From the NCBI RefSeq assembly GCF_045679555.1, contig NC_092094.1:31340552-31404551 (forward strand): 64,000 nt of DNA, in the 5' to 3' direction. This DNA is from Salvelinus alpinus (taxonomy: Eukaryota; Chordata; Actinopteri; Salmoniformes; Salmonidae). Below are positions 1 through 64,000 of the stretch, in pieces. How positions within the stretch are numbered: the stretch's first letter is position 1; each line of letters starts with the position of its first letter. The notes beneath the pieces are model-generated. The model worked only from the letters and a program-made list of their open reading frames with translations. It had not been told where the DNA came from and did not search any database. Made by a program: the position numbers and the translations under genes.

Positions 1-440
1 TGGCTCTCGCTCTCTCTGGCTCTGGCTCGCTCTGGCTCTCTCTGGCTCGCTCTGGCTCTCTCTGGCTCTGGCTCTCTCTGGCTCTGGCTCTCTCTGTCTC
101 TGTCTTTGGCTCTCTCTGGCTCTCTCTGGCTCTGCCTCGCTCTGGCTCTCTCTGGCTCTGGCTCTCTCTGGCTCTTGCTGGCTCTGGCTCTCTCTGTCTC
201 TGGCTCTCTCTGTCTCTGTCTTTGGCTCTCTCTGGCTCGCTCTGGCTCTCTCTGGCTCTGGCTCTCTCTGGCTCTGGCTCTGGCTCTCTCTGTCTCTGTC
301 TTTGGCTCTCTCTGGCTCTCTCTGGCTCTGCCTCGCTCTCGCTCTCTCTGGCTCTGGCTCTCGCTCTGGCTCCTGCTCTGGCTCTGGCGCTGGCTCTCTC
401 TGGCGCTGGCTCTCTCTGGCGCTGTATCTCTCTGTCGATC
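1..440. repeat. Pyrimidine-rich CTCTCTGGCT minisatellite in an rbm28 intron
   Basis: Irregular tandem array built from 6-12 bp units such as GGCTCTCTCTGG and GGCTCTGGCTCT. It runs from the window edge to within a few bases of the splice acceptor of the first visible rbm28 exon, so it supplies an extremely long polypyrimidine tract. Leu/Ser-rich open frames across it are a by-product of the repeat and are not genes. Confidence 0.9.
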
Positions 441-446
441 ATGCAG

Positions 447-3400
447 CCAAGAGAAAGCCCCTCCCATCAGACGTCAATGAGGGAAAAACCATCTTTATCA
501 GGAACCTGTCGTTTGATACGGAGGAGGAGGGCTTGGAGGAGGTGTTACTGCCGTATGGAGAACTGAAGTACCTCCAGATCTGCCTACACCCTGACACTGA
601 ACACTCTAAAGGTATAGTCCTGGCTCCAACACAACCTCACTCTCTCTCTAGCTCTGTCCCCTGCCCAAACTTAAACAATGACATGAAGTGATGCCAGTCA
701 GATAGTAGATGTCTACATGTTAACATTGAATCATGACTGTGTTGGTTGGTAATGGTTGTTGACTGTGCTCTGTTGTCTGGTCAGGTATTGCCTTTGCTCA
801 GTTCAAGTCTAAAGAAGCAGCAGAGAAATGCATTGCTGCCGCGGAGGACGAGTCAGAGGTGAGACGGAATAGGATAAATTACTCATGTATTCTTCAGGTA
901 CATCGCTTCTGATGAGCTCTGAGTTGCTGTAATGTATGTTTGGGGGTAACATGTTTGTCTGTCTTAGAGCGGGGGTATCCGTGTGAATGGTAGGAAGCTG
1001 AACATCGTAGTGGCGGTAAGCAGAGAGGATTCCGTCAAACTGAAGGACAAGAAGGTCAAAACACATACAGGGACCAGGAACCTCTACCTGGCTAAAGAGG
1101 GATGTAAGTTACACCTCCTTTCTCCTCCCTTTTCCTCTCCTCTCCCCAACCCTCCATCGCATACCTCTTTCTCTCAGTGATACTGGCAGGAACTAAGGCA
1201 GCTGAGGGTGTTCCAGCATAATATAATCAATAATTTTGCTCTTAACCATCTTACATATAAAACCTTATTTGTTCATGAAGCATTGTGAATAACTCACCAC
1301 AGGTTAATGACAAGGGTGTGCTTGAAAGGATGCACATAACTCTGCAATAATTCCAACCACAGTCTGTGCATGTATTTAGTTTTCATGCTAGTGAGGGCCG
1401 AGAATCCAATTTCACATAGGTACGTGGTTGCAAAAGGGCATCAGTGTCTAAACAGCGAGATTTGCCAAGGCAGGATACTCTGAGCGCAGCCCGATCCAGA
1501 AATCTGGCAGTGGCTTCTGATTACATTTTCACAGAACCGCTTGTTGCAATTTCGATGAGGCTCTCTTCAGGGATGCAAACTAGTCACCTTTCGGCAAAAT
1601 TCGCTGTTTTGAATCCAAAATAGGTGACCTACGTGATTCGTGTAGATCTGATGAGAAAGGTTTTGGAGGGAGGGGGGGGGCTTTGGATCAGACTACTGGC
1701 TGTAAGCGAACAAGTGATGCGCGTTTGGAGCAATACTGGCTGTATCCAAGGCTCAGCCAATCGTAACAGCAGAATGCAGGATGAGACTAAAGAGAGAAGA
1801 GACCAAACTGCCAATTACAGCACCAGCGCGTGCTCTGGAAAGACAGCAGAGAGTAGAAAGGCAGTTTTCCATTTACATCAGCTCGTCTCCTGAACGATAA
1901 CGAAGAGGTAGGTGAGAAGCCTGACCACGGAGAAAGGGGTGAGAAGGTGATGAAGCATACTTCATGAGCTGTAACCGAAAAACAACTGGCATTTGGAAGG
2001 TTTGAGGTGAGGGAGAAAGTGTGGTGGAACAAGTATTGTTAGCATTTTAAGTAATGTTATCTTGCTAGCAGGATCAAATTCTCCATTAGCTAAGTTAACC
2101 AGAGAAACCTATAGAGGTGAAAGGAACAGCACACACTTTCCCTCTTTCTCACTTTTTCAGTACAGTGGATAAAGATAGGTATGCCATGTGTACTCTGCCT
2201 GAAAGAGATCAATTATGCCAACAAAAGGGCCTCATACTCTGCTGCTGGCACATGGTACATTTTCTGCCTGTGGACATCTGTTCTACAATGTAGTAACCTC
2301 CAGTGTAGCCCAAAGATATTGTTTTGTTGAACTTGACAGTACCACGTGTGTGAGTGAGGGGGGATTATTACATTTTTTTACTTGGTGAACGTTATTTTTG
2401 CACACATGTAGCCTTGTGCACTTGATCGATGTCTACTATAGTGGCCTCTATAATAGAGCAAAAATAGAATGGCTGTTTGTTTCATTCTATTCCTACTTTA
2501 GAAGATTTTTTCCCCCAAGTGCAATATTTAGATGTGTGTGTGGTCACACGCGTTCTATTATAAAGGCTGTCATGGTATCAAGCATTCTATTATAAAGGCT
2601 GTCATGGCTAACTGCAATATTAGTGTATTGTTTTTTTCTCAAGACTTGAGTGTCATTTGCAGTAAAGTCTAGGCAACATTTTTTTTTTTTAGCTGTGAGT
2701 TGGGTTCACATTAACCAATTTTTATTTTACACCCACAGACTGAGCATGTAGATCATATTCTTTGTTGTTTAATTAGTTAAAACTTGCATTTTCCCCTAGC
2801 AGGGATTTTTAGCATGTTTCAGTGCAACAAAAAAGTGTCACCTTTTGGGCCCTCACCAGTTTGCATCCCTGTCTCTTGTTCAGATATCGGTAGGTGGACT
2901 GGAGGCAGGGCATGAAAGGGATAACAAATCCAGTTGTTTGTGTGATCTGTTTCAGGAAAGTACCTGCGTAATTTCGCACCCAACTCACTCAGATGCTTCG
3001 CTATATCACATTTGACATTGTCCATAAGCTTGAGTTCATTTGCACATAAAAAATAATACGATGATGGAAAGACCTGTGCTGTCCTTGTTAATGCAGACAG
3101 GGAAGTGCTCCAACTTCTTAATTATAGTCTCAATTTTGTCCCGCACATTGAATATAGTTGCGGAGAGTCCCTGTAATCCTAGATTCAGATCATTCAGGCG
3201 AGAAAAAACATCACCCAGATAGGCCAGTCGTGTGAAACTCGTCAAAGTGCAAGTGGTCAGACAAGTGAAAATTATGGTTAGTTAAGAGAACTTTAAGCTC
3301 GTCTCTCAATTAACATTTTTTTTTGTCAATACTTTGCCCCTTGATAACCAGCGTACTTCTGTATGTTGTAAAAGCGTTACATGGTCGCTGCCCATATCAT

Positions 3401-6400
3401 TGCATAGTGCAGAAAATACACGAGAGTTCAGGGGCCTTGCTTTAACAAAGTTACCATTTTACCTGTAGTGTCCAAAACGTCTTTCAAGCTGTCAGGCATT
3501 CCCTTGGCAGCAAGAGCCTCTCGGTGGATGCTGCAGTGTACCCAAGTGTCGTCGGGAGCAACTGCTTGCACGCGTGTTACCACTCTACTATGTTTTCCTG
3601 TCATGGCTTTTGCACCATCAGTACAGATACCAACATGAGCAGCAGCAACGTTTGGCTTCATACGGACCATTAGTGGAATTCCCACGAGAGGGTAACAGTT
3701 AATGTGATTGGATGTTAATTATTTGACTAGGCTACCTGTATTTGACATTGTGTTGTTATTTCGCTGAACACTAGATGGTTTTATTTTATTTTTGGCAGTG
3801 AAACGAGGCTACTTAGGCGAGAGAAAAAAACTCACCCAAATGTATAGCCCCGTTGGAAAATATATATTGACTGTTTGAAAATGTGAAGGAAAAAAACAAT
3901 ATTTTTACACAATCTTTAAAAAAAATGAATCACATTTTTATTTGGCATACCCCAATGGCATTGCAACCCAGTTTTGGAATACCTGCTCTGGGTGAACTAT
4001 TAGTGACCACCAGGTAGCACTACAGTGCCTTCAGAAAGTATTCACACCCCCTTAACTTTTTGTTCTAATGGTTTCTTCTTCCTCCTCTTCTTCAAAGTCA
4101 CTTTCAGGTGCCACATTTTTTTGTTTTACAGCCTGAGTTCAAAATGTATTAAATTGACCCACCCATAATGTCAGTGTAATTATGTTTTTAGAAATGTTTA
4201 CAAATTAATAAAACATGTAAAAGCTGAAAAGTCTTGTCAATAAATATTCAACCCCTTTGTTATGGCAAGCCTAAATAAGTTCAGGAGTAAACATCTGCTT
4301 AACAAGTCACATAATAAGTTGCATGGCCTCACTGTGTGCAATAAGTTTTTAACATAATTTTTGAATGACTACCTCATCTCTGTATCCCACATATAAAATG
4401 ATCTGTAAGGTCCCTCAGAAGAGCAGTGAATTTCAAACAGATTGAACCAGGAAGATCAGGGAGGTTTTCCAATGCCTCACAAAGAAGGGCACCTATTGGT
4501 AGATGGGTAAAAAAAATGATAAAGCAGACATTGAATATCCCTTTGAGCATGGTGAAGTTATTACACTTTGGATGTTGTATCAATACACCCAGTCACTAAG
4601 ATACATGCGTCCTTCCTACCTCAGTTGCTGGAGAAGAAGGAACCCGCTCAGGGATTTCACCATGAGGCCAATGGTGACTTAAAACAGAGTTTAATGGCTG
4701 TGATAGGAGAAAACTGAGGATGTATCAACAAAAAGAATGAACACTGTACAGAACAAAAATATTCCAAAACATGCAGCCTGTTTACAACAAGGTACTAAAG
4801 TAATACTGCATAGCAAAAGTGTTATGTTTGGGGGCAAATCCAAAACAACACATTACTGAGTACCATTTTCCATATTTTCAAGCATAGTGGTGGCTGAATC
4901 ATGTTATGGGTATGATTTGTAATCGTTAAGGACTGGGGAGTTTTTCAGGATGAAAAGAAACGGAATGGAGCTAAGCACAGGAAAAATCCTAGATGAAAAC
5001 TTGGTTCAGTCTGCTTTCCACTAAACACTGGCAGATTAATTCACCTTTCAACAGGACAAAAACCTAAAACACAAGGCCAAATCTACACTGGCCTTGTTTA
5101 CCAAAAAGACAGTGAATGTTCTTGAGTGGCCGAGTTACAGTTTTGACTTAAATCTGCTTAAAAATCTATGGATGTCTAGCAATGCTCAACAACCAATTTG
5201 ACAGAATTTTTAAAAGAATAATGGGCAAATATTGCACAATGCAGGTGTGGAAAGCTCTTCAAGATTTACCCAGAAAGACTCACAACTGTAATCGCTGCCA
5301 AAGGTGATTCTAACATGTACTGACTCAGTTTTTTTTTTTTTTTATACAAATGTTACAATTTTTCTTTCTCTTTGACATTTCAGTATTTTGTGTAGATTGT
5401 TGATGAAAAAAATGACATTAAATGTGGGAAAAGTAAAGGGGTGTGAATACTTTCTGAAGGCACTGTATTGTCCTATAAAGCTGCCCTGTCCATGTTGAAT
5501 GGCCTTTAATTTCTCTTTACAACCTCTTTCCACAATTGTCTCTTTGTTTACCATTTGCTTCTCTCCCCCTTTCTTTTCCTCACCATCTCTATCTGTATGC
5601 CCCCTCTCTCTCTCGCTATCTCTCTTTCCAGTGCAGGGTGATGTATGATAAGAAGCCAGAGCGGGGTCAGGTGTTAGGCCGGTCGCTAGGTTACGGCTTT
5701 GTTCAGTTCCAAGATCATGAACACGCTCTGAAGACACTACGACACCTCAACAATAACCCTGACATCTACGGAAACACCAAGGTGTGTTTGTGTGGCACTG
5801 TGTCTTTGTTGATATATCTGTGTGTGTATGCATGTCCTCAACCTTGTACTCGACAGAGTGCAGCTGTGTTTGAGAGGGTGAATGGCAGGTTATGTTTCAG
5901 GATGTTGTCTTTGGCTCTCAGTAGCTGATAACAATATTGCGTCTGGACTCAAACATCCTAGTCATCAATATTTATTGTTCCTGAGGAATGTAAAGAGAAT
6001 GTTGAATTGCACGTACACACATTTGGTTTGGCAACCTACAGCATCTGATCAATATTGACGGTCTTGCTAAATGATGAGAATGTGTTATTGAGAAGACTCT
6101 TCACTTTTTTTTTTTCTTGAGTGATTTACTTTGTCTGTCTACAGAGACCCATTGTTGAGTTCTCTCTTGAAGATGGGAGGAAGCTGAAGATGAAAGAAAT
6201 GCGACAACAACAAGTCAAGGTGTGTCTTCTCTGATGTTTATGTTGGTGTGTGCTGATGGTTAAGATCAAGAGTAACACATTTTCCTGTCTCCATGGTTTC
6301 CAGGAGCGTTTTAAGGGGCGTGGCCCTATGGGAAGAGGGAAGATGCAGCCGCAGTCAGGAGGCCGGCTTGGGCCTCAGAAGGGTGTGTCTAAACCCCAGA

Positions 6401-7219
6401 GTAACATGGTAACAAAGGAGGGGTCAGCGAAGACCCAGACACAGTCGGCACCATCCGGTCAGGGCAGAAAGGATGGAGGTATGACGCTCTACATTTCTGC
6501 CCTAACCCTGAATATAACACACACACAGCTGGAACTGCAAATGTTTGTCATTTTTAACATTTCCCTCGTTTTCTGTGTTCTTTTTGCTTTTTGGTTGTCG
6601 CTGATATTTCCTTCCATTTCTTTCTCTCTCGTCTAGTACCTCCCCCCCAGCCACAGGCCAAGGCTCAGACCCAGCAACAGGCCCAGAAGCAGGGCCGGCA
6701 GTACTCAGGCTTCCAGACCACCTCAGTTCTAGAACACGTAGAACTGGAGGATGGAAAGAAACAAAGGAAGGTTCTATCCCTGCCCTCCCACCGTGGCCCA
6801 AAGATAAGGTAATACACACTCACACTCACACTCACACATACACACAGTACCTATCACATTGTAACCCATACTACATGGTATAATTTTGGTCCTGCAGGGC
6901 GCGTGATAAGGGGAAGCCTGCTCAGCCTAAGATGCCCAGGATCGGTTCCAGCAGGAGAGAGCGACAGGGAGGAACGTCACTGGAGAAACTTACACAGGTA
7001 TGCACACAAACATTACCCATGTCTGCATGTCGTGGCCCCAAGATCATGTAGTACATTCGACTGTCTTCATTGGTTTTCCAGAGTACTAAAGGGGCCAAGA
7101 GGCGGTTTAGGAGCCGAGAGGATGACCGCTTTGACAATCTGGTTGAAGAATACAAGAGGAAACTGATGGGCGGCAACAAGACTGCAACCATCAAGAAGAA
7201 CAAGTGGTTCAACAGTTAA
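447..7219 (+). CDS. rbm28: RNA-binding protein 28, 3' part of the gene, interrupted by transposons
   Basis: Nucleolar RNA-binding protein with four RRM domains; the family (yeast Nop4) acts in ribosome biogenesis and spliceosomal snRNP function. Visible exons: 447-611, 785-858, 968-1103, 1178-about 1218 (cut short), then 5632-5781, 6145-6219, 6304-6478, 6637-6808, 6898-6997 and 7082-7219 (stop TAA 7217-7219). All joints have GT/AG and the phases agree, except across the gap. Recognisable family segments are [19 protein letters not shown] (start of RRM3), [27 protein letters not shown] (second half of RRM4), [31 protein letters not shown] and the C-terminal NKWFNS. RRM1 and RRM2 lie upstream of the window. 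The segment joining GTKAAEGV to CRVM, about 60 residues including the RRM4 RNP2 strand, is absent; hAT and Tc1 DNA stand in its place. Identity is certain from sequence and from the leptin neighbour; function of this copy is doubtful. Confidence 0.93.
1178..1221 (+). pseudogene. rbm28: Broken rbm28 RRM4 exon
   Basis: Acceptor ctctcag ends at 1177. The split codon T|TG then gives [14 protein letters not shown], matching the start of the human exon [14 protein letters not shown]. The next codon is TAA (1219-1221), and from there the DNA is the C-terminal end of a hAT transposase in reverse. Skipping this exon would join phase 1 to phase 0 and cause a frameshift, so neither read-through nor skipping restores the frame. 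Confidence 0.8.
1219..4000 (-). mobile_element. hAT transposon fossil (ZBED/SCAND3-like transposase), minus strand
   Basis: Read on the minus strand from high to low coordinates, the frames give hAT transposase pieces in order: [12 protein letters not shown] and [14 protein letters not shown] (3428-3685), [19 protein letters not shown] (3036-3245), a following piece (2819-3025), and the C-terminal dimerisation region [17 protein letters not shown] followed by remnants of the [12 protein letters not shown] motif (about 1260-1540). Several stops and frameshifts make it inactive. It is split by a second hAT at 1568-2871. The right end, near 3990, is not clear; a Tc1 fossil starts at 4023. The left end abuts the broken rbm28 exon. 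Confidence 0.8.
1568..2871 (+). mobile_element. Nested hAT element with terminal inverted repeats
   Basis: Ends are CAGGGATGCAAACTAGTCACC at the left and its imperfect inverse GGTGAGGGCCC...CAGTTTGCATCCCTG at the right. Both sides are flanked by TCTCTT, the core of an imperfect 8-bp duplication. The insertion point lies inside the transposase of the surrounding hAT fossil, between the codons of ISEQE and SLIEIATS. A short plus-strand fragment near 2180-2260 reads [15 protein letters not shown], a BED-type zinc-finger remnant, so this copy once carried its own transposase gene or part of one. No complete frame remains. Confidence 0.72.
4023..5465 (+). mobile_element. Degenerate Tc1-like element
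   Basis: Terminal inverted repeats CAGTGCCTTCAGAAAGTATT (left) and its complement at 5446-5465, with TA on both sides (4021-4022 and 5466-5467). The plus strand has a decayed transposase: remnants read [12 protein letters not shown] and [13 protein letters not shown] near 5050-5160, with the second catalytic Asp replaced and many stops. It sits in the gap between the two surviving parts of rbm28. Confidence 0.88.
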
Positions 7220-7890
7220 GTGTGTGAGATGCCATTTTTTGGCATAACCAAAGAAACCTTTCCTTATGTTGGTTTCGACATCATTTACATTTTGAAACAA
7301 AGATTTATGATGGTTGAAATGTTGGTGTAACATTCACCCATGAACTGTGTAGAATAGAGTCCAGCATATTACTGTCCATGTATGTCTGTGTCCTCATGTT
7401 ATACACAACTTGTGGTGTGCCATCACAGTGGTAAAAGGTGGGGTGTCCGAGTAGTCACTTCCTGAATTAACTCTGACAGAGGTGTGAAGCAGTGTTAAAA
7501 AACAAAACAATGTGTGGGTTTGTTTAGTACGACAAACATGTTCAGAACAGATGCTGATGTTTTACTCTACTTTGCTTTATGTTCATGTTAACTATTGGTG
7601 AATAACAATGTAAAGAATATCAGAGATTTGAGAAATGTAAATGACTGACATTTTTATTAAAGAACTTGCAAAGACGGAGACAGTTTTAGTTTCTCTATAT
7701 TTCATATGTTAAGTGATCATCTGTGATATAAGAAAATGTTAATGTATCGATACATTTTGGAAACACCCACACAATGTTCATGTGTAATGTTTGATATACA
7801 TGTACATCTTCACCCCATGTACCTCTCCCACCCACCCATTTCTGGACATGTTGATGTACTCTGTGTAAAGGTATTGGTGTGTTCAATAAA
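7220..7890 (+). promoter_or_regulatory. rbm28: rbm28 3' UTR with polyadenylation signals
   Basis: Unique-looking sequence after the rbm28 stop. Candidate poly(A) signals are ATTAAA at 7656-7661 and AATAAA at 7885-7890, the second followed by a GT-rich stretch. Which is used cannot be told from sequence. Confidence 0.55.
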
Positions 7891-8962
7891 TGGTCATCTT
7901 TGATCAAGGTAATGTTCTACCTTAGACCAGTTTCTAGAGTTTGGGAAATGTTGGATAGTAGAAACACTGTCACACCCACACTGTTGATGGCATATTTGGT
8001 AATGTTTGCTGACCCTGTTCTTCTCACCCACGTACTGGCCTAGTCAAGGGGAAATTCCGACCCACGTTAAGTGCCTGTAAATGGAAGGTAATTCACTTGT
8101 TTATGTACTTTTCTCTGTATTCTTTAACTTAAAGGAAAACAACACCTAAAAAATATATTTAGCTATTTTTTTCATTAGGCCATTGTTGACATAGACCCAA
8201 AATGTTTTGCTTGTCAGCAATCAAGTTTAAGATGCACTATATATACAAAAGTATGTTGACATCCCTTAAACATTTGTGGATTTGACTATTTCAGCCACAT
8301 CTTTGCTGACAGGTGTATAAAATCAAGAACACCGCCATGCAATCTCCATAGACAAACACTGGCATTAGAATGGCCTTACTGAAGAGCTCAGTGACTTCCA
8401 ATGTGGCACAGTCATAGGATGCCACCTTTACAACAAGTCAGAATACAAAATCATCCCGTGTGAAGCAAAACACAGGATCATTTGATGCATCATACAGGGA
8501 TGATTCCTGTATTTTGAAAGTTACGTATCTTGAATACATGACAGATCCATTTGGCCATTCGAACAACAGTGCGCTAAAATTCTGTGTTCAGCTTAGCAGC
8601 TAGCTAGCCAAGCAGAGAGGTAGCTAGTTATTTTTGCTTTACATAGATAGCCTGGCTTGCTGATATTTAGGCCAAGTCAAAAAGTGTACCCTGTTTCAGG
8701 TGCATGTATTTCACGACACTCGTTGGTTACAACAAGTGGCAACTTTGTTTCATCATGGAATTGTAGAGGCACAGTTACCGTGGAAACATTCAACGGCATG
8801 TCTTGTGTTCTAGATCTGAATGCCCGTTTTTAGTCAGCTGTTGTACAACAAACATTATACAACTGGCTAGTTTTAACTTTTCATGTCAACTGTTATTTCT
8901 GAACTGGCCTTCATTACCTGACGTCTAAACTCTAAAAAATATATTTAAACAGATATGACTAT
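7891..8962. other. Intergenic, with a Tc1 fragment at about 8233-8438
   Basis: The stretch beginning CACTATATATACAAAAGTATG and running through the segment encoding the start of a transposase (ATGGCCTTACTGAAGAGCTC) is the left end of a Tc1-like family, cut off at about 8438. No gene or other structure was recognised in the rest. Confidence 0.6.
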
Positions 8963-9331
8963 TGTAACGACCCTGGGTTTATAAGCGCGGAAATCGACTC
9001 TGCTGCACGAGCATGCTTTTGCGGCACAGTCGATAGCGCGCCGGGCCTCGGGTTAGAAGGTCGAGGGTTTGAGACCTGCTCCCTGCTGTTTCATTACACT
9101 GGTGTCAGAAGTGACACCGGACCTTGCATCCACGACAGTGCGTGTGCTTGGCCGGTGAGCGCGTTCCTGTAAAACGTAGAGTCGCAAGCTAGCGTGAGGA
9201 CGCGCTCTTTGAAAGGAGGGAGTAGTGTAACGACCCTGGGTTTATAACCGCGGATATCGACTCTGCCGTTCGAGCATGCCTCGGGCTAGAAGGTCGAGGG
9301 TTCGAGACCTGCTCCCTGCTGTTTCATTACA
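8963..9331 (+). mobile_element. Miniature LTR retrotransposon (TRIM-like)
   Basis: Two direct repeats, 8963-9098 (136 bp) and 9226-9331 (106 bp), both begin TGTAACGACCCTGGG and end CATTACA, giving TGTAA/TTACA termini. The 4-bp target duplication CTAT flanks the whole unit (8959-8962, 9332-9335). Immediately after the first repeat is a primer-binding-site-like TGGTGTCAGAAGTG (9100-9113); immediately before the second is a purine tract GAAAGGAGGGAG (9211-9222). The internal part is only 127 bp and has no gene. The right LTR lacks about 30 bp present in the left one. Each LTR carries a GGGTTCGAGACC-type box (GGGTTTGAGACC in the left copy) resembling a Pol III B box. Confidence 0.82.
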
Positions 9332-9335
9332 CTAT

Positions 9336-10079
9336 TTTTCTGTCATGACAGGAATTAATCGACATCAATGCCTGGCAAGCCTGTGTTTCTAGCCCAACCA
9401 TTATCGAGTATTGGCGCAGAATCAGATCGTTAAGCACAGACTTCATCAAAGTACTTTTGACATGTCTGTTCCATCATTGTTTCCCTTAGCTGGCCAAGAA
9501 TAAAGTTTTAGCTATCGAATAAAAAATTAGACCTAGCCCAAAATACATGTCTTGCGTGTATGAGACTGTAACATGACATTATATTGAATGGTTGGACACA
9601 TTCAATCTGCCTAATAACCTCCTTGTCCAATGATTAAACAAATCATTGGGGAGCCTGATTGGTGTTACTTTTTCCCCAGCCCCAGATAACAGACTTGACT
9701 CCAATAATCAACTTATCATGGTCTTCAGTTTAGAATGCAATTAGTTTAATCAGATGTGATTAGTTATAGGGCTGGGGGAAAGTGTGATACCAATCAGGCA
9801 CCAGAGAACAGGAGTTGCCATTCCTGATCTATGTCTACATCTGAGCTCGAGACATTCCAGAATCAATTGCTCATGTTCACAATTTGCTTTCCCTTCTCCA
9901 GCCTGAGGCTGGAACCCTGCTGGCAGACTTGATGGTTCACGGGAAGTGTGAAAACCTACAGAATACTCAGAATTGTTGTTAAAAGTGGTGGGCCTACAAC
10001 CAAACATGTAAAAAAGGGAAGTTTGTGTAGGCAACAAAAAACTTGTGTGAGAAATAGTACTTGTGCATTCTTTATCTAG
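9336..10079. other. Intergenic with a hairpin MITE-like repeat at 9656-9800
   Basis: GCCTGATTGGTGTTAC followed by TTTTTCCCCAGCCC (9658-9687) is mirrored by GGGCTGGGGGAAAGTG and ATACCAATCAGGC (9769-9799), an inverted repeat of about 30 bp with a loop of about 80 bp. This may be a small non-autonomous DNA element or a fragment of one. Nothing else was recognised. Confidence 0.45.
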
Positions 10080-10470
10080 TACAGTTGAAGTCGGAAGTTT
10101 ACATGCACCTAGGTTGGAGTCATTAAAACTCGTTTTTCAACCACTCCACAAATTTCTTGTTAACAAACTATAGTTTTGGCAAGTCGGTTAGGACATCTAC
10201 TTTGTGCATGACACAAGTCATTTTTCCAACAATTGTTTACAGACAGATTATTTCACTTATAATTCACTGTATCACAATTCCAGTTGGTCAGAAGTTTACA
10301 TACACTAAGTTGACTATGCCGTTAAACAACTTGGAAAATTCCAGAAAATTATGTAATGGCTTTAGAAGCTTCTGATAGGCTAATTGACATAATTTGAGTC
10401 AATTGGAGGTGTACCTGTGGATGTATTTCAAGGCCTACCTTCAAACTCAGTGCTTCTTTGCTTGACATCA

Positions 10471-11474
10471 TGGGACAATTAGCCAATACCTCCAAAATTG
10501 TAGACCTCCACAAGTCTGGTTCATCCTTGGGAGCAATTTCCAAACGCTTGAAGGTACCACATTCATCTGTACAAACAATAGTACGCAAGTAAAAACACCA
10601 TGGGACCATGCAGCCGTCATACCGCTCAGGACGGAGACGCGTTCTGTCTCTTAGAGATGAACGTACTTTGGTGTGAAAAGTGCAAATCAATCCCAGATCA
10701 ACAGCAAAGGACCTTGTGAAGATGCTGGAGGAAACGGGTACAAAAGTACCTATATCCACAGTGAAACGAGTCCTATATCGACATAACCTGAAAGGCCGCT
10801 CAGCAAGGAAGAAGCCACTGCTCCAAAACCGCCAAAAAGCCAGACTAAGGTTTGCAACTGCACATGGGGACAAAGATCGTAATTTCTGGAGAAATGTCCT
10901 CTGGTCTGATGAAACAAAAATAGAACTGTTTGGCCATAATGACCATCGTTATGTTTGGAAGAAAAAGGGGGAGGCTTGCAAGCCGAAGAACCACATCCCA
11001 ACCGTGAAGCACGGGGGTGGCAGTATCATGTTGTGGGGGTGCTTTGCTGCAGGAGGGACTGGTGCACATCACAAAATAGATGGCTTCATGAGGATGAAAA
11101 ATTTGGTGGATATATTGAAGCAACATCTCAAGACATCAGTCAGGAAGTTAAAGCTTGGTCGCAAATGGGTCTTCCAAATGGACAATGACCCCAAGCATAC
11201 TTCCAAAGTTGTGGCAAAATGGCTTAAGGATAACAAAGTCAAGGTATTGGAGTGGCCATCAAAAAGCCCTGACCTCAATTCTATAGAAAATGTGTGGGCC
11301 GAACTGAAAAAGCGTTTGCGAGCAAGGAGGCCTACAAACCTGACTCAGTTACACCAGCTCTGTCAGGAGGAATGGACCAAAATTCACCCAACTTATTGTA
11401 GGAAGCTTGTGGAAGGCTACCTAAAATGTTTGACCCAAGTTAAACATTTTAAAAGCAATGCTACCAAATACTAA
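10471..11474 (+). pseudogene. Sleeping Beauty-type Tc1 transposase pseudogene
   Basis: Homologous to the 340-aa Tc1 transposase. The N-terminal end is damaged by a small deletion just after the ATG at 10471. A TAA ends the frame in the DNA-binding domain (at the VRK codons, near 10590) and a TGA sits at 10674-10676. From 10680 a long open stretch covers the catalytic domain, with [23 protein letters not shown] and SPDLNSIENVW (the usual Pro of NPIEN replaced by Ser), ending at TAA 11472-11474. The DDE residues survive but the DNA-binding half does not. Confidence 0.9.
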
Positions 11475-12975
11475 TTGAGTGTATGTAAACTTCTGACCCA
11501 CTGTGAATGTGATGAAAGAAATAAAAGCTGAAATAAATCATTCTCTCTACTATTATTCTGACATTTCACATTCTTAAAATAAAGTGGTGATCCTAACTGA
11601 CCTAAAACAGGGAATTCTTACTTTTAAATGTCAGGAATTGTGAAACTGAGTTTAAATGTATTTCAAATACATTTATAAAGCCCTTCTTACATCAGCTGAT
11701 GTCACAAAGTGCTTTACAGAAACCCAGTCTAAAACCCCAAACAGCAAGCAATGCTGGTGTAGAAGCACGGTGGCTAGGAAAAACTCCCTAGAAAGGCCAG
11801 AACCTAGGAAGAAACCTAGAGAGGAACCGGGCTATGAGGAGTGGCCAGTCCTCTTCTGGCTGGGCCGGGTGGAGATTTTAACAGAACATGGCCAAGATGT
11901 TCAACTGTTCATAGATGACCAGCAGGGTCAAATAATAATAATCACAGTGGTTGTCGAGGGTGGAACAGGTCAGCATCTCAGGAGTAAATGTCAGTTGGCT
12001 TTTCATAGCCGATCATTCAGAGTATTTCTACTGCTCTTGCTGTCTCTAGAGAGTTGAAAACAGCAGGTCTGGGACAGGTAGCATGTCCGGTGAACAGGTC
12101 AGGGTTCCATAGCTGCAGGCTGAACAGTTGAAACTGGAGCAGCAGTACGGCCAGGTGGACTGGGAACGGCAAGGAGTCATCAAGCCAGGTTGTCTTGAGG
12201 CATGGTCCTAGGGCTCAGGTCCTCCGAAAGAGAGAATTAGAGAGAGCATACTTAAATTCACACAAGACACCGAATAAGACAGGAGAAATACTCCAGATAT
12301 AACAGACTGAACCTAGCCCCCCGACACATAAGCTACTGCAGCATAAATACTGGCGGCTGAGACAGGATGGGTCGGGAGACACCGTGGCCCCATCCGACGA
12401 TACCCCCGGACAGGACCAAACAGGCAGGATATAACCCCATTCACTTTGCCAAAGCACAGCCCCCACACCACTAGAGGGATATCTTCAATCACCAACTTAC
12501 CATCCTGAGACAAGGTCGAGTATAGCCCACAAAGAGCTCCGCTACGGCACAACCCAAGGGGTGGCGCCAACCCGGACAGGAAGATCACGTCAGTGACTCA
12601 ACCCACTCAAGTGACGCACCCCTCCTAGGGATGGCATGGAAGAGCACCAGTAAGCCAGCGACTCAGCCCCTGTAATAGGGTTAGAGGCACAGAATCCCAG
12701 TGGAGAGAGGGGAACCGGCTAGGCAGAGACAGCAAGGGCGGTTCGTTGCTCCAGTGCCTTTCCGTTCACCTTCACACTCCTGGGCCAGACTACACTCAAT
12801 CATAGGACCTATGACTTAAAGGTTGAGACCGAGTCTGCGTCTGTCACATGGGTAGGCAGACCATTCAATAAAAATTGAGCTCTATCGGAGACAGCCCTAC
12901 CTCCAGCTGTTTGCTTAGAAATTCTGGGGACAGTAAGGAGGCCTGCGTCTTGTGACCGTAGCGTACGTGTAGGTA

Positions 12976-14582
12976 CAGTGGGGAGAACAAGTATTTGATA
13001 CACTGCCGATTTTGAAGGTTTTCCTACTTACAAAGCATGTAGAGGTCTGTAATTTGTATCATAGGTACACTTCAACTGTGAGAGACGGAATCTAAAACAA
13101 AAATCCAGAAAATCACATTGTATGATTTTTAAGTAATTAATTTGCATTTTATTGCGTGACATAAGTATTTGATCACCTACCAACCAGTAAGAATTCCGGC
13201 TCTCACAGACCTGTTAGTTTTTCTTTTAGAAGCCCTCCTGTTCTCCACTCATTACCTGTATTAACTTCACCTGTTTGAACTCGTTACCTGTATAAAAGAC
13301 ACCTGTACACACACTCAATCAAACAGACTCCAATCTCTCCACAATGGCCAAGACCAGAGAGCTGTGTAAGGACATCAGGGATAAAATTGTAGACCTGCAC
13401 AAGGCTGGGATGGGCTACAGGACAATAGGCAAGCAGCTTGGTGAGAAGGCAACAACTGTTGGCGCAATTATTAGAAAATGGAAGAAGTTGAAGATGACGG
13501 TCAACCACCCTCGGTCTGGGGCTCCATGCAAGATCTCACCTCGTGGGGCATCAATGATCATGAGGAAGGTGAGGGATCAGCCCAGAACTACACGGCAGGA
13601 CCTGGTCAATGACCTGAAGAGAGCTGGGACCACAGTCTCAAAGAAAACCATTAGTAACACACTACGCCGTCATGTATTGAAATCCTGCAGCGCACGCAAG
13701 GTCCCCCTGCTCAAGCCAGCGCATTTCCAGGCCCGTCTGAAGTTTGCCAATGACCATCTGGATGATCCAGAGGAGGAATGGGAGAAGGTCATGTGGTCTG
13801 ATGAGACAAAAATAGAGCTTTTTGGTCTAAACTCCACCCGCCGTGTTTGGAGGAAGAAGAAGGTTGAGTACAACCCCAAGAACACCATCCCAACCGTGAA
13901 GCATGGAGGTGGAAACATCATTCTTTGGGGATGCTTTTCTGCAAAGGGGACAGGACGACTGCACCATATTGAGGGGAGGATGGATGGGGCCATGTATCGC
14001 GAGATCTTGGCCAAAAACCTCCTTCCCTCAGTAAGAGCATTGAAGATGGGTCGTGGCTGGATCTTCCAGCATGACAACGACCCGAAACACACAGCCAGGG
14101 CAACTAAGGAGTGGCTCCGTAAGAAGCATCTCAAGGTCCTGGAGTGGCCTAGCCAGTCTCCAGACCTGAACCCAATAGAAAATCTTTGGAGGGAGCTGAA
14201 AGTCCGTATTGCCCAGCGACAGCCCCGAAACCTGAAGGATCTGGAGAAGGTCTGTATGGAGGAGTGGGCCAAAATCCCTGCTGCAGTGTGTGCAAACCTG
14301 GTCAATAATTACAGGAAACGTATGATCTTTGTAATTGCAAACAAAGGTTTCTGTACCAAATATTAAGTTCTGCTTTTCTGATGTATCAAATACTTATGTC
14401 ATGCAATAAAATGCAAATTAATTACTTAAAAATCATACAATGTGATTTTCTGGATTTTTGTTTTAGATTCCGTCTCTCACAGTTGAAGTGTACCTATGAT
14501 AAAAATTACAGACCTCTACATGCTTTGTAAGTTGGAAAACCTGCAAAATCGGCAGTGTATCAAATACTTGTTCTCCCCACTG
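12976..14582 (+). mobile_element. Complete Tc1-like transposon, apparently intact
   Basis: 1607 bp with TA at both borders (12974-12975, 14583-14584). The terminal inverted repeats are about 200 bp long and differ at only about four positions by eye. Outer repeats start CAGTGGGGAGAACAAGTATT; an inner copy of the motif (GACATAAGTATTTGATCAC near 13157; inverse near 14385) gives the IR/DR layout. The transposase frame is uninterrupted. It is inserted into the LINE sequence GTAGG|TA|TGTACGG, which reads continuously once the Tc1 is removed. Confidence 0.95.
13344..14366 (+). CDS. Tc1 transposase, full length, 340 aa
   Basis: Cut-and-paste transposase acting in the nucleus on its own TIRs. The ATG at 13344 gives [20 protein letters not shown], the usual Tc1 start. 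Residues 5-110 form the paired helix-turn-helix DNA-binding region with a linker around HPRSGAP (55-61). The catalytic domain has D153 in [12 protein letters not shown]244 in [11 protein letters not shown] and E279 in [11 protein letters not shown], with 34 residues between D244 and E279 (DD34E). The C-terminus is CTKY. There is no stop or frameshift and the length is exactly that of the family, unlike every other Tc1 transposase in this window. A TATA-like GTATAAAAGAC lies about 50 bp upstream at 13292-13302. Whether it is still active cannot be judged from sequence alone. Confidence 0.95.
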
Positions 14583-14832
14583 TATGTACGGCAGGACCAA
14601 ATCGGAAAGATGGGTAGGAGCAAGCCCATGTAATGCTTTGTAGGTTAGCAGTAAAACCTTGAAATCAGCCCTTGCCTTAACAGGAAGCCAGTGTAGAGAG
14701 GCTAGCACTGGAGTAATATGATAACATTTTTTGGTTATAGTCAAGATTCTAGCAGCTGTGTTTAGCACTAACTGAAGTTTATTTAGTGCTTTATCCGGGT
14801 AGCCGGAAAGTAGAGCTTTGCAGTAGTCTAAC

Positions 14833-15712
14833 TGTAGAAAAGGCCCATGGAGTTGGTGGAATAATCCTTTAATTCATGGCCACTTACTCAGCTGGGCCAC
14901 GGGCGCTTTATTAGGTCAGGTGGCAATGACCGACAGATCTCATCCACATAAAAGGAGGAAAACGGCATCGCCTGATCTCGCTGCTTTCTCTTCCTTAACT
15001 CCGTCTGCTCGAGAAGTTCTGTGCGTCCATGAATCCACGTAAGTCCACCGACTCTGTTACCTTTCATCTGAACTATCTGTAGCGATCGGGAGAGTGGGCC
15101 ATCAGTTATTGTTTATAGTTATTATCGCGGAGCGCGGCTTGGAGCGCACGCTTCAAACATATGGTGTAATGTGAATTGTAAATGATCGCGGCCATACGGA
15201 TCCGCATAGGCCAATTATGCAATCGATATGGTTAATATGTAATTAAATTAATTACATGTACACATGGGAACAATTGAAAGGGTGAAATGAGAAACGTCAT
15301 TGTTTGCTAACTGATCGACTTTGATATCAAACTAAAGGGGATTATAGATTGAATGACCATTCACTGTTTGTATTTATTTCATGATTATGATAAATAGTTA
15401 AGAGCCTAAATGACTCACGGGTGATTACTATTGACTTCTTAATGAACTGGATTGTTGAATTCCCTAATTATGTTAATAATGAATGATTGTTATGATTTGA
15501 TCTTTGTGATTATGAATTTTATTGGATACATGTTATTTGTTTCCTTTGTTATGCAGCACAGACTACTCAGTAAATATACCACTTTATGGTTAAAGGAATT
15601 CCTGCCTCAGTCTCATCCATTCTTCTGTCACCTGACACATGACCACCTGTTCACCTTCACTGTCAGTCATCCTACCTGTCCAGCTACCCACACAGATTCC
15701 ACTAATCTTTCA
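14833..15712 (+). repeat. Solo LTR, 880 bp, inside the LINE
   Basis: Begins TGTAGAAAAGGCCC and ends AATCTTTCA, flanked by the 5-bp duplication CTAAC (14828-14832 and 15713-15717). Removing it restores the LINE sequence CAGTAGTCTAAC followed by CTAGAGGTGAC. A TATA-like ACATAAAAGG lies near 14946. No internal coding region; orientation is assigned from the TATA motif only. Confidence 0.75.
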
Positions 15713-15929
15713 CTAACCTAGAGGTGACAAAAGCATGGATACATTTTTCTGCATAATTTTTGGACAGAAAGTTTCTGATTTTTGCAATTTTAGGTAAATG
15801 GAAAAAGCTGTCCTTGAAACAGTCTTGATATGTTCGTCAAAAGAGAGATCAAGGTCCAGAGTAACGCCGAGGTCCTTCACAGTATATTTGAGACGACTGT
15901 ACAACCATCAAGATGAATTGTCAGATTCA

Positions 15930-16106
<177 letters not shown>

Positions 16107-16421
16107 TCAGTGAAAGTTAACATAATGTTTCCGATTTACATCACCAAGAGGTAAAATGTATAGTGAAAACAATAGTGGTCCTAAAACGTAACCTTGAGGA
16201 ACACCGAAATGTACAGTTGATTTGTTAGAGGACAAACCATCCACAGAGACAAACTGATATCTTTCTGACAGATAAGATCTAAACCAGGCCAGAACTTGTC
16301 CGTGTAGACCAATTTGGGTTTCCAATCTCTCCAAAAGAATTTGGTGATTGATGGTATAAAAAGCAGCACTAAGGTCTAGTAGCATGAGGACAGATGCAGA
16401 GCCTCGATCCGACGCCATTAA

Positions 16422-18082
<1,661 letters not shown>

Positions 18083-18593
18083 TTATTACTGCCACTTTTA
18101 GGGAGTTTGGTACACATCCGGTGGATAGAGAGCCGTTTATTATGTTCAACATAGGAGGGCCAAGCACAGGAAGCAGCTCTTTTAGTAGTTTAGTTGGAAT
18201 AGGGTCCAGTATGCAGCTTGAAGGTTTAGAGGCCATGATTATTTTCATCAGTGTGTCAAGAGATATAGTACTAAAACACTTGAGTGTCTCCCTTGATCCT
18301 AGGTACTGGCAGAGTTGTGCAGACTCAGGACAACTGAGCTTTGGAGGAATACGCAGATTTAAAGAGGAGTCCGTAATTTGCTTTCTAATGATCATGATCT
18401 TTTCCTCAAAGAAGTTCATGAATTTATCATTGCTGAAGTGAAAGCCATCCTCTCTTGGGGAATGCTGCTTTTTAGTTAGCTTTGCGACAGTATCAAAAAT
18501 ACATTTTGGATTGTTCTTATTTTCCTCAATTAAGTTGGAAAAATAGGATGACTATTTGGCTAAGGTGTATGTAAACTTCCAGCATCAACTGTA

Positions 18594-19541
18594 GATATCA
18601 ATAATAAGTTATATCCGTGTCACCGTAGACTACACTGCTTTCATCCTTACCTCCAAGCGTTTATTAAAATTGGATAATTTTTGGATGCCGACAGCAGTCG
18701 CACCATTGGAAGATATAGCTTGTACTGTAGCCTACAAAAGCCTATTCCTGCTCTTTTCCCGCTATCCATCAAACACATTTGGTGTGTCATCATAGTGGTC
18801 TCTGACTTGTGGTCAGAAATTTAAACTTGCGCCTTTTTTCAATGCTGATTTGAATGTCATTGTGAAAACAGGGAAGTTTTTTCCGCAAACCACCTTTCTG
18901 AATATAAAAGTAATCCGTAATCATCTAGTTTTTAAAAAGTATCTGCAATCTGATTACAATATTTTTGCTGGTAACGGATTACAGTAACCAGTTTTTTTGT
19001 AAAACCCTTACATGTAATTCGTTAGACCCCCAGGGCCAGGACTGAGCAGCCCAGCAGCTAGGGACTGCCTGAATATGTATCTCCCCTGACTTGGCATGTT
19101 TTCAATACAGACTTCTTTTTGTCATACTGTATTCCATATAAGGCATCCAGATCTTATGAAAGTTGCCCAGTATACCCTTAGTCTGGTAATAAATCAAATC
19201 TAGTGATACATAACTTGATATTGTGCCATCCATTATGACATTGCGGGAGGATAACCAACATTCCAGTTAATGACAATGCATTTCTTAGATGATTGTTATC
19301 AAACAAAACTGTGTAACCAGTCTCCAGTATCAACATTACAAGTATCAACATTACAAGCAAACAAAAACAGGGAGAAGAGAGAATCTGTAGACATGCTGAG
19401 ATAAAATATATACTCATCCAGAATTTAGCCAGCCTTTGCAAGACCATAACATATGCAAATATATTCCCTTTTGTGTTTTACACTTCCACCAGAGGAATGA
19501 CATTTCTGAGTGCATTTTATTCAGTTACACTGGAATATATA
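18594..19541. other. Intergenic, no gene recognised
   Basis: Contains a short repeat-like segment (AAAGTAATCCGTAATCATCT, then GGTAACGGATTACAGTAAC, 18908-18990) resembling a dispersed vertebrate repeat. Two adjacent copies of AGTATCAACATTACAAG lie at about 19326-19359. Nothing else was recognised. Confidence 0.4.
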
Positions 19542-20042
19542 CTGAACAAAAATATGAATGCAGCATGCACCAATTTCATTGATTTCACTGAGTTACAGTT
19601 CATATGAGAATTAGTCAATTTAAAGAAATTCATCAGGCCCTAATCTATGGATTTCACATGATTGGGAATACAGATACGCATCTGTTGATCACAGATACCT
19701 TTAAAAAAATGGGTCACACAATGGGCCTCAGGATGTCGTCACAGAATTTTTGTGCATTCAAATTGGCATCGATAAAATGCAATTATGTTCGTTGTCCATA
19801 GCTTATGCCTGCCCATACCATAACCCCACTAACATCATGGGGCACTCCGTTCACAATGTTGACATCAGCAAACCGCTCGCCCACACAATGTGGCTGTGGT
19901 TGTGAGGCCGGTAAACAACTTTGTGCAGAACATTTGAAGGAGATACGTTTTTTTGTGCAAATGAAACATTTCAGGGATCTATTTTTCAGCTCATGAAACA
20001 TGGGACCAACACTTTACATGTTGCGTTTATATTTTTGTTCAG
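19542..20042 (-). mobile_element. Internally deleted Tc1-like element
   Basis: Both ends carry the same inverted terminus (CTGAACAAAAATATGAATGC at left, inverse of CTGAACAAAAATATAAACGC at right) with TA before the left end. On the minus strand a fragment encodes the Tc1 piece NGVPHDVSGVMVWAGISYGQ (about 19800-19855). At about 500 bp it is a deletion derivative of the family also present at 54508. Confidence 0.82.
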
Positions 20043-20118
20043 TGTAGTACGTTTTATGGATGGTTTTAAACAGCAGTAATTTATGTCTGAGATTATATGA
20101 ACATGACTGGGCATTCTA

Positions 20119-20355
20119 TCATATCTGTATCCATTCATCATCATCAATAGCTTCTAACAAGTCTTCCTCACATTTGACATGCTTTGTGTCATTGGGAAAT
20201 GCCTCTATCAACCCTTGTTACAGTTTGGAAATCAATTTTGAAGTTTTGTCAGGCATCAATTTTGAAGTTTTGTCAGGCTGCCTTAAAATAGTTCCAATCT
20301 TTGAAGCATCTGGCTTGTCCGGTGTTTGCTGCACAGAGAGATTAAAGTGTTGTGT
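20119..20355 (-). pseudogene. Unidentified C-terminal exon relic
   Basis: On the minus strand, after an acceptor-like tract TTTTTGCAG, there is a frame of 79 codons ending EEDLLEAIDDDEWIQI and a TGA stop. It reads like the acidic, Trp-containing end of a normal protein rather than a transposon. The frame is broken by one TAA (SKL*QGLIEAF) and by a 24-bp tandem duplication that repeats PDKTSKLM. No family was recognised. It could be a decayed host exon, a processed pseudogene fragment, or chance. Confidence 0.3.
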
Positions 20356-21139
20356 CTGCAAAAATTCACCTCAGGTCAGTCACAGACTGGTCTTCCCTGG
20401 TTGCCTGACTCTGCTGAGACCCGTCATTATCTGATCCTCCTAAGATGAGGCATGACAAAGAATGACCTTGGTGTACATTTATGCATTATATTATCCAATA
20501 ATATAATCAATGGTTTAATAATTGAAATTACTATTATTCCCAGATCCCAGATTGTAGCATTAAGCTGCTGTCCTGTAGCTACTGTAGGTCTATCCATCAA
20601 CTGAAGATGGAACTTTGTATAATTTTATATTGTTAATATATATATCGTTAATATACTGCAAAATTCACATAAGCTCCATAGACCTGTCTTCCCTGACTGT
20701 CTGATCCTACACCTGTCACCATCTGATCCTGCTAAGACATGATGTTCATAGTGTTGTGTATTGACGGTGCACCACGACAGTGAAGCCTGTAGAGCTGTTT
20801 ATTACTGTGTCAGTGTTAAAAGTGGGGAATTAGCTAGGGAAACTAACAAATCAATAACATTACATTGTTATACTGATTCTAATAAAAACTCACATTGCAC
20901 CAAATAAAAATCACAATTATCGGTCTTCAATTATTTGGCCGCTGGTTTCAGCGTTTGATTCGGGCCTATTGTGAATGAGGCAAAAATAATACTTACTTTT
21001 GGCCATCTCTCTCTCTAATTGTACATCTAGCTAGCTAATTCATTCACCTCAGTCAAGAGGGGATGAAACATAAGCCAACGTTACATGTTAGTTACACTAC
21101 TAGCTCAGCACTGGGAATAAACCGTTTCGTTTTTTTTCT
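20356..21139. other. Intergenic with a diverged internal duplication
   Basis: A segment near 20388-20450 (GGTCTTCCCTGGTTGCCTGA...) recurs in diverged form at 20681-20745 (TGTCTTCCCTGACTGTCTGA...). No gene, RNA or transposon was recognised. Confidence 0.35.
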
Positions 21140-21667
21140 CTTGTTAGAAATAGGGGGCGCCCTTTTCACTTTTGGATAAAATCGTGTCCAATTTAAACGG
21201 CCTCATACTCTGTCCTAGATCATATGATATGCATATTATTATTACTATTGGATAGAAAACACTCTGAAGTTTCTAAAATATGCACATTTTCGAACAAAAC
21301 ATAAATGTATTGTATAACATGATATCATAAGACTGTCATCTGATGAAGTTGTTCAAAGGTTAGTGATTAATTTTATCTCTATTTGTGGGTTTTGTGAAAG
21401 CTATCTTTACGGTGAAAAAATGGCGTTGTGTTTTGGGCTATTGTGGTGAGCTAACATAAATATATGTTGTGTTTTCGCTGTAAAACATTTTAAATATCGG
21501 ACATGTTGGCTGGATTCACAAGACGTTTGTCTTTCATTTGCTGTATTGGACTTGTGATTTCATGAAATTATATTATATTATATCCCTGTGGCGCTAGGCT
21601 AGGCTATGCTAGTCAGCGTTTCTGATGAGAATGATCCCGGATCCGGGATGGGTAGTCCAGAAAGGGT
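21140..21667 (+). mobile_element. TTAA-family non-autonomous element, short copy
   Basis: Shares the family order seen at 43228-45224: start TTAGAAATAGGGGGCGC, then ATTGGATAGAAAACACTCTG, GACTGTCATCTGATGAAGTT, GTTTTCGCTGTAAAACATTT, and the end GCTAGGCTATGCTAGTCAGC followed by CCCGGATCCGGGAT. The borders are approximate because no clean TTAA is visible. Confidence 0.6.
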
Positions 21668-22178
21668 AAAAACAGCAGTTACCTTGCCAGCTACATCAGT
21701 CAACTAAAGAGTACCCAGTTTCTGCTCTGCTTGCTTTTACAACTGTGAGAAAGAGTGCAACACAAACACTGACAGCAGCTGCCTCTGTTCAACTCTTCTG
21801 TGCTGGTCCAGCCAGCCTTTCGGAAGCTTTGCCTTCACTCAGCCTGTCCGCCCGCTCTGTGGTGTACGCACAGTCCTAAATCCAGCTGTCTGAAACCGCC
21901 AAACAGCCTACCTGACCGCTCTAAGGCGTCTGCATAGTCCTAAAGTACACTGATGCTGTTTTTGGTATCACAGTGCAATGATAAAACTGGGGGGGAGAAA
22001 AATGCAATTTCAGAATGTGGGGGGTCATGACCACCCCGTCCCCAGTGAAAGTTGCGCCCCTTCTGAAAGCACTGAATGGTCTGAGCCAGTATCTGTGTGT
22101 TAGAGACCTCATGAATCTTCTTGTTGTTACCACCTTATTCATAGGCAGCGCACACAGTAGGATGGGTCGATCAGTTGA
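21668..22178. other. Intergenic, nothing recognised
   Basis: No convincing gene or repeat boundary. It contains a short duplication of GCCTGTCCGCCCGCTCTG-like text with CGCACAGTCCTAA and GCATAGTCCTAA (about 21845-21945). Confidence 0.3.
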
Positions 22179-22182
22179 TTAA

Positions 22183-22904
<722 letters not shown>

Positions 22905-24469
22905 AAAATGCCTTACAACCTGGAATTAAAATAGATTTTTGGGAGGTTTGTATCATTTGATTTACACAACATGCCTACCACTTTGAAGATGCAAAATATT
23001 TTTCATTGTGAAACAAACAAGAAATAAGACAAAACAGAACTTGAGCACGCATTACTATTTGCCTCCCCAAAGTTAATACTTTGTAGAGCCACTTTTTGCA
23101 GCAATTACAGCTGCAAGTCTCTTGGGGTATGTCTCTATAAGCTTGGCACATCTAGCCACTGGGATTTTTGCCCATTCTTCAAGGCATAACTGCTCCAGCT
23201 CCTTCAAGTTGGATGGGTTCCGCTGGTGTACAGCAATCTTTAAGTCATACCACAGATTCTCAATTGGATTGAGGTCTGGTCTTTGAGTAGGCCATTCCAA
23301 GACATTTAAATGTTTCCCCTTAAACCATTCACGTGTTGCTTTAGCAAAATGCTTAGTGTCATTGTCCTGCTGGAAGGTGAACCTCCGTTCCAGTCTCAAA
23401 TCTCTGGAAGACTGAAACAGGTTTCCCTCAAGAATTTCCCTGTGTTTAGCGCCATCCATCATTCCTTCAATTCTGACCAGTTTCCCAGTCCCTGCTGACG
23501 AAAAACATCCCACAGCATGACGCTGCCACCACCATGCTTCACTGTGGTGATGGTGTTCTCGGGTGATGAGAGGTGTTGAGTTTGCGCCAGACATAGCGTT
23601 TTTCTTGATGGCCTAAAAGCTCAATTTTAGTATTATCTGACCGAGTACCTTCTTCCATATGTTTAGGGAGTCTCCCACACGCCTTTTGGCAAACACCAAA
23701 CGTGTTTGCTTGTTTTCTTTCTTTAAGCAATGGCTTTTTTTCTGGCCACTCTTCCTTAAAGCCCAGCTCTGTGGAGTGTACGGCTTAGTGGTCCTATGGA
23801 CAGATACTCCAATCTTCGCTGTGGAGCTTTGCAGCTCCTTCAGGGTTTTCTTTGGTCTCTTTGTTGCCTCTGATTAATGCCCTACTTGCCTGGTCTGTGA
23901 GTTTTGGTGGGCGGCCCTCTCTTGGCAGGTTTGTTGTGGTGCCATATTCTTTCCATTTTTTAACAATGGATATAATGGTGCTCCGTGGGATGTTCAAAGT
24001 TTCAATGTTCAAATATTTTTTTATAACCCAACCCTGATCTGTCCTTCTCCACAACTCTGTCCCTGACCTGTTTGAAGAGCTCCTTGGTCTTCGTGGGGCC
24101 CCTTGCTTAGTGGTGTTGCTATCTCTGGGGCATTTCAGAACAGGTGTGTGTATATATACTGAGATCACGTGACACTTAGATTGCACAAATGTGGACTTTA
24201 TTTAACTAATTATGTTACTTCTGAATGTAATTGTTTGGACCAGATTTTATTTAGGGGCTTCATAGCAAAGGGGGTGAATACATATGAACGCACCACTTTT
24301 CCGTTTTGTTTTTCTAAACAAGTAATTTTTTTCATTTCACTTCAACAATTTGGACTATTTTGTGAATGTCCATTACTTGAAATCCAAATAAAAATCCATT
24401 TAAATTACAGGTTATAATACAACAAAATAGGAAAAACGCCAAGGGGATGAATACTTTTGCAAGGAACTG
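22905..24469 (-). mobile_element. Tc1-like element, minus strand, one end truncated
   Basis: The intact terminus is at the right, AGTTCCTTGCAAAAGTATTC in reverse, ending 24469 with TA after it. The left terminus is lost at the junction with the TTAA element. It holds a decayed transposase (next entry). Confidence 0.85.
23073..24186 (-). pseudogene. Tc1 transposase pseudogene
   Basis: Minus-strand pieces in at least three frames. The N-terminal DNA-binding part (24186-23794) has IPRSTIISIVKKWKEYGTT and GRPPKLTDQASRALIR. A middle piece (23730-23539) has the first catalytic Asp in [10 protein letters not shown]. The C-terminal piece (23594-23073) has [28 protein letters not shown] and ends SGSTKY. 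Frameshifts between the pieces make it inactive, although the three catalytic positions are recognisable. Confidence 0.88.
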
Positions 24470-24471
24470 TA

Positions 24472-24960
24472 TGCCCCCTTTATTTATCCTACGGTTCTGA
24501 CTTGGTGTACAGGGAGAACACTGTAAGAATGGCCTATGTTCTGAATTCTACAGCTGTACATTTCAAAAGTGCTGAACAAGTAGGTATATTGACTACGTCC
24601 ATCCTAGCTCGTGTATAAATGTCTTAATCGAAATGATGGATTGCCTCTTATCTGCTTGTCGTCCCTTTATGCCATAGTTTGAACATCTCAATTGTCAATA
24701 GAAACCACATTTGTTTAAGCAAGTCAGCCTGATGAGGCTGAATGAACTGTTTTGCTGCCAGACAAGTCTCCGCTGATAGCCAGGTGTAGCAGTGGTAAGG
24801 TGTTGGGACTGCTGTTGGGAATCTGCTGTTAGGACAGCTTTATGTAGGCCCTAACAGTTTGTGGGCACCTTTTGTCACCATCATAGTGCAAAAATGTATT
24901 GTTTAGTGCTGTGTTGTCTAGTGGCTTTGCTGGCATTCACCCCCCCCCAAAAACATTTTG
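24472..24960 (-). mobile_element. Fragment of the hAT family found at 30821-33060
   Basis: In reverse orientation this stretch matches the left part of the hAT element at 30821-33060. Shared landmarks are the TGTAGGCCCTAACAG, TCTGGCAGC and GACTACGTCC regions, and the CACTGTAAGAATGGCC segment, the inverse of GGCCGTTCTTACAGTG. Neither hAT end is present. The remaining bases to 25493 contain an AT dinucleotide run at 25393-25413 and nothing else recognised. Confidence 0.65.
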
Positions 24961-26227
24961 TTTGCCGCACCAGGATTTACATGCCAGAATTGCCACTGCT
25001 TACGTTAGCTACCTTTCTGGCTGACAATGTTAATCTTTTTTATTACAATATAAAAATGAGAAATCTAGCCGGTGTCGAATGTTTCTAAAATGGAATTGAG
25101 TTATAATCAATCTTGTCCATCATTGTAATTGCATTGGCATCCACAGTCTCAAACTTCTCAAATCTGTTGGGTTGTCACTAGTTACCACAGCCACAAAGTC
25201 TTAGAGCAGATGTTGACGTACCTATGAGAGGGGTTTCTGGGAAATTGAGTTCTATCTAGAAAATAGACTGTATTCTAGCAAGAGGGGTCTACAAACACAC
25301 CTGTACACACACTTACCTAGTGTAATCTATCTGCAATATTAAAGCTGATCTACCCCCTAAAAATAAATATATATTATGCAGTGCAGCTTTAATGATATAT
25401 ATATATATATATGCCCAGACTTTTCACAATATGTTTTACATTTTGTATCATGTAAAATAGTAGCCACTATCGGTAGCCACTGTCAGTTATACCTGTCGTG
25501 TATTGATGTGACATACTGATATATGATGTCACCACATCAGTAAAGGAATAGGGGACTTGTTACATGGATAGTGATGAAGTAAAGACATGTTGAAGTTTAA
25601 CTCTGAGTCTGGTTGATTTAGTTCAGTATAATATCCTAACTTAGCACAAGTTGTAAGTATAGGATTGAACAATGGTGACGAGGATAACTTTTGAAAACAA
25701 TAGTTAAATCTGAAAAGTGAGTTAGTGTGGTCAAGATAGAAAACACTGTGCCAAAGTGTTCACGGATGGTAAAGGATTAATACTATCCGGTGACATTGAT
25801 GCGGTTACAAAACAATGGAGGAGAGCTTTGCTTCTACATCATGCTCAGACAGATGTGCAACACTGAAAACTGGTGAGACAGTTCAGCAATTTCTTACTCG
25901 TCTTTGACAAGTAGCTAAAGATTGTGACTTTGCTGGAGATAAAGACAGTCGTATTGGAGATGCCATACGGAATCTGTGCGCAGAAAACTATTGGAGGAGG
26001 GCCCTGGGCTAACAGGGCCCAGGGCAAATACCCGCCATGCATGTGAGTACAGATGCTAAAGATAAAGAAACTGTGCATCGTGTTTAAAAGGAAGGAAAAG
26101 ACATCAGAGAAGGTGTGCTATCGTTGTTGATGTGCAGATAATTTTACCAATATTTTTTAAAGGACCCTGCTTGTCCAGCACGAGGGCAGACCTGCAAGAA
26201 ATTTAATAGGAAGGACCATATTGAAAA

Positions 26228-29200
26228 ATGTGCAAGACCAAAGGTTACTCGAAACAGATTGTGAAGTATGTTGATTCAGATGAACAAAACTGCACCAATG
26301 CATTTGTGGTAAAAGAGAACTGTAACTCAGACAGGATCACGTTCTCAGTGGGAGGGGTCAATTTATTAATGTTAATTGACTCTGGGGCCACGAGTAACAT
26401 AGTAGATGAGAGCACATGGGAAATGTTGAAAGGCAATGAAATCAGGTGCCGTTGATCACTGACTGATAAAAAGCTATTTGCATGCTCATCAAGCAAGTGG
26501 GTGTTGACATAGAAGCAGTGACAGATGTAAAAATGCAGATAAAGCAGCAATACCCCAAGTTGTTTGAAGCGGTGGGTAAACACAAAGCAGATAAACCTAC
26601 ATGTGACACCAGTAGCACAGGCCCTTAGGCATGTACCATTCCACCTGAGAGCAGCTGTGGAGAAAAAGATAGAGGAACTACAAAACATGGACTTAATCGA
26701 GAGAGTGGATGGTGCCACACCATGGGTGAATCCGGTAGTGGGAGTGCCAAATACAGACAGCGACATAAGACTGTGTCTGGACATGAGACAAGCGAACACA
26801 GCAATCATACGTGGAAGTTACCCAATCCACACAGTAGATTCACTTTTGCAGGGAATGAAAGGGTCTGTAATGTTCAGTAAACTGGATGGGGCTATCATCA
26901 ATTGGAGCTAACAGCAGAGTCGAGAGGCATAGCGACGTTTGCAGTGCATAATGGGATATACAGATATGAAAGGCTCATCTTTGGAGTTTCATCGGCGAGC
27001 GAGCAGTATCAACATGAAATCGCAACAGCACTGGCAGGCATCGAGGGGGTGGAGAACATATCAGATGACATCATCGTCCACGCCCCAGACAAGGAAACCC
27101 ATGACCAGCGGCTACATGCTGGCCTCAATAGGCTGGAGAACTGTGGGCTGACTCAACTCAGAAAATGTCAGTTCAACATGGACACATTGGTGTTCATGGG
27201 CATGTAACTCTCACAGCAGGGCATTGGGCCCACAACTGAAAGAGTGAGAGCAGTGGTTGAGGCCTGGGAGCCTGACATTCCAATTCGGACCGGAACAGAA
27301 AAAGGCATTTCAGACATAAAAATAGAAACTGTCTGAAGCCGTGACACTGGTGTACTTTGACAAAGACGATCCCACAAAAGTAATAGCAGATGCAGGACCA
27401 GTTGGCCTAGGAGCTGTGGTCATGCAAGAACGACACAGATAAATGGTTCCAGTATGTTATGTGAGCAGGAGTCTGACAGAGTGTGAATGCAGATATTCAC
27501 AAACTGAGGGAGGCCCTTGCATTGGTTTGGGCTTGTGAAAGGCTTCACCCGTACGTATACGGCAGGGAATTTGATCTAGTGACTGATCATAAGGCGCTTG
27601 AAGCTATTTTACAGTCCTCGCTGGGTGGGTGCTGAGACTCCAACCCTATGACTTTTGTGTTGTCCACATACCAGGGAAAAACATCATCGCTGACCCTCTG
27701 TCTCGTCTAATTGGAAAGACTGCAGTGAAAGACTCACACACACATGGAGCAGAGGAGTATGTGAGATTTGTGGCTGTGAACGCAACTCCAGATGCGAGCT
27801 GCCCAGTGACACAAGCCTACCAGACGAGCTAAATTACTTCTATGCTCGCTTAGAGGCAAGTAGCACTGAAACATGCATGAGAGCATCAGCTGTTCTAGAC
27901 GACTGTGATCACGCTCTCCGTAGCAGATGTGAGTAAGACCTTTAAACAGGTCAACATTCACAAGGCCGCGGGGATAACCGGGACGTGTACTCAGAGCATA
28001 CGCTGACCAACTGGCAAGTGTCTTCACTGACATTTTCAACCTGTCCCTGACTGAGTCTGTAGTACCAACATGTTTCAAGCAGACCACCATAGTCCCTGTG
28101 CCCAAGAACATGAAGGTAACCTGCCTAAATGACTACTGACCCGTAGCACTCACGTCTGTAGCCATGAAGTGCTTTGGAAGGATGGTCATGGCTCACATCA
28201 ACACCATTATCCCAGAAACCCTAGACCCACTCCAATTTGCATACCGCACCAACAGATCCACAGATGATGCAATCTCTATTGCACTCCACACTACCCTTTC
28301 ACACCTGGACAAAAGGAACACCTATGTGAGAATGCTATTCATTGACTACAGCTCAGCATTCAACACCATAGTGCCCTCAAAGCACATCACTAAGCTAAGG
28401 ACCCTGGGACTAAACACTTCCCTCTGCAACTGGATCCTGGACTTCCTGACAGGCCGCCCCCAGGTGGTAAGGGTAGTTAACAACACATCCGCCACACTGA
28501 TTTTCAACACGGGGGCCCCTGAGGGGTGCGTGCTCAGCCCCCTCCTGTACTCTCTGTTCACTCATGACTGCATGACTCCAACACCATCATTAAGTTTGCC
28601 AATGATACAACAGTGGTAGGCCTGATCACCGACAACAATGAGACAACCTATAGGGAGGAGGTCAGAGACCTGACCGTGTGGTGCAAGGACAACAACCTCT
28701 CCCTCAATGTGATCAAGACAAAGAAGATGATTGTGGACTACATGAAAAGGAGGCCCGAGCACGACCCCATTCTCATCGATAGGGCTGTAGTGGAGCAGGT
28801 TGAGAGCTTCAAGTTCCTTGGTGTCCACATCAACAACAAACTATCATGGTCCAAACACACTAAGACAGTCGTGAAGAGGGCACGACAAAGTCTATTCTCC
28901 CTCAGGAGACTTGAAAAGATTTGGCACGGGTCCTCAGATTCTCAAAAAGTTCTACAGCTGCACCATCGAGAGCATCCTGACTGGTTGTGTCACTGCCTGG
29001 TATGGCAACTGCTCGGCCTCTGACTGCAAGGCACAACAGAGGGCAGTGTGTATGACCCAATACATCACTGGGGCCAAGCTTCCTGCCATCCAGGACCTCT
29101 ACACCAGGCGGTGTCAGAGGAAAGGCCTAAAAATTGTCAGACTCCAGCCACCATAGTCATAGACTGTTCTCTCTGCTACCGCACGGCAAGCTGTACCGGA

Positions 29201-30590
29201 GCGCCAAGTCGCGGTCCAAAAGGCTTCTTAACAGCTTCTACCCCCAAGCCATAAGACTCCTGAACAGCTAATGAAATGGCTACCCAGACTATTTGCACCC
29301 CCCCCTCTTTTATGATGCTGCTACTCTCTGTTTATTATCTATGCATAGTCACTTTAACTCTACCTACATGTACATATTACCTCAATTACCTCGACTAACC
29401 GGTGCCCCGCACATTGATTCTGTACTGGTACCCCCTGTGTATAGCCTTGCTATTGTTATTTTACTGCTGCTCTTTAATTATTTCAACCACCCAAAATTTG
29501 TTATCTATTTTTTACTTAACACTTATTTTTCTTAAAGCTGCATTGTTGGTTAAGGGCTTGTTAGTAAGTATTTCACTGTAAGGTCTAAACCTGGTGTGTT
29601 CGGCGCATTTGACAAATAACATTTGATTTGGGAAGTGGAGGAAGCATCAGCTACAGATGAAGAGCTAAGTGATGTGAGAAATTCTATTCAGAGTGGGTGT
29701 TATAGCAAATTAACTGTGTGTAATTAATTAATCCTAAGGGGAACACACATTGTTTTGCCACAGTCGGTCTCTAGCCTTCGCTCACCAGGGACATTGGGGC
29801 ATTGTAGGCACAAAACAACATCTCAGGAGTAAAGTATGGTGGCCGGGCATGGACACGGCTGCAGAGAGACACGTCATGCCATGGTTGTCAGATTGTAGCG
29901 CGACCAGTTATGCCAGAACCGCTGAGACCCCCAGCACTACCTGATGGGCCGTGGCAGGACATCACCACTGATCGATACTACTACAGCAGATATTATGAAT
30001 ATGATATCATGCAATCTACTACTGCAGAAAAGGTGATAGATAGTCTGGAGACTGTTTTCAGTCATCATGGTCTACCATTAACAATCGATCTGATTGTGGC
30101 CCACAGTACATGTCATCCCAGTTCCAGAACTTCTGCCAGGAAAATGGGATACAGCATGTAAAAACTATGCCAAAATGGGCACAGGCAAATTGTGAAGTGG
30201 AGTGGCAAAATGCCTCACTTATGAAACGGATTTGCATTGCACAAGCTGAGGGACTGGACTGGAAGCGGGAGCTACACAAGTACGTGACTGTCTGACGGTC
30301 CATTGATCCCTCTACCACGGGAAGGAGCACAGCGGAGCTCCTTTTAAAAAGGAAAATGAGGGGGAAACTTCCGGATATAGCTACACAACAGAGTGACCTG
30401 GAAACATGGGACTGTGATTCAGAGCAGAAAGGGAAATCCAAGATCTATGTAGACAACCATCGCAGAGCCAAACACTCGGACGTGGACATCGGTGACCAGG
30501 TTCTCCTAAAACAGGACAACAGAAAAGTTCACAACAACCTTCAACGAGACACCGCACACTGTGGTCAGTAAGGAGGGAAACAATGTGTTT
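26228..30590 (+). pseudogene. gypsy pol remnants
   Basis: Protease: LMLIDSGATSNIVDE (26370-26414). RT: WVNPVVGVPNTDSDIRLCLD (26720-26785), a short deletion causing a frameshift at about 26885, then YERLIFGVSSASEQYQHEI and the active-site segment NISDDIIVHA (27056-27085). RNase [12 protein letters not shown] (about 27575-27610). The chromodomain-free linker VVHIPGKNIIADPLSRL is at 27660-27710. Integrase pieces resume after the nested LINE: an HHCC-type zinc region with HLRSKVWWPGMD (29818-29855), then EKVIDSLETVFSHHGLP (30029-30079), and a C-terminal segment SDVDIGDQVLLKQDN (30477-30521). Stops and frameshifts throughout; gag (about 25700-26220) is barely recognisable. Not functional. Confidence 0.85.
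27818..29632 (+). mobile_element. LINE (CR1/Rex1-type RT), 5' truncated, inside the gypsy element
   Basis: RT frames read [20 protein letters not shown] and [20 protein letters not shown] (28164-28619). The catalytic FADD box has become FAND ([11 protein letters not shown], near 28596), with a frameshift beside it. The C-terminal part (28613-29150) has ESFKFLGVHINNKLSWSKHT and IESILTGC. The 3' end is CATTTCACTGTAAGG followed by the tail ACAAATAACATTTGATTTG. A second copy of the family is at 40029-41935. Inactive. Confidence 0.88.
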
Positions 30591-31839
30591 GTTCAATCTC
30601 CAGCCAAGTATTCCAGGAATATGACATTTGTGATGAAAAATACAATTGATGAGCCAGATCCACAACCAAAGGACTGAAAGAGACTGTGGAACATAGTGCT
30701 ACTCTGTGACATTACATAGAGACTATCTGTGAGGGATCACCACAAAGACCTCAGACACCCAAGCCAGTCAGGCATCACAGACAAATGAAACTGCCACAGA
30801 AGTAAACAGACTTTGTCATTCAGTGGCGATTTTAGCATGCAAATCTTGGTGGGGCAAAAAAACTAAAAGTGGGATGCGTGCCAGCAAAGCCAATACACAA
30901 CACAACACTAAACAATACATTATTTGCACTATAACGGTGACAAACGGTGCCCACTAACTGTTAGGGCCTACATAAAGCTGTCCCAACCGCAGAGTCCCAA
31001 CAGCAGTCCCAACACCTTACCACTGCTACAACTGACTATTAGCAGAGCCTTGTCTGGCAGCGAAACTGTTCATTCTGCCTCATTTACTGCCTTTTAAAAA
31101 AACATGGCTGACTTGCTTAAACGAATGTGGTTTCTACTGACAAATGAGATGTAAAAACTATGTCATAAGGGGATGACAAGCGGATAAGAGGCAATCCGTA
31201 ATTTCGATTAAGACATATAATGAGTGAGCTAGGAAGGACGTAGTCAATATAACTATTTGTTCAGTACTTTTGAAATGTACAGTGATAGAATTCAGGACAT
31301 GGGCCGTTCTTACAGTGTTCTCCTTGTACACCAAGTCAGAACCGTAGGATAAATAAAAGGAGCATATAAGCAGACAATGAAAGCACTTACAATATTCGAT
31401 GGTTACATTTCTCAAAAACAGGTTATAGGCTACATGTGCACCACCAAGTCAGAACAGTAGGTGAATTGAAGAGGTGAAAATAGATCAAATGATTAGGCTG
31501 AGGCACGTGGGCTACTAACAGCTTTCTACACAACAGACACTTAGAATTACTTTCAGTATACATATCTCCCTGGTATACATATCTCCCTGGCATATTACAT
31601 AATTTATGCAGCAGCATACAAGACATTTTTGGACGCACCTTGTTGTGCTGTGCTCACTTGAACAGAAAGGTGGCACGACGGTCCTTCGTGGGCAAAGTTT
31701 GTCATCTCTGGATTTATGGTGCTTTCAAGACAAATGGGAAATCAGAGAAACATTTTTTTGAATCATGATGACGTCAGTGATCTTCAGGTCGTAACTGTAG
31801 AAAGAGGCTGGAGTTCCCGATTTAGACTTGGGACCACAG

Positions 31840-31948
31840 GGTCGTTCTGCCCCTGAACAAGGCAGTTAACCCACTGTTCCTAGGCCGTCATTGAAAATAA
31901 GAATTTGTTCTTAACTGACTTGCCTAGTTAAATAAAGGTAAAATAAAC
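31840..31948 (+). repeat. HpaI-type SINE, 3' tail only
   Basis: CGTTCTGCCCCTGAACAAGG, then AACCCACTGTTCCTAGGCCG, TTGTTCTTAACTGACTTGCC and TAGTTAAATAAAGGT. This is the 3' portion of the salmonid HpaI SINE family; the tRNA-derived head is absent. It is the most direct pointer to a salmonid host. Confidence 0.9.
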
Positions 31949-32446
31949 ATCCATCCACTGAATAGCAGGCTAGTGATTGCTTTACGATTTCCAACTTGTT
32001 GTGTAATGTTTATGGCCAATGAGCACCGATACGTTTTATCTATAATTTCTCTTCATTATAAAAAGGATTTGCTAGTAGATTTTCGACTTGATTCACGATG
32101 ACTGCTATTTAAGAAAGCTACTGTAGATATAACGTGATTTGACTGCATTTTATATATGGCCAATAACATTGAGCCTTCTCGGATGGGTACTTGTAATGTA
32201 ACTCTATGGCAGGACCCAAGGGGCTTGAATTTTTTAGCTCTGCCCTTAGACTTGGCGGTGACGTATGACATAGTGTCCCCATGAGTGACAGAACACTGAG
32301 CCAATCACGGCGCAACGCTTTTCGTATTCTGCTGGCTTGCCCCACCACCACAAAGCATTTTGGAGCTGCCTTACTCAAAAAAACAAAAAAGACACCGTGT
32401 CTGAATGTGGCTTTATTAACTCAATGATATATATATATATATATAT

Positions 32447-32931
32447 TGTAACGGTCCTGACCTGTTTTATGTTGTTTTTGTATGTGTTTAGGTCAGGGCA
32501 TGTGTTTTGGGTGGGCAGTCTATGTTATCTGTTTCTATGTTGGTTGTGGTTGCCTGGTATGGCTCTTAATTAGAGGCAGGTGTTTTGCGTTCTCCTCTAA
32601 GAGTCATATTTAGGTAGGGTGTTCTCACTGTTTGTTTGTGGGTGATTGTCTCCTGTGTCGTCGAATGTATGTACCATACGGGACTGTTTGGCTGTTCGTT
32701 TATTTTGATGTCGTCTGTTTCCTGTCCGTGAGTTTACGTTTAGTTATGTAAGTTTATGTTCAGGTTTCGTCAACGTCGTTTTCTTGTTTTGTATATTTGA
32801 AAGTGTTTTGTTTCGTGTTGCCATCGTCGTTAATAATAAAGAGATGGCCTATTTCCCTACTGCTGCATTTTGGTCTGATGATCCTTCTCTCCTCTCCTCG
32901 TCCGAGGATGAGGAGAGCGACAGCCCTTACA
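32447..32931 (+). repeat. Solo LTR (TGTAAC...TTACA family)
   Basis: Starts TGTAACGGTCCTGACC and ends CAGCCCTTACA. The flanks are TATAT and TATTT, an imperfect 5-bp duplication at an AT dinucleotide run. It contains the conserved stem-loop (32557-32608) followed by ATATTTAGGTAGGG, and AATAATAAAG near 32833 as poly(A) signal. It lies inside the hAT element. Confidence 0.8.
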
Positions 32932-33581
32932 TATTTTTTTTTTTACATTGTTTGTAAACTGATGTGACACGTATTAATCCCAAAATAACATGCAAGACAG
33001 GCAAGCCCCCCCCCAAAAACGGACTCTGCCCCACCTGCCCTGAATGACGGGTCGCCACTGTTGTCATTAAATAATTATCCTGCACGGCAAGAGGTAAAGA
33101 AAACCAGTATAAACTGAAAAAGGACAAGTACAAAAGACTAATGCGAAGACTCTGAAGGAGTTATGTTGTGAAAAATGTGCAGAATGTTTTGTTACAAAAA
33201 AATCTAAATAAATAGATGATATTAACACTTTTGTTTTGCTTAGAAGTAAGCTTAAAAAGGAAAGTCCATTAGGAGAACAGAAATAATAAGATATTGAACA
33301 TATTTAAGTTATTTATTGGTAACACAAAGGTTGCTATACAGGGAAAGAAGGAGTGTTGTGTATGTCATGTTGACATCGAAGTTCATATCCAAGTAAAGGG
33401 GGGATGTCGTGTATTGATGTGATACATGATGTCACCACATCAGTAAAGTAGTGGGGGGGGGGGCATGTTACACACAGTGATGGAGTAAAGACATGTTGAA
33501 GTTAACTCTGAGTCTGGTTGATTTAATTCAGTATAATATCCTAACTTAGCACAAGTTGTAAGTATAGGATTGAACAATACC

Positions 33582-34013
33582 CACATACATTTATAACTGT
33601 TACTGACTTCAGTGTTAGTTTCCGTACATTTTGCATCATTCCACATTGCTTGTTTACATTTCTTTCCTCTGCCACGTTTGTGTGGTTGTTCCTAAGGATA
33701 GCTGGCAATAGTGGATCATATTAGGCTAATGTATTACAAGTTGTGCAATCATTTAGGACATGTAGGTTTTAGGATTATGTTAGACATTGCCCAGACAAAC
33801 TCTGAGCCAGGAGTAAAATCAACTCATAAAAGTATCTCAGCTGGTAATCATGAAAGTCTGAGGTATTGCAAAGGAAATCTAGTGATGACGCTAATTGACG
33901 AAGTTGCAAATGATGGGTGAATGTGACTGTACATCAAATGTGGCAATGGTAATACTTTTAATTGAATTTTCGCATTACACGATCACTTTGCCTAGTCCTA
34001 ATTATTGCCGAAA
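33582..34013. other. Intergenic, nothing recognised
   Basis: No gene, repeat border or RNA was recognised between the gypsy right LTR duplication and the MITE at 34014. Confidence 0.3.
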
Positions 34014-34660
34014 ATGCTGAGTGTACAAAACAATAGGAACACCTTCCTAATATTTAGTTGCATGCCCTTTGCCCTCTGAACAGCCTCAATTCGTCAGGGC
34101 ATACACTACATGTCACGCCCTGATCTGTTTCACCAGTCTTTGTGATTGTCTCCACACACCTCCAGGTGTCACCTGTTTCCCCATTAGTCCCCGGGTATTT
34201 ATTCCTGTGTTCTCTGTTTTTCTTTTGCCAGTTTGTCTTGTCAAGTCAACCAGCGTGGTTTTTCCGTGCTCCTGCTTTTTCCTTATCTCCGTTTTTCTAG
34301 TCCTCTGGGTTTTGACCTTTGCCTGCCCTGACTCTGTGCCCGCCTGCCTGACCATACTGCCTGCCCTGACCTTGAACCTGCCTGCTACTCTGTACCTCCT
34401 GGACTCTGACCTGGTTTATGATCTTTTGCCTGTCCACAACCTGTCTCTAGCCTGCCCCTTGGATTGTAATAAATATCAGAGACTCTAACCATCTGCCTCC
34501 TGTGTCTGCTTCTGGGTCTCCACCTGTATCGTTATACTACAAGGTGTCGAAAGCGTTCCACAGGGATGCTGGCCCATGTTGACTGCAATGCTTCCCACAG
34601 TTGTCACAGTTTAAACCTGGAGCCTGGAGCACAGTTCACTTTAGACTGGACCATTGTCAT
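34014..34660 (+). mobile_element. MITE-like repeat split by a solo LTR
   Basis: Left end GAGTGTACAAAACAATAGGAACACC continues as CCTCTGAACAGCCTCAATTC, is interrupted by an LTR, and resumes as AGGTGTCGAAAGCGTTCC and CACAGGGATGCTGGCCCATG. It reads as one dispersed fish repeat when the LTR is removed. The right end is truncated. Confidence 0.6.
34111..34536 (+). repeat. Solo LTR in the MITE
   Basis: Starts TGTCACGCCCTGATCTG and ends TGTATCGTTATA, with the 5-bp duplication CTACA at 34106-34110 and 34537-34541. The terminal TTATA probably derives from TTACA by one transition. It contains AATAAA at 34470-34475. It lacks the stem-loop shared by the other LTRs and is a different family. Confidence 0.78.
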
Positions 34661-35384
34661 CACAGTTTCATGATTAGTGAGGATTATTAGGGTAGATTTA
34701 TAGGACCATATTGTACAGTTTTCTCACCTTCCAATATTTCATGGAATATGGCAAATTTCAGGATACATTTTTTCATTCATCAATATATTTTGTGCGTAAA
34801 GTCTCTCCAAACCTATTTAAAAAAAATATTATTCATAAATACTTTCCTAACCCTAAATAATCTACAAGATCACAGTATTTTTAAATCTACCAATTGTTGC
34901 TGAAAAGGAGATAAAAGTATGTGTTACATGTCTTTCTTTCATTGATCCTTAATATTCTGGATAATACTCTCCACATGTTCCAGTGAGTTTGTCGAGAAAA
35001 TTCGAATTAAAGGTACACTCAATTTAAAGGGATGGCTTTAGATAAACGTAATGAAAACCCTATTGAATGAAAACTCCAAGAGAACATCTGTTGGCCAGCA
35101 AGTGAGAGGGTTTTCAGCTGTTTAATAAAATGTATTCAGAGCGCTCAAGGGAACCACGCATGCAAAGCCATTTACTCAGCTGCATAAGGTAAGTCTGAAT
35201 ACCAACTGCTGAGAAGTGTGTAGGATCAGGCCCTATGTCGGGCCCTATGTGTATCAAAGGATTCATTTGATGAAGGAAGACTGATAAAAACAGAATAATA
35301 GAAAAGGAAACCATTTTATTAAATAGAGTTTTTCATATCATCCAAGATTAAAAAGTTACATAAAATATAGTACAGTATAAATAT
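34661..35384. other. Intergenic, nothing recognised
   Basis: AT-rich sequence without recognisable genes or transposon borders. It may include distal 3' sequence of the leptin gene on the minus strand; the reverse complement at 35308-35313 contains AATAAA, but this lies 1.3 kb from the leptin stop. Confidence 0.3.
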
Positions 35385-35790
35385 TTTTTTTTACCAGGTG
35401 AGTTGACTCAGCACACATTCTCATTTACAGCAACGACTTGGGGAATAATTATAGGGGAGAGGAATGAGCCAATTAGAAGCTGGGTATGATTAGATGGCAT
35501 ATTAGACAGCCAGATTGGGAATTTAGCCAGGACCCCTACTCTTACAGTAAGTGCTATGGGATCTATTACTGACCACAGATAGTCAGGACACCTGTTTAAC
35601 ATCCCATCCAATAGATGGCACCCTACACATGACAATGTCCCCAATCACTGCCCTGGGATCTTTTTTTCAGATCAGAGGAAAGAGTGCCTCCTACTGGCCC
35701 TCCAACACTACTTCCAGCAGCATCTGGTCTCTCATCCAACAACCCACCAGGACCAACCCTGCTTAGCTTCATTGGCAAGCCAACAGTGGG
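35385..35790 (-). repeat. 5S rRNA-derived SINE (SINE3-like), diverged
   Basis: On the minus strand the head reads GAAGCTAAGCAGGGTTGGTC in diverged form, then a TTGGATGAGAGACCAG-like segment, matching the internal promoter of 5S rRNA. The tail ends in ACCTGGTAAAAAAAA-type sequence (35385-35400). A better-preserved copy is at 39005-39470. Confidence 0.65.
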
Positions 35791-36597
35791 ATGCATGATG
35801 GTATGCTGCTGGCATAAGTGCTAATACTGTTAAGAAGAGAATGAGTTGGGATGTGTTCAGTGAGGAATAATATTCAGAACATTGTATATAGAAATGTAAT
35901 GAAATAGAGCTGACATGACTCACTGCTCTTCAGGATAGACAATCATGTGTTCTATACAATGCATTTCTATCTGAATGCAATGTAACGTTGTCATTGAGAA
36001 TCCATCTTGGAATGTCATTGAGAACTGATCTCGCCCCCCCCTCTCTCCCCTCCTTCCCTCTCTGTCACTGCTCTAACATCAAAACATCTGGTTTCCTGGC
36101 AGAGGCTGTCTTAGCTTTCAGGAAAACCTCTCTGTGAGTATGATGACATCACTACACACATGCAGTCTAGTCCTCCCTGGAGCAGGCAGCATTACGCAAC
36201 GTGTGTGTGTACATTCTGCAATACAGCTGATTCAATGCTTAGTAAACACTTCCCCCTGTGCCACTGACTGACGGGTGTATAATGCTACAAAACAAAGCTG
36301 CTTATTTTTCTCTTCTTCATAGAAATAAATATAAATAAAGATACAGTCCTTGTCTAAATAATACAATATAAAATGTCTTAATAACTTAGCGGGAGATGGT
36401 GACAGTGGGATGACCTACATTTTGGAGAATCTTCAGACACTATGACCCCACTGTCCAGTCTTGCTTCAACTCATTCTAGGATTTCAGCAGATCACGAGTT
36501 GATCATAGTTCAGTTACTCAGTGACAGTCACTGTCAGTAACAGTTGTTCAGCATGGCACAAACTGATCTGAGTTCAGTTGCTCAGTGATGATCAACA
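35791..36597. other. Leptin 3' flank
   Basis: No other gene. Close to the leptin stop, a segment of about 70 bp (TTCAGTTACTCAGTGA..., 36508-36555) is a diverged duplicate of the sequence spanning the leptin stop (TTCAGTTGCTCAGTGA..., 36573-36630). The rest shows nothing recognisable. Confidence 0.4.
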
Positions 36598-37264
36598 TTA
36601 GTAACAGTAATTCAGCTGATCCAGGTTCAGTAGTAACCGACCGAGGTAGCCCTTGAGTCTGTTTAGCGCAACTGGACCCACACTCAGACCATACTTCCTG
36701 GTAGTGTCTTTCAGAGCCTCTGACAGCCCTCCCTCTCCTGTCTGTTTCTGCTGGTGGCCTGGGCAGCGTGATATCATCCAGTTCTCCAGCAGACCCCTCA
36801 TAGTGGAGGTGTCTTCCACCAGCTGTTTGAGGTCTGCCCAGTCTAGGAAGAGCAGTAGATCCTGGTAGAACCCCATGGTCTCCACTATGGAAGGCAGACT
36901 TTCTATATGCTGATCTACTGCAGCTGCAGGGAGAAAAGGGTCCATGCCCTCGATTAGGTTAGGAGATATATCCAGCTGGAGGAAGAGAGAAATGTGATTA
37001 ATATACAATTAATGTAAGCTATACATGCTGTTACTTTGTTTAATTCGTCAACAAGCTAAAGACTGCATAAATCAGTCCACTAATGATTGACTGACTGGAT
37101 GACTGATTGATAGATTGGTTGATTACCTTTTTGATCCTAATCACCATGGTTTGAGCAAGGTCTTTGACCTTGGTCCTCACTACATGCAATGAGAGTGAAG
37201 CTCCCGCCCCCACGCTGAACAGAGCCAACAGAGAGGACAACAGGAGGGCCATGGAGCAGTCCAT
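36598..37264 (-). CDS. lepb: Leptin, probably the B paralogue
   Basis: Secreted four-helix cytokine hormone acting on the class I cytokine receptor LEPR to signal energy status. Coding exons on the minus strand are 37264-37127 (46 codons, ATG at 37264) and 36975-36598 (125 codons and TAA), joined by a 151-bp intron with GT/AG. The product is 171 aa, the usual length. Residues 1-22 are a signal peptide (MALLLSSLLALFSVGAGA core). The mature chain has the expected hallmarks: VRTKVKDLAQTMVIRIKK (helix A), the NLIEGMDPFLP turn, and the helix D segment PVALNRLKGYLGRLLLNLDQ, aligned with mammalian VVALSRLQGSL. C117 (SRCPGH) and C170 form the conserved disulphide. One extra Tyr follows the last Cys. 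The frame is intact. Convergence with rbm28 matches the vertebrate LEP-RBM28 order. Assignment to type B rather than A is from overall resemblance and less sure. Confidence 0.92.
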
Positions 37265-38090
37265 ATCTGTAGTCTGGATGAATGGGCGTATGTGCCTGAA
37301 CGTGTGTACCTGTGTCAATATGTGTGCAGGTTTGTGTCTAGAACCTGGTGGTTTCTCTGTGTTTATATAAAGAACAGCACGGGTACTCCTGTAAGAGAGA
37401 ATATATACATAAGCAGGTTGTTCTACTGTGGTCTGTTGTGGAGCACACATACAATTATCCACTTTAATAATATACATCTGATAATATTTAAAGTCTAAAC
37501 TTCAATGTAATGTTTTGGTTGGAGATGAATGTTTGTTTTAGACAAATCAATATTTGGCAGAGGGTCAGCGGTGAAATCCCCACTTAGAGAGAACAGCCTG
37601 CCCTCTGATAAATAGACTACAGATAAGACTCACTGTACTACCCCCATCCTACTGAAAACAGACAGAAATCAGTCGATCAGGTTTATCTGATCTACTTGGC
37701 TTGCTGAATATTCCACATGCTTCCTTTCAAATTTTCTCTAAAGTTTAAAGGAACTTTTTTTAAAGTAAAAAGTAAATTTTAAAATAACTGGCACGTCACT
37801 TCATGAAAGACAATCAAACCAAACCATGCAGTACAGACAAGATAAAGTTTAACCACATCACCTGCTCAAATCTATACATATGATATCGGTAGCACATACT
37901 AACACAACAGAGAGAGAGAGAGAAATGAGAAAGGATAATAGACAGAGAAAGAGTGAAAGTGTTATAGAGAATGATAGAGGTAAGATGGAGAGAGTGAAAA
38001 AAGGAAGTGTAGAGGAGAGTGGAGAGTGTATCTTACCTCTTAGGGTTTGTGTATGTGTCACTCCCAGGCTCCATCAGGGCTTCTCTTATA
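37265..38090 (-). promoter_or_regulatory. lepb: Leptin 5' UTR exons and candidate promoter
   Basis: Upstream on the minus strand, TATAAGAG (38090-38083) is followed about 50 bp later by a strong donor AAGAG|GTAAGA (exon end 38037). A matching acceptor TCTCTCTTACAG|GAG opens the coding exon at 37388, leaving 124 nt of 5' UTR before the ATG. This would give the non-coding first exon known from other vertebrate leptin genes. An alternative start is the TATATAAAC box at about 37371-37363 on the minus strand, closer to the ATG. Sequence alone does not decide between them. Confidence 0.5.
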
Positions 38091-38380
38091 GCTGAGGGCA
38101 GTTGACTCATCTCTTACTCACCCTCACCTCGCCTGCATCCCCCCCTTACTCAAACCTCTCCCCCCCACAAACCTCTACCCAAGAGTCCCCTGGTATGGTA
38201 GGCAGGCAGGTTCAAAACATAACACACATACACACAGATATGTTGTGTATTTGCTGATTGTGTGGTAATCTGTCAGAGGTTGTCACTGCCTCCCTGTTCT
38301 CTGTCTCATCTCTCTGTGGATGGAACATTTACGTGTTTGAAAAGTAGGGTGTTCCCTGGCCCACGAGCTCATATCCATAC

Positions 38381-38411
<31 letters not shown>

Positions 38412-39004
38412 ACTACAATACGTGAGTGTCTGTCACCATTAGGCTGGTCCCTATCTCATCGATGCATGTCTCATTGATTCGTACGAGAGAAACGGTTAAT
38501 GTCATTACAGGGTGATTGAGTACTGCAACACCCAGAACATGGGGACAGGAGGGAGCAGATCAGTGTCTGATGACTGGAGGGTCTGATTATAGCACCGCTT
38601 GAGGGACACTGTTATGGTGCCAGAACTCTGGTCATACAGCCCTGGTGGTCCCAGGGACACTATTACAGCAGCCCTGGTCACAGCCCTAATGACCACAGCC
38701 CTACTGGTCACAGCCTTTCTGGTCACAGCCCTACCAGTCCAACCAGTCCAGTCTGAGGAAACAGTCTAGAATCCCAATCTGAGAAAGTGGAGTGATCACT
38801 CTGATATCATTTCACCAGAGATGCCAAAACATACGCACAAACACATAGGTATTTATGCACGCACATACGCACGGATGCACGCAAGCACAATCTTCTCCAC
38901 CCCTTAACAACATCATTACTTCCCATTAATTTTGCTCTAATTGTTAGGGCTGTATATGTTCTGGGAACACTTTTGTGAAATAGTTATATATTTGATGTTC
39001 AGGA
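38091..39004. repeat. Leptin upstream region with simple repeats
   Basis: (TG)n at 38383-38411. A tandem array of GGTCACAGCCCTA-like 12-13 bp units at about 38630-38735. Otherwise unremarkable; no transcription-factor sites are claimed. Confidence 0.6.
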
Positions 39005-39187
39005 CAATTTTTTGTTTATTTTATTTATTTATCCTTTATTTTACCAGGTAAGTTGACTGAGAACACGTTCTCATTTGCAGCAACGACCTGGGGAATAGTT
39101 ACAGGGGAGAGGAGGGGGAACAATGATCCAATTGTAAACTGGGGATTATTAGGTGACCGTGATGGTTTGAGGGCCAGATTGGGAATT

Positions 39188-39221
<34 letters not shown>

Positions 39222-39470
39222 ACGATAAGTGCCATGGGATCTTTAATGACCTCAGAGAGTCAGGACACCCATTTAACGTCCCATCCGAAAGACAGCACCC
39301 TACACTGGGGGATATTTTTTTTTAGACCAGAGGAAAGAGTGCCTCCTACTGGCCCTCCAACACCACTTCCAGCAGCATCTGGTCTCCCATCCAGGAACTG
39401 ACCAGGACCAACCCTGCTTAGCTTCTGAAGCAAGCCAGCAGTGGTATGCAGTATGCAAGCCAGCAGTGGT
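39005..39470 (-). repeat. 5S rRNA-derived SINE (SINE3-like)
   Basis: Read on the minus strand. The head carries GAAGCTAAGCAGGGTTGGTC, then CTGGTCAGTTCCTGGATGGG and AGACC, which are the A box, intermediate element and C box of 5S rRNA. The middle is unrelated, and the tail ends GTTCTCAGTCAACTTACCTG then GTAAAATAAAGGATAAATAA (39010-39070). The tail resembles the 3' end of the LINE at 56563 and of the HpaI SINE. A short duplication of GCAAGCCAGCAGTGGTATG follows the head at 39432-39472. Confidence 0.8.
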
Positions 39471-39479
39471 ATGTTTAGA

Positions 39480-40028
39480 CACAGGTCTGTGTTTGGAACA
39501 CAGGAAGTGAAGAGAGAGAGAGTAAAAGAGAGTTGAGAGAGAGCAAGACAGAGAGAGAAAGAAAGAGCAAGATAGAGAGAGGGTTTGAGAGAGAGAGAGA
39601 GAGTAAAAGAGAGTTGAATGAGAGAGAGGGAGAGAGAGGGAAAGAGTAGGTTTAGAGGGAGAGAGAGTAAATGAGAGTTGAGAAAGAGAGAGCGAGAGAG
39701 AAAGAGAAAGGAGAACTTATCTCCATTTCCAGTTCTCTGTTTTCTCTGTGTCTCTCGGGACACTGACGGGGTGGGGGGAAGGAGGGAGGGACGGAGGGAG
39801 GGAGGAGGGGTTGCTTTCCGTGCGTAAACAGGAATCACACAGGAATCTGGGTAGGAATATGTCCAATGGCCTCACACACTTACTGTAACTCTGGACACAC
39901 GTCACACACATACCTCGGACACACGTCACACACATACCTCACACACATACTCTAAATGTTAATAGTCCAGAAAGTGGGAATCCGGGAGGAGTGAAGAACA
40001 GCCATTGTAATGTTGTAATTTACAGGCA
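39480..40028. repeat. GA-rich simple sequence and short tandem repeats
   Basis: 39512-39720 is an imperfect GAGAGA tract with a spaced GAGAGAGTAAAAGAGAGTTG unit recurring at about 39517, 39596 and 39660. 39893-39950 repeats the unit ACACGTCACACACATACCTC. No gene. Confidence 0.7.
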
Positions 40029-41935
40029 AAGTTCAAATGGCGCCAGAGAGGATGTGCTGTTTTGCTTGTTTTTTCGTATTAATTGTAACTCATTTTGTAC
40101 ATAATGTTGCTGCTACTGGCTCCTATGACCAAAAAGAGCTTCTGGACATCAGAACATCGATTACTCACCTCGAACTGGACAAAGACTTTTTATTTAATGA
40201 CGGGACATTAAAAACTCTCAAATCTTATGTTTCACTGAGATGTGGCTGAACGACGACACGGATAATATAGAGCTGGCTGGCTTCTCCGTGCATCGCCAGG
40301 ACAGAGCAGCTACGTCTGGTAAGATGAGGGGCGGGAGTGTGTGTCTATTTGTCAATAACAGCTGGTGTGCGATGTCTAATATTAAAGAAGTCTCGAGGTA
40401 TTGCTCGCCTGAGGTAGAATACCTCATGATAAGCTGTAGACCACACTATCTACCAAGAGAGTTCTCATCTATATTATTCGTAGTTATCTATTTACCACCA
40501 CAAGCCGATGCTGGCACTAAGACCGCGCTCAATGAGCTGTATAAGGCCATAAGCCAGGGACTTTAATACAGGCCAACTTAAATCAGTTTTTCCTCATTTC
40601 TACCAGCATGTCACGTGTAACCAGAGGGAAGAAAACTTGAGACCACCTTTACTCCACACACAGAGACGCATAAAAAGCTCTCCCTCACCCTCCATTTGGC
40701 AAATCAGACCATAATTCTATCCTACTGATTCCTGCTTACAAGCAAAAACTAAAGCGGGAAGTACCAGGACTCGCTCAATACGGAAGTGGTCAGATGATGC
40801 AGATGCTACGCTACAGGACTGTTTTGCTAGCACAGACTGGAACATGTTCCGGGATTCATCCAATGGCATTGAGGAGTACACCACCTTAGTCACCAGCTTC
40901 ATCAATAAGTGCAGACAGATTGACAGATGATGCAATCTCAATCGTACTCCACACTGCCCTTTCCCACCTGGACAAAAGGAACACCTATGTGAGAATTTTG
41001 TTAATTGACCACAGCTCAGCATTCAACACCATAGTGCCGACAAAGCTCATCACTAAGCTAAGGACCCTGGGACTAAACTCCTCCCTTTGCAACTGGATCC
41101 TGGACTTCCTGACAGGCCACCCCCAGGTGGTAAAGGTAGGCAATAACACATCTGCCACGCTGATCCTCAACACTGGGGAACAGTGTTTAGTCCCCTCCTG
41201 TACTCCTTGTTCACCCACGACTGCATGGCCAAGCACGACTCCAACACCATCATGAAGTTTGCTGAAGACACAACAGTGGTAGGCCTGATCACCAACAACG
41301 ATGAGAGGAGGAGGATAAGGAGGAGGTCAGAGACCTGGCAGTGTGGTGCCAGGACAACAACCTCTCCCTCAACGTGATCAAGACAAAGGAGCTGATCGTG
41401 GACTACAGGTTAAGGAGGGACGAACAGGCCCCCATTAACATCGAGAGTTTCTAGTTCCTTGGTGTCCACATCACCAACGAACTATCATGGTCCAAACACA
41501 TCAAGACAGTTGTGAAGAGGGCACAACCACACCCTCAGGAGACTGAAAAGATTTGTCATGGGTCCCCAGATCCTCAAAAAAGTTATACCGCTGCACCATC
41601 GAGAGCATCCTGACCGGTTGCATGGCATGGCAACTGCTCGGCATCTGAACGTAAGGTACTACAGAGGGTAGTGCGTATGGCCCAGCCAAGCTTCCTGACA
41701 TCCAGACATATATACCAGAGGAAGGCCCCAAAAATGTTCAAAGACTCCAGTCACCCAAGTCATAGACTGTTCTCTCTGCTCTCGCACGGCAAGTGGTACC
41801 GGAGAGCCAATTCTAGGCTAGGATCATATATATACTTTTTTTCACTTCAGTTTATTTAGTAAGCATTTCACGGTAAGGTCTACCTGTTGTATTCAGCGCA
41901 TGTGAGAAATTTCATTTGATTTGATTTGAGTTATG
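40029..41935 (+). mobile_element. LINE (CR1/Rex1-type), internally deleted, with endonuclease
   Basis: Second copy of the family at 27818, here with the 5' end. The frame at 40037-40249 begins MAPERMCCFACFF, and 40240-40566 encodes part of the APE-type endonuclease (LAGFSVHRQDRAATSGKMRG, GGSVCLFVNNSW, FVVIYLPPQADAG). A large deletion then joins directly to the [22 protein letters not shown] (40920) and [20 protein letters not shown]. The RT catalytic box reads FAEDTT instead of FADDTT. The 3' end is at about 41935 in a GATTTGATTTGA tail. Inactive. Confidence 0.85.
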
Positions 41936-42276
41936 CAATATTGTACTATTGTGACAATCAACACTGATTAACCCAATGTGTTAGCAATGTAGCAGAGGTA
42001 TGCAATGCATAAACCTCAGATACTGTCACCTGGTAGAACTGAGATGAAAGGTGCTCTTTATAATGAACGTGTTTTAGGTAATATTGAGGTAATGTTAACA
42101 TAGCTTGGGGGAATAAGAGATTTGAAAGTCTTAGTTTTATAGAAAATATGTCACCAATTACTGTTCCAAAAAGAAAGTATAGAAATAAGTCAGATCCTTT
42201 ACCTAATGGTATGCTCAAAACATTTTGAAAGCACAGGGCTTGTGCAACGTCATTTTTGTCTTACAGGAATAATATA
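41936..42276. other. Intergenic, nothing recognised
   Basis: AT-rich, no recognisable feature. Confidence 0.3.
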
Positions 42277-43227
42277 TACAGTACCAGTCAAAAGTTTGGA
42301 CACACCTACTCATTCAAGGGTTGTTCTTTATTTTGACTATTTTCTACATTGTAGTAGAAATGAGTGAAGACATCATTGAGTGAAGACATCAAAACTATAA
42401 AATAACACATATGGAATCATGTAGTATCCAAACAATTGTTAAATAAATCAAAACATATTTTATATTTCAGATTCTTCAATGTAGCCACCATTTGCACTGA
42501 ACAGCTTTGCACACTCTTGGCAAACTCTCAACAAGCTTTATGAGGAATGCTTTTCCAACAGTCTTGAAGGAGTTCCCACATATGCTGAGCACTTGCTGGC
42601 TGCTTTTCCTTCACTCTGCGGTCCAACTCATCCCAAACCATCTCAATTGGGTTGAGGTCGGGTGATTGTTGAGGCCAGGTCATCTGATGCAGCACTCCAT
42701 CACTCTCCTTCTTGGTCAAATAGCCCTTACACAGCTTAGAGGTGTGTTTTGGGTCATTGTCCTGTTGAAAACCCAATTATAGTCCCACTAAGCGCAATCC
42801 AGAGTGGATGGCGTATCGCTGCAGAATGCTGTGGTAGCCATGCTGGTTAGGTGTGCCTTGAATTCTAAATAAATCACAGACAGTGTCACCAGCAAAGCAC
42901 CCCCACACCATCACACCTCCTCCTCCATGCTTCACAGTGGGAACCACACATACGGAGATCATCCGTTCACCCACTCTGTGTCTCACAAAGACACGGCGGT
43001 TGGAACCAAAAAGCTCAAATTTGGACTCATCAGACCAAAGAACAGATTTCCTCCGGTCTAATGTCCATTGCTCGTTTTTTGGCCAAAGCAATTCTCTTCT
43101 TCTTATTGATGTTCTTTAGTAGTGGTTTCTTTGCAGCAATTAGCCTATGAACAGTTGATGTTGAGATGTGTCTGTTACTTGAACTCTGTGAAGCATTTAT
43201 TTGGGCTGCAATCTGAGATGCAGTTAA

Positions 43228-45224
43228 AACCTCTTGACACTACAGGGGGTGCTGTTTCAACTTGGACATTTATCGTTCCCAAATTAAACTGCCTCGTACT
43301 CAATTCTTGCTCGTACAATATGCATATTATTATTACTATTGGATAGAAAACAATCTCTAGTTTCTAAAACCGTTTGAATTATGTCTGTGGGTGAACCAGA
43401 ACTCTTTCTGCAGCGAAATCCATGACAGGAACTGCGAAGGTCTGAAAACGAGGCTCTGTTCTCAGATCAGTTTAAAGCTCTGTATGTATCCTATGGGTCG
43501 ACATGAACTGCACCCGCCTTCCCCTGGATGTCAGTAACCAATGAGAAGTGGAATGGAGTGTCTACGTAGTTCTCAGAGCTTATAAAAGGCCAAGGAACGA
43601 AGTGCGCTCTCTTTTCGTCGTTCGTCATTGCGCAAAGCAAGACCTCAAGATGGCATTTTGAAACGCTCAGTTATTGGCCTTAGCTATATCCGTCTGTAAT
43701 TTAATTCGATATAGGTGTTAGAAACATCATAACGAAGTTATTTTAAACCGAGTTATATCAGTTTATGCGAGTATATTGCTATTTTCGGAATTTCCTTAGT
43801 ATTGCGTTTTGGGGATTTGGGAATGTTGTGGCCACATAGCTATTGTTAGCTGCTAATTCCGAAGTTGAAGACGACGTTTTACAACCAAGCAACGATTATT
43901 TTGGACAAAGGACACCTTGCCCAAGATTCTGATGGAAGCTCGTCCAAAAGTAAGAACTATTTATGATGTTATTCCGTATTTATGTGGAAAAATGTAAACG
44001 CATTTGTCCGCCGTTATTGCGGCACTAGTCTGGCTGTAACGCACACTGTATGTCTAGTAACGTTAATTTTTAAAATCTAACTCAGTGGTTGCATTAATAA
44101 CTAATGCATCTTTCATTTGCTGTCCAACCTGTATTTTTTAGTCAATCTAATCGATAAATAATCGTAAACTTAGGTGCCTTTCCAAGATGGCGCCGGCCAG
44201 AATGCATGACCTGTTGCCACTGATCACATTGTATAACAACGATTTGTGCTGCTAAATATGCACATTTTCGAACAAAACCTATATGCATTGTGTAATATGA
44301 TGTTACAGGACTGTCATCTGACGAAGTATATCAAGGTTAGTCCAAAATTATATATCTTTTGCTGTATTGTTACGATCGCTAACCTGTGCTGCTGGTAAAT
44401 TGCTTGTGTTTCTGGCTATTGTGCTAAGCTAATATAATGCTATATTGTGTTTTCGCTGTAAAACACTTAAAAAATCTGACATATTGGCTGGATTCACAAG
44501 ATGTTGGGCTTTCATTTGCTGTACGCTGTGTATTTTTCAGAAATGTTTTAAGATGAGTAATTAGGTATTTGACGTTGGTCTCTGTAATTATTCTGGCAGC
44601 TTCGGCACTATTTCAGATTGCAGCTGCAATGTAGAACTGTGATTTATACCTGAAATATGCACATTTTTCAAAAAAAACATATGCTATACAATAAATATGT
44701 TATCAGACTGTCATCTTATGAAGTTGTTTCTTGGTTAGTGGCTATTTATATCTTTATTTGGTCGAATTAGTGATGGCTACTGATGGAGTAAAAAACTGGT
44801 GGAGTAAAAAAAGTGGTGTCTTTTGCTAACGTGGTTAGCTAATAGATTTACATATTGTGTCTTCCCTGTAAAACATTTTAAAAATCAGAAATGATGGCTG
44901 GATTCACAAGATGTGTATCTTTCATCTGGTGTCTTGGACTTGTGATTTAATGATATTTAGATTTACATTTACATTTACATTTAACTGACGCTCTTATCCA
45001 GAGCGACTTACAAATTGGAAAGTTCATACATATTCATCCTGGTCCCCCCGTGGGGAATGAACCCACAACCCTGGCGTTGCAAGCGCCATGCTCTACCAAC
45101 TGAGCCACACGGGACCTGTGGGACTAGATGCTAGTATTTACTTGTGACGCTATGCTAGGCTATGCTAGTCAGCTTTTTTACTGTGGGGGGTGCTCCCGGA
45201 TCCGGGTTTGGGAGGAATTAGAGG
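43228..45224 (+). mobile_element. TTAA-flanked non-autonomous DNA element, full length
   Basis: TTAA on both sides (43224-43227, 45225-45228). Deleting the insert gives GCAGTTAACTCTAATGAAC, the unbroken Tc1 transposase sequence. Ends: AACCTCTTGACACTACAGGG at left, and CCGGGTTTGGGAGGAATTAG then AGG at right, so AACCTCT is inverted at the two tips. No protein-coding frame. A tRNA-derived SINE lies near the right end. The TTAA target and short termini are of piggyBac type, but no transposase is present to confirm this. Confidence 0.8.
44961..45116 (-). repeat. tRNA-derived SINE, minus strand
   Basis: On the minus strand the head GGTCCCGTGTGGCTCAGTTG then GTAGAGCATGG is tRNA-like, with the A box TGGCTCAGTTGG and a B-box-like GGGTTCATTCCCC. 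The tail GTCGCTCTGGATAAGAGCGT and TAAATGTAAATGTAAAT is the common fish SINE tail. It sits inside the TTAA element. Confidence 0.88.
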
Positions 45225-45842
45225 TTAACTCTAATGAACTCTGGGTTTTCCTATCCTGTGGCGGTCTACATGAGAGCCAGTTTCATCATAGTGCTTGATG
45301 GTTTTTGTGACTGAACTTAAAGAAACTTTGAAACTTAAAGAAACTTTCTGTATTGACTGACCTTCATGTCTTAAAGTAATGATGGACTGTTGTTTTTTGT
45401 CTTTACTTACTTGAGCTGTTCTTGCCATAATATGGACTTGGTATTTGACCAAATAGGGCAATCTTCTGTATTCCACCATATTCCACTTTGTCACAACACA
45501 ACTGATTGGCTCAAACACATTAAGAAGGAAAGAAATTCCACAAATGAACTTTTAACAATGCCTGTTAATTGAAATTTATTCCAGGTGACTACTCATGAAG
45601 CTGGTTGAGAGAATGCCAAGAGTGTGCAAAGCTGTCATCAAGGCAAAGGGTGGCTACTTTGAAGAATCTAAAATCTAAAATCTATTTTGATTTGTTTAAC
45701 GCTTTTTTGTTAATATATTTTTCCATATGTGTTATTTTATAGTTTTGATGTCTTCACTGTTATTCTACAATGTATAAAATATTTAAAATAAAGAAAAACC
45801 CTTGAATGAGTATGTGTGTCCAAACATTTCACTGGTACTGTA

Positions 45843-47800
<1,958 letters not shown>

Positions 47801-48095
47801 GCCAGTTGACCTACTTCTGCAGTTTATGGAAATACCTACAGATAGTGTATTACTGGAAGGGCTGTGGCCAGCCTGGAGTAACATGGAAAACCAAGCATTC
47901 CCAAAAGCAAGACTTGGCAGGATGAGTCAGAGGCATTCTTGGAATTCTGAATTAGCTCAGCTCTGTAGGTCATCTGATGGAGGGATAGATGTTCCATATA
48001 AGAGACCCCCTGGTGAGTAACGCTCACAGTCCTGAGTGTCCTATCAAATCACCAACACACTGAGTCTGCTGTCTAGACAACACTGTGGTACACTT

Positions 48096-48720
48096 TCAGA
48101 AAAAAGGGTTCCATAGGAGAACTATTTGAAGAACCTTTTTGTGTTCCAGGTAGAACCCTTTTGGGTTCCATGTAGAACCCTTTCCACAGAGGGTTCTACA
48201 TGGAATCCAAAAGGCTGCTTTCTACCTGTAACCAACATGGGTTATCCTATGGGGTCAGCCGAAGAAACCTTTTGGAACCCTTTGTGCCAAAACACAAAAA
48301 CAGCCAGAACTATTGTGTCAGAGCAGAAAAAAATAGATTATTCTGGCATTGGACTTTGAAACCCAAGTTTACCAGTATGAACTGCACATGAAGAAAACAA
48401 TTAGAAATACAGAACTGATATAAGGCAATTTTGTCCTTTATTGAAACTGGAAAGTACACTCATAAAAAAAGTTATAGGGTTCTTCAGGTTGTCCCCATAG
48501 GGGAACCCTTTTTGGTGCTAGGTAGAACCCTTTACACAGGGTTCTACTGAGAACCCTCTTTACATGGTTCTACCAAGAACCCTTTTATTATCTAACGGTT
48601 CTTCCTAGAACCCTCTATGAATGGTTCTACCGAGAGCCCTTTTATCTTTGAAGGGTTCTACCTTGAACACTCTATGAACGGTTCTACCAGGAACCCTTTT
48701 ATCTTATGATATTTTTAAAA
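48096..48720. repeat. GGTTCTAC/GTAGAACC palindromic repeat clusters
   Basis: Two clusters (48096-48290 and 48455-48720) in which AGAACCCTTTT, GGTTCTACC and their inverses recur every 20-45 bp, e.g. GGTTCCATGTAGAACCCTTT, GGTTCTACATGGAATCC and GGTTCTACCAAGAACCC. This matches a family of non-autonomous DNA elements with internal palindromic repeats common in fish; no clean borders seen. Confidence 0.65.
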
Positions 48721-48776
48721 TGAAACACTTTACCACAATATGTTAAATACTGTAAATCATAAGGCTTTTCTTTGAG

Positions 48777-49154
48777 TGTAACGATCCTCTTCGTCTGATG
48801 GAGAGTAGTCAAGATCGGACCAAAACGCAGCGTGGTAAGTGTCCATGTTAATATTTATTTTAACTCAGAACACTAAGACAAAATAACAAAAATAGACCAA
48901 CACGAAACAGTTCTGTCTGGTGCAGACACAGAGACAGAAAACAACTACCCACAAACACAGGTGGGAACAGGCTACCTAAGTATGGTTCTCAATCAGAGAC
49001 AATGAATGACAGCTGCCTCTGATTGGGAACCATACCAGGCCAAACACATAGAAAAGGACAACATAGAACAAAACATAGAATGCCCACCCCAACTCACGCC
49101 CTGACCAAACCAAAATAGAGACATAAAAAGGATCTCTAAGGTCAGGGCGTGACA
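48777..49154 (-). repeat. Solo LTR, minus orientation
   Basis: Bounded by the perfect 5-bp duplication TTGAG (48772-48776, 49155-49159). Read in reverse it starts TGTCACGCCCTGACC and ends CGTTACA. It holds the conserved stem-loop (48980-49036) followed in the sense direction by ACTTAGGTAGCC. Closest to the LTR at 22189. Confidence 0.88.
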
Positions 49155-49377
49155 TTGAGGGCCTATTCATACCCTAACATAGTGGTCTGAAACTCTTGGT
49201 TTACAGGCCAAATCAGGCCTGCAAGTCATATTATGCTGGCTTGCAAAGTGATGTGTAATTCCTATTGGAATCTAGCCAAAGTAAGGATATCCATCACTTG
49301 GAATTTTGAATCACCCGCAACCTACATTCAGAATGACTGTCAGGGTAGGGAAGATTGATTACAGAGACTACCTAAAT

Positions 49378-50201
49378 CAGGGATGGGAAACTTTGATGGG
49401 GGGGTGGGAGCCACAAAACACTTCTGAACTCATCTTGAGGGACCGCAGTGGCTCACAGGTCTGCATACCCACATCCATACTCACACATGCCGTCAGAGCC
49501 GGCCCTAGCCTTATGATGGCCCTAAGTGCAATTTTTGGGTGGAGAGAAAAATGTGCAGTTGTACAGCATATTTCCTTCATTTCTACACATTTTGCCATAG
49601 GGTGGTGTCACGACTTCCGCCGAAGTCGGTCCCTCTCCTTGTTCGGGCGGCGTTCAGCGGTCGACGTCACCGGCCTTCTAGCCATTGACTTTTCATTTTC
49701 CATTTGTTTTGTCTTTGTCTTACACACCTGGTTACAATCCCCCAATTACTTGTTAATTATTTAACCCTCTGTTCCCCCATGTTTGTTTGTGAGTGATTGT
49801 TTCTTGCATTGCGGTCCGTTATGTGTGGCCTTGGATTTATTGACGTGTATTGTATATTTGTTGAGTAAATTGCGTACATTACTCTTATCTGCTGTCCTGC
49901 GCCTGACTCATCTACACCAGCTACACACAGACGCATTACAGGTGGATAGAAATGTTGCTGTTTTTAATATGATACTGTATCTGAATGATAGTGAATAACA
50001 AAATTAATGGGGGCCCACTGGTCAGTAATTTGACCACGATCACTACAAGTTTACATAGCTGGCTAGATAGCTGACTCACTGTCAGTGACTGACATAACAA
50101 GAGAACAAATTCTGATGCACAACCAAATTTCTAAGTTGCACCTTCTGTATTCTACTATTTTATTTCACGGGTCCCGCGGGCCACCTGTTGCCCATCTCTT
50201 C
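49378..50201. mobile_element. hAT MITE carrying a solo LTR
   Basis: Ends CAGGGATGGGAAACTTTGAT and the inverse of GAAGAGATGGGCAACAGGTG are imperfect inverted repeats. The flanks ACCTAAAT and CCCTAAAT differ at one of eight bases, consistent with a hAT 8-bp duplication. No coding frame. A solo LTR occupies 49606-49940. Confidence 0.75.
49606..49940 (+). repeat. Solo LTR (TGTCACGACTTCC family)
   Basis: Starts TGTCACGACTTCCGCCGAAG and ends CAGACGCATTACA, with the perfect 5-bp duplication GGTGG (49601-49605, 49941-49945). A short hairpin GACTTCCGCCGAAGTC lies next to the 5' tip (49612-49627). A family distinct from the stem-loop LTRs. Confidence 0.88.
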
Positions 50202-50522
50202 CCCTAAATATTATAAACTGGAAAAACCATCTCAGTTACGGGTGCAATAAATCCACAGCTCCTTCGGAAAGTATTCAGACTTTTTCCACATTTTGTTTTA
50301 CGTTACAGCCTTATTCTAAAATGGAAACAAATGGAAATATCACATTCACATAAGTATTTACTCAGTACTTTGTTGAATCACCTTTGGCAGCGATTACAAC
50401 CTTGAGTCTTGGGTGTGACGCTGCAAGCTTGGCACACCTGTGTTTGGGGAGTTTCTCCCATTCTTCTCTGCAGATCCTCTCAAGTTCTGTCAGGTTGGAT
50501 GGGGAGCGTCGCTGCACAGCTA

Positions 50523-52152
50523 CAGTTGAAGTTGGAAGTTTACATGCACTTAGATTGGAGTCATTAAAACTCGTTTTTCAATCACTCCACAAATTTCTTG
50601 TTAACAAACTATAGTTTTGGCAAGTCGGTTAGGCCATCTACTTTGTGCATGGTAAAAGTATTTTTTCCAACAATTGTTTACAGACAGATTATTTCACTTA
50701 TAATTCACTGTATTACAATTCCAGTGGGTCAGACGTTTACTAAGTTGACTGTGCCTTTAAACAGCTTGGAAAATTCCAGAAAATGATGTCATGGCTTCAG
50801 AAGCTTCTGATAGGCTAATTGACATCATTTGAGTAAATCGGAGGTGTACCTGTGGATGTATTTCAAGGCCTACCTTCAAACTCAGTGCCTCTTTGCTTGA
50901 CATCATGGCAAAATCAAAAGAAATCAGCCAAGACCTCAGAAAAAAAATTGTAGACCTCCACAAGTCTGGTTCATCCTTGGGAGCAATTTCCAAACGCATG
51001 AAGGTACCACGTTCATCTGTACAAACAATAGTACGCAAGTATAAACACCATGGGACCATGCAGCTGTCATACCTCTCAGGAAGGAGACGCGTTCTGCCTC
51101 CTAGAGATGAACGTACTTTGGTGTGAAAAGTGCAAATCAATCCCAGAACAACAGCAAAGGACCTTGTGAAGATGCTGGAGGAAACAGGTACAAAAGTATC
51201 TATATCCACAGTGAACGAGTCCTATATCGGCATAACCTGAAAGGCCGCTCAGCAAGGAAGAAGCCACTGCTCCAAAACCGCCATAAAAAAGACTGACTAC
51301 AGTTTGCAACTGCACATGGGGACAAAGATTGTACTTTTTGGAGAATTGTCCTCTGCTTTGATGAAACAAAAATAGAACTGTTTGGACATAATGACCATCG
51401 TTATGTTTGGAGGAAAAAGGGGGAGGCTTGTAAGCCGAAGAACACCATCCCAACCGTGAAGCACGGGGGTGGCAGCATCATGTTGTGGGTGCTTTGCTGC
51501 AGGAGGGACTGGTGCACTTCACAAAATATATGGCATCATGAGGATGGAAAATGATGTGGATATATTGAAGCAACATCTCAAGACATCAGTCAGGAAGTTA
51601 AAGCTTGGTCGCAAATGGGTTTTCCAAATGGACAACGACTTCAAGCATACTTCCAAAGTTGTGGCAAAATGGTTTTTAGGACAGCAAAGTCAAGGTATTG
51701 GAGTAGCCATCACAAAGCCCTGACCTCATCCTATAGAGAATTTGTGGGCAGAACTGAAAAAGCACGTGCAAGCAAGGAGGCCTACAAACCTGACTCAGTT
51801 ACACCAGCTCTGTCAGGAGGAATGGGCCAAAATTCACCCAACTTATTGTGGGAAGCTTGTGGAAGGCTACCCGCAACGTTTGACCCAAGTTAAACAATTC
51901 ATAGGCAATACTACCAAATACTAATTGAGTGTATGTACATTTCTGACCCACTGGGGATGTGATGAAAGAAATGAAAGCTGAAATAAATCGTTCTCTCTAC
52001 TATTATTGTGACATTTTACATTCTTAAAATAAAGTGGGGATCCTATCTGACCTAAGACAGGGAATTCTTACTAGGATTAAATGTCAGGATTTGAGAAAAA
52101 AATTGTTTAAATGTATTTGGCTAAGGTCTATGTAAACTTCCGACCTCAACTG
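50523..52152 (+). mobile_element. Sleeping Beauty-type Tc1 element
   Basis: 1630 bp with TA at both ends (50521-50522, 52153-52154). Left CAGTTGAAGTTGGAAGTTTA; right inverse of CAGTTGAGGTCGGAAGTTTA. Full length but with a decayed gene. Confidence 0.95.
50905..51924 (+). pseudogene. Sleeping Beauty-type transposase pseudogene
   Basis: The N-terminus is well preserved from ATG 50905: [40 protein letters not shown], and the GRRR linker. A TGA follows at 51124-51126, where the family has CGA (Arg), the same change as at 10674. Frameshifts near 51214, 51280 and 51490 split the catalytic domain; pieces with FQMDNDFKHTSK and the C-terminal TYCGKLVEGYPQRLTQVKQF remain. The stretch SPDLN has been lost. 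Confidence 0.9.
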
Positions 52153-52700
52153 TATTTTCATTTCTCTAGAGATGTTTGATCGGGTTCAAGTCCAGGCTCT
52201 GGTTGAGCCACTCAAGGACATTCAAAGACTTGTCCCCAAGCCACTCCTCCGTTGTCTTGGCTGTGTGCTTAGGATGGTTGTCCCGTTGGAAGGTGAACCT
52301 TTGCCCCAGTCTGAGGTCCGGAGCAGGTTTTCATCAAAGATCTCTCTGTACTTAGCTTCGTTCCACTTTCCCTTGATGCTGACCAGTCTCTCAGTCCCTG
52401 CCACTGAAAAACATCCTCACAGCATGATGCTGCCACTACCATATTTCACCATAGGGATGATGCCAGGTTTCCTCCAGACGTGACGCTTAGCATTCAGACC
52501 AAAGAGTTCAATCATGGTTTCATCAGATTAGAGAATCTTGTTTCTCATGGTCTGAGAGTCGTTAGGTGCCTTTTGGCAAACTCCAAGCGGGCTGTCATGT
52601 GCCTTTTGCTGAGGAGTGGCTTCTATCTGGCCACTTTACCATAAAGGCTTGATTGGTGGAGTGCTGCAGAGATGGTTGTCCTTCTGGAAGATTCTCCCAT

Positions 52701-53232
52701 GTAGAATTAGTTCATGTTCTAAAACAGATGTTTTGCTGCCATCTACTGGACTAGACCAGAGTTGTTGAAGGCCTCAGCACAGGTATTAGACAGATATTGG
52801 TCAGATCAGGTCCAGGAGGGGCAACCGGTCGTCTGGAGCCACAGTGGCTGGTGGTTTGCTTTACTCCCCCAGGTGTGACCAACAGGGTTTGAACCTGGGG
52901 CTCTAGTGTGCTAGAAAAGGGCAAAGGCTATATAGTCGTTACACTGGCTCTTTCTTCATTGATCCATTAATGGCACAAACTCATCTGTTTTCCCAGGTCT
53001 GCCATGTATTTGAACTATTCCACAGCTAGCACACCTGATTCAACTTGTCAACTAATCATCAAACCCTTGAATAGGTGAATCAGGTGAGCTAATTCAGGGC
53101 TACAACAAAATTGTGAAACATCTGGGGTCCCCGTGGAGAGGTTTGAGAACCACTGTTCTACTGTACTGGACAACCAAAACAACCCTCTGACATCATTCTC
53201 ACATGCTTACCTGTAGCATCCCGTTCTACTCT

Positions 53233-53269
<37 letters not shown>

Positions 53270-54507
53270 ACGCACACGCACACACGCACACCCTGATTTA
53301 GCCCACGGCAGTAAAAAGTTAAATATAAAAGCACTAAACCTCCCCATAAAAGTTTCACTTATACAAAAGTTTTACTTGAACTCAAAATGGTTTTCAAGTA
53401 GATTACTAAGAAAATCTCATCCCTTGTTTAAAAATGGCCTTCTTGTCTTTGTGCAAATTGCCATTTCGAAACCTTGTTCAAAGTATCTCTCATTGTCAAA
53501 CAAGCAATGCATATCTGGTTACAATTTCAATTTCATCCCTCAGAAAAGAGAGAACAAATACTACAACAAATATTATGGTTGAACTCAAATGTACTGGTTG
53601 ATTTATGGAAACAATGTTTGAGAAGGGTATTTTTTTTCAAATGATATTGTAAATTGGAATGCTAGAATTATGTTTTTCATGGAGCTGTCGTAAATTTATG
53701 GGAAGGTCTGCTCAATCCAGGATTACAATTGATTACAGCACTACACCAAAAAGGACAAAAACTTGCAGAGGAACAAAAATAGCATAAATAGGAAAGTATA
53801 CCATTTTCATTTGATTTTGTTGCGAGGGTACAGAATCAATAGGCCATTTAATCTGGTATTATCCTCAGGTAGCCTGTTTCTGGTCTCAGGTTGAGGAATG
53901 GCTGAAAAAGCATAACATTATTCTAAACTTGAGCGTAGGAATAGTATTGTTAGGAGATTTGGAGGGACCTGGTCAGTCAATCGCTAACATACCAATACTC
54001 ATAGTAAAACTATTTATCTTCAACTCACAATCTGTGGATTCTATTCGACTAGAAAGATTAAAATTGTAAGTTAAACACAGCATAGTTGAAAGATACTGTA
54101 TATGGCCGTTAAAATCAGAAGAGGGTGGCCAGCAGAGATAGGTGGGATGGGCTGAAGGAAACCGAAGGTTGGGATGTGAAACTGGAGAAAAGTGGGAGTG
54201 AAGTTGCTGGCTGGCAGATAGAATGATGGTCAAACATAAAGTAAAAAATTAAGTTTAAAAAAAGTAAAATAAAGTTTAGACACTAAAAAGGAACTTTTGC
54301 TACATCCAATGCCTGTTTGCTTGAGGCTGATGCCACTCAAGTGCTTGAACGTGTGTACACATGCACACACTCGCATTCAAATGCACATGCATAGACACGC
54401 ACGCACACACACACATACATGTAAATAGTGCCACACATGCACAAAAACACACACAGTTGGCCTTGCTGTTTACATTTTTATTGTCCTTGATGTCTTTTGT
54501 TTTTCTA
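52701..54507. other. Intergenic with small repeats
   Basis: A dispersed repeat piece (CTAGCACACCTGATTCAACT, 53024-53043). A CA-rich microsatellite with CACACG variants at 53232-53291. No gene accepted elsewhere; frames near 53376-53580 and 53973-54233 have no recognisable domain. Confidence 0.4.
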
Positions 54508-55115
54508 CTGAACAAAAATATAAACGCAACATGCAAAGTGTTGGTCCCCTTTTGCATGAGCTGAAATAAAAGATCACAGACATTTTCCATACGAAAAAAT
54601 AGCGTATTTCTCTCAAATTATGTGCACAAATTTGTTTACATCCCTGTTAGTGAGCATTTCTCCTTTGCCAAGGTAATCCAGCCACCTGACATGTGTGGCA
54701 TATCAAGAAGCTGATTAAACAGCATGATCATTACACAGGTGCACCTTGTGTTGAGGACAATAAAAGGCCACTAACATGTACAGTTTTGTCACACAACACA
54801 ATGCCTAACATGTCTTAAGTTTTGAGGGAGTGTGCAATTAGCATGCTAACTGGAGGAATGTCCAACAGAGCTGTTGCCAGAGAATTGAATGTTAATTTCT
54901 CTTTAGAGAATTTGGCAATACATCCAACCGGCCTCACAACGCAGACCACGTGTAAGCAATCCAGCCCAGGACCTCCACATCTGACTTCTTCACCTGTGGG
55001 ATCGTCTGAGGAGGGGGAGGGGGGATGCTGAGGAGTATTTCTGTTTGTAATAAAGTCCTTTTGTGGGTGAAGAAATCCTTCTGATTGACTATGCTTGGCT
55101 CCCCAGTGGGTGGAC
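54508..55115 (+). mobile_element. Tc1-like element, 3' truncated
   Basis: Left end CTGAACAAAAATATAAACGC after TA, the same family as 19542. A damaged transposase start remains (SMLTGGMSNRAVARELNVNF, 54837-54896), followed by scrambled and deleted sequence. The right terminus is missing. Confidence 0.8.
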
Positions 55116-55211
55116 CTGACACATCAGGTGGGTAGTTGCTTTGGTTGGGTTGGAAGGGGATGGTGGCTTGGAGGGGGAGGTTTTTCAGGGGGGACTGTGG
55201 GGTGATCTTGG

Positions 55212-55824
55212 ATGATTGGGGGCAGTGGGTGGCCTGGCGGTTGGGAGCATTGGCCCAGTGGCGGAGAGGTCACTGGTTCAGGTCCCCAAGTCGACTGGGT
55301 GGGGGATCTGTCGATGTGCCCTTGGGCGGGGCGGTTGACCCTGGTTGCTCCTGTGGGTTGCTCTGGATGGGAGTCTGCTTGTCACGATCGTTATATGGTG
55401 GAAGAGAGGAGGACCAAGGCGCAGCGTGATAACAATACATCTTCTATTTATTGAAGACGAAAATGAAGAACACTTAAACAAACTACAAACGAACGAAACG
55501 CTATAAACAAATAGTGCAGACACAGGCAACTAACATAGACAATAACCCACGAAATACCCAATGAATATGGCTACCTAAATATGGTTCCCAATCAGAGACA
55601 ATGATCAACAGCTGCCTCTAATTGAGAACCAATCTAGGCAGCCATAGACATACAAACACCTAGACTAGACACTGCCCCATAAACATACAAAAACCCCTAG
55701 ACAATACAAAACACATACATCCCCCATGTCACACCCTGACCTAACTAAAATAATAAAGAAAACAAAGATAACTAAGGCCAGGGCGTGACACTGCTAGATG
55801 ACTGGAATTTAATGTAAATGTTGA
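55212..55824 (+). repeat. tRNA-derived SINE split by a solo LTR
   Basis: The head GGTGGCCTGGCGGTTGGGAG and GTCACTGGTTCAGGTCCCC shows A- and B-box-like blocks. The tail GTTGCTCTGGATGGGAGTCT|GCT resumes after the LTR as CTGCTAGATGACTGGAATTT and AATGTAAATG. The LTR at 55380-55790 therefore landed inside the SINE tail. Confidence 0.75.
55380..55790 (-). repeat. Solo LTR, minus orientation, related to the element at 58116
   Basis: Flanked by the perfect duplication CTGCT (55375-55379, 55791-55795). In reverse it starts TGTCACGCCCTGGCCTTAGT and ends CGATCGTGACA, the same tips as the LTRs at 58116 and 60784, with the conserved stem-loop at 55578-55633. It is a 411-bp relative of the 486-bp LTR. Confidence 0.9.
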
Positions 55825-56490
55825 GAGGCTTCACTGCAGGTAGACTGTATGTTTTAACATTTTATTTAAATTTAATTAAAATAATTATAATTATAACTCC
55901 ATACCCAAATCTAAATTTTTCTCTATTTTGCTATTTTATTTGTTAATAAAACTTTTGAACTTGACATAACGCTTTCTTCATTGACATGTAGATGTTATTG
56001 AAATTATGTATGGTACAACAACCAAAAAAATAAGTATTTTCAACATCTGTAAAATAGGTATTCTCCAAAATTACTTCAATGTCTTTTTAACATAACTTTG
56101 CTTACTAGGACACACACACACACCTGCGCCTTTGCGTTCCATAACATTGTAGAGAATAGCTTGTGATGCTAAGGTCGACTGCAGATGCTTTTTGGGGTAA
56201 GGGCTTCCTGGGTTGAGGTGTGTTAACAGCAAGCCCAGACCGCAAAAAGATCTGAAGAGGACAAAGAGGTCAATATCACAACACGGTCACGGCGGTCCTC
56301 TCAGCACCTGAAACATACAAACACACGTAAGACCTTAAAAACACACGTGTGAATATGAATAAATAAATGAATGAATGAATGATAAAAATGAACGAATGAA
56401 CAAATTAATTAATTAATTAATGAACAAAATGTGATGCTGGGTAGTGTGACCCATCCTTTACAGGATTAGTATTAAACACCCATTTTATAT
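55825..56490. other. Intergenic, nothing recognised
   Basis: AT-rich, with a run of AATGAATGAATGAATG-type tetranucleotides at 56358-56425. No gene or transposon border recognised. Confidence 0.35.
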
Positions 56491-58115
56491 ACAGTACCAG
56501 TCAACGTTTGGACACACCTACTCATTCAAGGGTTTTTCTTTATTTTTACAATTATTTTCTGAATTGTTTTATTTTTTATTTTATTTTATTTCACCTTTAT
56601 TTAACCAGGTAGGCCAGTGGAGAACAAGTTCTCATTTAGAACTGCGTCCTGGCCAAGATAAAGCAAAGTAGTGCGACAAAAACAACAACACAGAGTTACA
56701 CATGGGATAAACAAACATACAGTTAATAACTCAATAGAAAAATCTCTATACAGTGTGTGTAAATGTAGTAAGATTAGGGAGGAAAGGCAATAAATAGGCC
56801 AAATTGGCGAAATAATTACAATTTAGCATTAACACTGGAGTGATAGATGTGCAGATGATGATGTGCAAGTAGAGATGCTGGGGTGCAAAAGAGCAAAAAT
56901 AAATAACAATATGGCGATGAGGTAGTTGGGTGGGCTATTTACAGATGGGCTGTGTACAGGTGCATTGATCGGTAAGCTGCTCTGACAGCTGATGTTTAAA
57001 GTTAGTGAGGGTGATATAAGTCTACAGCTTCAGGGATTTTTAAAATTCATTCCAGTCATTGGCAGCAGAGAACTGGAAGGAAAGGTGGCCAAATGAGGAA
57101 TTGGCTTTGGGGATGACCAGTGAAATATACCTGCTGTTGCGCTTGCTACGGGTAGGTGTTGCTATGGTGACCAGTGAGCTGAGATAAGGCGGGGCTTTAC
57201 CTAGCAAAGACTTATAGATGACCTGGAGCCAGTGGGTTTGGCGACGAATATGAAGCGAGGGCCAGCCAACGAGAGCATACAGGTCGCAGTAGTAGGTAAT
57301 ATATGGGGCTTTGGTGACAAAACGGATGGCACTGTGATAGACTACATCCAATTTGCTGAGTAGTGTTGGAGGCTATTTTGTAAATGACATCGCCAAAGTC
57401 AAGGATCGGTAGGATAGTCAGTTTTACGAGGGTATGTTTAGCAGCATGAGTGAAGGAGGCTTTGTTGTGAAATAGGAAGCCCGATTCTAGATTTAATTTT
57501 GGATTATAGATGCTTAATGTGAGTCTGGAAGGAGAGTTTACAGTCTAACCAGACACCTAGGTATTTGTAGTTGTCCACATATTCTAAGTCAGAACCATCC
57601 AGAGTTACGATGCTAGTCAGGCGGGCGGGTGTGGGCAGCGATCGGTTGAAGAGCATGCATTTAGTTTAAATAGCATTTAAGAGCAAATGGAGGCCACGGA
57701 AGGAGTGTTGTATGGCATTGATGCTCGTCTGGAGGTTTGTTAACACAGTGTACAAAGAAGGGCCAGAAGTATACAGAATGGTGTCGTCTGTGTAGAGGTG
57801 GATCAGAGAGTCACCAGCAGCAAGAGCGACATCATTGATATATGCAGAGAAAAGAGTCGGCAAAATAATTGAACCCTGTAGCACCCCCATAGAGACTGCC
57901 AGAGGTCCGGGCAACAGGCCCTCCGATTTGACACTCTGAACTCTATCTGAGAAGAAGTTGGTGAACCAGGCGAGGCAATCATTTGAGAAACCAAGGCTGT
58001 TGAGTCTGCCGATAAGAATGCGGTGATTGACAGAGTCAAAAGCCTTGGCCAGGTCGATGAAGACGGCTGCACAGTACTATCTTTTATCGATGGCGGATAT
58101 TATATCGTTTAGGAC

Positions 58116-58601
58116 TGTCACACCCTGGCCTTAGTTATCTTTGTTTTCATTAGTATTTTAGTTAGGTCAGGGTGTGACATGGGTTAGTATGTGTTTTTGT
58201 ATTGTCTAGTGTGGTTTGTATGGTTGAGGGGGTTTCATAGAGTAGATGGGGTTGTGTTCAGTGTAGGTGTTTAGAATTGTCTATGGTTGAGTGTAGTTGT
58301 TTAGGAAAGTCTATGGTTGCCTGATTTGGTTCTCAATCAGAGACAGCTGGTTATTGTTGTCTCTGATTGGGAGCCATATTTAAGGTAGCCATAGGCTTTA
58401 GGTGTTTGTGGGTAATTGTCTATGTCAATGTTCTATGTTGCATGTGTGCACTAGTTCATTATAGCTTCACGATCGTTTGTTGTTTTTTTGTTAGTTTGTT
58501 GTAGTGTTTCGTGTCGTGTTATTTCATCTTCGTTGTTAATAAAGAGAAGATGTATGCTTATCACACTGCGCCTTGGTCCGTCTCTCCACACGATCGTGAC
58601 A
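58116..58601 (+). repeat. 5' LTR of the proline-rich element
   Basis: Contains a tip hairpin (TGTCACACCCTGGCC paired with GGTCAGGGTGTGACA, 58116-58179), the conserved stem-loop at 58328-58375, a TATA-like CATATTTAAGG (58375-58385) right after it, and AATAAA at 58538-58543. If the TATA box is used, U3 ends near 58410 and the stem-loop lies in U3. Confidence 0.85.
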
Positions 58602-60772
58602 GAATTACCCACCACAGGATCAAGCAGCGTGACAAGCGGCAACAGGAGCAAGGCATCAAGGATTCTTGGACATGGGAGGAGATATTGGATGGAAAGGGAC
58701 CTTGGGCTCAACCTGGAGAATATCGCCGTCCCAAAGCTGAGCTGGAGGCAGCGAAAGCAGAGAGGCGGCGATATGAGGAGGCAGCACGGAGGCAAGGCTG
58801 GAAGCCCGTGAGTACTACCCAAAAATTTATTGGGCGGGGGCTAGGAGGTAGTGGGCCGAGGGCAGGTAGGAGACCTGCGCCCACTTCCCAGGCTAACCGT
58901 GGAGAGCGGGAGTACGGGCAGACACCGTGTTACGCAGTAGAGCGCACGGTGTCTCCTGTACGTGTGCATAGCCCAGTGCGGGTTATTCCACCTCCCCGCA
59001 CTGGTAGGGCTAGATTGAGCATTGAGCCAAGTGCCATGAAGCCGGCTCTACCTATCTGGCCACCAGTGCGTCTCCTCGGGCCGGCTTACATGGCACCAGC
59101 CTTACGCATGGTGTCCCCGGTTCGCCTACATAGCCCGGTGCGGGTTATTCCACCTCCCCGCACTGGTCGGGCGACGGGGAGCATTCAACCAGGTAAGGTT
59201 GGGCAGGCTCAATGCTCAAGGGAGCCAGTACGCCTGCACGGTCCGGTATTTCCGGCGCCACCTCCCCGCCCCAGTCCAGTTCCACCAGTGCCTACACCAC
59301 GCACCAGGCTTCCAGTGTGTCTCCAGAGCCCTGTTCCTCCTCCACGCACTCGTCCAATGGTGCGTGTCTCCAGCCCATTACCACCAGTGCCTACGCCACG
59401 CACCAAGCCTCCTGTGCGTCTCCAGAGTCCTGTGCATCCTGTTGCTGCTCCCCGCACTAGCCCTGAGATGCGTGTCCCCAGTCCGGTACCACCAGTTCCG
59501 GCACCACGCACTAGGCCTAATGTGCGCTCCCAGGGTCCAGTATGCCCTGTTCCTTCTCCCCGCACTAGCTTGAAGGTGCGTGTCCTTAGCCCGGTGACTC
59601 CAGTTCCGGCACCACGCACCAGGCCTACAGTGCGCCTCATCCGATCTGAGCCATCCGTCTCCCCAGCGCCATCTGAGCCATCCGTCTCCCCAGCGCCATC
59701 TGAGCCATCCGTCTCCCCAGCGCCATCTGAGCCATCCGTCTCCCCAGCGCCGTCTGAGCCATCCGTCTGTCCCGAGCCATTAGAGCCGCCCGTCTGTCCC
59801 GAGCCGTCAGAGCCGTTAGTCAGTCAGGAGCCGCTAGAGCCATTCGTCAGTCAGGATCTGCCAGAGCCGCCAACCAGACAGGATCTGCCAGAGCCGCCAA
59901 CCAGACAGGATCTGCCAGAGCCGCCAACCAGACAGGATCTGCCAGAGCCGCCAACCAGACAGGATCTGCCAGAGCCGCCAACCAGACAGGATCTGCCAGA
60001 GCCGCCAACCAGACAGGATCTGCCAGAGCCGCCAGCCAGCCATGAGCAGCCAGATCCGTCAGCCAGCCATGAGCAGCCAGATCCGTCAGCCAGCCATGAG
60101 CAGCCAGATCCGTCAGCCAGCCATGAGCAGCCAGATCCGTCAGCCAGCCATGAGCAGCCAGATCCGTCAGCCAGCCATGAGCAGCCAGATCCGTCAGCCA
60201 GCCATGAGCAGCCAGATCCGTCAGCCAGTCATGAGCCGTCCAGCCAGGATCCGCCAGAGCCGTCCAGCCAGGATCCGCCAGAGCCGTCCAGCCAGGATCC
60301 GCCAGCCAGCCAGGATCCGCCAGAGCCAGCCAGCCAGGATCCGCCATTCAGTACGGTGCTGCCCCTTATCCTGGTGCTGCCCCTTATCCTGGTGCTGCCC
60401 CTTATCCTGGTGCTGCCCCTTATCCTGGTGCTGCCCCTTAGTCCGGTGCTGCCCCTTAGTCCGGTGCTGCCCCTTAGTCCGGTGCTGCCCCTTATCCCGG
60501 TGCTGCCCCTTATCCCGGTGCTGCCCCTTATCCCGGTGCTGCCCCTTAGTCCGGTGCTGCCCCTTAGTCCGGTGCTGCCTCTTAGTCCGGTGCTGCCCCT
60601 GAATCCAGTGGGGTTAAGTTGGAGGGTGGACATTTGGAGGAGGCTACGAAAGCGGGTAGTGACTATGGTGGGGTGGGGACCACGACCAGTACCAGAGCTG
60701 CCACCATGGACAGACGCCCACCCAAACCCTCCCATAGACTTTATGCTGGTGCGTCCGGAGTTCGCACCTTAA
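58550..60772 (+). CDS. Proline-rich tandem-repeat protein of a non-autonomous LTR element
   Basis: An uninterrupted frame from the first in-frame ATG (58550, inside the left LTR, a few bases after its AATAAA) to TAA 60770-60772: 740 codons. Residues 1-90 are charged and non-repetitive (DSWTWEEILDGKGPW, PKAELEAAKAERRRYEEAA, probably helical). Then come about 270 residues of PVR...PVPPxPTPRTR-like units. These are followed by 27-bp repeats (SEPSVSPAP x4; LPEPPTRQD x6; QPDPSASHE x7), SSQDPPEP units, and 18-bp repeats (LPLILV, LPLSPV, LPLIPV, 14 in all). A unique C-terminus follows (WRRLRKRVVTMVGWGPRPVP, ending LVRPEFAP). No known domain was recognised. Openness is partly explained by the repeat unit lengths being multiples of three, since other frames are also open over the repeats. 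Only this frame continues through the non-repetitive ends. Confidence 0.7.
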   Translation: MYAYHTAPWSVSPHDRDRITHHRIKQRDKRQQEQGIKDSWTWEEILDGKGPWAQPGEYRRPKAELEAAKAERRRYEEAARRQGWKPVSTTQKFIGRGLGGSGPRAGRRPAPTSQANRGEREYGQTPCYAVERTVSPVRVHSPVRVIPPPRTGRARLSIEPSAMKPALPIWPPVRLLGPAYMAPALRMVSPVRLHSPVRVIPPPRTGRATGSIQPGKVGQAQCSREPVRLHGPVFPAPPPRPSPVPPVPTPRTRLPVCLQSPVPPPRTRPMVRVSSPLPPVPTPRTKPPVRLQSPVHPVAAPRTSPEMRVPSPVPPVPAPRTRPNVRSQGPVCPVPSPRTSLKVRVLSPVTPVPAPRTRPTVRLIRSEPSVSPAPSEPSVSPAPSEPSVSPAPSEPSVSPAPSEPSVCPEPLEPPVCPEPSEPLVSQEPLEPFVSQDLPEPPTRQDLPEPPTRQDLPEPPTRQDLPEPPTRQDLPEPPTRQDLPEPPTRQDLPEPPASHEQPDPSASHEQPDPSASHEQPDPSASHEQPDPSASHEQPDPSASHEQPDPSASHEQPDPSASHEPSSQDPPEPSSQDPPEPSSQDPPASQDPPEPASQDPPFSTVLPLILVLPLILVLPLILVLPLILVLPLSPVLPLSPVLPLSPVLPLIPVLPLIPVLPLIPVLPLSPVLPLSPVLPLSPVLPLNPVGLSWRVDIWRRLRKRVVTMVGWGPRPVPELPPWTDAHPNPPIDFMLVRPEFAP

Positions 60773-60783
60773 GGGGGGGGTTA

Positions 60784-61269
60784 TGTCACACCCTGGCCTT
60801 AGTTATCTTTGTTTTCATTAGTATTTTAGTTAGGTCAGGGTGTGACATGGGTTAGTATGTGTTTTTGTATTGTCTAGTGTGGTTTGTATGGTTGAGGGGG
60901 TTTCATAGAGTAGATGGGGTTGTGTTCAGTGTAGGTGTTTAGAATTGTCTATGGTTGAGTGTAGTTGTTTAGGAAAGTCTATGGTTGCCTGATTTGGTTC
61001 TCAATCAGAGACAGCTGGTTATTGTTGTCTCTGATTGGGAGCCATATTTAAGGTAGCCATAGGCTTTAGGTGTTTGTGGGTAATTGTCTATGTCAATGTT
61101 CTATGTTGCATGTGTGCACTAGTTCATTATAGCTTCACGATCGTTTGTTGTTTTTTTGTTAGTTTGTTGTAGTGTTTCGTGTCGTGTTATTTCATCTTCG
61201 TTGTTAATAAAGAGAAGATGTATGCTTATCACACTGCGCCTTGGTCCGTCTCTCCACACGATCGTGACA
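60784..61269 (+). repeat. 3' LTR of the proline-rich element
   Basis: Same length and, by eye, the same sequence as the 5' LTR. Stem-loop at 60996-61043, TATA-like box at about 61043-61053, poly(A) signal AATAAA at 61206-61211. Confidence 0.9.
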
Positions 61270-62560
61270 AGGACCTTGAGCGTGGCTGAGGTGCACCCAT
61301 GACCAGCTCGGAACCCAGATTGCATAGTGGAGAAGGTATGGTGGGATTTGAAATGGTCGGTGATCTGTTTGTTAACTTGGCTTTTGAAGACTTTAGAAAA
61401 GCAGGGTAGGATAGATATAGGTCTGTAACAGTTTGGGTCTAGAGTGTCACCCCCTTTGGAGAGGGGGATGACCGCGGCAGCTTTCCAATCATTAGGAATC
61501 TCAGACGATATGAAAGAGAGGTTGAACAGGCTAGTAATAGGGGTTGCAACAATTGCGGTGGATAATTTTGGAAAGAGAGGGTCCAGATTGTCTAGCCCAG
61601 ATGATTTGTAGGGGTCCAGATTTTGCAGCTCTTTCAGAACATCAGCTATCTGTATTTGGGTGAAGGAGAAGTGGGGGGGCTTGGGACAGTTGCTGCGGGG
61701 GGTGCAGAGCTGTTGGCCGGGGTAGGGGTAGCCAGGTGGAAAGCATGGCCAGCCGTAGAAAAATGCTAATTGAGATTTTTGATTATCGTAGATTTATCGG
61801 TGTTGACAGTGTTTCCTAGCCTCAGTGCAGTGGGCAGCTGGGAGGAGGTGCTCTTATTCTCCATGGACTTTACAGTGTCCCAAAACTTTTTGGAATTTGT
61901 GCTACAGGATGCAAATGTATGCTTGAAAAAGCCAGCCTTTGCTTTCCTTACTGACTGTGTATATTGGTTCCTAAATTCCCTGAAAAGTTGCATATCGGGG
62001 GGCTATTCGATGCTAATGCAGTATGCCACAGGATGTTTTTGTGCTGGTCAAGGGCAGTCAAGTCTGAACCAAGGGCTATATCTGTTCTTAGTTCTACATT
62101 TTTTGAAAGGGGCATGCTTATTTAAGATGTGCAAAGGGTGGCTACTTTGAAGAATCTCAATTATAAAATATATGTTGATTTGTTTAACACTTTTTTGGTT
62201 ATTACATGATTCCATATGTGTTATTTCAAAGTTGGATGTCTTCACTATTATTCTACCTTGTAGAAAATAGTAAAAATAAAGAAAAACCCTTGAATGAGTA
62301 GGTGTGTCCAAACTTTTGACTGGTACTGTGAAAAGAGTGTCAAAATTATACAGATGTCTGTTATTATATTTGGGTGTGCTTGAATCCTCTGAACAGGGAT
62401 TTTAGCTCAAGTCAATCAACAGGACTCTTGAACAGAAGCATGAGAAAATATTTATATGTAGATGCTGGATCACAGGTAAATAAGCCCCAAGAGTTTGACA
62501 GGTTTAAAGAGCTAATAGTGTCTCAGGTGGATGACAGGAGAAGAGAGTACATTTTCCCTT

Positions 62561-63020
62561 GAGCAAGTCACTTCACCCTTATTGCTCCTGAATGTCGCTC
62601 TGGATAAGAGCGCCTGCTAAATGTCTAAAATGTAAATGTAAATGAGAGAAGAGAGGAGAGGAGAAAAGAGGAGAAGAGAGAAGGGGAGAACAGGTGGAAA
62701 GGAGAGGAGAAAAGGAGAGGAGAAGAGAAGAGGAGGAAAGGAGAGGAGTGCTGCAGGGCGTGCAGGCTTTAATTCCAACCCTAGATCTGGAGAGACACAG
62801 GGCATGCAGGCTTTAGCTTCAGCTTAGTCCTGAAGATATACAGGGCATGCAGGCATTAGTTCCAGCTTAGTCCTGGAGAGATACAAGGTGTGCAGGCTTT
62901 TGTTCCAGTTTAGTCCTGGAGAAATACAGAGCATGGAGGCTTTAGTTCCAGCTTAGTCCTGGAGAGATACAGGGCGTGCAGACTTTAGTTCCAGCACAGC
63001 ACTAACACACCTAGTTCAAT
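62561..63020. repeat. SINE tail, GA-rich tract and 45-bp tandem repeat
   Basis: 62561-62643 is a SINE tail (GTCGCTCTGGATAAGAGCGC, then CTAAATGTCTAAAATGTAAA). 62644-62748 is a GAGAGGAGAA-type purine tract. 62755-63000 is a tandem array of about five units of 45 bp with core GGGCATGCAGGCTTTAGTTC and CAGCTTAGTCCTGGAGAGAT, derived from a dispersed fish repeat. Confidence 0.8.
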
Positions 63021-63519
63021 AAATCTCAGTATGTTTGGTCAAAAAAGTTACATATGTACATAGTGCTTATTTAAAATGAATGGACATTAACCCTGAAGTT
63101 GTCGATAACTGTAGGTTTTTTAGTACAGACCAGCTAGCCAGATACTAAACCTGACCATAACTATACATATAGAGGTTAAATCAAAACAGAACTGAGTGTA
63201 GAACCGCGTTTGGCCTGACAGCAGGATTAACAGATACAGATCAATAGGATGGCCAGCTAACATCCATGTATTGTTTATAAATAAAGTGAAAATAACACTT
63301 AATTACTTAGAAAAATAATGTTTTAAAATATCTTAAAATCTGTGCTGTTGGGTCAGAGCAAAATGAGCTGGCCAAACGACGCTGCTTTAGAAAACACTTC
63401 CTTAGCCCAGTGGCATATTAGGCCTATCTACCATAGAGGACGGCGCGAGGACAGTATGGGAGATGTCCATGGTGCTGAAACCAAAGCAGCCCACCAGTCA
63501 CGCTGGTGAACACCCAAAA

Positions 63520-63608
<89 letters not shown>

Positions 63609-64000
63609 TACGCACGCACGCACACACACACGGAACACAACAACGGTAGAAACAAACCAATGATTACTATTGTGTCACACTAGTATTCTGCGTGTGTATG
63701 GTGCGTGTGCGTGAGTGTGCGTGCTCCTGGTCACATGCGTCTCTGTCGTGGAAAGAGGTTGCGATTTGAGTCAATGTCCTGTAGTGGTCTACAGTAGTCC
63801 ATGTTTACACCACCCAGACACCCCTTCACTTTTGGGAAATGGATATAAAATAAATACACTTAAATACACAAAAATCCTGATTATAAACGAAAGACAAAAT
63901 TGAACAAGATACACCAAACTCTATTTTCTAAAACCATAGGATTGGATGTTGTCGAAATTAAAGACAGATCCACAGGAGGCTAGCTATCAAGTGAAAGTTT
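63021..64000. repeat. Intergenic with (CT)n microsatellite
   Basis: 63525-63605 is a nearly pure (CT)40 array, followed by a short CACG/CACA run. No gene or transposon was recognised in the rest. Confidence 0.8.

What the first reader, a model, noticed from the sequence alone, without database searches (positions are those of the whole stretch)
58116..61269. Very young non-autonomous LTR element whose only gene is a 740-codon proline-rich tandem-repeat ORF
Seen: identical-looking 486-bp LTRs, a perfect AGGAC duplication, no enzymatic domains, and one frame filling the internal region from within the 5' LTR to the base before the purine tract. The non-repetitive N- and C-terminal ends are open in the same frame. 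Inference: a gene-carrying non-autonomous retrotransposon that moved recently, with a possibly structural (Gag-like or packaging) or selfish protein. The three successive in-frame repeat families (27, 27 and 18 bp) look like repeated expansion under a coding constraint.
Basis: partly seen in the sequence, partly recalled or inferred. Interest (0 to 1): 0.78.

Follow-up and report, generated by a model that had tools for sequence, protein, structure and literature searches.

The report
Helper-dependent fish retrotransposon with own gene
A recently inserted fish jumping element has no enzymes of its own but carries one long, repeat-filled gene that selection preserves, and probably borrows the machinery of a self-priming (sushi-type) retrotransposon to copy itself; the job of the gene product is unknown.

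Summary
Window 58116-61269 is an LTR element with identical 486-bp LTRs, an AGGAC duplication (empty site seen in LINE copies) and one 740-codon frame that starts inside the 5' LTR. No enzyme domain was found. The exact LTR/PBS junction occurs 1,012 times in this genome.

New here: (1) The PBS is not tRNA-like; it is the 10-nt complement of the inferred transcript start, and the two change together across subfamilies (26 A/T, 11 G/C, 0 crossed). This is the self-priming layout of Tf1/sushi elements. (2) Sushi-type (DUF4939 Gag) elements here have 11-nt self-priming pairs in 9 of 10 loci read, similar tips and a G-run purine tract: the likely helper. (3) The gene is selected: pN/pS 0.38 in loci picked by PBS only (0.27 in the main domain type; 1.00-1.49 in other frames), omega about 0.5 on internal branches. 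(4) U3 and R are shuffled between lineages, as strand transfer between RNAs would do.

The protein's function, translation and helper are not shown; a Gag-like or RNA-binding role is my guess. New variant of a known kind.

The parts
58111..58115 (.). target site duplication AGGAC (left)
   Evidence: empty site in paralogous LINE copies
58116..58601 (+). 5' LTR, 486 bp, identical to 3' LTR
58377..58383 (+). TATA-like box TATTTAA, starting 31 nt before inferred R start
58408..58417 (+). inferred R start / self-primer GTGGGTAATT, exact complement of the PBS
   Evidence: covariation
58538..58543 (+). AATAAA poly(A) signal
58603..58612 (+). PBS AATTACCCAC (self-priming), lying inside the coding frame (reads ...RITH...)
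58550..60772 (+). 740-codon ORF starting inside the 5' LTR
   Evidence: selection
58550..58807 (+). N-terminal domain (core WTWEEILDGKGPWAQPGEYRR...), conserved across subfamilies
58808..59644 (+). proline/arginine-rich region with degenerate 54/108-bp repeats, net charge +38
58832..58840 (+). poly-G tract (interrupted in this copy), variable in length among copies; site of many frameshifts
59645..60346 (+). acidic proline-rich arrays of 27-bp units (SEPSVSPAP, DLPEPPTRQ, HEQPDPSAS), net charge -42
60347..60601 (+). uncharged hydrophobic array of 18-bp units (LPLxPV), 62% I/L/V
60602..60769 (+). C-terminal segment, unique sequence, linked to U3 type
60771..60783 (+). polypurine tract AAGGGGGGGGTTA
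   Evidence: G-run tract before sushi LTRs
60784..61269 (+). 3' LTR
61270..61274 (.). target site duplication AGGAC (right)

Best explanation
A helper-dependent LTR retrotransposon of the self-priming (Tf1/sushi) kind. Inferred cycle: transcription starts at about 58408; the first 10 nt of the RNA fold back onto the PBS at 58603-58612 and prime reverse transcription; reverse transcriptase and integrase come in trans from sushi-type elements with compatible tips and purine tract. The element carries its own primer, so it need not share the helper's PBS. It encodes one protein, translated from an AUG within R/U5 through the PBS: a small conserved N-terminal domain, a basic P/R-rich stretch, acidic repeats and a hydrophobic repeat array. 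The protein is under purifying selection while lineages replicate, so it most likely helps its own RNA (RNA binding, particle entry or assembly). Shown by sequence: anatomy, R/PBS covariation, selection, shuffling. Inferred: transcript start, self-priming, helper identity, translation, protein role.
For: Anatomy, TSD and empty site. R/PBS pairs: of 19 full-length copies 16 are GTGGGTAATT/AATTACCCAC and one (L056) has it with the last PBS base changed; in 20 loci picked only by a 19-nt LTR/PBS string, 9 are A/T and 7 G/C; 4 of 5 sister loci are G/C; crossed pairs 0. Of ten sushi-type Gag loci read (of the 150 rows), nine show the same layout with 11-nt pairs, one of them with a different pair; of those nine, eight LTRs begin TGTCAC and seven end GTGACA; G-run + TAC precedes sushi LTRs, nearly as in copies L041 and L058. 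Selection: omega on internal branches 0.52 (N-term) and 0.56 (middle) against 0.89-2.57 in other frames; terminal branches 0.74 and 0.94; pN/pS 0.38 for 18 sequences, 0.27 for 15 of one domain type, against 1.00-1.49 in other frames. A version of the N-terminal domain follows in 20 of 20 PBS-picked loci; in-frame ATG in the LTR in 18 of 20. Recombination: all four U3a x R combinations among 18 copies, 17 of them near-identical in the N-terminal region; Cend linked to U3a in 18 of 18.
Against: No expression, transcript-start or mobility data. R motif not found in 3 of 20 PBS-picked loci (L097, L104, L112) nor in L091; L107 and L044 differ by one base (G.U wobble) and L053 by one mismatch. For this element alone a 10-nt match arises in 91 of 20,000 shuffles, so the case rests on covariation, and related copies are not independent. 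Four AUGs precede the main AUG in R. Only 9 of 19 full-length copies have the whole ORF open to the TAA stop; in the middle region 10 of 12 indels are not multiples of three. One of ten sushi loci (L062) showed no pair. The helper is inferred from shared features; no element with this PBS and a pol gene was found, but only part of the family was read. The tips also fit the rGmr1 clade (PMC3601003, passages).
Confidence: 0.68

Rival explanations
1. The protein is only the decayed remnant of a gag (or captured host) gene; the RNA itself is what is mobilised, and the frame survives because the repeats tolerate change.
For: Frame breaks are common (9 of 19 full-length copies fully open); terminal-branch omega is near 1, and 10 of 12 indels in the middle region shift the frame; repeat units are 3n long without stops, so open frames there are cheap.
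Against: Purifying selection in the non-repetitive N-terminal domain across diverged subfamilies; frames of middle, array and C-terminus agree in 13 of the 15 copies where all three could be read; ATG in LTR retained in 18 of 20.
Confidence: 0.18
2. The helper is not sushi-type but another Ty3/Gypsy clade (for example Gmr1) or an autonomous sister carrying the same LTRs.
For: Published rGmr1 tips also match (PMC3601003, passages). Only part of the family was read, so a sister with pol could be missed.
Against: Self-priming is characteristic of the Tf1/sushi group (PMC6317226, passages), and sushi-type elements here show it in 9 of 10 loci read. This PBS followed within 30 nt by a sushi-like Gag start: 0 sites. 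Longest frame among the 150 best hits of another N-terminal type is 1006 aa.
Confidence: 0.22
3. The R/PBS match and low pN/pS are products of recent common descent and selected sampling, not of function.
For: Copies were chosen by similarity; copies are related; one search used a protein query, which favours few amino-acid changes.
Against: The PBS-picked sample was chosen by 19 nt at the LTR/PBS junction and gives low pN/pS with control frames at or above 1; both PBS types occur with both N-terminal types (L095, L096 T; L113 C), and R matches in all three.
Confidence: 0.08

Closest known systems
Tf1/sushi group of Ty3/Gypsy, self-priming (PMC4600332 section 3 and passages, PMC6317226 passages seen; Tf1 details recalled)
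   Same: PBS complementary to inferred transcript start; LTR tips fitting TGTYANR/CNTNACA (PMC3601003, table passage); 5-bp target duplication; AATAAA near the LTR end (PMC3601003 section 12)
   Different: no Gag-Pol or enzyme domain found; ORF begins inside the LTR and runs through the PBS
LARD / TRIM and other non-autonomous LTR elements (search listings only; definitions recalled)
   Same: LTRs, PBS, purine tract, TSD, no enzymes, many copies
   Different: has a long ORF under purifying selection; LARDs and TRIMs are held to be non-coding (recalled)
BARE-2, Morgane, ETn/MusD type parasite-helper pairs (recalled; names seen only as search terms or in listings)
   Same: depend on a helper element for enzymes
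   Different: those keep parts of a recognisable gag or pol (recalled); this protein reaches no Pfam cut-off
Retand LTR elements with tandem repeats in plants (PMC11963269, search listing and abstract start only)
   Same: tandem repeats inside an LTR element
   Different: those are a plant lineage defined by its own reverse transcriptase, with a long internal region

Membership tests
non-autonomous LTR retrotransposon | LTR pair with TSD | tested here: met
   (5-bp TSD in 16 of 19 copies)
non-autonomous LTR retrotransposon | no protease, RT, RNase H or integrase | tested here: met
   0 Pfam families at E<=1 for the 740 aa; no such enzyme in 10 of 13 other frames; internal regions of 19 copies only 2.0-2.7 kb
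non-autonomous LTR retrotransposon | mobilised in trans by a helper | not testable with these tools
   near-identical LTR pairs imply recent mobility; helper not shown
LARD / TRIM | non-coding internal region (definition recalled) | tested here: not met
   selected ORF
Tf1/sushi group | self-priming PBS complementary to transcript start | tested here: met
   sequence complement and covariation; transcript start itself inferred
Tf1/sushi group | LTR tips TGTYANR ... CNTNACA (PMC3601003) | tested here: met
   TGTCACA ... CGTGACA
Tf1/sushi group | Gag-Pol with sushi-type RT/IN | tested here: not met
Gmr1 clade | integrase upstream of RT | not testable with these tools
   element has no pol; only tips could be compared

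The most novel reading that the evidence does not exclude
A retroelement 'satellite' with its own dedicated protein: a new kind of intrinsically disordered, charge-patterned, repeat-expanding protein, translated from an AUG in the LTR across its own primer-binding site, by which a parasitic RNA captures or builds particles around the enzymes of sushi-type elements, freed from the helper's primer by carrying a co-evolving self-primer.
Probability: 0.3. Interest if true: 0.82.

Novelty: new variant of a known kind. Interest (0 to 1): 0.62.

Why it matters
Helper-dependent LTR elements are usually thought of as passive RNAs. A large family that keeps a selected, non-enzymatic protein would show that such parasites can evolve their own accessory gene, and gives many natural variants to ask what it does. 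The matched R/PBS pairs give a direct sequence test of self-priming in a vertebrate element, and the shuffled U3 and R modules look like a natural record of strand transfer between different RNAs. It also warns annotators: ORFs like this are easily called host proline-rich genes (my inference, not checked).

Tried and rejected
Standard tRNA PBS: rejected by eye, no TGG after the LTR; the sequence is instead the complement of an LTR segment. An apparent 2,456-aa frame at L057: rejected, it runs through an assembly gap of N. A programmed -1 frameshift near the poly-G tract: considered because many copies break frame there; not claimed, since tract length simply varies and the offset is +1 in some copies and +2 in others. 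Relation of the N-terminal domain to known families: PDB by single sequence, best E 0.12, by profile none at E<=1; Pfam only one sub-cut-off hit, best E 0.015; AlphaFold gave mean pLDDT 55, so no fold search was run. Autonomous partner by PBS + sushi-like Gag start: 0 sites. Literature: ten searches, judged from titles and starts of abstracts, and passages of one fish review (PMC7599744), showed nothing I recognised as this family; most subscription papers and Repbase were not searchable, so it may already be catalogued. My first reading that L044 and L053 carry the G form of R was wrong; they carry other single changes. One search counts rest on columns typed over; one C-terminal row of 150 was lost. 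Copies L042 and L048 (tandem arrays) were left out of the tree.
Full report
Observation. The element is at 58116-61269. The LTRs (58116-58601, 60784-61269) are identical over 486 bases, with TGTCAC...GTGACA tips and AGGAC on both sides. The host sequence is a LINE reverse-transcriptase region on the minus strand (the type is read by eye). When the flanks are joined with one AGGAC, all 40 scored hits of the genome (2,235 candidates) align at 95-96% over 245-251 of 251 bases, so the empty site is common and the duplication real. One frame runs from ATG 58550 inside the 5' LTR to the stop at 60770-60772, 740 codons. The repeat arrays of 27, 27 and 18 bp are as described, after a more degenerate 54/108-bp region. 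No Pfam family matches the 740 aa at E<=1; in 10 of the 13 other frames of 80 aa or more only weak sub-cut-off hits appear, none of them an enzyme of an LTR element. No difference in 486 sites means a young insertion; an age needs an assumed rate, so I give none.

Family. The exact 19-nt LTR/PBS junction GTGACAGAATYACCCACCA occurs 1,012 times (504 + 508), the reversed control 0. I fetched 18 further full-length copies, chosen by N-terminal similarity; with the window copy, 16 of 19 have a 5-bp TSD (none found for L042, L055, L058), 18 of 19 differ by 0-6 substitutions between LTRs (L039 has 20, from a small inversion), and internal regions are 2.0-2.7 kb. The frame is open from the N-terminal part to the TAA stop in 9 of the 19. 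In the 150 best N-terminal matches 60 lie in frames of 500 aa or more and 69 in frames under 150; in 149 transcribed C-terminal matches 104 are 500 or more. A poly-G tract right after the N-terminal domain varies in length: 10 indels, 9 not multiples of three, in 38 copies.

Self-priming. After the LTR there is no tRNA-type PBS. Instead AATTACCCAC (58603-58612) is the exact complement of GTGGGTAATT (58408-58417), which begins 31 nt after the start of a TATTTAA box. In shuffled LTRs a 10-nt match occurs in 91 of 20,000, so alone it is suggestive. The covariation is stronger. A compensatory form was predicted (GTGGGTGATT with AATCACCCAC) and found: 9 sites of that PBS followed by ATG, and in 4 of 5 loci read the LTR has the matching G (L091 not found). 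In 20 loci of contig 1 picked by the PBS string alone, 9 are A/T, 7 are G/C, none crossed; L097, L104 and L112 show no motif and L107 is one base off. In the 19 full-length copies 16 are exact A/T, L056 has a changed last PBS base, and L044 and L053 have one change in R. This is the layout described for Tf1, Tj1 and the sushi group (PMC4600332 section 3; PMC6317226 passages).

Likely helper. Sushi-type Gag (DUF4939, PF16297) is abundant here (150 of 150 scored matches over the cut-off, 3,997 candidates). Of ten 5' ends read, 9 show an 11-nt LTR/PBS pair one base after TGACA, eight AACGATCCGGC and one AAACACTGAGC; L062 shows none. Of these nine LTRs eight begin TGTCACGAATCCC and L065 begins TGTCAG; seven end GTGACA and two (L065, L069) CTGACA. 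Before that LTR start the genome holds G-runs followed, in nearly all sites listed, by TAC (132 pattern matches, overlapping counts included; control 0). Copies L041 and L058 of the present family have nearly the same junction, and the window copy has G8 + TTA. So tips, purine tract and priming mode are compatible, while the PBS differs; a self-primed parasite need not share it. That sushi enzymes act on it is inference. The tips also fit rGmr1 (PMC3601003 passages). A search for this PBS followed within 30 nt by a sushi-like Gag start gave 0.

The protein. In the 20 PBS-picked loci a version of the N-terminal domain follows in all 20 (shifted in L110), an in-frame ATG in the LTR exists in 18, and 17 are open through the domain (L099 and L101 have stops). 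A second, quite different version of the domain (YTTWEEIDRW...) also sits in frames up to 1006 aa. On 17 of these loci plus the window (3 dropped: L095, L109, L110, anchor not found), pN/pS is 0.38, and 0.27 for 15 sequences of one domain type; shifted frames give 1.32 and 1.00, and 1.49 and 1.08. On trees of the window and 38 copies, omega on internal branches is 0.52 in the N-terminal part and 0.56 in the middle (58847-59638), against 2.57/1.39 and 0.89/1.98 in the other frames; on terminal branches 0.74 and 0.94; stop-making changes on internal branches are 1 in frame, 4 and 14 in the other frames. Most of these 38 copies came from a protein search, which favours few amino-acid changes in the N-terminal part. 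Pairs among seven diverged sequences give ratios of 0.23-0.65. Indels in the N-terminal part were all of 3 bases (10 of 10), but in the middle only 2 of 12 were multiples of three. So the gene looks selected while lineages replicate and drifts after insertion. Middle, 18-bp array and C-terminus share a frame in 13 of the 15 copies where all three could be read. The protein has a patterned charge: N-terminal domain; +38 basic P/R stretch; -42 acidic repeats; uncharged LPLxPV array with 62% I, L and V; short C-terminus. AlphaFold was not confident (pLDDT 55). I think an RNA-binding, self-associating accessory role is most likely; this is a guess from composition.

Shuffling. Compared with the window copy, the outer half of U3 is either 99-100% or 80-91%, R is either 94-96% or 72-84%, and all four combinations occur among 18 copies (2, 6, 3, 7), while the first 209 internal bases are 97.6-100% in 17 of 18 (L058 89%). 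The C-terminal end follows the U3 type in 18 of 18. In the copies that share the window's U3 but not its R, the difference begins about 19 nt after the R start. Transfer of strong-stop DNA from one RNA to another would give this pattern. The copies were chosen by N-terminal similarity, which exaggerates the likeness there but does not create the four combinations.

Verdict. A real, recent, helper-dependent LTR element with a selected gene, self-priming by sequence. New variant of a known kind. The protein's job, its translation and the helper remain to be shown.

Noticed in passing
G000:C21:49827443-49843075 and eight other places (two on C4; C16, C30, C5, C18, C11, C9): Head-to-tail copies of the element at a period of about 2.3-2.8 kb: nine groups, 29 of the 150 rows; in L042 neighbouring copies share LTRs. 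Real unequal recombination or assembly artefact is open.
   Followed up: partly
L039:3274-3308: A short inversion (about 35 bp) in the 3' LTR of one copy spans the R-start/self-primer segment, seemingly flanked by CATAG/CTATG (by eye).
   Followed up: no
window 58832-58840: Poly-G tract inside the ORF resembles the terminal purine tract and changes length between nearly identical copies; it could be an internal second priming site or mere slippage.
   Followed up: partly
window 58422-58444: Four AUGs in the inferred R leader precede the ORF's AUG at 58550, so translation would need leaky scanning, reinitiation or an IRES.
   Followed up: no
window 57666-58076 and 61275-61793, minus strand: The element sits in a LINE reverse-transcriptase region with at least 40 close copies.
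   Followed up: yes
window 45041-45114, minus strand: tRNA-Ala (TGC) call by ARAGORN.
   Followed up: no
G000:C20:46138500-46148400 (L057): A copy whose repeat array runs into a long assembly gap, giving a false 2,456-aa frame.
   Followed up: yes
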